Shown here: piece by piece, positions 1 to 64,000 of the stretch | How the letters are laid out: every line of letters begins with the position of its first letter | Position numbering within the stretch: position 1 is the stretch's first letter | From: Branchiostoma floridae | Lineage: Eukaryota; Chordata; Leptocardii; Amphioxiformes; Branchiostomatidae | DNA: 64,000 bases | Direction of reading: 5' to 3' | Assembly: GCF_000003815.2 (NCBI RefSeq) | Contig: NW_023365761.1 | Location: 1-64,000 of the forward strand | Made by a program: the position numbers and the translations under genes | The notes under the pieces: generated by a model | The model's database searches: none | Seen by the model: the letters and a program-made list of their open reading frames with translations, nothing else | Told to the model about the DNA's origin: nothing

Positions 1-165
1 GAAATGTGCTGTTTTGAAAAACAACGTCTCTGTTCAGTGATGACTAGAGTGCCTTGATGTAAATGATTACTACAGTAACTGTACATGGTACATGTACTAT
101 GATTACTACCAACACAGATGAGCTAGCATTAAGATCCTGTCTATAGAGACCACCTGTACAGATAG

Positions 166-316
166 GGGTTTACGGAAAAGGCTGGGCCTGGGCTGTCTAC
201 CCCTACTGCTAAAATAGCTTTTGTCCCAATGGGCTTTCGTAGGTCCAAGTAGCCTTACGTGATGGCCAGCCCAGGTAGACAGCCCAGGTAGACAGCCCAG
301 CCTTTTCCGTAAACCC
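166..316. mobile_element. short inverted-repeat element (MITE-like)
   Basis: The arm beginning GGGTTTACGGAAAAGGCTGG at 166 reappears as its reverse complement ending at 316. The right arm also carries a doubled copy of CCCAGGTAGACAG. It lies in the LRRIQ4-like intron at the left edge. No coding capacity. Confidence 0.6.
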
Positions 317-401
317 GTACAGATAGAACAGATTTTATTGGTCCCTATAGTGGTCTTCTTGAGCAAATTTAACTGTATTCTTGTTAAATAGAAGCACCAA
401 C

Positions 402-3400
402 CTTTCAGTTCACATATGGAATCTGGCAGCTTCTGTAGGTAGTTATCGTGGCATGACAGACGCGACAGCGCCGGAAGCTGACTGATGGAGTCTGGTAGCG
501 TCGTCAGTGCGTTGTACTCCAGACACAGGTCCTGTAATGATGTCAGCTTACTGATGGTGCTGGGCACGGAGGTCAACTGCTGGCCATGGTCCTGTAGATA
601 GAGACATTATCCTTGTAAGAACTTTTAAAGTAAGATTTTAGAGTACTGTGCAACTTTGTGGAGTTTTAAACTTCAATGCATATTTTGGAATATCTAAATC
701 ATAACTCACTGTTTTAATCACCAAATTTAAGTGAGAAAATGTGACAAAAACATATTAATTACAACATTGCCACACTATGTTGTATTTGGAGTGAAAGTAC
801 ATTGAGATGATATTACTCTAACAGTTCATAACATATACTAAAGCAGAATAAACCAGGATTGCATGTTTCCAGCACCCACCACTCCTAAATCTGCTTGTTG
901 AGATGGACTAAAATCCCCCCCCCCCTTGTCCAAAAATTAAACGTCAATATATGACACAAAAATGTGACTGAGTACACATTTTTGTATGCTGGCCATTGCC
1001 TCTGGAGTTTGCAATTGATTCCATAGGATTTTATTTAGAAATGATAACATTACACCCTATCCAATCAGTCACCTTATTTTTGCCAAATCATACTTTTCAT
1101 AACCCCTTATCATATTACAAGAGGGCCTAGTGAAGTCCAGATAAGACTACATTCTACAGATTGGTGTTATTGCACCAAAGGTGTGCTAATATCTACACCA
1201 CAGTGACAATTCCTATCTCTACTACACCCCAAGTCTTACCAACAATCCACGGTATGTACTTGACTTCCAAATGCAGAAGATACAAGAAGGAAAACGGTCA
1301 AACCAAGACATAAGGAAACCACTTGTAACAATCTCCATTAACTACAAGATTCTTAGAAATCCTGCAAAGTTAACTATCTTCTTCTTCTTCTTCCTCGGAA
1401 GCCCACGTTCATCGTGTTGAACATTATGGCTTTTAAGTACATTAACATTATGACTTCTTCTAGTACAACAATAAAATAAAGAAAAAAACAACACATGACC
1501 ACTGCATGTCAAGAAAAAAAGATGTCAAAACTGTAAGATAATAGTTATAAACAGTGCAGTATCATAAAATTAATCTTTTTGGGGAAAAGTGATGACTTAT
1601 GTGTCTGTATCTGCATCGTAGCGGTTATTGTAAACACACACAAAGTTCATTCCCCTTTAAATTGTAGAGTGAACTTTGTGAGTGTTTTTAAATGAAACTC
1701 TTCTGTAAGCTTTTTTGTTAACACTCACCTTTATCCATAGGGTAACCTATATCCATTGTTTCCAAAAACAGCATTTAGGGATCTACGGTTGACGGAAGAT
1801 GGTTTCAAATTGCAATTATATATTGAAAATATTGCAGTTTGTATTCACTGGTTGTCGTCTTGACAATAGTACCTAAAAAGGCCTGTTTTCAAAGAACAAC
1901 AGAAAACTGATATAGATATCTCATGGATAAAGGTGAACTAATGTTAAGCTCATCTTTTTGCACTTAAGTACAGAACAATGATCATTTCACATGATAACTG
2001 TCTACGATACCTATTTCACAGGTATCTTAGCAAACTCTCACCTGTCCAAGGAAGAGCTTCTCCAAGCTTGGTAGGTTGCAGATAGCTTCTGGGAACTTCT
2101 CGAAGACGTTTCCGCTCAACCCCAACTCCTTCAGCTTTCTCAAGTTGGCCACCTTGAACAAGAAATATTCATACCTTCAAGAACCAAAGTTATCAACTGA
2201 GGACAAATGTGTTCAAAACTTTGAATTTTCTTAGACCTATGATTTCGTAGAGTGAAATTTAGCACAGTAATATACCAGAGTGCCTGCAATTTAAAAAGCT
2301 TGTTGCTATGCCCCAAGGTTGTTCATACTGGCTATACAGATACAGAAGCTGGTGTATGTGTTACGCCAATACTGGCCGTACAGATACAGAATGATACAGA
2401 AGCCGGTGCGTTGCACTGAAGGGCAGTTGTACTGGCTGTACATATATAGATACAGAAGCTGGTATGCTGCACTGAAGGGCAGTTATACTGGCTGTACAGA
2501 TACAGATATGGAAGCTGATGTGTTATACCGAAGGGCAGTTGTACTGGCTGTACAGATATAGATACAGAAGCTGGTGCATGGGATATGCCAAAAGGCAGTT
2601 TAATACACTGGCTGTACAGAGACAGATACAGAAGCTGGTGTGTTACACTAAAGGGCAGTTATACTGTAGAGATATAGATACAGAAGCTGGTGTGTTTTGA
2701 CAAAGACAGTTACACTGGCTGTATAAATACAGATACAGAAGCTGGTGTGTTGCACTGAAGGGCAGTTATACCATCTAATAGTATAAAGATGCAGATACGC
2801 ATACAGACCTCTTTCGGGATGTGGTACAAGTTGTTATCGTCCATCGCCAGGACCGCCAGATTACCCAGCATGCAAAGGGACACCGGCATCTCCTCAAACC
2901 GGTTCTGTGCAAAGTCGACAAACCGCAACCTCTGGAGACGCCCAAACGCTTTCGGCAGCGACTTCAAGAAGTTGCTCTTGGCGTACAACACCTCGAGGTT
3001 GACCAGCGCGCCGACTTCCTTCGGGAGTTTCTCGATCTTGTTGTTGCTGAAGTTGACCTCGCGTAGCTTGGCGAGGCGGCAGATGTCGGGAGGGATCTCC
3101 TTCACGTGGTTCCCGTGAAGTTCGAGGACCGCGATGTTTCCGAGCGCGCAGAGCTGCACGGGAAGGTGGTGGAAGAAGTTGTTCTGTAGATACACCTGGG
3201 ATGAGAGGCAGAGGAGAGAACGTTATTTTTTGTTATTTCAAGGCTATATCTAACTGTGGTACATGTTATTTCCTTTGCATAATTCAAGTTAACGCTAATT
3301 CACATTTATCCGTGGGGTAACCTATTAAAACAGGTTATTTAGGGACATCAAGTTGACAGAAAGTAGTTGCAAAATTGTGAAAATATAATTGCAATTTAAA

Positions 3401-6400
3401 AACACTGCCGTCCGTAGACTGAATATCCTTAAATACATGTACATGTATATTGAAACAACGGATATATGTTACCCCGTGGATAAAGGTAGACACTTCTCTC
3501 GTTTTTTTCGTGTACTACCCCAAAATGTGTGACATTCTGTCGTTATAATCTATTCATTTTCTAATCAGTCCAACATCGAGTCCACTAATTTCTTTCAGGT
3601 CTGGCTTTTCTGGTCTGGTGCAACAATAACCCACCCCTACTGCCACTGTAACAGAAACAACAATGAAACTTGTGCCACAAGGTGAAAAACAATCCTTAAC
3701 ACACCTCTTGGAGGTTGACCAACTGGACGATCTCGTTGGGAAGGTCGTGTAGCTTGTTGCCCTCAAGGTCGAGGGTCGTTAGCGCGGAGAGGGAACACAC
3801 GTGGACGGGGAGGGTGGAGAAGTTGTTGTTACGGAGGTGGAGCTCCTTTAGTTTGTTCAGTCGGACGGTGTATATGGGGAGATCAACAAGCTGGTTTCCA
3901 TTCAGACCTGGGTGTAAACAACAAATATCATTACTAGCATTCATTTATCTATTTATTCATTTGTTCGTCTATGTCAATCCTATTCATCTTTTGTTGTTAA
4001 CCCTCTCAGCACGAGAAGCCACTATCATGGCTTTCCCATAGGACACGAGAAGCCACGATCGTGGCTTCAGGTTTAATTCCGGCGGGAAATTCAAACTGAC
4101 TACTGTGAAATGGGAAATTGGCAGAGTCTGCCAATCAGGATGCTTGTATCTTTGACCAACCAGAAGGGATCTAGCATTTGAGCCCTGTTTCTGAGGCCTC
4201 CAGCGTGTGTTTTGGCTTCAGTTTTCTACAGGTTTATTTAGTAAATTTAGCAGAAATGGAGACAGTTTGGTGGATAATTTTGTTGGAGGCTTACAGGAGT
4301 GATGACAGGGAAATCCTTGAGGGACAGCAAGGCAAACACCCAGCTGTTTTTGTTGAGATCAAATGAGCTGATATCACAGTGTCTAATGAGTTCTACATGC
4401 ATGCTTCCTTGTTGTTTTTCTTGGGGCAGAAGGAGGTCCAGGTCAGGTCAGAGAGGTCACTGGTCCAAATTGACATTTTATATACTCTGATACCTGTTTC
4501 TCTACCCAAGTCATAGTAAATGGATTTATTTGACTCCCTGATATGTGGAGAACATCCAGAAAAATAATTTGCCATTTAGCACAAGGCATATTCATTATTT
4601 TAATAGTACAACTACAGGTGTGGGGAGGGGGGCACAACTGTTTATTGGGGTAACATTTGTTTGTCAACACTGAACTTATTTGAAATCATGCTTTGATTTT
4701 TAGTTTTTGGTCATTCTAACAGCATACCAGCATTGTGTATGTATGGTTGAGTATTTCTACATGGTTTTATGATAAATGACACAAAAAACTCTAGCCAAAT
4801 ATTTTCTTTTGTGAAACTTTTTTTGGGAGTGATGCAAATGTGTTTTTGAGTGGTTTCCATGACGATTGCTGTCCTCAGATTGATGGTATGATATTTATTT
4901 TGCTTGTTTTGGAAAGGCCATTCTGTGAGCTTTCCAGCAATATATAGTTTTCCTAATCTACTCCTTACATAACAGCTGTAATAATAATACACAAAAAGTA
5001 CTAATTGACACCTGTATAGACTGAAATTATATGTCGTATATGGTATACAGGAAAAAATTTTATGACGTGTTGAGAGGGTTAAGAATGATGTGAATCTTGA
5101 AGTACTCATAGTAACATCAACTCTTACAATTCAACCAGGTGCAATAATACCGTCACATTAAAAAAAATTGTGCTGGTAACTGGTTATTCCGTTGGCAACT
5201 GCTCTGCCTCTTTGATTTAAAATTTTCTTTAGCTGAAAGTATTTCTATCTAGTTTTCCTAATTATGAAAAAAAGGAAGTACAAGTAATTATGTTTTTCTG
5301 ACATTCTACTTAACTTAAAATTTTGTTAGGTTGGGTGCACCAGTGCACCTAATTCTAAAAATGAATTTCGAGCCCTGCTAAATGATTCGGCAAGACAACA
5401 TTACCTAGGATCTCCAGGTTGAGAAGCCATTTCAGGATGTCTTCAGGCACCTGTCCCAGGTGCAGGTTGTGCAGCCGCAGCACCTTCAGCTGCCGCAGCT
5501 GTAACAGGTGCTGTGACAGGGAAACAAAAAATGTTCGCAATATGCTTGGTAGCACAAGACACAGTCATACCTGTACTAGACTCTATTATACATAAGGATC
5601 ACCTGGCCATTAATATGCAGTAAAACCTGTACAAGTGACCACCTCTACATAAGGACCACTTAGATAACTTTCCCATTGATACAATCAAAAGAGCCCTGTA
5701 TATAGTGACCACCTATCCACATGGCCCAGAATTTATTGTTCTCACTGTGCAAAAATAGGGCAAAGGTCAACAGTAATACAAAATATTGCTTCTGACTCCA
5801 AGGAGTCCAAAAAAATATGAACTATTTGTTGTCCTTTTGTGCCAGGCTAGTACTAGTACATGATAGTACCCAGGCTATACAATGTAAGATTTGTGTGTAT
5901 CAAATAAGATTTGTGCGCTTCACACAGATAGTAATTTGCACGTTTCAAATAGGATTTGCAAATTTTTGATTTGTGCATTTTTCATAGAATTCCTGCAAAT
6001 GTTCAAGCACCACTGGAAGAGCTCAGAGATATGATTATCAGTCTAGAATATTGCTTCTCAGAATGGACAAAACGTCACAAAATTGAATGGACAGTTGTCA
6101 TCAGATTACCAAGACTGTGTCACAATTAAGGTCCGCTCACCTCGAGAGGAATCTTGAACTCAGGGTTATTGCTGACATCCAGACTCTCCAGATGACCTAG
6201 CTGCCCGACCTCGGGGGGAAGTGTTTCCAGGTCGTTACCATGGAGATACAGGGTGGTCAGGTTTTTTAAGAGCTAGAGAGTGGGAAAAAAGGACCTTATA
6301 ACCACCAAGTACAATAGCAGCCTGGGTACTATACGGTTAGTAGCTCGCTCCTATGTTCGCTTCTGCTACCCGTCTGAAGACCTGCACATTTAAACTGGTG

Positions 6401-8428
6401 TTAATGAGCAAATTAACGATTCAGTTCTAGAGCTCTTGTTCAATGACAACAGGTCCTTCTGCAAGCAGACAGAGGGTGTTTCAGGTGTTGGAACGCAAAA
6501 TAACAACAGCCTGAGGAGTTCAGTGGCCCCCTTATGCAATGAACCCCTTCCTTTGTTTCTATTAAAATGCTCTAAATAAAAGGCATTGCTTTTAGACTGA
6601 AATTATGTGTATGTGGCTCTGAATGGCAATACTACTTACAGGTTTGTGATAGCAAAACCTGACAGTGTACTAGGTATTATTTTTTCTCATGACATTTTTT
6701 TGAAAATGACACAAAATGGACAGGGGAATCCGAGAAAAAAATAAAATTGTTGAGGCCTAAAACAAACCTTGATGTTGTCTGGAAGTTCCTTGAGGTGGTT
6801 TTTCTCCAGATGCAGCTCTTCCAGGTCTGTTAACTCCCAGAGCCTGTCCGGTAACCCCTCCAACCCGTGCTGCCCCAGGTCCAGGAACAGTAAACGGTCA
6901 CGTAACTCCGCCGGACGGTCGCGTAGCTCGCCAAACACCCACTGGACCAGCTTTTCGTGCAACATGGTGGGTGTCGGCGCCTCCAGTAACGCTGCAATGT
7001 CTGGCGTTGGCGCCTGAATTGCTATGTCTTTCTTGATTATCCTGGAAATCATAATCAAATGTTATCATTACAACTGCCCAAGAAACTGTCATGAACTTAT
7101 CTGCAGTAGGCCAGAATATGAGTAGACAGTGTCAAGGAAGATATTATTAGAAAACTGGACTTGGAAAAAGCCAACCCCCTTGACAGAGGCAGATGGACAA
7201 AAGCAAACAGACCTAAACGACATCCCGGGAACAAAGGATAACCCGGATAGTGAGCGAGTGTGTACCAACAATTCTACACTGGAAGCCACATATTTGTATA
7301 CTTAATGTAACTATATATATAATTTAAGGGTACTTGTAGAGAATTCTAAAACACCAAACCATTTACCATTCACTTAGTTGTAAAAACAGTCAATGCATAA
7401 TTGTATAGCCCTTTGTCAAGTATGAATAAAAAGATGATTTTGTACCTTTCATTGCACTGCTAAATACTGTACATATGCATAGCTACTGCAGAGGCCAGCA
7501 CCGTAGATATGGCCAAAATGCTTCCATACAATATATATACATGCAACATTACATAATATTATTGATGAATAAAACTGTCATATACTGTAAATGCTGAAAT
7601 GTTCACGGTAGTTTTATGTTCACGTTTTTTGCGGAGGCCCCTTCATCGCAAACTTAAAGCCACCACGAACATTTACCCATCAAAGTATGTGGCTACCATT
7701 AACTAAACCACTGCGAACACTCCATTTTTCCTCTTACGAGAAAGTAAATCCCCGTGAACTTAAATGCATTTACAGCATCTAAGGTTTTAATTGTCCATAT
7801 CTTAAATGAGTTAATGATCATAAAACACTAAGTTGACACAATTAGTTTAATAGCATGAAAGGTGGGTAATTAACCTTTGAAACAATACACGAATGAACAT
7901 TTTTATCATCCTTGAAAAATGTCAAGCATTTGTTTAGCTAGTTGAGTCTGTAGATTTATTCTAACTATAAAGCACATATATTTTCTTTATTGCAACTCTA
8001 TTTGAGTTTCTATTGTATACGATAGCAAATTATTCATAGATTCTTAGAGAAGCAGAAATTTCAATTTCAAAATGTCAAAGTTGCCATAGAGTTAGCAAAG
8101 TCGTGAAAGGCAACTATAATATTCCGTACGCTCTCATACCATTCGGGTTATGGAGAGGAAACATAAATTTGTCCTTTTTCCTCTCCCGTTTTAGTCCACA
8201 AAGCTACCATAGAGCCAACAACACGCCGTGGAAGGCAACCATAATATTCCGCCCCCCTCCCACTCTTACCCCACACACCAACAGTCAACAAACGCGACTA
8301 ACATTCCGTCACACTTACTTTGGTTCTGGTTTCTCCTCTTCTTTTCCCTTCTTCTTTCCCTTCTTTCCTTTCTTCCCCTTCTCTCCTTTCGGGGACTTTC
8401 GTCCTCCTTTCGGACTTTTTGGCGGCAT
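402..8428 (-). CDS. LRRIQ4: LRRIQ4-like leucine-rich-repeat protein (3' end off window)
   Basis: Eight exons: 8319-8428, 6768-7041, 6141-6272, 5405-5510, 3705-3907, 2809-3195, 2042-2152 and 402-591. All have AG/GT borders and matching phases, giving about 504 residues before the left edge. Exon 1 encodes a Lys/Gly/Pro-rich basic leader of about 36 residues starting MPPKSPKGG. Exon 2 adds a short helical stretch and the first repeat; the rest is an unbroken series of ~23-residue leucine-rich repeats of the LxxLxLxxNxLxxLP type. The closest family I recognise is vertebrate LRRIQ4: order and spacing match, including the landmark LEKLFLGQDHGQQLTSVP around the exon 7/8 junction. In human LRRIQ4 an IQ motif and a basic tail follow the repeats; they would lie left of base 402. 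Function is poorly known; calmodulin binding and a ciliary role are inference. Introns hold hairpin repeats and a piggyBac-like element. Confidence 0.82.
1718..1947. mobile_element. hairpin MITE family A, copy 1
   Basis: About 230 bp. The left half is imperfectly inverted in the right half, and TTAA stands at both ends. The arms carry the family words CTTTATCC, GGTAACCTATATCC and GGATAAAGGTGAACTA. It lies in the intron between the last two in-window LRRIQ4-like exons. Non-coding; probably moved by a transposase encoded elsewhere. Confidence 0.75.
2310..2790. repeat. degenerate ~65-bp tandem repeat (TACAGATACAGAAGCTGG unit)
   Basis: About seven imperfect units, each containing CTGGCTGTACAGATACAG, then AAGCTGGTGTGTTGCACTG and a GGGCAGTTATA-like end. 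The array stops about 20 bp before the splice donor of the 387-nt LRRIQ4-like exon. The short open frames across it (for example 2319-2561) come from the repeat period and are not genes. Shorter arrays of the same unit occur near 13700 and 22190. Confidence 0.8.
3291..3487. mobile_element. hairpin MITE family A, copy 2
   Basis: Begins TTAACGCTAATTCAC and ends with GTTACCCCGTGGATAAAGG, the inverted family terminus. The centre is degenerate. It lies in the intron between LRRIQ4-like exons 5 and 6. Confidence 0.7.
4001..5078. mobile_element. piggyBac-like non-autonomous element with TTAA duplications
   Basis: TTAA at 3997-4000 is followed by CCCTCTCAGCACG. At the other end CGTGTTGAGAGGG is followed by TTAA at 5079-5082. 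A TTAA target duplication with a CCC-starting inverted terminus is the piggyBac hallmark. The 1,078-bp interior has no long reading frame and no transposase motif I can see, so it is a decayed or internally deleted copy. It sits in an LRRIQ4-like intron. Confidence 0.75.
7583..7778. mobile_element. inverted-repeat element family D, copy 1
   Basis: Starts TACTGTAAATGCTGAAATG and ends with the inverted CTTAAATGCATTTACAG. A second copy at 33731-33954 shares the interior words TTTTATGTTCGCG and GAAAGTAAATCCCCG. The left TA suggests a TA-targeting Tc1/mariner-type MITE (inference). Confidence 0.6.
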
Positions 8429-8984
8429 CTTGGAGACGTTTTCTCGCTTAAATCTCAGGGGTCAAAACTTGGCACTAAAACACTGGACGGAAATTCTATA
8501 ATTTTCAGGACAAATACTTACATTATACTCACATTTTCTACAAAAATTAGAAATATTTCGCACTTTTTATGCCACGTCTGCGAAACCAAAGTTACAATCT
8601 ACATTGCGTGACCATTTTAAAGGCCAGGAATAAAAGACAGAGGTGACAAAGACGAATATTTGAACAGTCGCTAAGGCAAAACCCTGGCGACGGCCGCCAT
8701 GTTGGCCCTCACTTCCTGGGCTGCTCATTAGCATATTAATTAGGTTGTTGCTATGGTGAAGGACGCGGTGACGTAGCCGGCTGGGTCATACCATCCAGGT
8801 TACGAAGGGGAACGTTAAATCTTTTACCTTTTCATCTACCATTTACTAGTAGTTAAGAAAATATGTTTTATACGAAGATATGCCGACTGAAACACACAAG
8901 AAAGGAAGCCAAAAACTATTTCAAATTGTGCACAAAAATTTAATGACATTTATTTATTTACTTATTGGTTTGGCTGTTCGGGAC

Positions 8985-9545
8985 ACACAGCCAGGGCTGC
9001 CCAACTAGCCTATGGCTATTACAAAGGGCTAGCCCTGCTGACAAAAAACAGAGACAATACATATGGATTTGGACAGGATACTTATCAATAACAATTTTTC
9101 GAAGTTCATAAAGGATAGGAATGAAAACAAAATGACATCTGGCATCATTATAACCTATTGCTTTGGATACCTGTAACGTTATGATGTTAATCTTGCTTGC
9201 TTAAGGCAAGGAGGTGCAAATCAACCTTAAGACGAGTTAATCTACGTAAAAATATATATGCGCTTCGTACTTTAATATAACGTTACATACACCATATAGA
9301 AGTCACTCAAGCAACTGGACATTATTTTGGAAAGAATCAGACGTTTCAGATAGTACTAGTATACACTATCTTTCGTCAGTGGCACTTGTAGTATCCACTA
9401 TCTTTTGTCAGTAACATGTTTTATACATGTTACGTGTCTTGAAACCAATATTAATTGTGTTATATGTTTTATCTTGTTCAGTCACCATGCCTAGCCATTG
9501 GTAGCCATACTCATAGCCTTCGGCTAGTTGGATAGCCCTGACTTC
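8985..9545. mobile_element. probable element with inverted ends
   Basis: CAGGGCTGCCCAACTAGCC near 8993 pairs with the reverse complement of GGCTAGTTGGATAGCCCTG near 9522, and both arms are followed by GGCTAT-like sequence. T-rich and A-rich flanks lie outside. True borders are uncertain and no reading frame lies inside. Confidence 0.4.
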
Positions 9546-9770
9546 ATGATCAGATACGGACTAACAAATAAATCAAATTAAATTAAAGTAACGAAACAAA
9601 GAGTCAGTGTACTAGAAACAATAATATGTGAAAAGTACACGCAATACTAATGTTGTAACACAAAGCTTAGATATTGAACACCGCACTTACGTTTCGAGTG
9701 TCCATAACAAGTTAAAACATGTAAAAGACATTAGAAATGTACGAGTACATCAAACAATGGTGACATGTGT

Positions 9771-9981
9771 GTAACGCTAGATTACCTTTATCTGTTGGGT
9801 GACCTTTATCCGTTGTTTGTTTTCAAATATGTTTAAACCATATTTTAGCGTTGTCCAGTTGTCAGACTGTGATTTAATGTTTTTTTTAATCATGCAGTTT
9901 GAAACCGCCGTCCGTCGACCTGATCCCTAAATACTCTGTCTTTAAGACCAACGGATATAGGTTACCCCGCAGATAATGTTA
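9771..9981. mobile_element. hairpin MITE family A, copy 3
   Basis: GTAACGCTAG near the left end, CCGTCCGTCGACCTGAT in the right arm, and an end of GGTTACCCCGCAGATAA. It lies downstream of the kringle gene. Confidence 0.75.
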
Positions 9982-10233
9982 CATACGAGGTGTGTGTACA
10001 ATGTATAGAAGTAAGCTCATTAATATTTGTAAGCTAGGCGGTCAGGAACTAAGATAAGAGTGACGGTTGAGACAGCAGGGTACATCCAGTCAGGCGGTTT
10101 CATCGTTGGATGTCCCTGCGTACAGGAGGATGCATTGGCCTCGTTTTCGATCTGTCATGGCCGCCATGTTAGATAGGTGTGGATATGCCCTTAGCATTAA
10201 GACGTACACGTATATTTCCCCACCTCTGTCTCA

Positions 10234-13200
10234 CTAACATGTCGAGATGTCGCACACCTCCCAACGAGTCCCTGGATCCGTGGTGTAGCACCACGGCATG
10301 GACTCTATGTCAGGGTTCCTGCAGTAGTTACCTACCAGGTCGTCATGGGGGTAGTTATGTGTTGTCCTGTCGATAGGGGGAAACATCAAAGAGTACATGT
10401 ATCACCTTTTACACCCTCTAGATAATCTTATTCTTCTATTGTAGAGCTGAATCCGAATCGTAGAAACTCCTCAGTATATACCTCTGCTTAATAGGCCTGC
10501 TTTCTCACTCTCTGACGCTACACTGGTGGCAGCGGTGGGATTTTTCTATCATTTAATTGTAAGTGGCTTGGTGGCGATTACAAGGTAACTATACTGTTGT
10601 ATCTCAAACAGATAAGCTCTGGGTACTATCCGCGATATCTCAAACAGGTCGAGAGCAAAAGTACCCCGTTTTGGATAGTTATGCGTTTATTCTATCCCAA
10701 ACAAGTCGAACAAAATATGGACACCTTGGCGAGTGCGACCAATCTGGATATTACGAGACCTACATTTTCAATATATAATGGGACAGACACCTACCTCGTG
10801 TGCGCGTGTGGAGACTGGTCGGTCCAGGCCTGGCAGGTCCTCCCGCTACGGGTGACGTTTACTTCACCGCGGTAGTAGTGACCATAGCCGGTGTAGCAGG
10901 TCCCTTCAGAAAAGACACACATTATGAAATAATTGCATGGAAAAAAGACAGGGATCTTGAGACAGTTTAGGTCACTATATAAAAGAGCTTACTACTCCGG
11001 AAACGCGATGACGATAATGACGTCAGGAGTGAATCAAATGTGGCAAGAAGGCGGGATCCTCTAGCGTCACGGGTCAGAGAGGGTTCGTGGGGCTGAGCCA
11101 TGCCGGTGACAGATTCCGTCTTCCTACCACCTTTGATTCACTTCTATAAAAGCTCCTTGGTTGGAACGAAGTATTATGGATTCTACCAACGAAGAAGAGC
11201 TTTCTTTTTTAAAGTATTGAATATTTTACATGGTCAACGACAGGCATTTTTAGAAAGTCAATTCATGATGCATTCCTATGGCTTTAAGGGCAAAGTGAGA
11301 ACTGAATGAAGTCTTCTCAATCTTACGTTCGGCTGTGAAGCACGTGTCTCCTGGCGCAGGCGCTGGCCGAGTCACGGGATCAGATGGTTCGCCGCCATTT
11401 TGATTTTCAGTGCCCTCTTGTCCACCAATTTCTTTCTCGAAAGCCATTTTGTTAACTAGATTGGTGAGTCCCTTCATGTCAGTCAACATCTGCTTCTGCA
11501 ACTGTCCGATTTGGTCTGCAAACGACACATTTCATTATTATCAATCAGAGAAGATATTCTGAACATCTATATCTTTGGTATAGTGTTTTGCAATTTCTAA
11601 ATCATCGTTTCTTACTATTATTAAATAGTTAATTGAACGCATGATAAAATACTTACAATTTTTGACCATTCATGTAAATTATTCACGTACATAAAATATG
11701 TACTAATTATCATATCAGTATTAAAAACACTATAAATACACATGGCCTAAGACTGGGACTGAGTGGGTTGCAGCATGTTGGACCCAGGGACTGAGGGGGT
11801 TGCAGCATTTAGGACTGGACTGAGGGGGTTGCAGCATTTAGGACTGGGCTGAGTGGGTTGTAACACTACCCCCAACAGATGAATATTGATTCGCGAGTAG
11901 ATGTCATCCATATAATCAAATCAACGTGGCCTAAAAGATCATGAATAATCAACAGATATATTCAAATGCTGTCAAAATACTCAGAGGTAAAAAAACAAAC
12001 GTACTCAACCCGACGGTAATGACGTCATCTTTACTGTCTTCTGGGCATTTTTTGTTCAGCAGGGCTTTCATCTCGGACATCTCCTGTTTCGTCACTTCCG
12101 CTTCCGCTGCGATTTTGATGACGTCAGTCAGCGACACCGTTCCCGCCTTGCATACATCCTTCACCAGGTTTGTAGACTTGATGATGATACGCAGATTTGC
12201 ATATATTAGGGGAATCGAAAGCACTAAGCACTAATTTACTTACAATGACAAATTTCACTACCTTATATGGAAGAAGAGGAACTTTATTGCGCAACGATCG
12301 TACACGGTACAATGTATGGCTAAAAAAGGAGAAACAAACTTATCATCCTAATTACTAAAAGTAAAACAAATATTAAACATAGTACATAATGTAGATTATG
12401 AATTTAGAATGAAATTTGACATCCTAATTTCTAGAACAATAAGAGCTAGCCTAAATCATTGATATTGTACTACAATCGAGTTGGGCTAATTATGGGTTTC
12501 GACATTTTTTCTTATGACAAAGCAGTCTTTTATACACTTACCTATTTTAGCATTGTGGGAGTTGCTCCATCTGAATATATGTGATAGTCAGTTTGCTGTT
12601 GAGATTGTGTGTTGGTGGATTGGTGGAGGGGGGGGGGTGTTTTCATAAAAATAGGTCCGGTTCAGTCCGGACCTGAACCTTATCCTGCTTATAGATGTAC
12701 AGTAGTACCGTATATAATATTTTGGAGAATGAGAAATAATTAAAGGCCTCCGGGTAATGTTAAAATTGACTAGAATCATTAAATTAATTTGAACTTTATT
12801 TTCAATGCAGAAGGAGAAAGTGTGCTGTGCCTCCTAAATAAGTATAGTCATCGGGATTAGTGTTTACTACTGATCTATAGCTACTGGAATGAAATTACAC
12901 AAGTAGGGTCGGATACAACGGGTACATTATCTTGTCGTTATTCACATAAAGGCACATTTTGACCAGGAGCAGTAGTTTCGTTATCAATCCCAGAGGGAGG
13001 TATGCACATAGCCGAAGTTGGAATTTTACCAAGTAGACAGAAAAAAAAATCACACTATTTGGGTAGCTTAGAACCCAGTAGACATCAAAGCTGCTCTCAG
13101 TCAAATCTTCCTGTGTGGCAAAACTGCCACCAGTCGCTGTATAGGACTGAATTTGTACTGTTTACGATTTTGCTAGCTTTCGCAGGCTCCACATGTCACT

Positions 13201-13591
13201 GGAAAGATAACTATAGAAATTAGCCAAATAGAAAGATAATACACACTCCGAAAAGTTAGCAAAAATAAAAATGAAAAAAAAAATTACTATAGTTGACGAT
13301 CGCGACCTAGCTATTGGGACTATTTTGGGCTGGTTAACTCATCTGGTGTGTTTTCTGTCTATCATAAATGGTCAATTTCTACTAGTTTTTCAACGACATG
13401 TGGAACCTGGTAAATAGAGGTATGATTATGCTGGCGAAACATCTAATTGGAGATTATACATAAAATCAAGGTTTAGAGCTTTGGATATAACGGGTACTTA
13501 CAATAATTTCGGATGCAGGAGCGGCGGCTGTCAGGGTTGCCACCGATACCAGTAGCAGGCAGATTGCGCTCGTCTTCATCATGTAATTCAT
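10234..13591 (-). CDS. secreted single-kringle protein, complete
   Basis: Five exons, 13502-13591, 12005-12176, 11327-11515, 10795-10903 and 10234-10366, join in phase to 230 residues plus stop. Exon 1 encodes a signal peptide (about residues 1-24: Met-rich start, Leu/Val core, Ala-Ala-Ala-Pro cleavage region). Residues 31-150 are mostly helical with charged heptad-like stretches, then a Pro/Gly-rich linker. Residues 153-230 are one kringle with all six cysteines: CYTGYGHYYRG, then SGRTCQAW, SPHAH, NYCRNPD, PWCYTTDP, and the final CDISTC directly before the stop. The intron splitting the kringle is phase 2. Extra cysteines at about 39, 76 and 146 could allow dimerisation. No protease domain follows, so it is not plasminogen-like. 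Kringles bind lysine residues, proteins or lipids outside cells; the actual ligand is unknown. Confidence 0.88.
11745..11868. repeat. ~34-bp tandem repeat, 3-4 units
   Basis: The word CTGAGGGGGTTGCAGCATTT recurs with small changes, inside the second intron of the kringle gene. Confidence 0.75.
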
Positions 13592-13699
13592 TGTCGATCT
13601 AGCTAGTTGAAAGGATTTAGAAAACATTTGCTATGGTCACAATTGGAAAAAATGGGATGAATACCCTGTGGCTACACTGCGGACTATGATTGGCAAACG

Positions 13700-13815
13700 C
13701 CGGGCCTGGCTATACAGGTACAGATACAGAAGCTGGCGTATTACGCTCATAAGGGTGGTTATACCGGTACAGATACAGATAAGGATACAGAAGTCGATGT
13801 GTTACGCTGAATGGT
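13700..13815. repeat. short array of the TACAGATACAGAAGCTGG repeat
   Basis: About two units, with TACAGGTACAGATACAGAAG and a GTATTACGCTCATAAGGGTGG middle, matching the arrays at 2310-2790 and 22187-22312. It is just upstream of the kringle gene start. Confidence 0.65.
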
Positions 13816-14292
13816 GGCTAAACCTGCTCAGTGTGGTTGAAAAATACAGATACCACAAAACAACGAAATTTCCAAAATGCCTAATGTTGTAAGAACAAAT
13901 ACAGTCATGAACACAATTATCTATTTACTATTTACTTTGCATCGTGCAAACTTTACCTCTTGCGCTAGACACGAGGGCAGCTTCCAGTCCAAAGAAACAC
14001 GTACGTTGTGGCAGTAGTTGTGTAACTGGACCACCATAGACGGTTTACTTCTGAGTGACGTGCGATAGTTTGTTGCATAGTATTTTTCTCCTTTGCTGAT
14101 TATGAAAGAAGCAAACTGAATTTCCTGGCTATTCAAAGTTGCCTAATTACCAATTTGCTGACCCCCCTGAAAGAGTAATTCAATTTCGGTGCCCCAAACA
14201 CGTTACGCAGACTGAATGGAGTGTTTTTCTAATTAGAGAAGGGACAAGGTTCTGTAAAATTCTCAACCGGATTCCAAGCGTTGCTGGAAGAA

Positions 14293-14336
14293 ACACACAC
14301 AAACAAACAAACAAACAAACAAACAAACAAACACAT
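14293..14336. repeat. (ACAA)n microsatellite
   Basis: About ten uninterrupted ACAA units, then an AC-rich tail. Intergenic. Confidence 0.9.
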
Positions 14337-14697
14337 ACACGCATACAAACACGAACACACAGATATACAAGTAGTTGCCTGCCAGATTAGCATCTGTGCT
14401 ATATGCAAGGTTTTGAAAGCGAGGTTCAGTGTCGAACGACATATTTGTGACGATGTAATGTTATATACTCGTGGTCTTTTATATGTCTTAAAAAACGACG
14501 TTATATCAATAAAAATAAAAATAAATTTTTACACTTTTAACAACTGGATGGTCCGTTTTGTCTTTGACATTGAATGGTTTAACCTAAATGGGCCCTGTGA
14601 AATAATAAAAGCCATACCGTCCATACAAACTGCTCTAACGTTACAATACGTAATTTCGACAAGAACACATTGACAGTGACCTTAAAACGATGCAATA

Positions 14698-14862
14698 CCA
14701 AGCAGATTCTACGGTGCCATAAGATAGTATCAAAGCTGGCCAAGGAGTATAGGGCTAAGGGAGTCAAACGGGCTCCTCGGGTCGCATATACACTTAGTCT
14801 AGTACTCCTAGACCGGATGCACTCCTCTGCCAGCTTTTGATACTATCCTATGCTACCATGCG
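14698..14862. mobile_element. hairpin MITE family B, copy a
   Basis: CCAAGCAGATTCTACGG and ATAAGATAGTATCAAAGC on the left are inverted on the right as AGCTTTTGATACTATCCTAT and GCTACCATGCG. Related copies lie at 26242, 26578, 32528 and 36367. Confidence 0.7.
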
Positions 14863-17299
14863 CAATTTTGTGGATGACATCCGTGCGCGCATTGATTTTC
14901 GCATGTTTAAAAAAACTGTGGCCACATGTGACCCAATAGTTTCGCTAGTGAATCTGAATTTTATACTTGCCAGAGGATCTGCTCAACAGTGTATGGTCAG
15001 GGCATTGGGGCACAGTGTTCTTGCTACCATATTTAAACAATAATTGCAACAACAAAAATTGTTGCGATGGCGACAATTGTCTCCCATAGGCTGGGAAATA
15101 ATGGACTGGATGTTTAGTCCTGTGTTTTGATAGCATTTTCTTTGCTGGATTTTCATTTTTCGCCCGAACGCATTAGTCTTGGCATCACCAGAGGATATCA
15201 TCCATAAAATTAAGTCTGTGTGGCCTAATTAGATAAAACATGACAAAGGGGAAGCAAAAACAAGTAATCTGCTGGGGTTTTAAAGGTAAGCGTAACCTTT
15301 GTCCTTATTATATTTCCTATGCCCCGTACCTATGCCCCAAAAGCTGGGAAGCAACTCCAGCTTGGAAAAGGGCACGGTAACCTACACCACGTAATTACAT
15401 AAAACACGCACAAAAGAAAACCATAAACAAGTCATCAGCTTGAAAATTAAGCGTACACTTCGTTTCACATGACCCAAATAAGTTCATTTGCAAAATTATC
15501 TGAACTCACCTATCCGTAAGTTGTGTGTTAATGTTTACGCGTACGTATTACCATTGTAAAGCCACGTTGATTGGAATTTTCGTTCGATCCCAATGAAAAG
15601 TTTTCGTATAAAGCAGCTGTGAAATGGGCATATATGCCATAAAATGAGCATATATGCCGTGAATTGAGAACATAATATCTGAAAACGGATACAGATGTCA
15701 TAGAAGTAAATTCCAAAGTCAAGGAAAAATATGTGAAAGAACAATTATGAAAAAAAAATCTGTTCTTTGGTATACCGTACTCTGTGTGTATAGTCATTTG
15801 TTCAAGATTCCTGACCACTTAGATTTCATACTGAAGGTAATGTGCATAATTTCATACATACGGGAAGAAGACATGCCAAACTAAGTATGAATGCAACATT
15901 CACAAAGGGATCGTGAGATACAGCTGCGAACAGCATAACACTCAACTAAGGGTACCAGCTGTCGACGGAGAATGTTTGATAGCAACGGTTGCCATGTAAA
16001 AACGTTTGTTTGATAAAATGTTTTTGTTGTTATTGCCAGCAAAGATAATGCAAAGTTCAAAGATTTTATACTTTGTTTTTGCACCAAACGCCTTAGCATG
16101 GGGCCCGGCTTGAGGTGCTCCGAATGATATTTGACCTAAAATGGCGGCGCCAAACCCAAAACTTGTGTATACTCCGTCAGGAGGTGACCTTCCTTTCCGA
16201 AGTAACTAAAAAGGTAAAATTTGCAAACGGATACATGACGTGTACCTTCACATGGTCGAGCCTAACAAATGTATGCTCTGTATATTCTTGTCCAGGTCGT
16301 TGACCCTATTTGTTTGGAATGGAAGAAGAAACAGCAAAAACGAGACTTATATACATTGTAAAACCGTGCTTTATTTACTTTCCCTTTTGAGGTACAGCAA
16401 CAACAAAGCACTACACACTTACATGACGTAGGATAGATCTTAAATTTCCATCAGATTAAAACACACAAAAACATGTTCGATACTTTTATGACTACCAATC
16501 CGATGGCTACGTAGATTGAAAGCACATTGATTAGCCAAACAGAACACAAAAAAATATTTTAAAATTATCTTCATCGACGAAACTACCTAGTATCAATCCA
16601 CTACAGTTCTAAGGTTCTAAAATATTATTGAGATAGATAAAAGTAGATAAAATGATCATGTAAAGTTCTGATGAGACAAAACCTTGCCATGCTTTGTGCA
16701 ACGTTACAATACTCATTCGACTTTCCCCCGACTTATTATTATAGTTTTCACATCATAAAACCATTTCCAGCTAGTTCTCTGTAAACCAGAGCCTCCTAGC
16801 GGTCGTCGCACAAAGTGTCTCAGGGGAGCAATCGTCATTCTATTCTAAAGACACATCGTATACTGAGCACTGAAACGGATTTTTATCATGAAAGTATTCT
16901 GTAGCTTTCTTCGCTGACTTCTTGAAGTGCACGGGCGTTTACATTTTTGGAAGGAGCACTGATTTCTGATGTCTTTCTTTCTAAGGTGCACGTAACGTAA
17001 CGTTAAACCTGATCGGCTTTTAACACAGAACCCGACACATCGCCTCCACCCCCCAAAAAGTGAACGCTTGCGACCCAAGAAATCTGTGAAGGAGGCTAAG
17101 AGTATAGACCACAGGAGCTACCACTGTTTACACAAGCGGAACCCAAACTTCCCACGTTGACAAAGTTATACAAAGGAGCTAAAAGTTATCAATCTTGATA
17201 ATAGTCTCCTTGGTTATACTAACATGTTACTAAAGGACGTTCTTTTTTTTACTGAATTACTAACTACTATTTGACTACTGTGGGTCAAGTTACTTTCTA

Positions 17300-20200
17300 C
17301 TAATGGTAAACAAACTTTTCCCTTCTGCCATGGTACTCCTTGTCGTTGAAGCAGAGGCGCATGCGCTCCAGCTCCTCGTGGCGATGCTCCTCGAGGATGG
17401 ACCAGAGCGATGACGTCATGGCCTGTTTTCTCCGCAGAATCTCACGAGACTCGGCGCGCAGGCGTAGGCACTTCAGGTGGATCAGGGCGTTCAGCTCTCT
17501 CGCGTTGGACCCGAGGACATCATCTAGCATACCTGGGAATAAAACAGAGCAATCAGTATTTGTCTCGTCACGAAAATGCAAATGACCACGTGCCAAATTG
17601 CCTTGCTTGATATGATGCAAGTGTCAGGCGTCAGGTGGTAATCAGATAACGGTCTTTTCTTGTGGCGGTACCAGAATGGGTCGATTGACGTTTAACGTTT
17701 AATCTGACTATCTGGGTGCCAAATTTGCATTTTCGTGACAAGACAAATGCGACAGTAACCCAACCGTTGACTGCAACACACATCGCCTCTCACCCACCCA
17801 GATCAATAATTTACCCAGGTACACCCATGATACAACTGATGACCCACTCCGGAGTCCCATTCTTACTACAGACCCATGAAATAGCCATGCCCCAGACACA
17901 CCCATGCTACCAGAGACCCATGCATACCAGACGTTGCAATGTCCCTGACCTAACCCGTGTCCCTGACCCACCCATGTTCCTAACCCACCCATGCCCATAA
18001 CTCTTCCATGTACATAAATCACCCATGGCCCTAATTCACCCTTGTCCCTAACACCCTGTCCATAACCCATAAATGACTTTACCCACCCATGTTCATAAAC
18101 CTACCATCCATGTCCATAACCCCCATATCCACAACCCACCCATCTATGCCCCAAAACCACCCAACTATGCAACTAGGGACCCACCCATTCATGTCTCTGA
18201 CCCACCCATCTGTGTCAATAACCCACCCACTCATGTCCCACTCATGATGACGAAAGCGGTCTTCGTCGACTCGACGGACGAACAACATGTCCCTGACACA
18301 CCCATCTATGTCCATAACCCACCTATAACCATAAATCATAACCCACCTATGTCCCGGGCCTCCGTGGCCAACACTGGTTGCAGCCGTGTGGTCAGTTCCT
18401 CCGCCATGTTGAGTCCTACCCTTTGCGGCAGGGAGTAGGTCCAGTACTCGGACCCGAAAAGCGCCATCTTGCGGTAGTGCGGGTTCAGCACCACACCTGC
18501 ATGACTCACGACCTGCGGAAACACGGATATTTATTGATATTTGACCGCAAGCTTTACTTTTTGTACTGTAGGTTTTGCGAGGTCATGGCTTTCAAAGTAT
18601 CATCAAAAAGAAACAAACTCTGCCGAAAGGGGAGAATGAGAGAAGAAGAAAGGGAAATGGAAGAAAAGGAGGCAATTTAAGAACCTAAAACTAATCCTGT
18701 ACCAGTTTCTCTCACTAACAAGATGGGTATACTTCCACTGGTGACAGACTGGAGTGTGGAACCCGATCAGTAGAGATGGGAAAGAGGAGGAAAAGGAGGA
18801 GAGATGAGTGGGGAAGGAGTAGAGAAAAGCCAGGAGAGAAAGGAGAGCGGAGAGAAAGGAGGAGAGATGGGAGAGAGGGAAAGGAGGTGAATGAGAGAGT
18901 AAAGGGAAAGGAGGAGACATGGGAGAAAGAAGAGAAGGAAAATGAGGAGATATGGGAGAGAGGAGAGAAAGAAGTAGAGATGGGAGAGAAGAGAGAAAGG
19001 TGGAGAGATGGGAGAGAGGGAAATGAGGTGAAATGAGAGAGAGTGAAGGGAAAGGAGGAGAGATGGGAGAGACAAGAGAAAGGAGGAGAGATAGGAGAGA
19101 AAAAGGATATAGGAGAGAAGAGGGAAAGGTGGAAAGATGGGAGAGAGGATATAAACGGGGAGATATGGGAGAGAAAAGAGAACAGATGAGAGATGGGAGA
19201 GAAAAGGGAAAGGAGAAGAGATAGGAGAAAGAGGAAGATAGGCAGTCCTGTCGGTACCTGGTCCGCAGCGAGCGCCATCATGACTCAGCCAGCTCCCGCA
19301 TTCCCCTGAAGGGCCGCGACCGTCACCTTACTGCGCATGCGGAATATCGCCTTCACCACGTCATCGATGGCTGTGATGTTAGCCCAAGATTCGGCAACGG
19401 CACATTCGGCATTCTCATGATGACGTTCAGGTGGATCCCGTTGCTGAAGAAGTTATGCCTAAATATGGTAGACATCAGACGTGTTATGACCAAATATGGT
19501 TAACGTCAGCACGTTATGCCTAAATATGGCAAGTATCAACATGCTACACCCAAACATGGTTAATATCAACATTTTACTTAGGAGAGAAAGGTGAGACTGA
19601 TAAGTTGATAAGGTAGGGAAGTAAATTTGATGAATTAATGAGTTAGTGAAGTAAAGTTCATTAGTTATGTCGAACTCACCGCCCATCAACACCACTATGG
19701 AACAGTATGGATCGCCAAGTTGATAAGTTAGTGGAAGTTGATAAGTTAATGAGAACGTGAAGTGGAACTCATCCACCCATTGGCACCACAATGGAACAGC
19801 CCGAATCCTGTCCTACCGTCACAAGATTGATAAGTTTAAGTGAATAAGTTAGTAAATAAGTTAGTGAAGTTAATGAGTTAATGGGTTAGAGATGTCGAAC
19901 TCACCCGCCCATCAGCACCACCATGGAACAGTCCGGATCTTGTCCCACCGTCACCATGTTGCTAAGTTAGTGAAGTTGATAAGTTAATAAGTTAGTGAAC
20001 TCACCCGCCAATCAGCACCACCATGGAACTGTCCGGATCCTGTCCCACCGTCAACAGAACCCGCTCCAGCCTCCTGCACTGCTCAGTACTCATGGCGCCG
20101 TTGTAGAAGTCGAAGTGCACGTAGCAGACTCCGTCTCGGCGCGTCGTCCAGACGTCTTGGAACGTCTTGGGTCTGGTGCCGTAAGGAAGGGGGTCGCAGT

Positions 20201-23200
20201 GGTTGATGGGAAGGGACGTGACGTCAGCAGACGGAAGGACAGATGTAGCGGGAAGCTTCAGACTGGTTTTCTTGGGGGAAGCCTGGGGGGGGGGCAGAGT
20301 ATCATAGTTTAAGCACGTTATAACATACAACGGGTGTACAGAAAGTGTGAAATTGAGGGAAATGGAACGTTTCATTTTATTTCGTTTCATTTAGCACTTT
20401 CTGTACACCTCCCACAGCACTAATCGCTAAGGTTAGGGGTGCACCCCGATCTTAGTGGATCAATGGTTTCCATGGGGGTTCCTGGAATAAGAATAACAAT
20501 AAATCTAAGAGGGCACTCAACAGTTTTATGAGGGTCAGCAAGGGGGGTCCCGAAAACGATTTACGCTAAATTCAGAAGAACCCCCTACGACTTTTACGCT
20601 AATCAAGGAAGGCAATTACACTAAATTCGGTCTACTCGCTACGAATTACGTAGATAAGACGGTTTTCCCTACGAGTTACCGGAAATGAAAATAGGTTGCC
20701 TACGCCTTACATAAAGAGCATGCAGACCACCTTTTATCCGTAATACTTTATGTACCCGCGTCATAGACCATGGGTGTCACGAATAGATATTACGTTCTGC
20801 TACCTTTTAAGAATTCTCATGACATGAGACTTCACCTTGAGATGTGAGATCCAGACGGCGTCTCCCCCTCCGCACGCCACAAGGACGGCGCCATTCCTCT
20901 TGGCGATGACGTCACCAGGGATGACGCGCCATGACAGCTCCTTCTTCAGACGCCGCACTACGTCAGCGTCGCCTTCTGCGCATGCGCCAAACAGCACAAC
21001 CTCGTGCTGGTGCAGGTGACCTCCAAGACATACTTCAAGACAAATCACATCAATGACAAAGTAACAAGAAAGGCAACATTTTCGAGAAAATGCAAGATGT
21101 AACTCGCCCCCATAAAATGAATGTACGGAACGGCGTCATACCGTTTGCCACAAAAGAAATATGATCTACATTGCTTATGCAAAGTAGACCACCATAAGCA
21201 TAACCCACATTCCATGGTATTCACCTTCCTTATACATTGAAGTATTGCATACTACACCAGGACAAATCCTTAGTGGAACAACCTCTCTGCCCACATTGTT
21301 GACGGTCCCTCACTTTAAGAGCTCGCTGCTTTTATCTCACACGCCACGTAGTTCAGACGCTACACCTCCACTTGCCTCCATCAGGCCTCCATATGGGGTT
21401 GTGGGGATCGTAGAATTGGGCAAAAAAGTCGAGAAATTGGCCAGGGGAGTCATGCGTTCTCAGACTGTTAGAGACTACGCCTCCTCCGTCTGCGTGATAT
21501 TCCTACCAGGAAGTTTGCAGACTATTGACTAGAACTGGAATATAAAATGGTACACAACAACCCTACAACTGACCTTGCTCTTGCAGACGGAGCACGCCTA
21601 GTGCACCTGGCTGGGAGTCGCAGGCGCGCACAGCTCGTGCAACGTCCTCTGCTGGCAGTGCCCAGTCGACTTGCCGGTCCTCCACTGTCAGTTTCCGCCT
21701 CAGCTCTCCTGTCACCTGCAGTAAGGAAACAATCAGATACGAATCCAGAACACTTACAGGTAAATGTGCAAAAGTTAGGTGTGACAGGTCGTTCAGTCCT
21801 CCAAATGACAGAATATGTACATTTTGCAACGATAGATGTGTAGAGAATGAAGTACATTTTCTTTTAGAATGCCCACTATACACCGAGATGCGCACATCTC
21901 TCATAAATACACTACAACTAGATAATGAATATGTGTTTTTAAGTAGGGAACAAATGTTCAACTACATTACAACGCACTTGAAAAGATTTGTAAATTTGTT
22001 CATACAAGTTTCAAAAAGAGAGAAGAGACTATGTAGATTTTAGATGATATAAGATGTAACCTGTTTCACGTATACTTAAGTTATCCAACCCAATGCCTTT
22101 AGCCCATGTTGGGCAGGAATATGCAATAAAGATCATTGTCATTGTCATTGTCAATATAACCAGCTGCTGCCGCGCCGCGTGCCCGTACGTGAAGCTGGTG
22201 TGTACATGTTACGCCAGCTATATAAATTCCGATACGGAAACAAAAGCTGGTGTGTAAAATACACCCAAGGGCGGCCATACCGGCTAAATAGACACAGATA
22301 CAGAATCGATTCATGCCATTAGAACTGTCATCATTAACTTCCGAAAATAATTTCATCTGGTTGGTAACACTAGTTCACCTATATCCGTGGAGTAACCTAT
22401 ATTCGTTGTTTAAAAAAATGGGTATTTATGGGTTTATGAAGTCGACGGACGGTGGTTTTAAGTTGTAACATTTTCTTAATATTTCACCGCCTGTCTACTG
22501 GACATTTTTTGATACCATGTTTTTAAAAACAACGAATATAGGTTACCCCGTGGAGAAAGGTGTGTGTCTGTGTACGAGTGGGAATTGGTGAAAAGTCACA
22601 TCTATAACCGTACCTCAGAGTTTGTGTAGTCTAGCGGGGTGGGGGGCGCATCTCGCTCAAAGGCGACTAGGGCGTGCAGCACGGCCAGAAGCGCCGCCTG
22701 GGTCACCTCCTTGCCGTACAGACTGGACTTGGTCGCCTGGCGGTTCAGTGGAAATTTGCAGGTGGCCCAAATGTCCCCCGCGTCCATTTCATCGTCAGCT
22801 TGCAGTACCGTCACGCCCCATTCGGTGGCGCCTTCCTGCAATGTAAACAGCGCAAGAAAATAAAACAACCTATTCTAACGTTAGAAATTAAACTTTCATG
22901 ATTATAACCGTTGGGCTGATTTTGACAGCCATCTTCAGGCAAACACTGACACACAACTTTAGCTCGGTGTTTGGCATTTACCTATTTATACAATCCCACC
23001 GCTGTCACCAATTATTAGGTTTAAGAGAGGGATTACGGTTGTGGTTCTGGCAAGACTGATCAGGGCCCTGGAAGGTCCTGCATTTATGGAGCTTAATCGC
23101 CAGGTGTACTCAGCATCAAGAAGGATGCACATTGCTGCACTAGTAAACACGTCTTGTCCTGTTTACATGAATGATGGCCCTCCATGGAAATCAAACTTTT

Positions 23201-24102
23201 AAATATTTGAAGGAGCCCTAAACTCCACAAGAGAGTGTTATTATCTAATAGATGTTAATTTTAGGAAGTAAAACAATCCTGCTATATCATATTCTACGAT
23301 AAAATACCTCATAGTTTCGCGTAACGTTACATAAAAAACTTCAGTATTGCGTTCAACTCTCAAAGTTAACTCTCAAAGTCTTTCTCTAAAAAATAGTGAG
23401 ATTGGGCGAAAAAAATTTAAGTAAACGAAAACAAGATGGCTAAAATTTCCAAATATACGCAATAAACATTGTGTAAAAGAACGAGAACTGAAGCGACGAA
23501 ACATGGTATCACAGCCAACAAGGCATTCATTCCTGCATTCAAGATGTGAACTAGCTAGTAAGTAAAGGTGACGCAAGTGTGGTAGACTGGTATCACCAAG
23601 GAGGTTAAAATCTTTGCTTTATAAATAAACCTCGCGTAATAGACCAGAAGACTAGTGAAATTTTCCAAAAAGGTTGCTGATTGTGAATACATTGATATTG
23701 GAAAACTATTGGGAAATGGCACTTCCTTCTGGAGTTTAGTACCCTTTAATTGGTCACTCTGTTAACTAAATATGAAGTAAATAGATAGATAAATTGATAA
23801 AACCCCACCTTCAGCGCCCAGTCGATAGAGGAGGGTCCCCTGTCCCCCGGGATGCCCGGATGCACGATGAGCACGGGTCGGGCGGGGTTGTTGTAGAGCC
23901 CGGGCGGGACCCGGCGGGTTAGGAACGGGCACAGCACCAGGTCCGGCTGGTCTGTCTCCACAGCCCGCGTCATCTCCTCGCCACGTGGGTCCTCGTGCAC
24001 CGTCACGTGATGCCCACGTGACACCAGCTCCAGGTACAACCGCTGGGACAGCCCGTTGAAGCCGTTACACAGGAAGGTGATTTTCAAAGGTTTTCCCGCC
24101 AT
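17300..24102 (-). CDS. hypX: HypX/HoxX-like formyltransferase-crotonase protein (exon 6 damaged)
   Basis: Eight exons: 23809-24102, 22614-22835, 21574-21715, 20836-21032, 20005-20282, 19258-19458, 18347-18512 and 17300-17532, about 577 residues, the usual HypX length. Residues 1-172 are a formyltransferase fold with HypX signatures: LCNGFNGLSQRLYLEL, VHPGIPGDRGPSSIDWAL, WGVTVLQADDEMDAGDIWA and SSLYGKEVTQAA. Residues 173-285 resemble the formyltransferase C-domain. From about 300 a crotonase-like domain carries HFDFYNGAMSTEQC, FFSNGIHLNV, GNAGAG, VVLNPHYRKM and FGSEYWTYSLPQRVG, ending DKEYHGRREKF. In bacteria HypX moves the formyl group of formyl-tetrahydrofolate to CoA and releases CO for [NiFe]-hydrogenase assembly. 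Animals are not expected to have that enzyme, so the role here is open. All junctions keep phase except exon 6, which has a 1-nt shift and a TGA. ATG 24102 gives the family N-terminus. Confidence 0.88.
17780..18346. repeat. ~19-bp CCCACCCATG minisatellite
   Basis: Many degenerate units of the type CCCACCCATGTCCCTGACC run through the last HypX-like intron up to the exon-7 splice donor. The short open frames on both strands here are period artefacts. Confidence 0.8.
18750..19245. repeat. purine-only minisatellite (GGAGAGATGGGAGAGA)
   Basis: About 500 bp of nearly pure purine on the plus strand, with units around GGAGAGATGGGAGAGA, in the intron just downstream of HypX-like exon 6. Both strands are open through it, but the Lys/Glu/Arg and Ser/Phe/Leu-rich frames are artefacts. 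Confidence 0.85.
19258..19458 (-). pseudogene. hypX: HypX-like exon 6 with a frameshift and an in-frame stop
   Basis: Entering in phase from exon 5, the frame reads HNFFSNGIHLNV and then leaves the family pattern near 19415-19424. The next frame immediately resumes it as ESWANITAIDDVVKAIF, so one base is missing (or two added). In that second frame the motif GNAGAG is followed by TGA at 19285-19287 where a glycine codon GGA is expected, and VMMALAADQ continues after it. Splice sites are intact. Either this allele is a recent pseudogene or the assembly has two errors within 140 bp. Confidence 0.75.
19560..20051. repeat. tandem copies of the HypX exon-5 3' end and its splice donor
   Basis: The last ~45 bp of exon 5 with its donor (19999-20051) recur as degraded copies near 19902-19957, 19769-19817 and 19677-19713. 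They are separated by TTGATAAGTTAGTGAAG spacers. The nearest copy keeps the donor and most codons. Confidence 0.75.
20520..20820. mobile_element. fragment of the GGGCCCC-ended element family
   Basis: Holds GGGGGGTCCC near the start and several ACGCTAAATTC words, as in the element at 29481-30706. It is in the HypX-like intron before exon 5. Boundaries are uncertain. Confidence 0.45.
21385..21470. repeat. dispersed repeat GGGGATCGTAG, copy 1
   Basis: GGGGATCGTAG, then GGGCAAAAAA and AAATTGGCCAG-like words, are shared with 34276-34360. Family not identified. Confidence 0.45.
21725..22161 (+). mobile_element. LINE 3' fragment with zinc-knuckle end and (CATTGT)n tail
   Basis: Plus-strand translation shows the Cys/His-rich end typical of many LINE reverse transcriptases: ICTFCNDRCVENEVHFLLEC, followed by PLYTEMRT. 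The 3' end is AATAAAGATCATTGT with CATTGT repeated. It is 5'-truncated and sits antisense in the intron between HypX-like exons 2 and 3. Separate from the reverse transcriptase at 28520-30950. Confidence 0.75.
22187..22312. repeat. short array of the TACAGATACAGAAGCTGG repeat
   Basis: Two degraded units, with AAGCTGGTGTGTACATG, GATACGGAAACAAAAGCTGG and a CACAGATACAG end, directly after the LINE tail. Confidence 0.55.
22364..22564. mobile_element. hairpin MITE family A, copy 4
   Basis: Begins GTAACACTAGTTCACC and ends with GGTTACCCCGTGGAGAAAGG. It is about 50 bp from the donor of HypX-like exon 2. Confidence 0.75.
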
Positions 24103-25593
24103 TTTTCTCGGATCGGGGGCGGAAAAGTCAACCCACGGGAGGGGGGGGGGGGACTGAGGTCTGCTTGCCGAGGCTGCTGGGATGCCGCCCCGCGTGATGG
24201 TTGCTGGGATAGTTTAGAAGGCAAGGCATGTTGGGATGCCTGTCGCTGTGGCTGCTGGGATGCTGTCCACGGTGACTGCTGGGAAGGCGTTTCGCTGCAA
24301 TGGCGTCGCGGCTACGCGAGTTGTGACCTTCTGCAGGTACGACACGAAGCGCCAGGCGGCGCGGCTGCTAATGCCGGTGACTCTACTGATCATTTTTCCT
24401 GAGATAAAAAGAAAAGATTGCAAAGAAGACAAAGTTGGAACGGGAGTCACTCAGTGTCAGCAAAAACTTTATCTTACGCTTGCTGTGAATGAAAACTTGC
24501 GAGGGTTTGAATTATTACGTTGTTACTTACTACATTTGAAAATTTTGAAAATGGGAAACGGAAATTATTAGGATTTGATGTGACACGGGCACACTTACCT
24601 CATATGCCCTGTGAGTAGTTGGTGGGGTCACGTGGTCTTTTGGTTACGTGTGCAACGCATGCCGAGTGCGTGCCGACAGTCGTTTTTTTGTCGGTAAATC
24701 GCACTTCGGGTACCTTCTGCATCCGTCGGAAATCTCCGTCGGAACATTCGGCACCCACTCGTGCAATCCCGGGTACAACGTACTCAAATGTCGGGTCACA
24801 CTCGGAACACCAACCCCGGCAGTTCAGCCCGGGCGATCCGACAACAATACCTTGGCCTACCGCCTATGGACTGACCTCACTCTTGGACCTCTCTCTCATT
24901 TTCTCCAAGACTTACGGACTTGCGGTTTTCGGCGTCATATTCGTAACAAATCTACCTACCTGTAATATTAATATGATTTTTGTTAAGACTTGTCGAAATT
25001 TTTCTAGATTATCTCAAAGTTACGACATACAAAAATGGGGAACGTATCCTGAAAGTGCCTCTGTTTCGGCGAATTTTCTACAAGTTTTCGCCAGAGAAAG
25101 ATATGGTGCCTTCCTTTTACACCCCTCTAAGGTTTCTACATAAAAAGCAATTGATGGCACATGTTTGGACATGTTTGAGAGGCAAAGTTTCGCAGGAATT
25201 TTGAATCGGCAAATCGAGCCGCCATTTTCCTAAGTGCCGCACATGAGGCGTTTTGTCGTGAATGGACCAGACCAAATTCTCACAGGTGTGTGCCCGTGTG
25301 TGAGGATTTACGAAACATGTTAACAACACAGGAAGAACTACCCACAGCTTATGGCGATCAACAGGCACATAAACAACAAGAGATGTTGAAACAAATACAA
25401 TAATGGTCTCAATCTGACCCCATAGGTTGAGTACGTAAAGCCGACTGACTATCTTAGAATGTACAGCACATGTACGCGTATACGGTAATGTATATTCAGT
25501 CTATCTGACAAATTTCTGCTAATTTTCCAACAACGTTTGGATTTCTATGGCGACTAAAAACGATTTGGTTCTTTGTGCGAGGAGATTTTATCA

Positions 25594-26049
25594 GTAACGC
25601 TAGTTCATCTTTTTCCGTAGGGTAAACTTTATCCGTTCCTTTCAAGAACAAATAATTTATTTAGGGATATCAAGTCGACAGATCTTCTTCTTCTTTCGGT
25701 TAGGCTGCCAACCTCATCTTTTTGAGGATTCTGCAGCCGTGGCAACATGGAGAGGTTCACTGCGCAGGCTGAGGGGGATTACATTTTGGATTTAAACATA
25801 GACAAGGATGGCGATAGCGCCACCTCCGCTGGGAGGCCGTTCCAGTCTCTAATTGTACGTGGGAAGAAGGCATTTTGCCTAAAGAAGGCATTTTGCCTGG
25901 AAGAAGGCATTTTGCCTGGAGGAAGGCATTTTGTTCAGATGTTGTTCTTTAACTGCAAAATCTTGAAATTGGTAGTTATTTGAAACTACCGTCCATCGAA
26001 TTTATTTCCCTGTTTGGAAACACAACGGATAAACGTGAACTAGCGTTAA
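25594..26049. mobile_element. hairpin MITE family A, copy 5, with an insertion in its centre
   Basis: The arms are normal: GTAACGCTAGTTCATC on the left and GTGAACTAGCGTTAAC on the right. They are split by about 280 bp of unrelated sequence (25683-25960) that ends in four ~20-bp units of GAAGGCATTTTGCCTGGA. Confidence 0.7.
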
Positions 26050-26241
26050 CAGAAAAACTAAAAGAGTTACCCTCGAAGCATAAGTTCCTGCTATTTTGGA
26101 TGTGTTTGTAAGTGTTTTTGTTGGGCTTTCTATTTTGTATTCGTTTGTTTTCGTTGTGTCCGCTGGCCAGCGAAAAGCGCCTAAAAACGAATCCCTACAA
26201 ACTCGGAAACGAACCTCTGCTTGTAGAGTAGGAGGACAAAG

Positions 26242-26577
26242 CCAAGCAGATTCTACGGTAGCATAAGATAGTATCAAAAGCTGCCAGAGGAGTGAAGCCT
26301 GCTTTGGCTTAGGTCACATTTCCAAACCGGGGCCCGACCGGGATGTTTACAGAAACGAAAAATTAAAATGTATGCCTAGAAATGTATATTTCTATGTCTT
26401 TTATATGTGTATTTCTATGCCTTTTATAGCGCTCTTTTCCCTCTCGAAAACTGCACGGCCGGGCCTCGGTTTGCAAATGTGGCCTAAGCCTTAGAACAAA
26501 AAAAATCTTGTCTGTGTTTCGCTACCGGGACAATTTGGCTGACTACACTCCTTGGCCAGTTTGGTACTATCCTATGA
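26242..26577. mobile_element. hairpin MITE family B, copy b, with a nested element
   Basis: The outer arms are CCAAGCAGATTCTACGGTAG and GGTACTATCCTATGA. The loop carries a second inverted pair, GTCACATTTCCAAACCGGGG near 26312 and CGGTTTGCAAATGTGGCC near 26468, i.e. another element inserted in the loop. Confidence 0.65.
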
Positions 26578-26744
26578 TCTCCAAGCAGATCCTACGGTAG
26601 CATTAGGTAGTATCAAAAGCCGGCGCAGAGGCGTGAAGCCGGCTTAAGAGTGAGTTTTGCTACCGGCAAATGTACACCTCTTGGCTGACTATCTCCTGGC
26701 CAGTTTGCTACTATTTTATGCCATTGTAGGATCTGCTTGGAGAT
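26578..26744. mobile_element. hairpin MITE family B, copy c
   Basis: Starts TCTCCAAGCAGATCCTACGG and ends CCATTGTAGGATCTGCTTGG plus AGA. It directly abuts copy b. Confidence 0.75.
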
Positions 26745-28519
26745 TAGGAGATAGCATGCTGTGATCGTAGCGGGTGTCAGAATGTCATTCACACCTAAAA
26801 CCTCAAGTGTTAAAGACACATTTGCATCAAACCCACGCGCGCGCTGTAGTTACATGGCCTTTGTTCATTCGTACAAATTCAACATGGACATGGTTTATAA
26901 AAACTTGTCACATAATTTGTTTTGATAATGACTTTTTGCTTTAAGATGTATCTAATAAGTGGGCAATTTTAGCGATTTGAAGGATAATTCTATTAAAAAA
27001 ACTTGAATAGAATTAGACATAGAATTAGAGAAACCCCAAGCGCTTCACGCCGGCGACTTGGCCGACAAATTTGGTCAAAAATAGTCCTAAATTTTACACA
27101 CGTTTTCAGGGAGAAATTTAGGTTTGAATCTAAGAATCTGTACTATCAAATTGGTAAGAAGAAAACTCATGGATGGCTTAGAACATGGAGCGGTTTTCCA
27201 ACGAAGCAAACAAAACTAATCAAATGAAATTTAAAGCTGGAAGCGATATAATTTGCAACCCCAAAATCATAATTACACTACATTTCTATAGCAAATCTTT
27301 AGTAGTTTGCAGGCCATGATATAAAACACAGACCATCTTACGAACTGTAGCATTTTCCAGACTTACCTCTCTCGTTCTCTTAGACGCAGCGTCCTCAACT
27401 TCTCAACACCTGGCTCAAGACTGCCCAGAATGCACTAAGACAATGGGTACTGGGTCTAATGTATTCATCCGCGACGCTGGTGACGCAGGCACAGGAAGTA
27501 GTGCGGGAAGTATTCTTACAAAATGAAGATCGCATGTAGAGCGATTCCAAGTGTAAACCGTGCTGTGTGTTGTAGGAATATGTCATATTTGAAACTGTAC
27601 GATTTGAATTGTGTGATTATTTCAGATTGTGTTTAAACGAGGATGAAAGCTCATGCGCCTCTGACGGGTGAATTGGCTGCAGTTCAATGGACCTCCGCAG
27701 ATCGAGCGCTATTTCATTCCAAGATGCAAAACCTGTGCCATTTTTAAATATGCAATGGCCAGGTGAACTGGATCTGTCTGGCATTGTCCAATCAGCAACA
27801 CCTGTGGTACCTAGGCCTGTAATAAGAGAGTCACCAATAAACAAATAGCAAATGTCTCGACCAACTACGACTGCGTTTACAGGACATATATGTACAAGAA
27901 TGGCATTCTTCTATCCAGAATAACTCAAAACTTTCCATTTATTATACGCTAAAGGAAAGATACGGACAAAAAATACCTTTCAAATATACACAGTTTTGAA
28001 CTTCGTAGAGCAATCACAAAACGCACAAGCGCAAAGCTGTTCACATTACTTTTCGCTTACTCTAAAGAATTTGCTACTCTCTGTTCGATAGATAAATTCA
28101 ACTACATTCTGGGAGGCGATAACCCTTACTGTGTACAAGTAGACAAATATATCCACGACTGCTTATACCGTACAACCAATAGTATAAATGAGATGCCAGA
28201 CCCAATATGTTGATTTATTCATACCTGTAGATATCCATATATGTCTGTTTAGTTGTACTGTAAGTGGTTGTTATAGACCTTACGAAAGTCGCTGTACTTT
28301 TGTCGTGTCAATAAAGATTCCACATCTCCCACATATTGATGGTGATGGTTTATTGCGCAACAATTGCATCGGTGACAATGTATGGCAATGTATAGATGAC
28401 AAAAGTTACAGTCTTGTGCTACACATATACTAGTGGACTATATCGTGTGGAATCTACGGTAGGTAATAAAGGGAACAATTACATACATAAGATTGAGTAT
28501 TTCTATGATACTTTGCGAC

Positions 28520-29480
28520 CTACCTACCTACCTACCTAGTCCCTTGACCTCCAGGTCGTTGGGGGGACAAGGCAGACATGAAGATAGAGAGTTGCCTCCA
28601 GGTGTATCTTTCCCTAGCCAGGGTTAGTCTCTCCTGTAGGCTGAGGCCCGTCCAGTCAGTGATGTTGTCCTGCCAAGCTTTGCGTTGACGTCCGCGACGA
28701 CGCCCTCCCTCTACTGTTCCCTGCAGGATTGTCTTGGCCAGGTTGTTGTGTCTGGTAACATGCCCAAACCACTGCAGTTTGCGTCTTTTAACTGTCCCTA
28801 AGATTGGTTCTTGAGGGCCAACAAGGTCGTGTACCTGTTCCCGCACATACTCGTTTGTGATGTGTTCATAGTACGAGATGTGAAGTAGCTTCCGCATGCA
28901 CTTCATCTCAAAGGCTTGGATTTTTCTCTCTGAGGATGCCAGAAACGTCCAGGTCTCACACCCATACAACAGTATGGACACAACTAGGGTCTTGTAGAGC
29001 TTGTACTTGACAGTAAAGCTGATGTTGTTGGATTTCCAGATCCTGGACAGACGAGCCATTGCAGATGTTGCCATGGCAATCCTCTTCTGTACTTTTGTCC
29101 GACTGGTACCATCCTTTGTAATAGTCCCTCCCAGATATGTAAATGTTTCCACCTCTTCCAGTTGTTCCCCATTCATGAAGATGACCGCATGTGTTTCGTC
29201 CCTGCTGTTCACCATCACCTTGCTTTTCTCGGTGCTGACCTCCATGCCAAACGACCCAGTACTCTGTGTTAACTTGTCTGTAAGGTCTTGGAGTTCAGTG
29301 TTGTTGCCAGCGAGAAGGTCGATGTTATCTGCAAAGCGGAGGTTACAGATGCGTCTGCCACCAATAGAGATGGAGGTGTGGTGATCATACAGTGTGTCCT
29401 GCATGATCTTCTCCAGGTACAGGTTAAACAAGACTGGCGACAGCAAGCATCCCTGGCGAACGCCGACTGTTGTCCTGAAG
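28520..29480 (-). mobile_element. LINE reverse transcriptase, 3' portion
   Basis: An open frame of about 300 codons, ending at 28532, with reverse-transcriptase landmarks: LSPVLFNLYLEKI, the catalytic box FADNIDLLAG (FADN in place of YADD), FTYLGGTI, LLYGCETW and the distal RKLQWFGHVTR and GRRRGRQRKAWQDNI. A TAGG microsatellite begins at the stop codon and probably forms the element's 3' tail. The last Asp of the catalytic box is Asn, so this copy is probably inactive. The rest of the domain continues beyond an insertion at 30707. Confidence 0.85.
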
Positions 29481-30706
29481 GAGGGCCCCCAAGGGGGGGT
29501 ACCGACAACGCTCTACGCTAAATTCGGGAGGGCCGGCTACGTAATACGCTAAATTATGGACACTTTATTACGCTCTACGCTAAATTACGAAATTTCATAA
29601 TGCATTATGCAAATTTTTATTGTCCTTTGGCTGAACTCCGCCGACGGCAGAACATGTGAAGATGAGATCTAAACAAAACTGATAATTCCATCAATAAGAT
29701 TAAAACTTACTTCTAAAGACGTCTTGCTGGCCAAAGGCGGCGACAGCAAATTTCTCATGTGACGTAATTTTCAGCACTTGTAGCACCGGAGGCGCAACAA
29801 TCCTAGGCCGTCCGGGGGCATGCTCCCCCGGGAATATTGTGAAATCCTGACCCTCTGAAACGCCATTTTATGCATTTTGAAGGGCAAAGTTTGCTCACAG
29901 ACTAAGCTAAGTTAAATAGCATCCAATGAGAAATTCACAAGGTTTTAGCTTTAAGCTGGGCAACGCCCCCAAACGTCATTTTCCGATTTCGAGTGCCGAA
30001 AGCACGAACAGTCGAACTGTCGCATGGTAGGTACGGGAAAATTTGGAAATTTTTACTCTCTGAAACACCATTTGCTGCATTTTGAGGGGCAAATTTTGCT
30101 GGCAGGCATATGCTCAATGTAATGACATTTCTGTCAGAGAAACGTCTTTGAGGGCGACGAGCGCCGGAGAGTCGTGAGCGCCGGAGGCTAGGCCCAAGCC
30201 GTCGCAAGCCTTGGCAAGGGCCGCCCGGCGCCCGGAGAAAAATTGAAATCTCGACCCTCTGAAATGCCATTTCCTGCATTTAAGGGGCAAATTTTGCTTA
30301 TTAACTAAGCCAAGGTCGGTAAAAAGATTTCTACTAGTTGGGGGACGACGCTCCCGCAACATATTTTCACCATGTCCAGTGTCGAGCCATAGCAAGGAAT
30401 GTCCGGCGAAATTTTGAAATCTGGACCCTTTGAAACGCAATTTCCAGCATTTTCGCGGGTAAAATTTGCCGGTAGACTAGTTAAGTTTAATGAAACTTTG
30501 ATTACGCTTGACGAAAAATTAATATGAATTACGTTTTACGGTAAAATCCGGTCAGCCTCTACGTAATACGTTAAATTAAAGGGGCCAATATCGCTCGACG
30601 CAAAATGCACCGATTACGCTCTACGTTGAATTCGAACGGTCCCGCTACGGAGTACGTAGAATTAAAACCGCCGATTACGCTCTACGGAAAAGGGCTTTGG
30701 GGCCCC
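29481..30706. mobile_element. hAT-like non-autonomous element inserted in the LINE
   Basis: It interrupts the reverse transcriptase frame. CCTGAAG stands on both sides (8 bp with one mismatch). The ends are GAGGGCCCCCAAGG and the inverted CTTTGGGGCCCC. Next to the ends lie many ACGCTCTACG and TACGCTAAATT words. The centre (29845-30480) has four ~195-bp tandem units starting CCCTCTGAAACGCCATTT. No transposase frame. Confidence 0.7.
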
Positions 30707-30950
30707 CCTGAAGAATTCCCCCACTTTGTTGTTGAGGAACACTGCACTGGACGCACTCTCGTACAAAGCTTCGATGGTCTGTATAAGGCCCTCTTCGACT
30801 CCAAAACTTCTCAAGACCCACCACAAGCCGTCATGCCACACTCTGTCAAAGGCCTTTTTAAAGTCGATAAAGTTGTGATAAAGGTCTTGTTGGTGCTGCA
30901 TGTGTTTTTCAATGATGACCCGACAGTCGAAAATTTGACTTTGCGACATC
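30707..30950 (-). mobile_element. LINE reverse transcriptase, 5' portion (truncated)
   Basis: Minus-strand frame with RVIIEKHMQHQQDLYHNF, then the palm motif DFKKAFDRVWHDGLW. It continues, after the inserted element, into the frame at 28520-29480. Nothing from earlier in the domain is visible beyond about 30950, so the copy is 5'-truncated. Confidence 0.8.
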
Positions 30951-31009
30951 AATTCATATTTGTCAACAGTTATTAAATAATGGTAGAGTTCCTTTTTTTG
31001 CATGGCGTG

Positions 31010-31566
31010 ATAAATGTATTGACCTAGGTGGATAGATATGGAATCATGACATGATAAAGGTACATTGAAGGTGCCACCACTTGTGTGTGGTAGAGATATA
31101 TTTGACTTAAATGTCTATATTTGACTTACATGATTTTCTTCATTATGTGTAGGCCTAGGACATGTTATAACAAAATGGTACTCATCTTCGTCAGGCTTGA
31201 AAATTTGCGCACAGGTGTGCATTTGCATCGAACGAGTTGCCCCCTAAGGTTAAAGTGGCCACTTCAGGCCTCGTTAAAAAAACTGTGAGCCGAAGGCGCT
31301 AGCCGTCGCAAGGGGGGTACGGAGATATTTTGAAATCTGGACCCCCTGAAACGCCATTTTCTTCATTCCAGGGGTACATTTTTATCTCGAAATTAGACCT
31401 CTACGAATTTACGTTGCAGTAACAGTTGATAGTTATGTGTCCAATCACCAGCTATATGTTCTTGTAGCCTGACTAAATCCGCGTTCCTTGCGGCCGACCC
31501 AACAGTTGCCGCAACCTGATACGCCATTAACCCCCGACAGACAGAGATTACAAGTATAAATACAGG
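31010..31566. other. gap between LINE and sialyltransferase gene
   Basis: Holds one isolated unit (near 31330) of the tandem repeat found inside the 29481-30706 element, and otherwise nothing recognisable. It includes any 3' untranslated region of the sialyltransferase. Confidence 0.4.
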
Positions 31567-34500
31567 CTATCTGTCCTTGCATTTCCCAGTGACTATGTTG
31601 ATTATTCCTTCGCTATACATGCGAAATAAACGTCTGAATTCCGAGTCCATGTTATGCCATTTCTTAGAGAAGCCGTGTTTCCCCTTCTCGTAGTAGTGGA
31701 AGGGGATCTTGCGACCTTGTAAGTCGACCAGGTAGGGCCAAAATCCCAATAGGTTGACCTCGTCACAGAAGACTAAGGCCGCACTGGCGATCTTAAAACC
31801 TGAAAAAAAAAGTTAAGATGATCTAAGCAAGCATGACCTAGTCTCGTGTTCTCTCGCGAGATAGAGACTAGGTCATTCTCCGTGATCAAGATGTGCTGTC
31901 GGACATCGAAAATTTGGAGGTATGTACCTAACATTTAAAAAACAGTCATTGCTCGAAGAAAATTTGGATTAACTGTATTCATACGTGACTGATGAACCTC
32001 TTTAACGACAGTTAAGAAATAAGTCACTACCTTCGCTATTACTATTACTTAAAAAATGAGCAATTACAGGTTTATGGTAATGATAGAAAAACCTGTTTTG
32101 GTAACTACAGGTTTGCCATCATGGCAAAACCTGTATTGGTTTCGTAAAAGAAAAATTACTTGGAGGGAAACATCTTGCATTTTGTTGAAAATGTAGCCTT
32201 TCTAGTGTTTTCGGTAGTGTTTGTATGTATGTACATATGTGTGTGTATATAACCGGCATAACTGTACCATACCTGGATGTATTGCAGGGCCTATTATGTA
32301 TGCGGTATAGGTCTTCATATAGTCCATACCTGTAGACTTGTCCCGCCCGAAAACCCTCCTCCTGTCCCAGAACTTGTTAGTCCGTGCGGGCCATGCTGGA
32401 TGGAAATGGTACACGGTGTGGTTTGTTCGTCTACGTAGTCTCTACATGAGGATAGAAACATGTAGGCAATAGCCTTTCTTTAAAATGTACTAGAAGGTGT
32501 TCTTATTGATCGTTATTTGGTACCGTAATCTCCAAGCAGACCCTACGGTGCCATAAGATGGTATCAAAGCTAACAAAGGAGTATAGCCAGCCAAAGGGAG
32601 TCAGACATACTTCACTCCTCTGCTAGCTTTTGATACTATCTTATGCTACCGTAGGATCTGATTGGAGGTTAGGGTACCGGGCTATTTTGAACAAGACTGG
32701 CCCCTTTATGTTTTAGTTAAAAACGCAGTTAAAATGAGCCCGGGACCCGGTAACAAATAGACGTCGATACCAAATCGTGAAAACACAGAGAGGTACCCGC
32801 TAGGTACCCGACAGTCCACAGGGACAACTTTTGCAAATTTGTAGCTTCGGAGCCTGAACGGAACTACATCCCATATGGTGGTATCTCACTGCACTTGTAG
32901 CACCGTTGCGGCACTGCCGGGTTCGAAAGATTACTCAACGAACTTCAGAGGTAAAGAACGAATTTTCTTACGTGTTGTGGATTTTGTTGTCTTGTAAATT
33001 CAAACTTTTACGAATTACGCAATATCTAAATTACAAAAAAAAAAATCGGAATAAATAACACAACAGTGGCGAACTAAACGAAAAACGAACCCCTCAGTGC
33101 CACATGGGTGCCACAAGTGCAGTGAGATATACCACCTTTACGGACACCGGTGCAAATGACCGTATGGTAACTTTTTTAAATGAAGTACTTACATCGTAAA
33201 CAAGTAAAGAGTGTCCGCTCTGCATTTTAGACGAGAATGGGTTGACGAGAATGCTGTAGTCTGAGCCGTACGACAGCACAGCGTGGACAAATCTGCTGGC
33301 TGAAACTTTATGTCCAAATCTGTAAAGAAAGTGCAGAGAAAAGGTATGTATCGCAAAATACCTGTGTTCAAGATGTCTTGTTGTTCTTTGTATTTTCCAG
33401 AAAAGCAAAGGAAAAATACCCACGTACATTACATAGTGCCATTATGTATTGCATTCTTCAATCATAGACCTCTTTCAAACGCGGTTGTATAGACCGTTCA
33501 GCGACGCCTGAAAAAGCTAGGGATTGAAATTGAAAACCTTAGCTATCATAATCATTGATATAAAATCATAATAAAGAACGCGGGAGACCCGTCTCACGAT
33601 AACACACCAGTCCACACCACTGGCATGTCGTACTTATTCACTTACATCTGTGTGGCCAAGGGCCGTGTAAAAATAGATGGGCACCGCCCTGCACGTACAC
33701 CTCGACACCTATACTTATTGTCGCAGAAATTACTGTACATGCAGAAATTCTGCATGTACAGCTGAAATGTTCGCGGCGGTTTTATGTTCGCGGTTTTTGC
33801 GGTGGCTATACCCACGGCGAACATTTTTCCATTATAGTGTTTGACTACAGCCAATGGCGCTACCGCGAACTTAAAACCAACGCGAATACTATACTCCATT
33901 TCCCACACTGTACCGTGAAAGTAAATCCCCGCAAACTTAAATGTATTTACAGTATATCTTTTTCCAATGACAAACGTACTTGTATCTGATGGAGTCCCCG
34001 TTTGCCACCATAAGTGTTGTTCTTGTACCGATATCATCGGCAAGCGCTGCTTTCATTGGTGCAAAGTTGAACCTGTATCGGAAACGATAGAGTAGTCGTC
34101 GTTTTTTTCCATTCCAGAATGACTTGATTTGATTTATTGGAATTGCAACAATACAATACTCGTGGATCACAGACGGCAGTAGGCTGGTTTTGTGATCCAG
34201 AATTATTTTTTTATTTGTTTGTTTGTTTGTTTGTTTGTATTGTGTACACAGCAAACCACCTTGTGACATTTTCCTCCACAAGGCCTTCCTATGAGCGTGC
34301 GGGGATCGTAGGGTTCGGCAAAAAATTGGGAAATTTGCCAGAGGAGTAACTCCCTTGGCAAATTATTCTCATTGGCCAGCGTAGTCTGGTAGAGACTATT
34401 GTGACATAACGCATCGCATTTGTACTGAAGAGTAAAAGTTGCATATCCAGATTTATTTGATCCACTCACATCGAGAACGATATCTTCTCTTATCGCTAAG

Positions 34501-36819
34501 TTTGGTAAGTTCCTTATCATAGTACCTGTTGGAAGTGTGACTCTCTGATGGAAAGTAATTGCAACAATTGTCTATATAGCTATGCAGCTGACTGTGCACG
34601 CTTTGAAGCTTTCTTTCGACTGACGAAGACACGAGACAGTACTCAAAAGGAAATATCATGAAATGAAGTGGTTTACTTCATTGATGACCCACCTTACAAT
34701 CATATCTGATGAATCTATGAATTCTCCACAACTGCTGTTGATCAAGATCGTGCTGCTACCCACAATGCTGCAGCGTTTGAGTCGCTTCCGGGCAAAAGGA
34801 ACGTCCTGTATGTCGGAAAGACACAAAAATGGAATAGAACATGTTTCAACCGGTTGTCTTATACATGCCACAATATCTGTGTGAACATCATGAAGACAAG
34901 ATAAATTTTTCAAAACCATCACCACATTATGTTATTCATGTTATATCATATAGAATATAAGATATCAAAATCGGAAGTTCTGCTGCAGCGCAATAGAAAG
35001 TCGCTAGGATGCCATTAGTCGAAATTGTCTTTCATTTTGCAGAAAATTGTACCAACAAACCTGTACTAACCGACCTGTGTACATCTTAAATACAACACAT
35101 ATTTATACAATGACCTTATCATGTTCAGAATATATGATATCAAAACCGGAAGTTCTGCTGCAGCGCAATAGAAATTCGTCAGGGTGCCCATTATCGAACT
35201 TGTCTTACGTTTTGTTAAAACTTGTACCAGCAAACCTGCACCAACCAACCAACCAACCAACAAACTAACCAACCAACAAACCGACAAACAAACAAACCAG
35301 CAAACAAACAAACAAACCTCTGGCATTTTTTCCCACAAAGCCGGTGTCATGAGTCGCATGGACCCCCCACGAAGGTACTTGAAGGTGGAATTGACGGGTT
35401 GGTTTTTACGTGTGATGACAAACGTTGCCGACGTGTTGCATTCTCTTTCCAAGTCTAACCTGTAATAATTCAACACAGAAATGCTGAAAAACCTGTGAAG
35501 TTCTTAAAATTGAAACACATGCGGTGATTTAGTCCCTACCACATTCAGTAGGTCGTAGAAAAAATAGTAGAAAATTATGTAAATGAATAAAAAGCAAGTA
35601 GACACACAACAATGTCCAAATGGGTTTGCCGGTCTGACAATACAGCATGCAAACTCCTTTGGTAGTGCCTGTTTGCCCACGTTCTTGTATTCATTGCCAG
35701 ATTTGGGCTGTATTAGTAAGGAGATACTAGTACTACAAGCAGATGTAGGATTGTGTTCAGCATTTTTGTCCCTATTGTTTTGGCTTAGCCTCCTTGCTTT
35801 ATAGCTCTATAACCACTGACCAAAACGCCCAAAGAGCACACTTCGAGATTATTTTAAAGTACGTAACAGTAACTATGATGTGTGTTACTGATATCAACAC
35901 TAAACAAAACAAAACAAACAAACCTTAAACGTTTAATTGCTGTCTGATTGAAGCTCCACCCTCTTTCAGTAGCGTTCTTCATGATGTCTAACACGAACTT
36001 GGGAATTTCCTTTGGCGGGCTGAATGGTACCTCAGGGAAGGCCACATAGGTAAGCACGTTCGCCTGATGCATTGCCCTGCATTGATGATATGCAATAATA
36101 TGTATTGTATATATTACTGTGTGACGTGATATTACAATGAAATGATGCTAGTTATAGTTCAAAGCATTAAAGTTTGTACAATACAATTATTTCTCAAGCA
36201 ATGACGTTTCTTTCAGAATGAAACAACAGAATTTTCAATGGCCAAATGAATAATTGGACCTTTGCCTTTATTATACTACTGTAACTAGTCCTAGTACGAT
36301 GAATTGAGGATGGGACTAGGGGAAGTGAGGTGAGTACGATTAATATCTTCAATTTGAAGTTATAGTAATCTCCAAGCAGATCTTGCGGTGGCAAAAGATA
36401 GTATCATATGAGTTGATTTGTCACCGAGAACTCCTTTGCCGGCTAAACTCCTTCCCTAGCTTTTGATACAGTGGCAGTCAGTTAATTGCACAACGGATAA
36501 TCGCACACTTCTGTTAATTCACGAAATTCGTAAATCCTGTGGTGATGCGGTCCAGCTTATCAACTTCGCTTTGTTGCACAATTCGGATAATTGCACGAAA
36601 TTCACTGGCAAATGGGGTGTGCAATTAAGCGGTTTTTACTGTACTATGTTTTGCCACCGCAAGATCTATTTGGAGATTACAGTTATGGGCGATAATAGGC
36701 ATCCAAACAGACCTGATTCTAGTCCTGGTTGCTATCGATGTTTGTGTATACTTCATCATAAACATCAAAGTGGCCGCCCCTGTCAACAGGACTCCGTACA
36801 GCATCAGGCGTATCCTCAT
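31567..36819 (-). CDS. ST8SIA: alpha-2,8-sialyltransferase (ST8Sia-type), complete
   Basis: Eight phase-matched exons: 36713-36819, 35924-36076, 35318-35459, 34693-34805, 33980-34072, 33193-33319, 32273-32441 and 31567-31799, 378 residues. Type II Golgi protein: short basic tail MRIR, membrane anchor about 5-22, then a stem. Sialylmotif L is about 146-177 (CSIVGSSTIL, split by an intron before FNFAP). Motif S is about 298-323 (FCDEVNLLGFWP), motif III is HYYE 336-339, and motif VS is His350/Glu355 (HxxxxE). The C-terminus has the TGKC cysteine of the ST8Sia family. Cys146 and Cys313 would form the L-S disulfide. Six N-glycosylation sequons. It transfers sialic acid from CMP-sialic acid to sialylated glycans. 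Oddity: motif L has GSS where the family usually has GNG/GNS. Subfamily not resolved. In-frame ATGs also exist upstream. Confidence 0.88.
32528..32669. mobile_element. hairpin MITE family B, copy d
   Basis: The cleanest copy: TCTCCAAGCAGACCCTACGG on the left, and GCTACCGTAGGATCTGATTG plus GAG on the right, with AGCTTTTGATACTATCTTAT inside. In a sialyltransferase intron, about 90 bp upstream of exon 7. Confidence 0.8.
32877..33136. mobile_element. inverted-repeat element family C, copy 1
   Basis: Begins GGTGGTATCTCACTGCACTT and ends with AAGTGCAGTGAGATATACCA followed by CC. A second copy lies at 51059-51303. It is in the intron between sialyltransferase exons 6 and 7, ending about 55 bp from the exon-6 donor. 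Confidence 0.75.
33731..33954. mobile_element. inverted-repeat element family D, copy 2
   Basis: Partner of 7583-7778, with TGAAATGTTCGCGGCGG on the left and ACTTAAATGTATTTACAGTA on the right. It lies 25 bp inside the intron after sialyltransferase exon 5. Confidence 0.6.
34276..34360. repeat. dispersed repeat GGGGATCGTAG, copy 2
   Basis: GGGGATCGTAGGGTTCGGCA, then AAATTTGCCAGAGGAGT, matching 21385-21470. In a sialyltransferase intron. Confidence 0.45.
34945..35235. repeat. ~172-bp tandem duplication in a sialyltransferase intron
   Basis: GATATCAAAA(T/C)CGGAAG, then TTCTGCTGCAGCGCAATAGA and TTGTACCA(A/G)CAAACCTG, occur twice about 170 bp apart. Non-coding. Confidence 0.75.
36367..36677. mobile_element. 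hairpin MITE family B, copy e, with a nested element
   Basis: The outer arms are TAATCTCCAAGCAGATCTTG and TTGCCACCGCAAGATCTATT plus TGGAGATTA. The loop is interrupted by a separate TA-flanked element at 36469-36641. It lies just downstream of sialyltransferase exon 1. Confidence 0.7.
36469..36641. mobile_element. pogo/Tigger-like MITE nested in family B copy e
   Basis: 173 bp starting CAGTGGCAGTCAGTTAATTG and ending CAATTAAGCGGTTTTTACTG, flanked on both sides by TA. CAGT...ACTG ends with a TA duplication are the Tc1/mariner-pogo pattern. Too short to code. Confidence 0.75.
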
Positions 36820-37060
36820 CACGTGTAGTGTAACGGGTACCCTCATCACGTGTAGTGTAACCGGTACCCTCATCAAGTGTGGTGTAACTGGTACCCTCAT
36901 CACTCGTGGTGTAACTTGTGGTACCCTTATGTTACTTCTGTAGAATAAATATGATGTCATATTATCAAAACTGTACATAACGTGTGGTGTAACCGGTGCC
37001 CTCATCAAGTGTAGTGTAACCGGTTACCCTCATCACTCGTGGTGTAATTGGTGGTACACT
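36812..37060. repeat. 27-bp minisatellite overlapping the sialyltransferase start
   Basis: Units of ACCCTCATCACGTGTAGTGT followed by AACCGGT. The first unit includes the start codon of the sialyltransferase at 36819. Successive units place in-frame ATGs at 36846, 36873 and 36900. More units lie at 36979-37055 after a spacer. Confidence 0.85.
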
Positions 37061-37079
37061 TATGTTACTTCTGTAGAAT

Positions 37080-37620
37080 AAATAAAGGGCGTCTGAATAT
37101 AGGGCGTCCGGGCATAGGGGTTTCAGGACATAGGTGTGTCTATGCTTATGGTGTCCGAATATGGGGGTGTCTGAACATAGGAGTGATCGGACATAGGTGT
37201 GTCCGACCATAGGGGTGTGCGGACATAGGGGTGTCCGGACGAAGGGGTGCCCGGATATAGGGGTTTCCGGACACAGGGGTGTCAAAACATAGCTGTGTCC
37301 GAATGTCAGAACATAGTGGTGTCAGAACCTAGTAGGGGTGTCCGGACACAGAGATGTCTTGACATAGGGGTGTCCGAATATGGGGGCGTCAAAACATAGG
37401 GGTGTCCGGATATAGGGGTATCCGGACGGACACAGGGGTGTCAAAACACAGGGGTGTCCGGACATACTAGTATATAGGGCCGTGTCCGAACAAAGGGGTG
37501 TCCGGACATAGGGGTTCCAGAACATAGGGGTTTCAGAACATAGGTGTGACTGTGCATATGGTGTCCGAATGAGGAGATGTCTGAACATATTAAAGGACGG
37601 CAGGCCATAGCAAAGGTTGT
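37080..37620. repeat. ~17-bp minisatellite (ACATAGGGGTGTCCGG)
   Basis: About 30 degenerate units of ACATAGGGGTGTCCGG, sometimes with TCAGA or TCAAA variants. Upstream of the sialyltransferase. Pro/Thr/Cys-rich open frames here are artefacts. Confidence 0.9.
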
Positions 37621-40085
37621 CAGAACATACCGATGTACAGCTTCTAGACTACCTCGTGACCTACATTAGGGTATTACACATATCCTGTAAAACCACCGGT
37701 ATACTAGAATGTACAAGCAAATGCCACTACGACCACCTGTGAACCTACAAAACAGAAATATAGTGTACCGTATTGGCTATTGGATTGACCTCGCTCGTGA
37801 TATAGATCATGCCCTGCCCCCCTCCCCACCTACATTAGTCACAGCATATTCCCCGTTGCCCTAGGGCAATAGTGTACTCAGTAATCAGTATGTTTAATGT
37901 AATGTTTTCCGATTTCAAACAGTACATTAAAAGCAGTAGATTAAAAACGACAACATACACAAATGTCCAGCTAGAAGATGGTAGCAACAACAGCAATTAG
38001 TACAAATTCGGTATGCGTATTCTTTACAATGATCGTCGAAAATATACTTGACATTATATACAGCTCTAAGAACTTGTACATATATTAATGTTTTAGCATA
38101 CACAACTCACCTCTCGTCTTTGATACGGTAGACATAGCTAGACCAATTTTCCGATGTCTAAATGATAGTCCACGTTGGTGGTAACAATTGCGAAGGTAGC
38201 TGCATTATATAGGAGCATAAATAATAGACGAGGGTCTTTATTCTCTGGGCATTTCTCCCTCCCCAAAACACAGTGGTCTCTTCCAAAACAGGTTGGACCA
38301 GATAAAAAATTGAGTACACCAATTATTTGACGATAACAGTACAACGTTTGGGTGTGCGTGTATATAAACAACCGATTTTCCCATCATTAACTCTGCTGGA
38401 AAGCTTAATGTATGTCTCCACCCTTTTTCATTGATGTGGGAGGGGGGCATTTCACACCGACATTTTGAAAAAAATCTACTGCCAATTAGAATAATACTAG
38501 GACTTCATCCCTCCCCCTCCCTCTGTTTAATGGTTTAATCCAACAACCACTGCAGAGGCGATGTTATTTCAGGCTATAGTCTCAGGGTAGAATTATGTAC
38601 ATGTATTTGTCTATTTATTGGGTTGGCCGTATTGCGAGGATTTGGTATATGAAAAAGTAAACATGTTTTGGAAGATCGGGATAAGATATGTTTACGTCAT
38701 GTTATATCGGGAATAAAAGACTAGGAATAAGACTATGTTTACTTTATCTACGCGCGACTTGCACTATCCTATTTCTCTTAGCAAAAAAAGACACACACGA
38801 AATACCAGGTAACATACAACCAATTGAAAACGATTCCTGTATTCAAAGCAATTTCGCAACATACATAAAATCCTTTGCCAAGTCGACAAACCATTGCGAC
38901 GTTAAAACGTTTTATTTTACAAACTTGCAACATATATCGAATAAGATTGACATAAAAGTGCCGTAAATGAACGTCGAATTATCTTTTACATAATTTCTTT
39001 TTCCGAATCCTGAAAAAAGGTACCAGTGTACTTCAGCAGATACTATGTAACTTATTACTTTACTAATCGTGGTATAATTTCTAGCATTTGGAAAGCTTTA
39101 CAATGTCCCAAAATATCAATTTCTGAAAGAAGTGAATAGAAAAAAATAGAATCAAGACAAAAAACTGTTCTGTAATAAATGTGATAGCTGTCAATTAACA
39201 CTCTATGAAACAATATGCATTAAAAACACGTTATGAAACCAATTGAGGTTATTTCTTTATAACCTCCGCGTTAAAATCCTACAAACAAAGTTACAAACAA
39301 AATACATTGTCTAGGTAGCTGTCATACCATCAATACTTACTAGGTGACGTCCTATACAATCTGTACCCCAGGATAGTGAACATAATGGTAACGCATATAT
39401 CTGCACATGGGCCTTCCGTACAGCGTTGTAGCATCAAATTTACAGTGTTTCCTAAATCTGATACGCGATCCTCAGGGAAACGAAGTTCGATTTGATCTCA
39501 CGGCGAGTATTATGGTCTGTTTTTAAAGACTATTATGGTCTGTTTCCAAAGATGGTATGTTAACGATCTACATGGTAATTGTACATGTAATTCTTAGACT
39601 CCCAATCTTGTTCTTTCTTTACGGATGTGATAACTTTGTCTTGACAACCAGAGCCATGTATACAATTATATGAAATATTGGGACAAACACACGACGGATA
39701 TGTCTTGCCCCCTCCCTCTTACATGCCATCCAAGCACATGTTTATTTGTATCCATCATCAAAACATTTATCTTTATAAATTTACGAAGCTTATTTCCCCG
39801 ATGACACATATATATAAGAGACACACGAGTTCGATTCATAAGTAAACCAATACATTGCCCCGTTTAGCGTTTAAGAAAATATAAAGGTATAATTGATTTA
39901 TTGATATAGAACCACATTGTTTCAACCAGACATTTTATGATAACAGTGTCTCGGTGTCTACTTTGTCACTGTGTGAAACGTATTGCATATTTGTATACTA
40001 AATCGATGCATACACTGCGTTTTAAAAGTGCCCCCCCCTCCCACATTGCAAGTCTGAAAGGTCAAAGGTCAGACGAGATGTTTTG
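37621..40085. other. intergenic DNA, nothing recognised
   Basis: AT-rich. No supported exon, no repeat array and no inverted-repeat element stood out by eye. The longest frames (under 100 codons) have no family features. Confidence 0.45.
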
Positions 40086-40169
40086 TTAGCGCCTCCCTGC
40101 GGCGGAACGCATCAGTTGGATGGTTTCGTCATCCAGAGATCTGGTCATATCTACTGGGGCATCTCCTTC
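40086..40169 (-). CDS. ankyrin gene terminal exon, version 2
   Basis: After a TTTACAG acceptor it reads EGDAPVDMTRSLDDETIQLM and ends RSAAGRR-stop, 27 residues. It can replace version 1 in phase 0. The two align (TPLD/APVD, DDEIREIL/DDETIQLM), so they look like a duplicated exon used alternatively. Confidence 0.65.
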   Translation of the reverse strand, partial: EGDAPVDMTRSLDDETIQLMRSAAGRR

Positions 40170-43100
40170 CTGTAAATGAAAAAAAAGAAGATATGAGAGC
40201 AAGTCATGCATACGCGCACGTCATATTATTAACACATATTTCATAATATTCAAAGATGTATAGAAAAGTGGAACCTATATGCTAGAGTACGCGTATACGA
40301 CAATTATACCAATTTGTGTACGTCTGTAAGCATGTATTTGTTGTGACTTATACAATTAAGATCTTGAGTCATTTATTAAAGTAGATTTTGACTTCACTAC
40401 GATGCTACAAAATATATATGGAGGCGCCGGCATTCAGTTGTCCATAATTCATGGCGTTTCAAGCTAGCTGACATCAAGGATTTATAATCTTCTCATCGAT
40501 GTCGAGATATGTTCTCGGTAGTTTTATCAAGGAGGAAATACAGCTGTAACGTTAAGAATCGAAATAGTGAACCAAATCCGTCCAGGCCAAGCACTAAGTG
40601 CTCCCACCCCTCTTCCAAACAACATCTCATGAGCGATGTTAAGCTGGCTTTAACTTAGTATAGGTTGTAACGAAGGCGTTTTATTTTGCTACCATTGCTA
40701 TTTAAGAGGAGAAGAGTAGGAAGTAGGCTGAAAAAAGTGAGAAAAGAAAGTTGCTTAACAGATAAAGAAGGGAAGGTTTTGGTGAAGAAAAGGAGAAGTA
40801 ATGTCTGAAAGAGAGAAACGTGAATATCAAGATTCCTAAAAGAGAGAACAGCTTCGCTAGGAGAAAGAGGGCACGCGTTGTGAGATCTAGTGTTAGCTAT
40901 TTTGCTCTTGTACGAAGCCAAGAATATTTCCTTGTCTAAATACCTGCTCTGATACAAAGCTAAATGGTCGTGTGTCTTGAATTAATTTGAGTTAAAATTT
41001 GACTTAAGAAGTCTGGTAGTATATTTCATCTAAAAGATATCACAACGCATGCGTAGTCAGGACAGAGGAGCAGTGCTAGTGCTACGTAGTGTTGATTGCC
41101 GCCATCTTGGAAAATGGTCGCCAAACTCACGCACTGTTAGGTTTTAGCTGATAGTAATATCTCTCGGATTTCATCGTCTTGTGTATTGTCCAGGGGGGTT
41201 TCTTCATCCTGTAGTAAGAGAAGGTCAACTTCAACGTCTAAATGTTTGTCTCTTCTTGTTCTCTTTGCTTTTTCCTTGTTGCCCATGACTTTGCCGACAT
41301 CACATTGCCCTTGAACTACGGAAGGTCCCAGAATAAACTTCGTTCGAAAGTCAATGCGATAGGACATGGTTACATCATCTAACATGCTTTTAGAAGAAGG
41401 CTTCTTTTAGTAGATATTAATGAAATTTGTGAATATTATGTCGAGATATTTTTGGTAGTAAATCAGCTTTGCGCTTGGGGTGTTGATTATTGCTCAGCAA
41501 AGCCAGGGTCATCACGGTAAAAAGCTGAAGAACAAACAAAAATATATCATAAGAAATTGCTTGATATGGTAAAGCATTAAATGATATGCAAAATAATAAA
41601 AGTTTGATAACAAAAGTCATCACAGGCTGGCGGCATTAGTAACAAACGTTTCGTCATTTGTAAGATTTAAAATTGAGGTCTGTTGCTCCATATTGGAGTA
41701 CATCATACTGGCTGTACTCCAACATGGCCTCCGAGTGAATTCCTGCAATTTTCCTTTGTCACTAACTCGCACTCACTATTGTGTTCAACAGTTAAATGTA
41801 GCACCATGACAAGCATGGAGTCATATATGTAAAGAATGATAACCATTGCAGGCTTTCGAAAAAAAACTCAAAGTAATAACGGGTTTATGGTTGATCAAAT
41901 TTAAGTTTCTGAACTTTCTGTGTTCAGTTGCACATGTTATAGTAGTGCGCGTTCAGTTTAGAATAAGGTTTATAGATAACAAACCTACCTCATTCTTAAT
42001 GGTAGGGTCTGCACCGCCCTTGAGCAGAACTCTGACGGACTTGCGCTTGCCCTTTTTCGCGGCGATATGCAGCGGTGTCTGTTCGTACTGGTAAATAAAT
42101 AAACAAATGAGCAAACAATACTACACTCAAAACAAAATTGCCATTAATACATTTATCACGTTAATCTAATTTCTGGTCTACATAATAAACATCTAGTTAT
42201 GTCAATCATCAATTAAGCTATCGACACATAAAACATCATCACGATCCGTCAACCCATTCTTGCGACAAAAAGAGATAACATCAAAATGTAGAGAGACTAT
42301 CTGTTTCAGGTGGCGAAACGACTTGTGTCATGTGGCGAAGCAACCTCTATCATGTAGTGAAACGACAGAAGTGAACGAACAATATAGCGAATTCAAATGG
42401 ATCGGTTTCCTCTTTAGAATACTGTGCAGACCCATCACTAGCTTCTCACATTATACTGTTCACAAGCATACCATTAAACAGCACCGAAAACATATCAACC
42501 TTCTTGTAAGGTAGTCGTTAAGAGTCCTTACTTCGTTTTGGAGGTTGACCTGGGCGCCTCCCTTCAGCAAGGCGTCTACAACAAGTTCATGTCCGCCCAT
42601 AGCAGCCTTATGGAGAGGTGTGTAGCCGTACTGTTGAAGCAAACACGGAAATATGAGTTCAAAGAAAAACTTCACTATGAATCTCTTTATGAATGTCAAT
42701 AGGTCGCTCTGTATCAATCCCACCGCTGACACCAAGTAATATGCAGTGATCCCCCGACCAGTTTTTAGTGAATGCCAGACATGCATATTTTGGGTCTGTC
42801 TTCCCAATATGATTTACCATTTTATTGCTCATTTGCTCTGCATAATTTTTTCTATGATTGAATCTTAGAAAACTGGTATTCGTTTGTACCTGTTTATCTG
42901 TTATAAGTTCCCTTGTAAATAAGCCATAGTCGACCACCCATATGTTCCCAACATTGATCGAGAAATGACAAAAAAAGATGAAAAAATACTTGAATATATA
43001 GTACTTTCAAAAAAGAGACGTCTGACACTCACCTTCATCTGTGCGTTGACGTCTGCCCTGTTCTCTATTAATATTTCCACCGCCTCTAGGTGACCACTTG

Positions 43101-46100
43101 CGCTTGCTTCATGGAGTGGTGTGCTTTCTTTCTAAAGAGAAACAGAATTTGAAGAGAATAAGCCTCACGTTTGCAATTATCACGAAAACGTATCTTCCGA
43201 TGTCAAGTGAAAGACATACATGAATACAATGTTTTTTTTTTAATTTTTTCTAAAAAATGTAGCTATAGCGTGTCGACTAAACGTAATGTTCCTAACACAG
43301 TTAAAAGTCCTTTCCGTACCGGATGGTGCATAGGGCGGCACCCATCTCCTTTTCTGTAACCCTGGGCCACACAACATTTGTTCAATCACTACGGCAGTGG
43401 GCTAAAGTCCACTAGTAATGGTGCGATATGTTTGACTATCATATATAGTAAGCTTCTCCGAAGGCTGAGTGCTAAGCAGACAAGGCAGCATGCACAATTT
43501 TGAAAGCCTTTCGGCCGGGATCGGGACCTATAGGCCTACAGAATGCAAGGTGAACACTCTACTCACTTGGCCATTGCCAACTGTCACCCTATCTATAGTT
43601 ACCACATTACGATATGATGTACGTACCATGTTCTTGTCGTTTACCGGCGCTCCTGCACGGCACAGTTCCGCGACCACTTCGTGTTGTCCCCAGCAGGCAG
43701 CCTTATGCAGCACCGTGTCACCGTACTGTAGAGCAACAATGCGTAGACATTATAATTACTATCAGTCATAAAAGTTGAATCTTGATTTAACAACTACTCA
43801 AGGGACTGAGAATAGGGGTGTAAACCATTTTTTTCTGGTTGGACCGGTCCAGAAATATCGGGCCTGAAGAAATCGGTCGACCGGATGTTGGACCGATTCG
43901 AAAATCAACAGATATTACCGGCAGGCATTCACAGGTCCAAGAAAATAACAAGAGAGAAGTAGAGGAGAGTTGATAGTCATTTTTAAGTAGCATCCACAGT
44001 CAAACTTTGTCTAAAACAGTGGAAGGTAGTGTTGTTTACATGGAGATAGGATTTGAAAAAGCCAATGGACGTCGGATACTCCACCAAACAGAATCCTTTG
44101 TAGCGAAATGGACCATTGTTTTGAGTACAATGGTTACAGTTCACAGATGGTTAACTTCAGGTTCAGGTCCGGACCTGGTCCTCTGGACCTGGACCGTACC
44201 TGTATTCTTACGCCTCGCGAGATCTCGACAGCACGAGATTCAAACGTCATTTTGATCCGGAAAGAATACTAACGAGAGAGGTCGGCGCTCTCAAACTTTC
44301 TATGTTTAAAATACAAACAACTAAAGATCAGGACCGAATTCCTGAATACATGAAATGGTGCGTATCCCTCCAATGAATGCCATCACAAGAAAGAACGATT
44401 ACCCTGATTCTGCATGTACCTTGTCTTTTTCTTTGAAGTTTGCACCCGTATCTAGGATGGCCCTCACAACGGCGACATCACCTCCCTGCGCGGCCTCGTA
44501 TAGAATAGAACATCCTGCCTGGGGGACAACAACAACAACAACGTATTTCAATATAAGGATGGTAACTAATGTCTCAATTACTACAGTGGGAACTTAAAGG
44601 CATCCTAAGCAATATTAGATCGTTGAAAGTGGGGATATTCTGAATAAGGCAGTCTGTATAATATAGACATGTAATGCACATTTAATTCATTTTTTTATAA
44701 ATTGAGCCGTAAAAACGGCGCAGAAACAAGGATTGCTGATCAAGTCCTTTTTTGTGTGTGTGTGTGGGGGGGGGGGGTCCAATAATAAGGAATATCCTCG
44801 TGCAACTTGTCTCTGGGCCGTTTTAACCACTCAAAGTATGAAATAATGATGTAAATGTGGGAATACAGTGTAGTAGACGTCAATATCATACAGATTGCCT
44901 TATCCAGAATATTTCCACTTTTAACTTTGTAATATTGCTTAGGATGAAAAGGGATTTGCTGCATAAGCTGGTAAATGTTTTGAACTGCTCATGCACAGTG
45001 TAGGTATAGCATGTATGTCAAAGTTGAGGGCCCCTGAAACATGGCATCCAGCATGGTGCTTGGCCTTTGACCTCGCGCATGAGGAGTTCAAACCGTGAAC
45101 CACTTTATTGCCTGGTACATATATGTTGTATGTTGTTGTTGCAAACAAACAAAGGAAATATTATGTAATATTTATTAGAAGAGAATATAGGTAGACTAAG
45201 CACTATTATAATTATAGTAAGACAAAATCGCAATGGATGAATTCTAAACTCTTATGAAAGCTCCTAGCTGTATATAGCACCTAACTGAATTCTAAACTCT
45301 TATGAAAGCTCCTAGCTGTATATAGCACCTAACTGTACATGGGCTGATAGCAAAATCATTTTGCGACGTCTCGAAGATTTTTGGCGATGCTTCAGGAGTG
45401 GATGCATTTTAGAGATTGCTTCGTACTTCATGGACTAGTGAAAGTAAGCATCACGCATATTTACAGTTGAAATGGGTTACTTTGTTCTTTGCGTTGACAT
45501 CTGCACCAGCTTTGAGCAGGATCTCTACTACGTGCAGGTTGTTGGTGCTGGCCGCCATGTGAAGCACGGTGTCTCCGTCCTGTGGAGTAACAAGGACAAC
45601 AATCCTCCAGACGGTTAGGGTCGTCATATGGTTATTGCTAATCTCCAACATATACTTCAAGTACATACCTATAGCTAACTACCAAGGAAACAATAGCACG
45701 CGCATGCATGCACGTGCATATACAGAGAGAGAAACAGACAGATAGACAGACTAGACACGCACACACACACTCTCTCTCTCTCGCGCGCGCACACACACAG
45801 AGAGAGAGAGAGAGACAGACAGACAGATAGACATGTAAATACACAGCTCAAATACACACACGCCCATATTCACAAAACATGCATACATCACACAAACGCA
45901 CATACAGAAAGACAGAAAGAGAGAGACAGATTTAGAAAATCAGAGGGAAACACAAAGACAAGGAAATACAGAGAGAGAAACAGAGAGACAGAGAGAGGGA
46001 CAGTTACAGAGGTAGAGATACACGCAGAGGGAAACAACAACTTAGGTGCGGTAAATCTTAACAATTCTGCAGGCGATTCAGAACTTACTGGGTCCTGATA

Positions 46101-49100
46101 GTTCACATTTAAGCCGTCCTTCACGAATTTTTCCACCTTGTCTACATGTCCACCGATGGCTGCGTCGTACAGCGACGCGTACTGCAGAACAGGAGCAAAG
46201 GAACAACGTCACTTCCGGTGCCAGACAAGTACGTCATATCCTGTGTCAGTCATATGACGCTAGTTCATCTTTATTCGCAGGGTAACCTATATCCGTTTCT
46301 TGTTAAATTGGGCAATTATGGATGTTAAGTTGACGGCAGGTGGTTTAAAATTACAATATCTTTAAAAAATATTGACATTCGTGCAATTTGAAACCTCCGT
46401 CCGTCTTGACATCCCAAATTAAGCCTTTTTTTAATGACGGATATAGATTACCTTGCGGATAAAGGTGAACTGGCGTTACCTTATCGACTGTCTCCAGCAT
46501 GATACGGCGCACATAGTCACTTTAGCAGACTCTACAAGTCAGTAATTTTGGGGGGTTATGCTTAATCGAAAACAAAACACATCATATGTACCAAACAAGA
46601 AACCAAAAACCTGTGCAAAATTTAATACTACTGATAAGCCATTACACATTATACGCCCGCCCCCCAAATACACCGACTCATAGGTTCTACTTAGGAGGCA
46701 ATGGCATAAAAGAAATAGTTCGCCTATGATAGCCGTAATTACAAAAGGCATACTTTCGGCAGGTTAGTTGAGTGCATTTGTCGCTGTAGTGCACGGTAGC
46801 AGAGCGTTTTCGACGACACCGTGCTATCAACTTGCCACAACTATATTCATGTGTCTGCATCTTTATTACGTCATTCAATAACATAATGGGATATACTTAG
46901 TATACAAATATCAACTGAAAACGCAAATGTTGCAACACTAAATATAATACGTATATATATATCGTACATAGAATATAAAGAACAACCATGTTTGTACACC
47001 GCATGAAATATCATATGTACATAAAAAGATATATAGGTATACCGATGTTAAAGATAGAGAAGAATATGTCAGCTAGCTGGGATTGCAAAGAGGGGATTAG
47101 AATGCCTGTCGATAGTCTCAGTCAGGCTTCATGAGTGGCGGTTAAGATAGCAGAAAATTGCCCAATAGACTGAATAATAAATAAGCCAGAGGACAATTCG
47201 TAGGTTATAGATTATAATTCTATAGCCAGCTATCTTCTTTGACATCTCATTCAGTCTGTAGGTCCAATTTCTGCTTTTTTTTCAAAGCAACCAGTGGATT
47301 CTGGTACAGAATAGCTTGTCGAGGAGTCACCTTGTACTCTTCCAGAAATGGCATAGATCGTCAGAAAGGAAGGTGTACGAATGTCAGCAAGTCCTAATGT
47401 CTTACCAGTTTTGCAAGTATTATATAATAAGACATTGGTGCAGGGAAAATGTGAATATACACGCTTGCACCAGTGAGTCAATTTTTGCCTATTCAAGACT
47501 CGTAGAGGCTCTGTTTGTCTTGAAAATGTAAGAGAAACTTTACCAAACCAAACCTTCGTGAGGCAGTGCAGGGTCTAGACTTTCAGATTTGTTTAAAATA
47601 AACAAGATGTTAGTACGTTTCTTAGGCCTATGAAGACCCCCTAATTTGGAGTGCTCAGTCCCTAAAGTGACGTCATCAGAACGTCATCCAACATGGCAGC
47701 GTTGTTAGAAATTGCTAAATCTTCCAGCAAATAGATATGGTTGAAATTGGACTTTTAGGACACTTGAGTTAGCGGGTTACTACTAGTATGTGAGCTGAGT
47801 TGTTATGAGCTGGAATGTTTACAAAGATTATGATACCCTGGGCCTGCCTATTTCTGCATTATCCATGAGTGTCCTGTGCCCTGGAACTAGTTCCTTTCCC
47901 TTCCCTATCTCCATCCATTTTAAAGCCATGTTGGTGTAGTGATGATAGCCTGGTATCCAGCCGTGATATAGTTCCCGAGTCTCTTCTCTCCTATCCACAA
48001 TAATTGATGATACAGAAAGATCCCGATTATTTTGTCAACTTATCAAGAGAGTAACCTACGTAACCGTATATATATATAGACAACTTATTTCAAACGTGCT
48101 GGTATTGTGAACCTAGTGTGGGGTGACGACGAGTTTCTTCTATTTTGGTATGGCAAGCTTCTTGACATAGAATATTCTCGAAATATTGTCCAAAACACAC
48201 ACAATGTATATATATATAGTTCGCCCTGTGTCATTTTTGCTGAGACCAACATAAGCTGGTTTCAGTCGATCCAGTTGACCCAAATGATGTGTTTTTTGCT
48301 GGCATCAGCAAGAACTAAAGACTAAGTGATAGCAATTGTCAGATTCTCTTCTTTTTGTGCCAAATTCGTCACAAATTAGCATCGTGCATACGCGAGCATA
48401 TCCTGTCTACCAAGCTTTTAAGACTAAGAGAAAAACGATTTTTCTCGATGTTATGTTTTTGGCGTTAACTTAAGTTTGAAAAACATTAAAACATTAGGTT
48501 TGCTTGCATTATCACTGTTGCCAAATGATTTGTGGGCACATACAAGTAAAGTTTTGCCTTTGGTTTATTATGCGTCAAAATCGTTTCAGTCACATTCCTA
48601 ATACCCCCCTCACATTATATACGATCTTCGGACGTTCTTCGCGATCGCAGGAAGGTCGGCTGATTTTAAGATCTTAAGATGGTCTTGCGTATTTTTCGCC
48701 TCAAAACTGTCCCCCTCACATATACGCGAGGCTCGTGAGATCGACGGTGAATAAATCTATGATAATAATCCTCCCATGACTTCTTGCACGCGGACAAGGT
48801 AACACAAAACGTTCCTCAAAAAAGGCAAGAGATCAATAAATGTTGCTTATTTTGTTGTCGTAATCTTTTTAACCAATGAATGGAATGCGCGGGCATAATA
48901 GAAATGACGCAAGAAAAGACAGTGTGTCACAAAGCCAGCCTACATACTGCCACAGGGGCCACAATGTTAGAATTACCCTCAGATTCCCAGAAATTCAATA
49001 TTTGTAAACAAACGGAAGTCGGGCGAACGTCGCCCGAACGTTGCCCAACTGACGGGCGCTCGCCATCCGTTTTGCGCTCGATGATTAATAACTATGTCTT

Positions 49101-52100
49101 TGCTCGCCTATCGGTCTTCAATCGTTGGATTGACGCAAGACTATTGACCGATACCCTTGCAAGGTACGCACGATTTGTACGCACAATCTGCGACTCGGTA
49201 ACGAGCTGTGCGATTTTGGAGATTTCCTTCGACTAGTCGCATATGTTAAGAACATGTTTCGCTGCACCGCGACCGTCGTAAGACTCCTGAAAACTGCCGG
49301 CGATCCGTAAAAATCGCAAGATGATCGTGAGAACACCGGACGTCTTACTCACGAAAATGTCATTCAGAGTTCGTAAACTAGTCTTTCGATCGAATCGCGC
49401 CTATTGTGAGGGGGGTATAAATGGATTGTCATTTTGTACATTTATCGCGTCTACCCAAGCAAAGAAAAGCGATTTTTTTCTCTATGTTAATAGTTTGTAG
49501 TACAGTTTAGTTTGTAACTCTCAGCGAACAATCACCAGATTAAACAAATTCTTTGTCATGTACTATTTAAGATTCTTGCACTATACGCAAAAAAATTCGG
49601 CTCAAAACTCTTTAATTACCAGCATTAACGTCTATGAAATGATTCTATATTTTTCATAGTTAGTCAGATTCATGTTCGTCGACAGATTTTCATCGCGAAA
49701 ATCTATCATGTTTATCAAAAGTCAGATTATGCCACATCCGTAGTATCAGTACGATTTAAAATCTATTTGCGCTCAGTTTGAGTTTGAGTAAATCATTCCG
49801 ACTTGTTGGTCCTTGTTGTTTTCATTGTTAAATTCTTTATGATCTAGAAGTTAAGAAACATGATTGGGCGTCCAAATATCGGTCCACATAGTTTTTAGTT
49901 CCGATGGAGCATATATCTCTTCAGCTGATCATATGTCAACATGACTAATTTGTACCATACGGTGACCACAACACACGGGTCACCCCTCCCCGAATCGGAT
50001 GATGCCGAATTTTTGGCTATATTTACATCCGGGTCCCTTGGGACGGACCGACAGTCCCAGACTAAGCAACGCCCGTTCCTCGCTTCCAGAAAAGGCAATG
50101 TTGCAGAGCCATGAAGTCTTCGCGATCTTCAAATGCGATTTGTTTAAACCTAAGTCCGACGCCAAGGGATTTTAGATGGCATTTTGCCCATCTGGATATA
50201 ATACTTTTTGATCCAACAAACGCAAAAATGGTGTAGTAAATTTGACTTGAAAATGGCAGTTTGTAAACGTTTTGGAAACATTTATTCAAAATGTTAGCAA
50301 ACTATTTCAGTGGTACGATTGTACATGTTTCAGTGGGGCAATGAGCTATATGACCTTGTAGTTGAAAGAATCTAAATCGGTCAAATGTGTACTTTGGAAC
50401 ATGTGCAGACCATCTTGATGTGGGCTTGGTAATGGTAACTTGCCCATCAGATGTTTCTTTAGCAAAAACAAAAATCATGTTACACTCTTGGCTTTCAAAC
50501 GGCTGTTGCTGTACAAATTTGAAATATCTGTTTAAGATATGCAATCTTAGTCCTTTTGGTGGTATGCATGTCTTTGCCATCGACCTTGCCGTTCGAGGAA
50601 TGTCAATGTCTTAAGTTACCTAAGAACAAGGGCAGGAGACCTCCAGTGGGTTTGCTCAGCACGTATGGAATATGATATGCTTCACAGAGTCATTTCCACT
50701 GGAGTGACTGTCCTACTAAACATGATAATACAGTGATATGATGATCCCCAGTGACGCAGTGAGAAGATGTCTGACGTTATCTGAAGACCGCTATCAGAGT
50801 CTTGGTTTCGTCGGAATGTTGCGTCGGTCGGATGGTATGTGGGAGTTAGACGATGGAGACACACGCCCTGATGGTTTGTATCCGTACAGAGAAGTGGGGT
50901 TAGTGACACCACATAAACTTTAGTACAGTTGGCAAACTTTGCAGGTTTTAGGTGCGTAGAGGAGGCAAGGGTTCTATCACTGCAAGAAGCCATTTCTATA
51001 TGTACAAAGCGCTTTGTAAATATAAAGACGCTGAACCCATTGCAACAACATTTTGAACTGGTATCTCACTGCACCTGGGGCACCGGTGCGGCACCGCGGG
51101 GTTCGTTTACTGAAGCACTGCTGTGTTATTCTCGCCGATTTTTTTATAATTCATATATTGCGTAATAAACGTGGAGGATGACTTAGGAGACAACAAAATA
51201 CACATAACGTAAGAAAATTCATTCTTTATCTCTTAAATTCGTTGAGTAATCTTTCGAACTACGCAGTGCCGTAATGGTGCCCCAAGTACAGTGAGATACC
51301 ACCTTAAGGGACTGGGGAGGTTTTGCAGCGTCTATGAAGCGTCTAGGAATTGCCTTCTCCAAGCAGACGTTATGGTAGAGCCAGGTGGCTAGTAGTAGCT
51401 GTCGTTTCTTTCGTTTACCTCCCATCACGAAAGAAATCGCGACCATTACTAGCCCTGGCCCCTAACCTCTGCTTGGAAGAATTGTCCAGTGGGGTTGTAA
51501 GGAATATTGTACAATGTTTTTTCTGTATAGCTATAAAAAGGAGCTTATAGCATAGTGACAAACGCAAGAGGGCTGAAGGACTGTTAACCTAAAATGTAGC
51601 CGTCTTAGGCTTTAGGCTGTTGGTGGGGGAACGGCCCAAGCGAGATGGCGAGGGGAATATTATAGAGATAGCGTCAAACCTGTTAGCCTCAAATCCAGCC
51701 GTCTTTAGCTTTAGCCACTGGCTGCCAATGTTGCATGGGGAGTGGCTGAAGCCAAGTACTACGGCTGAATTCAAGGCTAAAACATGTCGACCTAAGCGAG
51801 GGGAAGGGGGGGGGGGGGGCGTAGAGATACCGTCAAGCTTGTTAGCCAGAAATCCAGCCGTCTTTGCTACTGACTGCCAGTGGTTGTTGGGAACAGCCGA
51901 AACTAGTACGACTGGATTCTAGGCTAAAATCCAGAAAGCTTGTGGGATTACAAAGGAACGAAAATGAAACCTTTGCATACTCCGGATCTGACTTGCACAG
52001 ATACGACAGACCCTCGCCACTCTTCATGAGCGCATCATAATGTACACACAGTAAACAAAACAAGAAGAGAGAGAAAGAGAGGGAGAGAGAGAAAAATGGG

Positions 52101-54091
52101 AAAGAGAAAGAGGAAAGTTAGTTAGAAATTGGAAATAGCAGGTATGATTTCTTGTCGGTGTTGTTTTACTCACTATAACTCCTTACGTGGTACACTATCT
52201 AATAAAACATGTACCCTAAACTAAAACCTTTAATATCCTACCTTACAGTTGGCTGAAACACATTTTAAAAACGCATGCATATGTATTGCTTGTTCGAATA
52301 GCAAGTGACAGTTTTGACAGAAAAGTTTGGCTCGAAAATGTAAACTACGTGATACACCGTGATCTTAACGTGGGCGGGGGTGAGTTATAAGGTGACCACA
52401 CTAGTTGTAGTTGATTGTTTTGTTTAGAATACTGACAGTTACATACACCGAAGAAGAAGTTTCATAAGTTGACAAAGTAGATCTAGAAAGTTCCACGATA
52501 AATACCTCAAACTTTGCTACCGATTATTTTGTAGCAAAGGCGAAAGAAATATTCACGAGACAATTTTTTTAAAAACATACCATCCACTTTGATTCATTCG
52601 ATTATATTCACGTTTTGTAGGATAGTAAAGCGATTTCATATCTATTTCTGGCCGCAATATGATGACGATATGACGGCCGCCATATTCAAAATGGCGATAT
52701 GACGTGCATGTGGGTCAGTAAGAAAACTAGGCCGCTATTGCGAGACTACGGTTCGAATGTCAAGTGCCCCTGTTTTTCCCCGCCATGCATCAATTCAGCG
52801 ACAGGTGCATTCGGTCAAAGGTTAGGTCAGAGGTCAAAGCTTTACTGATACATTACAGAAAAAATCACAGCCCTAGCCTAGAATCTATGTTTGCGACACC
52901 CCTACTTTTCATTTGTTGGCCACTTATTCCAAGTTATATGAACTAATATATAGATGCTTATGCAAATGAGGGTAGAGAGAAGAAACATATGCATAATATC
53001 ACATAAGTTGTCGCGGACACTATAGAGGCAAAATATACATCTAGGTTTCAGCCAACACCACTAATGTCTAGTCTGAACTATTCCGACAGTCTATATTTCA
53101 CTGTTAGCATGCTATTATAGATTACTATTCTGACGCAAGTAGCCAAGTAGATTATACCATTAATTCATGACGTCGGGAGAAGATGTACACAATGAAAGAA
53201 AGAACATTCTTGAAAAACATTTTGGTCATTCAAGCGTCCAATTCTAAATGTTTATGACAGGGTATAATGTAGTTTTTGTGACATAGTTATGAAAACACAG
53301 GTGACAGAATGTTAAGCAAAATCAAATATTGATATTGAACCCCCATTTACCCAAATGGTACAGTCCACACTTGACACCCTGACAGCTGTTCTAGCGTCAG
53401 TAAAAATTGCAGCCGGCAAGTTTGCTAAAATATGAGCAGTGCCCTAGTGAAACGGTTACACGTACAAAGGACTCAATCATTGTCTGTATGACATGTAGTT
53501 TCCTCTATTCATCCCTAGTTTTTTTGTACCTTTAAAATTATCTAGCAAATATTCAAGACTGCTCTGGGTTGATAAATTGAATTAGATTTGTAATATATAA
53601 AAAAGACTATTATTTTTAATTCAATGGCGGCCACTCCTTTCCTTCAATTTACAAACAAAACTCCTCCTGTCTTACAACGTACCTAGGAACAATGTTTTTT
53701 TTTGGATAGAATGATTTGATTAGAATGAAATGTTTAGATCGTTGTCGCTAATACGAATGCTTCTGATACTGTATTCTATACTACTGAGCGAAAATTACAG
53801 TCTTTAAGCGTTTTGAAGCCCTGACGAGAATTATTACACTATTTGATATGAAACCCAAACGAAAAGAGTGAGAAAAAGCGTGGAGAAAATCACACATAAA
53901 ACGGGCATGCGGTAGCTATAGTTAGCAGGGCGGTTTTGTGTGACCAGTGTAGAGCAGTTCCGTCACACATGTGACAGCTGCGTGCTCGCACTGTCACCCG
54001 CCCTTCAAAAACCATCGCCTTTTGCGAACAGAAAGGCACAAAGAACTCATTTTCTTACCGCAGATGTGTCCAATCCGTTTGCGTCGGCCAT
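40086..54091 (-). CDS. ankyrin-repeat protein built of 99-nt exons
   Basis: Exons: 54059-54091 (MADANGLDTSA), 46089-46181 (31 codons), then six of exactly 99 nt: 45481-45579, 44420-44518, 43627-43725, 43033-43131, 42532-42630 and 41989-42087. Then comes a terminal exon, either 41137-41208 or 40086-40169. Every junction is phase 0 and each internal exon is one ankyrin repeat, e.g. YGYTPLHKAAMGGHELVVDA and YEQTPLHIAAKKGKRKSVRV. The product is 263 or 267 residues with seven to eight repeats and almost nothing else, so probably a soluble protein-binding scaffold. The first intron is about 7.9 kb. Exon 1 joins exon 2 in frame, but that long join is the least certain part. No vertebrate orthologue recognised. 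Confidence 0.8.
41137..41208 (-). CDS. ankyrin gene terminal exon, version 1
   Basis: After a CTACAG acceptor it reads DEETPLDNTQDDEIREILLS and ends AKT-stop, 23 residues. The pattern is that of a capping ankyrin half-repeat. It joins the preceding exon in phase 0. Confidence 0.7.
   Translation of the reverse strand, partial: DEETPLDNTQDDEIREILLSAKT
45239..45334. repeat. exact 48-bp tandem duplication
   Basis: Two identical 48-bp copies beginning GAATTCTAAACTCTTATG, in an ankyrin-gene intron. The lack of differences implies a recent event or an assembly artefact. Confidence 0.9.
45720..46030. repeat. AC/AG/CG-rich simple repeat
   Basis: Runs of (AC)n, (TC)n, (CG)n and (AG)n, then AGACAG-type repeats, in the intron next to the first ankyrin exon. 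Confidence 0.85.
46255..46479. mobile_element. hairpin MITE family A, copy 6
   Basis: GACGCTAGTTCATCTTTATTC on the left arm and GGATAAAGGTGAACTGGCGT on the right. It lies about 75 bp upstream of the first ankyrin-repeat exon, in the long first intron. Confidence 0.75.
48602..49417. mobile_element. 816-bp element with TACCCCCCTCACA inverted ends
   Basis: The left end TACCCCCCTCACATTATA mirrors the right end ATTGTGAGGGGGGTA, and TAA flanks both sides. A 3-bp TAA duplication fits the PIF/Harbinger type (inference). No transposase frame. The interior is GC-richer than its flanks. Confidence 0.65.
51059..51303. mobile_element. inverted-repeat element family C, copy 2
   Basis: Begins TGGTATCTCACTGCACCTGG and ends AAGTACAGTGAGATACCACC. 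It shares GGCACC, GCGGCAC and GGGTTCG words with the copy at 32877. Confidence 0.75.
51356..51480. mobile_element. hairpin element with CTCCAAGCAGA ends
   Basis: TCTCCAAGCAGACGTTATGG on the left and CCTAACCTCTGCTTGGAAGA on the right, with an inverted middle (GTCGTTTCTTTCGT against ACGAAAGAAATCGC). Confidence 0.7.
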
Positions 54092-54450
54092 GTTCCTTCA
54101 GAATATCCCCTGCAAACCACCAAAAAGAGTCCTGAACACTCCTAGCAAGAAGCTAGCTCGCCTCTGTCTCCCGACCAAACTTGCCGTCTACCCGGTTGGA
54201 TCCAAAATTAGTCAATGACTGGCTGACGACTCCGTGTGTCGGCATGCGGGAATGCGGCGGCCTGCTAGGGCGGAGGGACACATTGTCAATATGCGTGCGC
54301 CAAAAATACCCCAGGGTCGCCGGATCGGACCGGTTCACTGAAACCGAGAAGAGATATCGGCGCCCCTCATTTGCATACATTCCCCCCGCGCTGTCTGTGT
54401 GGGGATGGTCATGATAGGTCAATGTCTTGTGACATGTATAGTTATTAGTC

Positions 54451-55008
54451 ACTCTCCAAGCAGAGGTTAGGATCGCCGTGTTACATTCGCCGAGAAGGTT
54501 GTTTTTGATAGCTGTGTGTGTGCAAGAAGAGGGCGACAAAACATACATTTATGGTGTTTATTGTAATATTATGAAAAATGTAACGTTATGTACGTATGTA
54601 AGTATGCATGCATGTGTGTATGTTTGTATGTATATGTGTATGTATGTATGTATGCATGTGGTTTAACTACATAACTCAAGATACTATAGATGGATTGTCA
54701 TGAAATTTGCTATGAGGTTAGGCCATGTGCCTTCAAAGAAATGGTTAGCTTTTGGGCCTCCCTGCTCCTTTTCTTAGTACGGCTGCAGTACTACAGGTTT
54801 TGATAGTTCCTTTTACAACACAATTTTTGTTTTGGATAATTTAGGTGTTTTGTCGTCTTAAGCTTGACTGTCGATTTTGTCAGATTTTCGGCGTGCACAT
54901 TGGCCCAACATACATGTTTTCCATGAACAGCTGACAAAATAGAAAGGCCGACAAAACGCCTAAATGACACCCCAAAACAGGACAGAGCCTAACCTCTGCT
55001 TGGAGAGT
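54451..55008. mobile_element. 558-bp element with ACTCTCCAAGCAGAGGTTAG ends
   Basis: A 20-bp perfect terminal inverted repeat. The interior holds a TATG microsatellite (about 54590-54660) and a second inverted pair around GTGTTTTGTCGTC and GACAAAACGCC. It lies just upstream of the ankyrin gene. Confidence 0.75.
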
Positions 55009-58000
55009 AACGTAGCAAAGCTAACGTCAAACGCCTGTTTGCGATGAAAAAATATTGATGAATACAGCAGGCGAGAAAGAAAAATTGCAGCCAGTCATTT
55101 CAAGGCACCTGAAGTTCTGGACGCAACGTTTTTGTTTTTCTTCTTCTTCTTTCTGAACTTAATATTGTTTGGCAAAGGCACAAATGTACAGAAGTTTGAC
55201 ATTTGAAACATGAAGCGATGTATTGATGGGTGTGGGTCCAAAACATCGACGACAGCAGTGTTTAATTCAACATCACTTTACTCTTGGCAACATCGAACAT
55301 TTGGCCATGGTTCAACACATTCCTCTCTCTCTAAACTGAACCGTATTTTTCTTGGCCCACCAGATTTGGCAATGTCTATGTTTCAATCCAGATGTTACCA
55401 AGTGTTTTCATCTATTAGAAACGTTGGCATTGAAGGCTTTCTAACATGTTTTTCAATATCATAGAATTCGAGGAAAGAAATTCCTCTTCCCTTTCTTTAC
55501 AATGACAATTTCTAACCATAGGATATGTATTAGAATGGAAAGAGTCACCTACTCTAAGAGAAATTGATACGATCCAAACATTTCGCTATCTATATAGCTA
55601 GAACATGTGAGATTTCACCAGTGATAAATCACAATATTGCGATTTTCAAATTATTTCAACATGTACGTTTTACTTTAGAATTCATAGCGACTGCGCCACA
55701 TTGAATCATAGCAATTAGAAATTAACTTCAATCTCTGGCATTTTCAATAACTATGTAACATAAAGAGGACCATTCTGGTTATATACATGTCTTGATGACA
55801 AAATATTAACATCCGAAAATAGTTTCATTAGGTTGATGGGATATAGGATAATTCTTTTTACACAACCAAATAAGTTCTTACTTTGCTTAAATTATAGCGG
55901 CGAGAAGAAGAACTCCAGTTAGAAGCTCTGAGGAAAGTGTCCGAGAGACATCGAAACGTAAACAAAGAAAGTAAGTACATACTGGTTGTGTAAAAAGAAT
56001 TATCCTATATCCAAAATATTAGCATTATAATTACGCAAATTCAAAGAACAAAATGCGAAATCACATTCATAAACCGACAAAAGAAACAACACAAGAAGAG
56101 GGCGACGCCAGCTACATTTAAGGTGTTTATTGTAATATTATGAAAAATGTAACCATATTCACCGTTACGTGTATCGAACTTAAAAAAGTATAGCAGGTGA
56201 AAATAAAACCTTCTAACTGTCTTATGTTTTGAATGTCCAGTGGTATAAACGCTTAAGTAAACAAAATTCATTGTAATTTCGCTTCCCCCTCCCACAGGCA
56301 TTGGTTTCACCCAATTTTCGGTCCCAAGCGCGCATGCTCAGCGAAATGTATTGTGGGCAATATGTCAAAGGTGAAAGCCCCTGAGACGTAAATAAAACAC
56401 GCCTGGACATGTAGGAAGCATGGTCTTGATTAGAGCATCACCTTTTAAAAATACCAATGATGCATTTCGCTGCGCATGCGCACTTCGAACCATGAGCGCC
56501 CTTATAAAAAGTACTTAAACTGACCAAATAATTTCTAACAACTACACCCCGTTGACCTAGTGTTCTCATCCTTAACCCATTAACTTATCGTTGGTTAGAT
56601 AACGTATGATACAAAATACAACATGGCTACAAAACCAGTACTGACACATTGTTGTTAGTTCAGTCACTAGCTGTCGTCTGCGGCTGACTCAAGTTGCTAT
56701 GGTGACCAGTGTTCCTATTTCCCGCCCAATGATGTAACCTCCAAGCAAGTAACAAGCTAGTAATACACACTTTGATGGCCAAAACTATAGTTATTTTTAG
56801 GTACATGATACAAATTTGCCGAAGGCGTAACACCATTGTCTGCATAGTTGACTCACTAGTGATTATACAATTGTGGATATGATGTATAAGATTGCACTTA
56901 TAACTTTTAACTACACATAATTATAGTTTCCCTAAGTACATGTAAGCTTTCGTGAGCTTAGCCCGCGTATGTGGGATATAAAGAAAATTCAGAACTAAGA
57001 AATAAAACTTATAGTGTCACTCCTAAAATACAAGTTCAACCTCAGTTCGTTCATACATTCAAAGATCACTTGTCGCAAAAAGAATCCGTTCTAATTCTTA
57101 ACAGTAAGAGGAAAGACGTAACTGATAGACATTACATCTTGAAAAGATGACACAAAATCTCAATACCGCGTCCCCTTTGAAAAAAAAAGTGGTTGGTCCC
57201 GAACCACTGTGGTCCAAACTTGACTTCAAAACCTCATAACGATAAAGAATGAACTTGACTACAATTATGGTGAAATTTATGAACCTGCTTCACTCAGCGT
57301 GAAATTACTTAGTTATTGTAAAGTTATGCTATTTCATCAAACAATTAAGTAAATAAGAAGTTACACAGAGCTATTTTGTAGTACACAGTTTGCGAGCAAG
57401 TAATAACAGGAGGTTAAAACTAAGGGTCTGAGTATTGTTCATAATTACATGTCAGTCATATTGTAATTATACTTTGAAATTCTTCTAAGAGGCATTCAGT
57501 AGCAAAACTAAAATTTTCGTACATATTCATTATATAAAAATCTAAAACACCAAATTCATCTTTTTTTTTACGCCATGATGAAAGATGATTTTGGTTAAGT
57601 ACGCTTGAAGCCCCCCCTCCCCATCACCGCATTTTATACAGCCAGCCATAATTTCAAAATTTAAAATTTTGATCGTTACACAATTTGTTTTTATGGCAAC
57701 CAATCAAACCCTTCGGTGATGTTGACCGGAAACGATGTCATCTAAATATATTACGTAGTAACATCGATTTCAGATCAGATACTTAAAACGAATCATAACG
57801 TAAAAACTAAAAAGCAGTACAAAATCATCTATCCATATATATTTTATCATAATTATAAAGTATCTATCTATTGTAGTGCACTGTTAATTGTAAATAACAA
57901 TTGTAATATTCATTAACTAAAACCATCAAAACATATTTTTCTCGTTCTAGAAAGTCTCTAAGATAATCGTAGCAATACTATGATATCGAATATTGGCAAA

Positions 58001-58038
58001 GCAAAAGGAATGTAGGTAAATATCATGATTAACAAAAT
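55009..58038. other. intergenic DNA upstream of the ankyrin gene
   Basis: AT-rich, no supported exon. The only clear structure is the 30-bp perfect inverted repeat at 55839-56012. Confidence 0.45.
55839..56012. mobile_element. 174-bp segment with 30-bp perfect inverted ends
   Basis: The arm starting GGATATAGGATAATTCTTTT (55839-55868) is exactly inverted at 55983-56012. The middle contains AAGCTCTGAGGAAAGTGTCC and GAGAGACATCGAAACG, words I associate with retroelement ends in invertebrates (from memory). Type unresolved. Confidence 0.6.
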
Positions 58039-61000
58039 CTAGGTAGTCGCAGCTTGCTCGAACAAATTCTTCCTGTTGGCCAAGTCATCACTGCTGATCT
58101 CGCTCTGCATGACGGGAAACAATAAGTTGTTATGGATACAGGCATTTTACACCCTGATTGGACAATATTGCATTCATCAGCCTCATTTCGCTTGAAGCTA
58201 TGGTATAACGGCTTGATATGGTACTGTGAATACTGTATGTTATCAAAAATATCCAAATAGTTGATAGAAACGTCTGAAGATTTATCATGGTCATATCATA
58301 TAAATGTTAAAAGATGCAAAACATCAAGATTATAGCAGATAAAAGTCAACATTTAAAGACAATTCAATCTCTACCACCGTATAAGATACGGAGATTACTT
58401 GACATCCATCACTCTTCTTCAGCGTCACTAGAACTGCTTATTGTGGTGATGCGCATGCGAAGCCAATTTGTTCTAGCTAGTGACGTAGAAGAATAGAGTG
58501 ATGGATGTCACTCAAAACGTCCGAAAGTTATCTCGTCCGTATTTTATCCAGGTGTAGAGATTTTTTACATATTCTTTGTGTGAATGTCTAACCTCCATAA
58601 ATGTATGAATGACAAAAAAGTCAATATTTCTTTACAATGTTTTTAACGATTCTACTCCGAATATAACATTAATACAGTAAAAATATTTTAGTTAATGTTA
58701 TTTCACCTTCATTCGCGTAACCTGTATTCTTTTTTAACAGGGTATTCATGGATATCAAGTTCATTAATCGTAGTTTGAAAATATCCGAACGTTTTCAAAA
58801 TAATTGCAGTTTGAAACCAGCATGCGTCTGTCGACTTGATATCCCTAAATACTCTATTTTTCATAACAACGAATATAGGTTAAACTGCGGATAAAGGTGA
58901 ACTAACGTTACCTTCTTAGGAGAGATGAGTTTTGGAGGCTCTTCGTCCTCCTCCTTTTTATCGTTGATGTGTTCCCACATCTTCCGTCTGTCCGACACGC
59001 CGGTCACCACGATCTCCTTCTTACCCGCCAGCTTCTGAACCTTGGAATCCTGGGTAACGTGCATGGGAACGAGAGGCGTATGACGTTGGGAACAAGACTG
59101 ACCAAGAGACGCCATGTTTTTTTCTTTTTAAGTTGCAAGTACTAGTATGTCAGAATATTGCAGTATATACGACATGAACTATAAAAAAAACGATAACGCT
59201 ATGTTTTTATAAGTCACAAGTACTAGTATATAAAAAATATTACAGTATAAATGACATTAACTATGAAAAAAACAAGAAGACGTAAATTTTGATTTTACAA
59301 ATCTAGACATGACAGTTCAGAGAATAGTTTCATTGCCAAGAATAAAATAATAATTGTCATGTTTTTCGAAACAGCTTACTTACCCCCATCTTATTCCATT
59401 GCTCAAACCTGTTGAAAAAATAGAACACTTTGTTAACGATACTCCCTACGTATTTAATGTTAAGGATTTGACAAAGTATATGGAATGCAAGTATATGTGT
59501 AATCATTTGCAAACACCAATACGAAAATTCAATGACCAATGAGGTTCATCGACTTACTTTCTATCCACTCCTTCTACATTTATTGCTTGTTTGTTCCTGC
59601 AAGGATGAATTGAACATCAATGTTAATACTTTTCCTGTCTGTATATTAACTAAAATGCAATGTCAATGTGCAATATAATTTATACTTTGGTACAGTTGTC
59701 TTATAATCAATACAGACAAAAATCGATTCCAAGTGATGATTTTAAATCAAAACCACGTTGTCAATTTGTTACGCTCACCCTTTCCCCATCATCTCCCTCA
59801 GCCGTTGACTAAGTTCATTTATCTGAAAAAGAAACACATCAAAACGTTAACATGACTTAATATCAATACTATTGTGTAGAAAAACAAACCCATTTCCTGC
59901 GACGTTTCCAACGAAAGGACTTTCCTGCTACCGTGCCCGTTAGATTTAGCTAAAAATTAATTCTATAGAGATTACACAAAATGCATTTTTTTTATTTTTT
60001 CCCAAGCGATTCTAATGCAATACAAATCCCTCTGCCTCTAAGCCGTCACCAAAAAATGAAAAATAAAAAAAAATTGGACACCATGCATTAGATCTATCGA
60101 CAACACACAGTGATGGAATTTATGACGTCACTCGTCGCTCTCTACACAGGTTAGAAAGACGTCATAGCAATGTGTATACTTACGTCATACTCCTGCCTCT
60201 GCATCTTGCTGTCCAGGTCAAACTTGGCGGTGACGACACCGCTCAGGTGATCGTGTAACTCCGCAGCCTTCTCACTCAGTTCCTCCGCGTCCAGACCCTA
60301 CGCAGCCAACATACATGTACATGTAAAAAGGTAAAAAGTAGTCCCATAGACATTTTGGGGGCCACATGGGCAATGGGTTGTTATCCCCCGCGTCCAGGGC
60401 ATGGTATTGGAAGCTGGAACCCGTCTCTCTCCTTTAACCATCTTTTACCTCCAAAACCAGATTAGGATACCCATTTTACACTAGTCTTATGGTACATGTA
60501 ACGTTAGTTCACCTTGATCCGTAGGGTAACCTTTATCCGTTCTTTTTAAGAACAATGTATGTAGGGAAAGCAAGTCGACAGATGATGGTTTCAAACTGCA
60601 ATATTTTGAAAATAGTACAATTTGAAACTACCGTCCATCGACTTGATATCCCTGGATACCCTGTTTAGCAACGCAACGGATATAGGTTACCTCGCGGATA
60701 AAGGTGAACTAATGTTATAGGGAACATATAAAAAAAGATAGTTCAACATCACTTGTACAAATGTGCTTGAAAAACAATCTTCCTGTCTGCGTAATAAGAC
60801 ATGTTGTCACAATCAAGTTTCAAGCATGACAAAAACTTTCGGGATGAATATTAGACAATGGAATGCAGAGAGAATTTTTAGAATACACTTCGAATTTCCA
60901 GGAATATACAAAGAATTTTATTCAGACGGTATTCCGGCTCATTCCGATTCCCTTATAAGAGGCCTTTTCGAAAGATCTGCTAGGAGATTACTCCTTACAT

Positions 61001-63145
61001 CCAGTTCCAGTTTGATCCTGCGCTCGGCCAGCACTCGGCGCTTCTCGGCCTCACGGAGCTCCTTCTGCCGAGGGTCCTTCTTGTCGATGCCGCCTTCCAC
61101 CGTCTGGAAACAACAGCGTGCGAAAACTTAAATGAGTTGAATGTTTGCCAAATTATTCTTTTAAGTGCAAATTCTAGCAAGACATCGGCAGAAAAAGTTG
61201 AAGTCCGCCCCGCACTAAATGGTGCAAAGGGCAAAAATCTGATAAAAAATTCTAAGATTTATGTAAAAGAATTTAAAATCGATGTAAAGATTGGTGTAAA
61301 GGAATCTAAGGTGGATGTAAAAGAATCAAAGACTTATATAAAAGAATTCTAAGATTTATGTAAAAGAACCTAAGATTTATGTAAAAGAATCTAAGAGTTA
61401 TGTGAAAGAATCCAAGATTTATGCAAAAGAATCTAAGATTGAATTACCTTTAGTTTCATGTTGATCCACGCGGGTGTTTCGCTCTCGTTCAGTCTCTGCT
61501 TACGCCGCTCCGCCTCAGCCTGGCGGCGACGCTCTCCCTCTTCCTGACGCCTCTTGCGCTCCTCCTAGCGGAGTTCATAGAAACAGCATCATCATCATAA
61601 CGTTATAACACTTGAAAGTCGATTTGAGATCGTTTTAATTACGTCTAAATCTCTCAATATATCAAAAAGAAGGCCACAGAAGGGATAATCGTGACTGAAA
61701 ACGACAAGAGCGAGGGGGGAGGGTCTGATTTCGAGGTTTCCCCGCCTTAAACTCGAAACGGAGTTTCAAAGATGGCAAGTAATTCTCTTCCATAATATAA
61801 CAGATAGAAAATTTCTTACTTACTTCTTCAATAGCTGCTTTCTTTGCTCTCTCTTCCGCCATCTTGGCTTCGCGTTCCTCCCTTTCCTTCCTCCTCTTGT
61901 CCTGTATGAGAAAAAGCATCAAATTTTGAACTTCCTTTCTTCGCTAAAATAAATTTTACAGCAAATGCCTAGGAAGTTACGTCCGCTAGTGACAAATATG
62001 AGAGGTGCAGTTTTGGAGGATCTCCTGTACTATAAAACAAGCAATCAAATTTCGAACCTGAATTTTTTTTCCTGTATCAAATTTACCAACTCGCTGCTTG
62101 CAATACTCTTTGAGCAGAGGTTAGGTTCCGGCTATTTTTGAATAAAGGAATTTACATCGGCCTTTCTATTTTGTGCTGTTTTCTTTATGTCTTCCCGTAG
62201 GAAACAGCACAAAATAGAAAGTAAGATGAAAACGTCTAAAAACACCTAAAAAAACAACAGCCGGAGCCGAACCTCGACTTGGAGGGTAGCTTGTTGAGCA
62301 ATACGATATTTTTCATGCAGTGCATGTCTATGACTTAGCGCCACCTAGTGACACACGTAAGAAGTACAGCCCTAGAACCCCTACCCTTCTCTCCTTTAGC
62401 TCCTGCAGTTCCTGCTCCTCCTTCTCCCGCTGTTTGCGGAAATCCTGCATGCGCTCTGCCTCCTCCTCCTCACGTCTCTTACGGATTTCCTACGACGCAA
62501 AACAAAACAAAACTTGGCGTGAAGTTGGGATGATTTGCCTGTTTGCTAGATACGTCTCCAGTATATCACTTCAAAATGGCTGAGGCCACCAAGGCAAAAA
62601 AATAAAATGATGAAACCTTTTGAAAAACGATTTTCATTTCACTTCATTACTTTCTATTTGTTTGTTTGTCTTGGTGTGCGTGCAAGTTTGTTCGGGTCGA
62701 AGATTGGCTCTTGTGGCCGAAACTTTGATGGTGCAACTGGAGACTTGCAGTATTGGAACGCTGGTTTTGCCCGGTTCCACAATTCATGTACTTACTTACC
62801 ATGGGGTTGTCATACAACGATCCTGTAGCATTTTGCTTTTTATCTATAGCTATATATCTTTGTGCTATTACCTTCATTATTATTTCTGTTTTTTATTGCA
62901 TGGTTAGATCTATATTGTATCGGCTTCTAAACGCCTGGAAGTTTTCAGAAACCCAGTACAACCAGAAAACAACGTACAAGCACAAAAATAGCACATGATT
63001 TAAAACGAAAAAGCCCAGGTATACCGGTAACATTCCTGCCATGGAAGCTAGCCTTCATCTACTTACCTCAGCCACACGTTCAGCCTCATACCCGCTACTC
63101 TTGTCCTCCCGTTTCTGGTTAATCTCTGTGATGGGGTCCGGGCGG
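58039..63145 (-). CDS. TNNT: troponin T (5' exons off window)
   Basis: Eleven exons in phase: 63067-63145, 62385-62489, 61824-61901, 61448-61564, 60999-61103, 60184-60297, 59779-59822, 59558-59596, 59384-59408, 58912-59049 and 58039-58104, about 303 residues. The first five are Glu/Lys/Arg-rich helix, including RKQREKEEQELQELKERR and EKRRVLAERRIKLELD, as in the tropomyosin-binding part of troponin T. Next comes the diagnostic block LSEKAAELHDHLSGVVTAKF, then DLDSKMQRQEYDINELSQRL, matching the vertebrate stretch that forms the coiled coil with troponin I. After it lies a longer C-terminal tail than in vertebrates, including EIVVTGVSDRRKMWEHI and an acidic KKEEDEEPP segment. Acts in the thin filament of striated muscle, linking troponin C and I to tropomyosin. 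The acidic N-terminus and start codon are not in view. Confidence 0.85.
58400..58510. mobile_element. 111-bp hairpin in the last troponin T intron
   Basis: TGACATCCATCACTCTTCTT on the left pairs with AGAATAGAGTGATGGATGTC plus A on the right, and GCGTCACTAGAAC pairs with GTTCTAGCTAGTGACG. Single copy in this window. Confidence 0.65.
58691..58912. mobile_element. hairpin MITE family A, copy 7, at a troponin T splice donor
   Basis: The right end GGTGAACTAACGTTACC runs into the penultimate troponin T exon, so on the minus strand the exon is followed directly by GTAACGTTAGTTCACC, the element terminus. The GT of the intron therefore lies in the element. Confidence 0.75.
60499..60719. mobile_element. 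hairpin MITE family A, copy 8
   Basis: TGTAACGTTAGTTCACCTTG on the left and GGATAAAGGTGAACTAATGT on the right. The centre is TTTGAAACTACCGTCCATCG against CGACAGATGATGGTTTCAAA. In a troponin T intron. Confidence 0.8.
61235..61440. repeat. ~24-bp tandem repeat (AAGAATCTAAGATTTATGTA)
   Basis: Eight to nine units of AAAGAATCTAAGATTTATGT fill most of a troponin T intron and end at the next exon's donor. The Lys/Val-rich plus-strand frame here is an artefact of the period. Confidence 0.85.
62107..62288. mobile_element. hairpin element related to the CTCCAAGCAGAGGTTA set
   Basis: GAGCAGAGGTTAGGTTCCGG on the left and CCGGAGCCGAACCTCGACTT plus GGAG on the right, with an inner pair TTTCTATTTTGTGCTGTTTT / AAACAGCACAAAATAGAAA. 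In a troponin T intron. Confidence 0.7.
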
Positions 63146-64000
63146 CTAGGGGCAACAAAAAACATGTTACAACATTTGTTTCTGCCTCGTACATGTATAT
63201 AAAATTGATATATACATATATTATCATACAATATCAATTCGTCTAAATTATACAAAAATATTAGCATGTTACTATTTTTCTATTTCGTGAAAAAACTTCA
63301 AATATTTGTGTGTTGCAAGCAAAAGTACATTTTCTAACAACGTTAACTCCAGTCCAACCTCGCAATGCCACCATGCAGTAACACCAGGATGTAATGCTAG
63401 CCCTAACCGTATGATGGCGCCACAGCCATGGTGGAGAAAAAGAACACACAGACAACTTTTGGGGAGACGATGACATTAGAATTTCACACACTAATACATG
63501 CGTTCCAATGGGAGACTTGAGGAAACAAATATGCAATTATCTCAAGAATAAAAAGTTCAAGCCATACAAACTTACCTTCAAATGATAGCCTACTACATCC
63601 AGTCTCGGCAAATTCCTTGGCAAGAATTTCTATACGGCTAATCTTTTGATACACCCCCCTGATTAGAGCCCTTGGATTGGCCCATTTGGCTGAAAACACC
63701 ATTCTGGCGACGATACCACTATTTCAGGGGGTGCGGAAACCCCCTCGATGGAGAAAGGTCATTTTTTACAACTAATTCTACCAGTGTAGGGTCTTTCCTA
63801 CTGCAGCCACCCCCAAAATGCCCAGATTTCACATAAAATCCCAGCAAGAAAGGCTTTTCAATGGTTTAAAGCCTTGTTTTTATTTGAGATCTCTCACCAT
63901 GGGCTCTAGGCGCCTGCGCTAATGCTTACGTCACCCCTTTTATTGCGGGTTACGAGAGCACATGAAGGACAGAAGGTTTAAGTAGGTGACGATGGTCATG
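63146..64000. other. upstream troponin T intron or flank, nothing recognised
   Basis: No acidic N-terminal exon of troponin T could be found here. The short frames have no family features. Confidence 0.4.

Follow-up and report, generated by a model that had tools for sequence, protein, structure and literature searches.

Two enzyme families, 10-formyl-tetrahydrofolate (10-formyl-THF) dehydrogenase and methionyl-tRNA formyltransferase, combine a formyltransferase domain with a folate substrate, and both are without a crotonase domain. In the HypX (HoxX) proteins of [NiFe]-hydrogenase maturation, such as those of Aquifex aeolicus (PDB 6j0p and 6j1f) and Cupriavidus necator, a formyltransferase part is followed by a crotonase domain. 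HypX is described in an excerpt of one report as converting formyl-THF via formyl-CoA into CO (PMC12134894). Residues H74, D80 and D109 were proposed as the triad of its N-terminal domain, and Ralstonia mutants at the equivalents of Y416 and E426 in the crotonase domain lost HypX function, as given in part of another report (PMC6802093). Here we describe a small HypX family in an animal, Branchiostoma floridae, with one broken and two intact copies. The intact copies probably encode a mitochondrial enzyme that turns 10-formyl-THF via formyl-CoA into CO, not for hydrogenase assembly; we put the probability of this sequence-based reading at roughly 0.55.

Results

The window, a 64,000-nucleotide (64-kb) stretch of B. 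floridae contig NW_023365761.1, holds a HypX/HoxX homologue on the minus strand with eight exons and seven GT-AG introns of consistent phases (0, 0, 1, 0, 2, 0, 1). The gene encodes a formyltransferase domain, a formyltransferase C-domain and a crotonase domain, in that order:

Exon 1, 23809..24393, minus strand: presequence-like N-terminal extension (24393-24103) and start of the formyltransferase domain (24102-23809)
Exon 2, 22614..22835, minus strand: formyltransferase domain, with the D109 equivalent in MDAGD
Exon 3, 21574..21715, minus strand: formyltransferase C-domain, with the S194 and Q195 equivalents in the DSQPGA motif
Exon 4, 20836..21020, minus strand: formyltransferase C-domain
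Exon 5, 20005..20282, minus strand: linker and start of the crotonase domain, with the N306 equivalent in FYNGAMST
Exon 6, 19258..19458, minus strand: crotonase region, broken in the window copy and open in both intact copies
Exon 7, 18347..18512, minus strand: crotonase active site, with the Y416 and E426 equivalents in NPHYRKMALFGSEYW
Exon 8, 17300..17532, minus strand: C-terminal part of the crotonase domain and stop codon; the protein ends FVYH, without the bacterial C-terminal tail

Eight exons with phase-matched GT-AG introns had been proposed in an earlier note on this DNA; these all check out, as do the coordinates and the strand. The full architecture claimed there was borne out in its exons and domains. 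The frame of this copy, however, is not open: it shifts once within exon 6 and meets an in-frame stop in the same exon. The gene start, which had been placed at 24102, had to be moved further upstream: the in-frame ATG at that position is absent from both intact copies, which run on into a common N-terminal extension. In the window, the counterpart of this extension starts with an ATG in frame at 24393 and is interrupted by a TAA, also in frame, at 24216-24214; because a run of 12 C intervenes between the TAA and the core, we are less certain of this third break than of the pair in exon 6. Pieces of a leucine-rich-repeat gene and of retrotransposons lie elsewhere in the window.

Family membership was assessed with phmmer against Aquifex HypX, which matched exons 1-5 (E about 4e-64, with 45% identity in a pairwise alignment to this crystallized protein), the exon 6 pieces together with exon 7 (E 1.3e-25) and exons 7-8 (E 4e-18). 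A chance match is excluded. Pfam Formyl_trans_N and Formyl_trans_C were found in exons 1-5, and ECH_1 reached 15.2 bits on exons 7-8 alone, under its cut-off of 27. In the intact copy L100, by comparison, all three domains exceeded their cut-offs in HypX order, and the full-length match to Aquifex HypX (E 1.1e-115, residues 93-655) upholds the family assignment made in the note. The best bacterial relatives of the animal genes are 43-45% identical to them. Similarity of the formyltransferase part extends to 10-formyl-THF dehydrogenase, with best E values of 1.8e-13 and 2.9e-16; identity as that enzyme or as methionyl-tRNA formyltransferase was rejected, since ECH_1 is present and the NCBIfam fmt scores of 61.6 and 71.3 bits fall far under the cut-off of 201.5.

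The two further copies, L100 and L101, lie 0.35 Mb apart on a 34-Mb contig (C3) of the same genome. Splice sites were selected by their fit to GT-AG and to the frame; spliced in this way, the two genes have uninterrupted frames of 657 and 646 amino acids. They retain the introns of the window copy, with one extra intron in L101. Among the best 17 candidates scored, HypX matches occur at only three places in the genome. This, together with the 80.9% identity between the window copy and L100, rules out the window copy as an allelic haplotig of a C3 copy. The window gene is thus a broken third copy of the animal HypX family.

Both intact copies begin with similar arginine-rich extensions, in which the first 40 residues hold seven R/K and no D/E. 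Shuffled sequences reached the hydrophobic moment of the extension (0.56-0.57) in 6.7% and 9.9% of cases for the two intact copies and in 1.0% for the window piece; because shuffles often reach it, the presequence reading rests more on charge, absence of acidic residues and conservation than on amphipathicity. By its composition, the extension of the intact copies looks like a mitochondrial presequence. None of 44 bacterial rows showed a presequence-like start, a comparison covering the core start, as rows were trimmed at the core motif. The annotated gene and the core row have the same length in Cupriavidus (597 amino acids), Bradyrhizobium (566), Rhizobium (561) and Mesorhizobium (561).

All three animal copies keep the equivalents of H74, D80 and D109 in the N-terminal domain and of Y416 and E426 in the crotonase domain. 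Of the CoA-phosphate ligands, Q15, S194, Q195 and N306 are kept, R9 and R131 are changed, and the position of R542 is absent along with the C-terminal tail that carries it. Bacterial rows also vary at these ligands, most at R9, S194 and Q195, and R9 is rare among them. This pattern bears on whether the enzyme would stop at formyl-CoA, which would then be hydrolysed or handed on without CO, making the protein an outlet for surplus one-carbon units alongside 10-formyl-THF dehydrogenase. The intact N-terminal triad and the resemblance to that dehydrogenase fit such a role, and the second step could be affected by the loss of the tail and by the substitutions at CoA ligands. However, the crotonase residues required in Ralstonia are invariant (3/3 animal, 13/13 hydrogenase-unlinked and 31/31 hydrogenase-linked rows), and crotonase exon 6 is identical at 66/66 residues between the C3 copies, against 313/369 for exons 1-5; exons 7-8 are less conserved (96/127). 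We consider release of formyl-CoA or formate rather unlikely, and the catalytic residues speak for the predicted CO route over formyl-CoA release alone.

The break in three places of the window copy raises the possibility that the C3 genes, too, are unexpressed relics of a family decaying in this lineage. This is improbable given the two fully open frames and the selection estimates. NG86 dN/dS for the C3 pair was 0.181 over the entire core; with exon 6 left out, the three pairs gave 0.186-0.188. These ratios, about 0.19 by this method, show purifying selection on all three copy pairs. The window branch (N 41.4 and S 70.6 on 1141.7 and 364.3 sites, respectively) was no more relaxed than the other branches, so the loss there is recent or reflects an assembly error.

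Exon-wise family scans of the B. floridae genome gave no match to HypD and none to the [NiFe]-hydrogenase large subunit. The hydrogenase-gene search suggested with the note thus agrees with its claim that the gene stands outside hydrogenase biology, within the limits of a scan that can miss genes: an exon-wise PF00551 scan picked up none of the HypX exons, so these negatives are not absolute. A continued role of animal HypX in supplying an undetected [NiFe]-type enzyme, or another metal-carbonyl one, would accord with the role of HypX-made CO as a metal ligand in bacteria, as described in an excerpt of PMC12134894; with both scans negative, we regard it as very improbable. Compared with maturation HypX, the animal protein has the same domain order and five catalytic residues, and differs in its presequence-like extension, its introns, the missing C-terminal tail, the lack of HypD and hydrogenase matches, and its position outside the linked clade.

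In the bacteria sampled, HypX is mostly accompanied by hydrogenase genes. Six of nine genomes tested with unlinked HypX gave no match to either HypD or the large subunit. Like the animal genome, those of Paenibacillus alkalitolerans, a Kordia MAG, Marinifaba aquimaris and Chromobacterium piscinae are without both matches; the unlinked proteins share the catalytic residues of the animal ones, whereas no presequence-like start was seen in them. A broad hydrogenase-free branch is disfavoured by the presence of HypD in 20 of the 21 genomes with HypX from the Chromobacterium class, and by the rarity of HypX in the phylum of Kordia (2 of 395 genomes at E 1e-60). We found no functional study of hydrogenase-free HypX in bacteria in the literature searched.

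For the phylogeny, the first row set excluded 12 near-copies from Streptomyces, L044 and rows shorter than 450 amino acids (L019, L031, L042, L080). The extended tree left out the near-copies L013, L017, L029, L082 and L075, the row L121 (its gene being already present as L024) and the broken copy from the window. Nineteen rows were added, labelled hydrogenase-linked in the tree and the residue table because their genomes hold HypD (on another contig for L113 and L118); the 21st genome of the set from which they came, G100, had only a partial match and no locus. In this tree of bacterial rows and the intact animal copies, the animal genes fall outside the main hydrogenase-linked clade (27 rows), and the nearest bacterial rows by tree path are L009 and L012. 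AU tests of their placement, on groups named after a tree had been seen, gave p values of 0.206, 0.104 and 0.239. The initial idea that unlinked HypX and the animal genes form one clean group was dropped after the added rows and these tests, which limit the claim to the animal genes not being nested inside the linked clade in this tree; they may be sister to that clade.

A plasmid protein search returned 40 records, and of 11 neighbourhoods inspected, six had Hyp genes adjoining HypX and five had none. At the DNA level, plasmids yielded two matches of 67 bases that look like chance, and two short-pattern scans of viral contigs found no relatives. Despite clear bacterial relatives (43-45% identity at best), bacterial contamination or very recent bacterial insertion is rejected because of the seven phase-matched introns and the two paralogues with the same introns on the 34-Mb contig; the leucine-rich-repeat and retrotransposon pieces that the window also holds, and 135 homeodomain matches in the genome, likewise agree with the animal origin that the note had claimed.

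Discussion

From homology and the retained residues, we infer CO chemistry for animal HypX. The N-terminal domain would transfer the formyl group of 10-formyl-THF to CoA, and the crotonase domain would decarbonylate the resulting formyl-CoA to CO and CoA. Serine feeds mitochondrial one-carbon units via SHMT2 and the MTHFD enzymes; for an enzyme in mitochondria, the location suggested by the extension, it would be the main source of the formyl group. The product could serve in signalling, act on a haem or metal target, or remove one-carbon units, rather than assemble a hydrogenase.

To our knowledge, the known animal source of CO is haem breakdown. Around 1960, Wittenberg reportedly traced the CO that fills siphonophore floats to serine and folate. 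That siphonophore gas-gland cells make CO is stated in an excerpt of PMC6820529, which cites the Wittenberg papers. We tentatively propose, while regarding it as doubtful in this full extent, that some animals purposely make mitochondrial CO from serine-derived 10-formyl-THF by a HypX-type enzyme, independently of haem oxygenase, that the same enzyme is a possible source of gas-gland CO in siphonophores, and that hydrogenase-free bacterial HypX does likewise; the bacterial data do point to a hydrogenase-free use of HypX. If true, animals would have a second, folate-linked and haem-independent source of CO, one-carbon metabolism would be tied directly to a haem-binding gas, and the folate-derived CO of siphonophore floats would possibly have a candidate enzyme.

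The HypX gene in the window

The minus strand of the window (contig NW_023365761.1, Branchiostoma floridae) carries an eight-exon HypX gene, as follows.

HypX gene, eight exons: 24393 to 17300, minus strand
Exon 1: 24393-23809, minus strand
Exon 2: 22835-22614, minus strand
Exon 3: 21715-21574, minus strand
Exon 4: 21020-20836, minus strand
Exon 5: 20282-20005, minus strand
Exon 6: 19458-19258, minus strand
Exon 7: 18512-18347, minus strand
Exon 8: 17532-17300, minus strand

All seven introns are GT-AG with consistent phases (0,0,1,0,2,0,1), bearing out the eight-exon, phase-matched structure proposed in the earlier note. Exons 1-5 (378 residues) matched Aquifex aeolicus HypX with E about 4e-64, and exons 7-8 with E 4e-18. 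The reading frame of exon 6 is broken twice, by a frame change and by an in-frame stop. A further in-frame stop at 24216-24214, in the 5' portion of exon 1, is less certain, since a 12-C run intervenes before the bacterial-like core of the protein.

Intron 5 contains degenerate, incomplete duplicates of the 3' end and splice-site region of exon 5, spaced 94-132 bases apart (19679-20056), and minisatellite-like arrays occupy intronic positions 17953-18143 and 18817-19234, the latter purine-rich on the plus strand. Elsewhere on the minus strand lie leucine-rich-repeat coding fragments (106-606 and 2710-3222) and two reverse-transcriptase fragments (28532-29512 and 30662-31114), probably retrotransposon remains.

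Intact paralogues under selective constraint

Searching the lancelet genome (513,431,437 bases, 431 contigs) with HypX protein returned 16 exon matches in three places: five in the window, and five and six at a pair of loci separated by about 0.35 Mb on one strand of contig C3 (34,247,348 bases). With splice sites picked by GT-AG and reading-frame fit, without transcripts, the spliced frames of these paralogues, L100 and L101, run uninterrupted from the ATG to the stop codon (657 and 646 aa, respectively). Their introns are those of the window copy, with one extra in L101 that divides exon 1. The 657-aa L100 protein matched Aquifex HypX at E 1.1e-115 (residues 93-655) and scored above the Pfam thresholds for Formyl_trans_N, Formyl_trans_C and ECH_1, confirming the full architecture of formyltransferase, C-domain and crotonase, and with it HypX membership. 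Just downstream of the open L100 gene, the end of the last exon recurs in two additional incomplete copies (L100 2026-1976 and 1901-1851).

The two intact genes are constrained, with dN/dS of 0.181 (Nei-Gojobori, 569 codons); across exons 1-5 and 7-8, the three pairs gave 0.186-0.188 (Nei-Gojobori, 502 codons). The window branch bears 41.4 nonsynonymous changes over 1141.7 sites and 70.6 synonymous changes over 364.3 sites, a ratio resembling that of the other branches; therefore, either the window copy lost its constraint only recently, or assembly errors account for its breaks.

The same genome contains 135 homeodomain matches, 16 of them co-oriented within 0.47 Mb on contig C16 (14 genes by grouping). 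Those listed are all on contigs numbered C19 or lower, and the matches do not imply Hox identity. Alongside the genome size, they are consistent with a lancelet (Branchiostoma). A GFP-family scan gave no match, and its controls were silent too.

Active site and N-terminal extension

In PMC6802093, H74, D80 and D109 (Aquifex numbering) are proposed as the formyl-transfer triad, Ralstonia HypX function is lost in mutants at the Y416 and E426 equivalents, and several CoA ligands are named. We aligned 48 rows, comprising 31 labelled linked (bacterial HypX associated with hydrogenase genes), 13 unlinked, three animal and one unknown. All five catalytic residues are conserved in 3/3 animal, 13/13 unlinked and 31/31 linked rows, save D80 (30/31 linked). 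Among CoA-phosphate ligands, the animal copies keep Q15, S194, Q195 and N306 but not R9 and R131, and they do not have the C-terminal tail bearing R542.

L100 and L101 start 77-88 residues upstream of the core. The first 40 residues of this extension include seven R/K and no D/E; its 18-residue hydrophobic moments, 0.56 and 0.57 in the open copies, were matched by 6.7% and 9.9% of shuffles, and that of the window piece by 1.0%. These features suggest that the extension comprises a mitochondrial presequence and, after it, a linker rich in Q, S and P. A presequence-like start occurs in none of the 44 bacterial rows, which were trimmed at the core, and four annotated bacterial HypX genes begin at the core.

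Judged from sequence, the animal enzyme would convert 10-formyl-THF and CoA to formyl-CoA and then formyl-CoA to CO, both steps being located in mitochondria (probability roughly 0.55). That it instead releases formyl-CoA or formate is an appreciably less probable outcome.

HypX with and without hydrogenase genes

The earlier note's assumption of an animal without the hydrogenase agrees with an exon-by-exon, non-exhaustive scan of the lancelet genome, which gave no match to HypD (PF01924) or the [NiFe] large subunit (PF00374) and was positive in 4/14 and 5/14 control genomes, respectively. As an instance of what it can miss, PF00551 gave eight exon matches elsewhere while all three HypX loci went unreported.

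Two peptide patterns run against bacterial genome contigs yielded 64 loci, of which 36 (L009-L044) are HypX and 28, partial query matches, were left out. Together with 11 plasmid loci these made 47, whose neighbours were checked against eight Hyp and hydrogenase proteins of Cupriavidus. Such a neighbour was present at 29 of the 47, including 16/17 Streptomyces loci, and absent, within flanks of almost none to 8 kb, at 18 (L009-L012, L014, L018, L020, L023, L024, L044, L073, L075, L077, L081, L083, L015, L017 and L042), the last three being set aside as class unknown.

Whole-genome tests for HypD and the [NiFe] large subunit covered 13 genomes and three plasmid records. Both were missing from 6/9 unlinked genomes, namely those of L009 (Paenibacillus), L011 (Kordia MAG), L012 (Marinifaba), L018 (Methylococcales MAG), L020 (Thiotrichaceae MAG) and L024 (Chromobacterium), the three MAGs being possibly incomplete. 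Both were present in the remaining three (L010, L014 and L023), in 4/4 linked genomes and in the Cupriavidus plasmid record; Acaryochloris and Mycetohabitans rhizoxinica, represented by plasmid records only, showed neither. At E 1e-60, HypX occurred in 21/369 genomes of the class of Chromobacterium (HypD in 20/21, on the same contig in 18/20) and in 2/395 of the phylum of Kordia. Unlinked HypX is a minority.

At L010 (4801-6243), in a Bacteroidetes MAG with HypD and [NiFe] hydrogenase, HypX without hydrogenase neighbours adjoins a serine dehydratase gene, which might tie this HypX to serine one-carbon flow. In the Mycetohabitans megaplasmids of endofungal bacteria (L075 and L083), HypX without a hydrogenase neighbour lies near an acyl carrier protein, acyl-CoA dehydrogenase and amino acid-carrier ligase set.

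Phylogenetic position of the animal genes

In a 46-row tree for which no root was inferred, a branch with support 100/98 separated 27 rows (26 labelled linked, one unknown) from two animal, 13 unlinked and three Streptomyces rows and L113. The latter, whose genome has HypD on a different contig, clusters with unlinked rows; L118, with HypD likewise on a different contig, falls among linked ones. The placement of L113 suggests that some HypD-bearing bacteria may use HypX for another purpose.

Path lengths put the unlinked L009 and L012 nearest the animal genes among bacterial rows, with the linked L102 and L103 next; mean identity (41.0% to linked, 41.1% to unlinked rows) does not separate the groups. 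AU tests rejected neither a grouping of animal with linked rows (p 0.206 with 33 rows, 0.239 with 46) nor one with Streptomyces (p 0.104, 33 rows), and we therefore claim no sister group. The animal genes are not nested in the linked clade of this unrooted tree.

Relation to published work

Our literature search, with subscription journals mostly outside its coverage, found no functional study of eukaryotic HypX and no paper on hydrogenase maturation in Branchiostoma; among the HypX/HoxX papers listed, none concerned an animal homologue by title or abstract start. Automated "HoxX-like" names probably exist in sequence databases, and the papers found using that name are both on Chromobacterium. 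C. violaceum HoxX was among the proteins identified solely in control gels and not under cyanate, where serine hydroxymethyltransferase was down (PMC3927592); hoxX appears in a table of genes predicted under quorum sensing (PMC4167859); and a supplementary tree legend names HypX of Acaryochloris and Chromobacterium (PMC2974642).

The HypX protein kind is already known from bacteria; new here is an animal HypX with a presequence-like extension in a genome where no hydrogenase was detected. Siphonophore CO was reportedly described by Wittenberg in 1960 and 1962. Both papers appear in the reference list of PMC6820529. We hypothesize that animal HypX may be linked to siphonophore CO.
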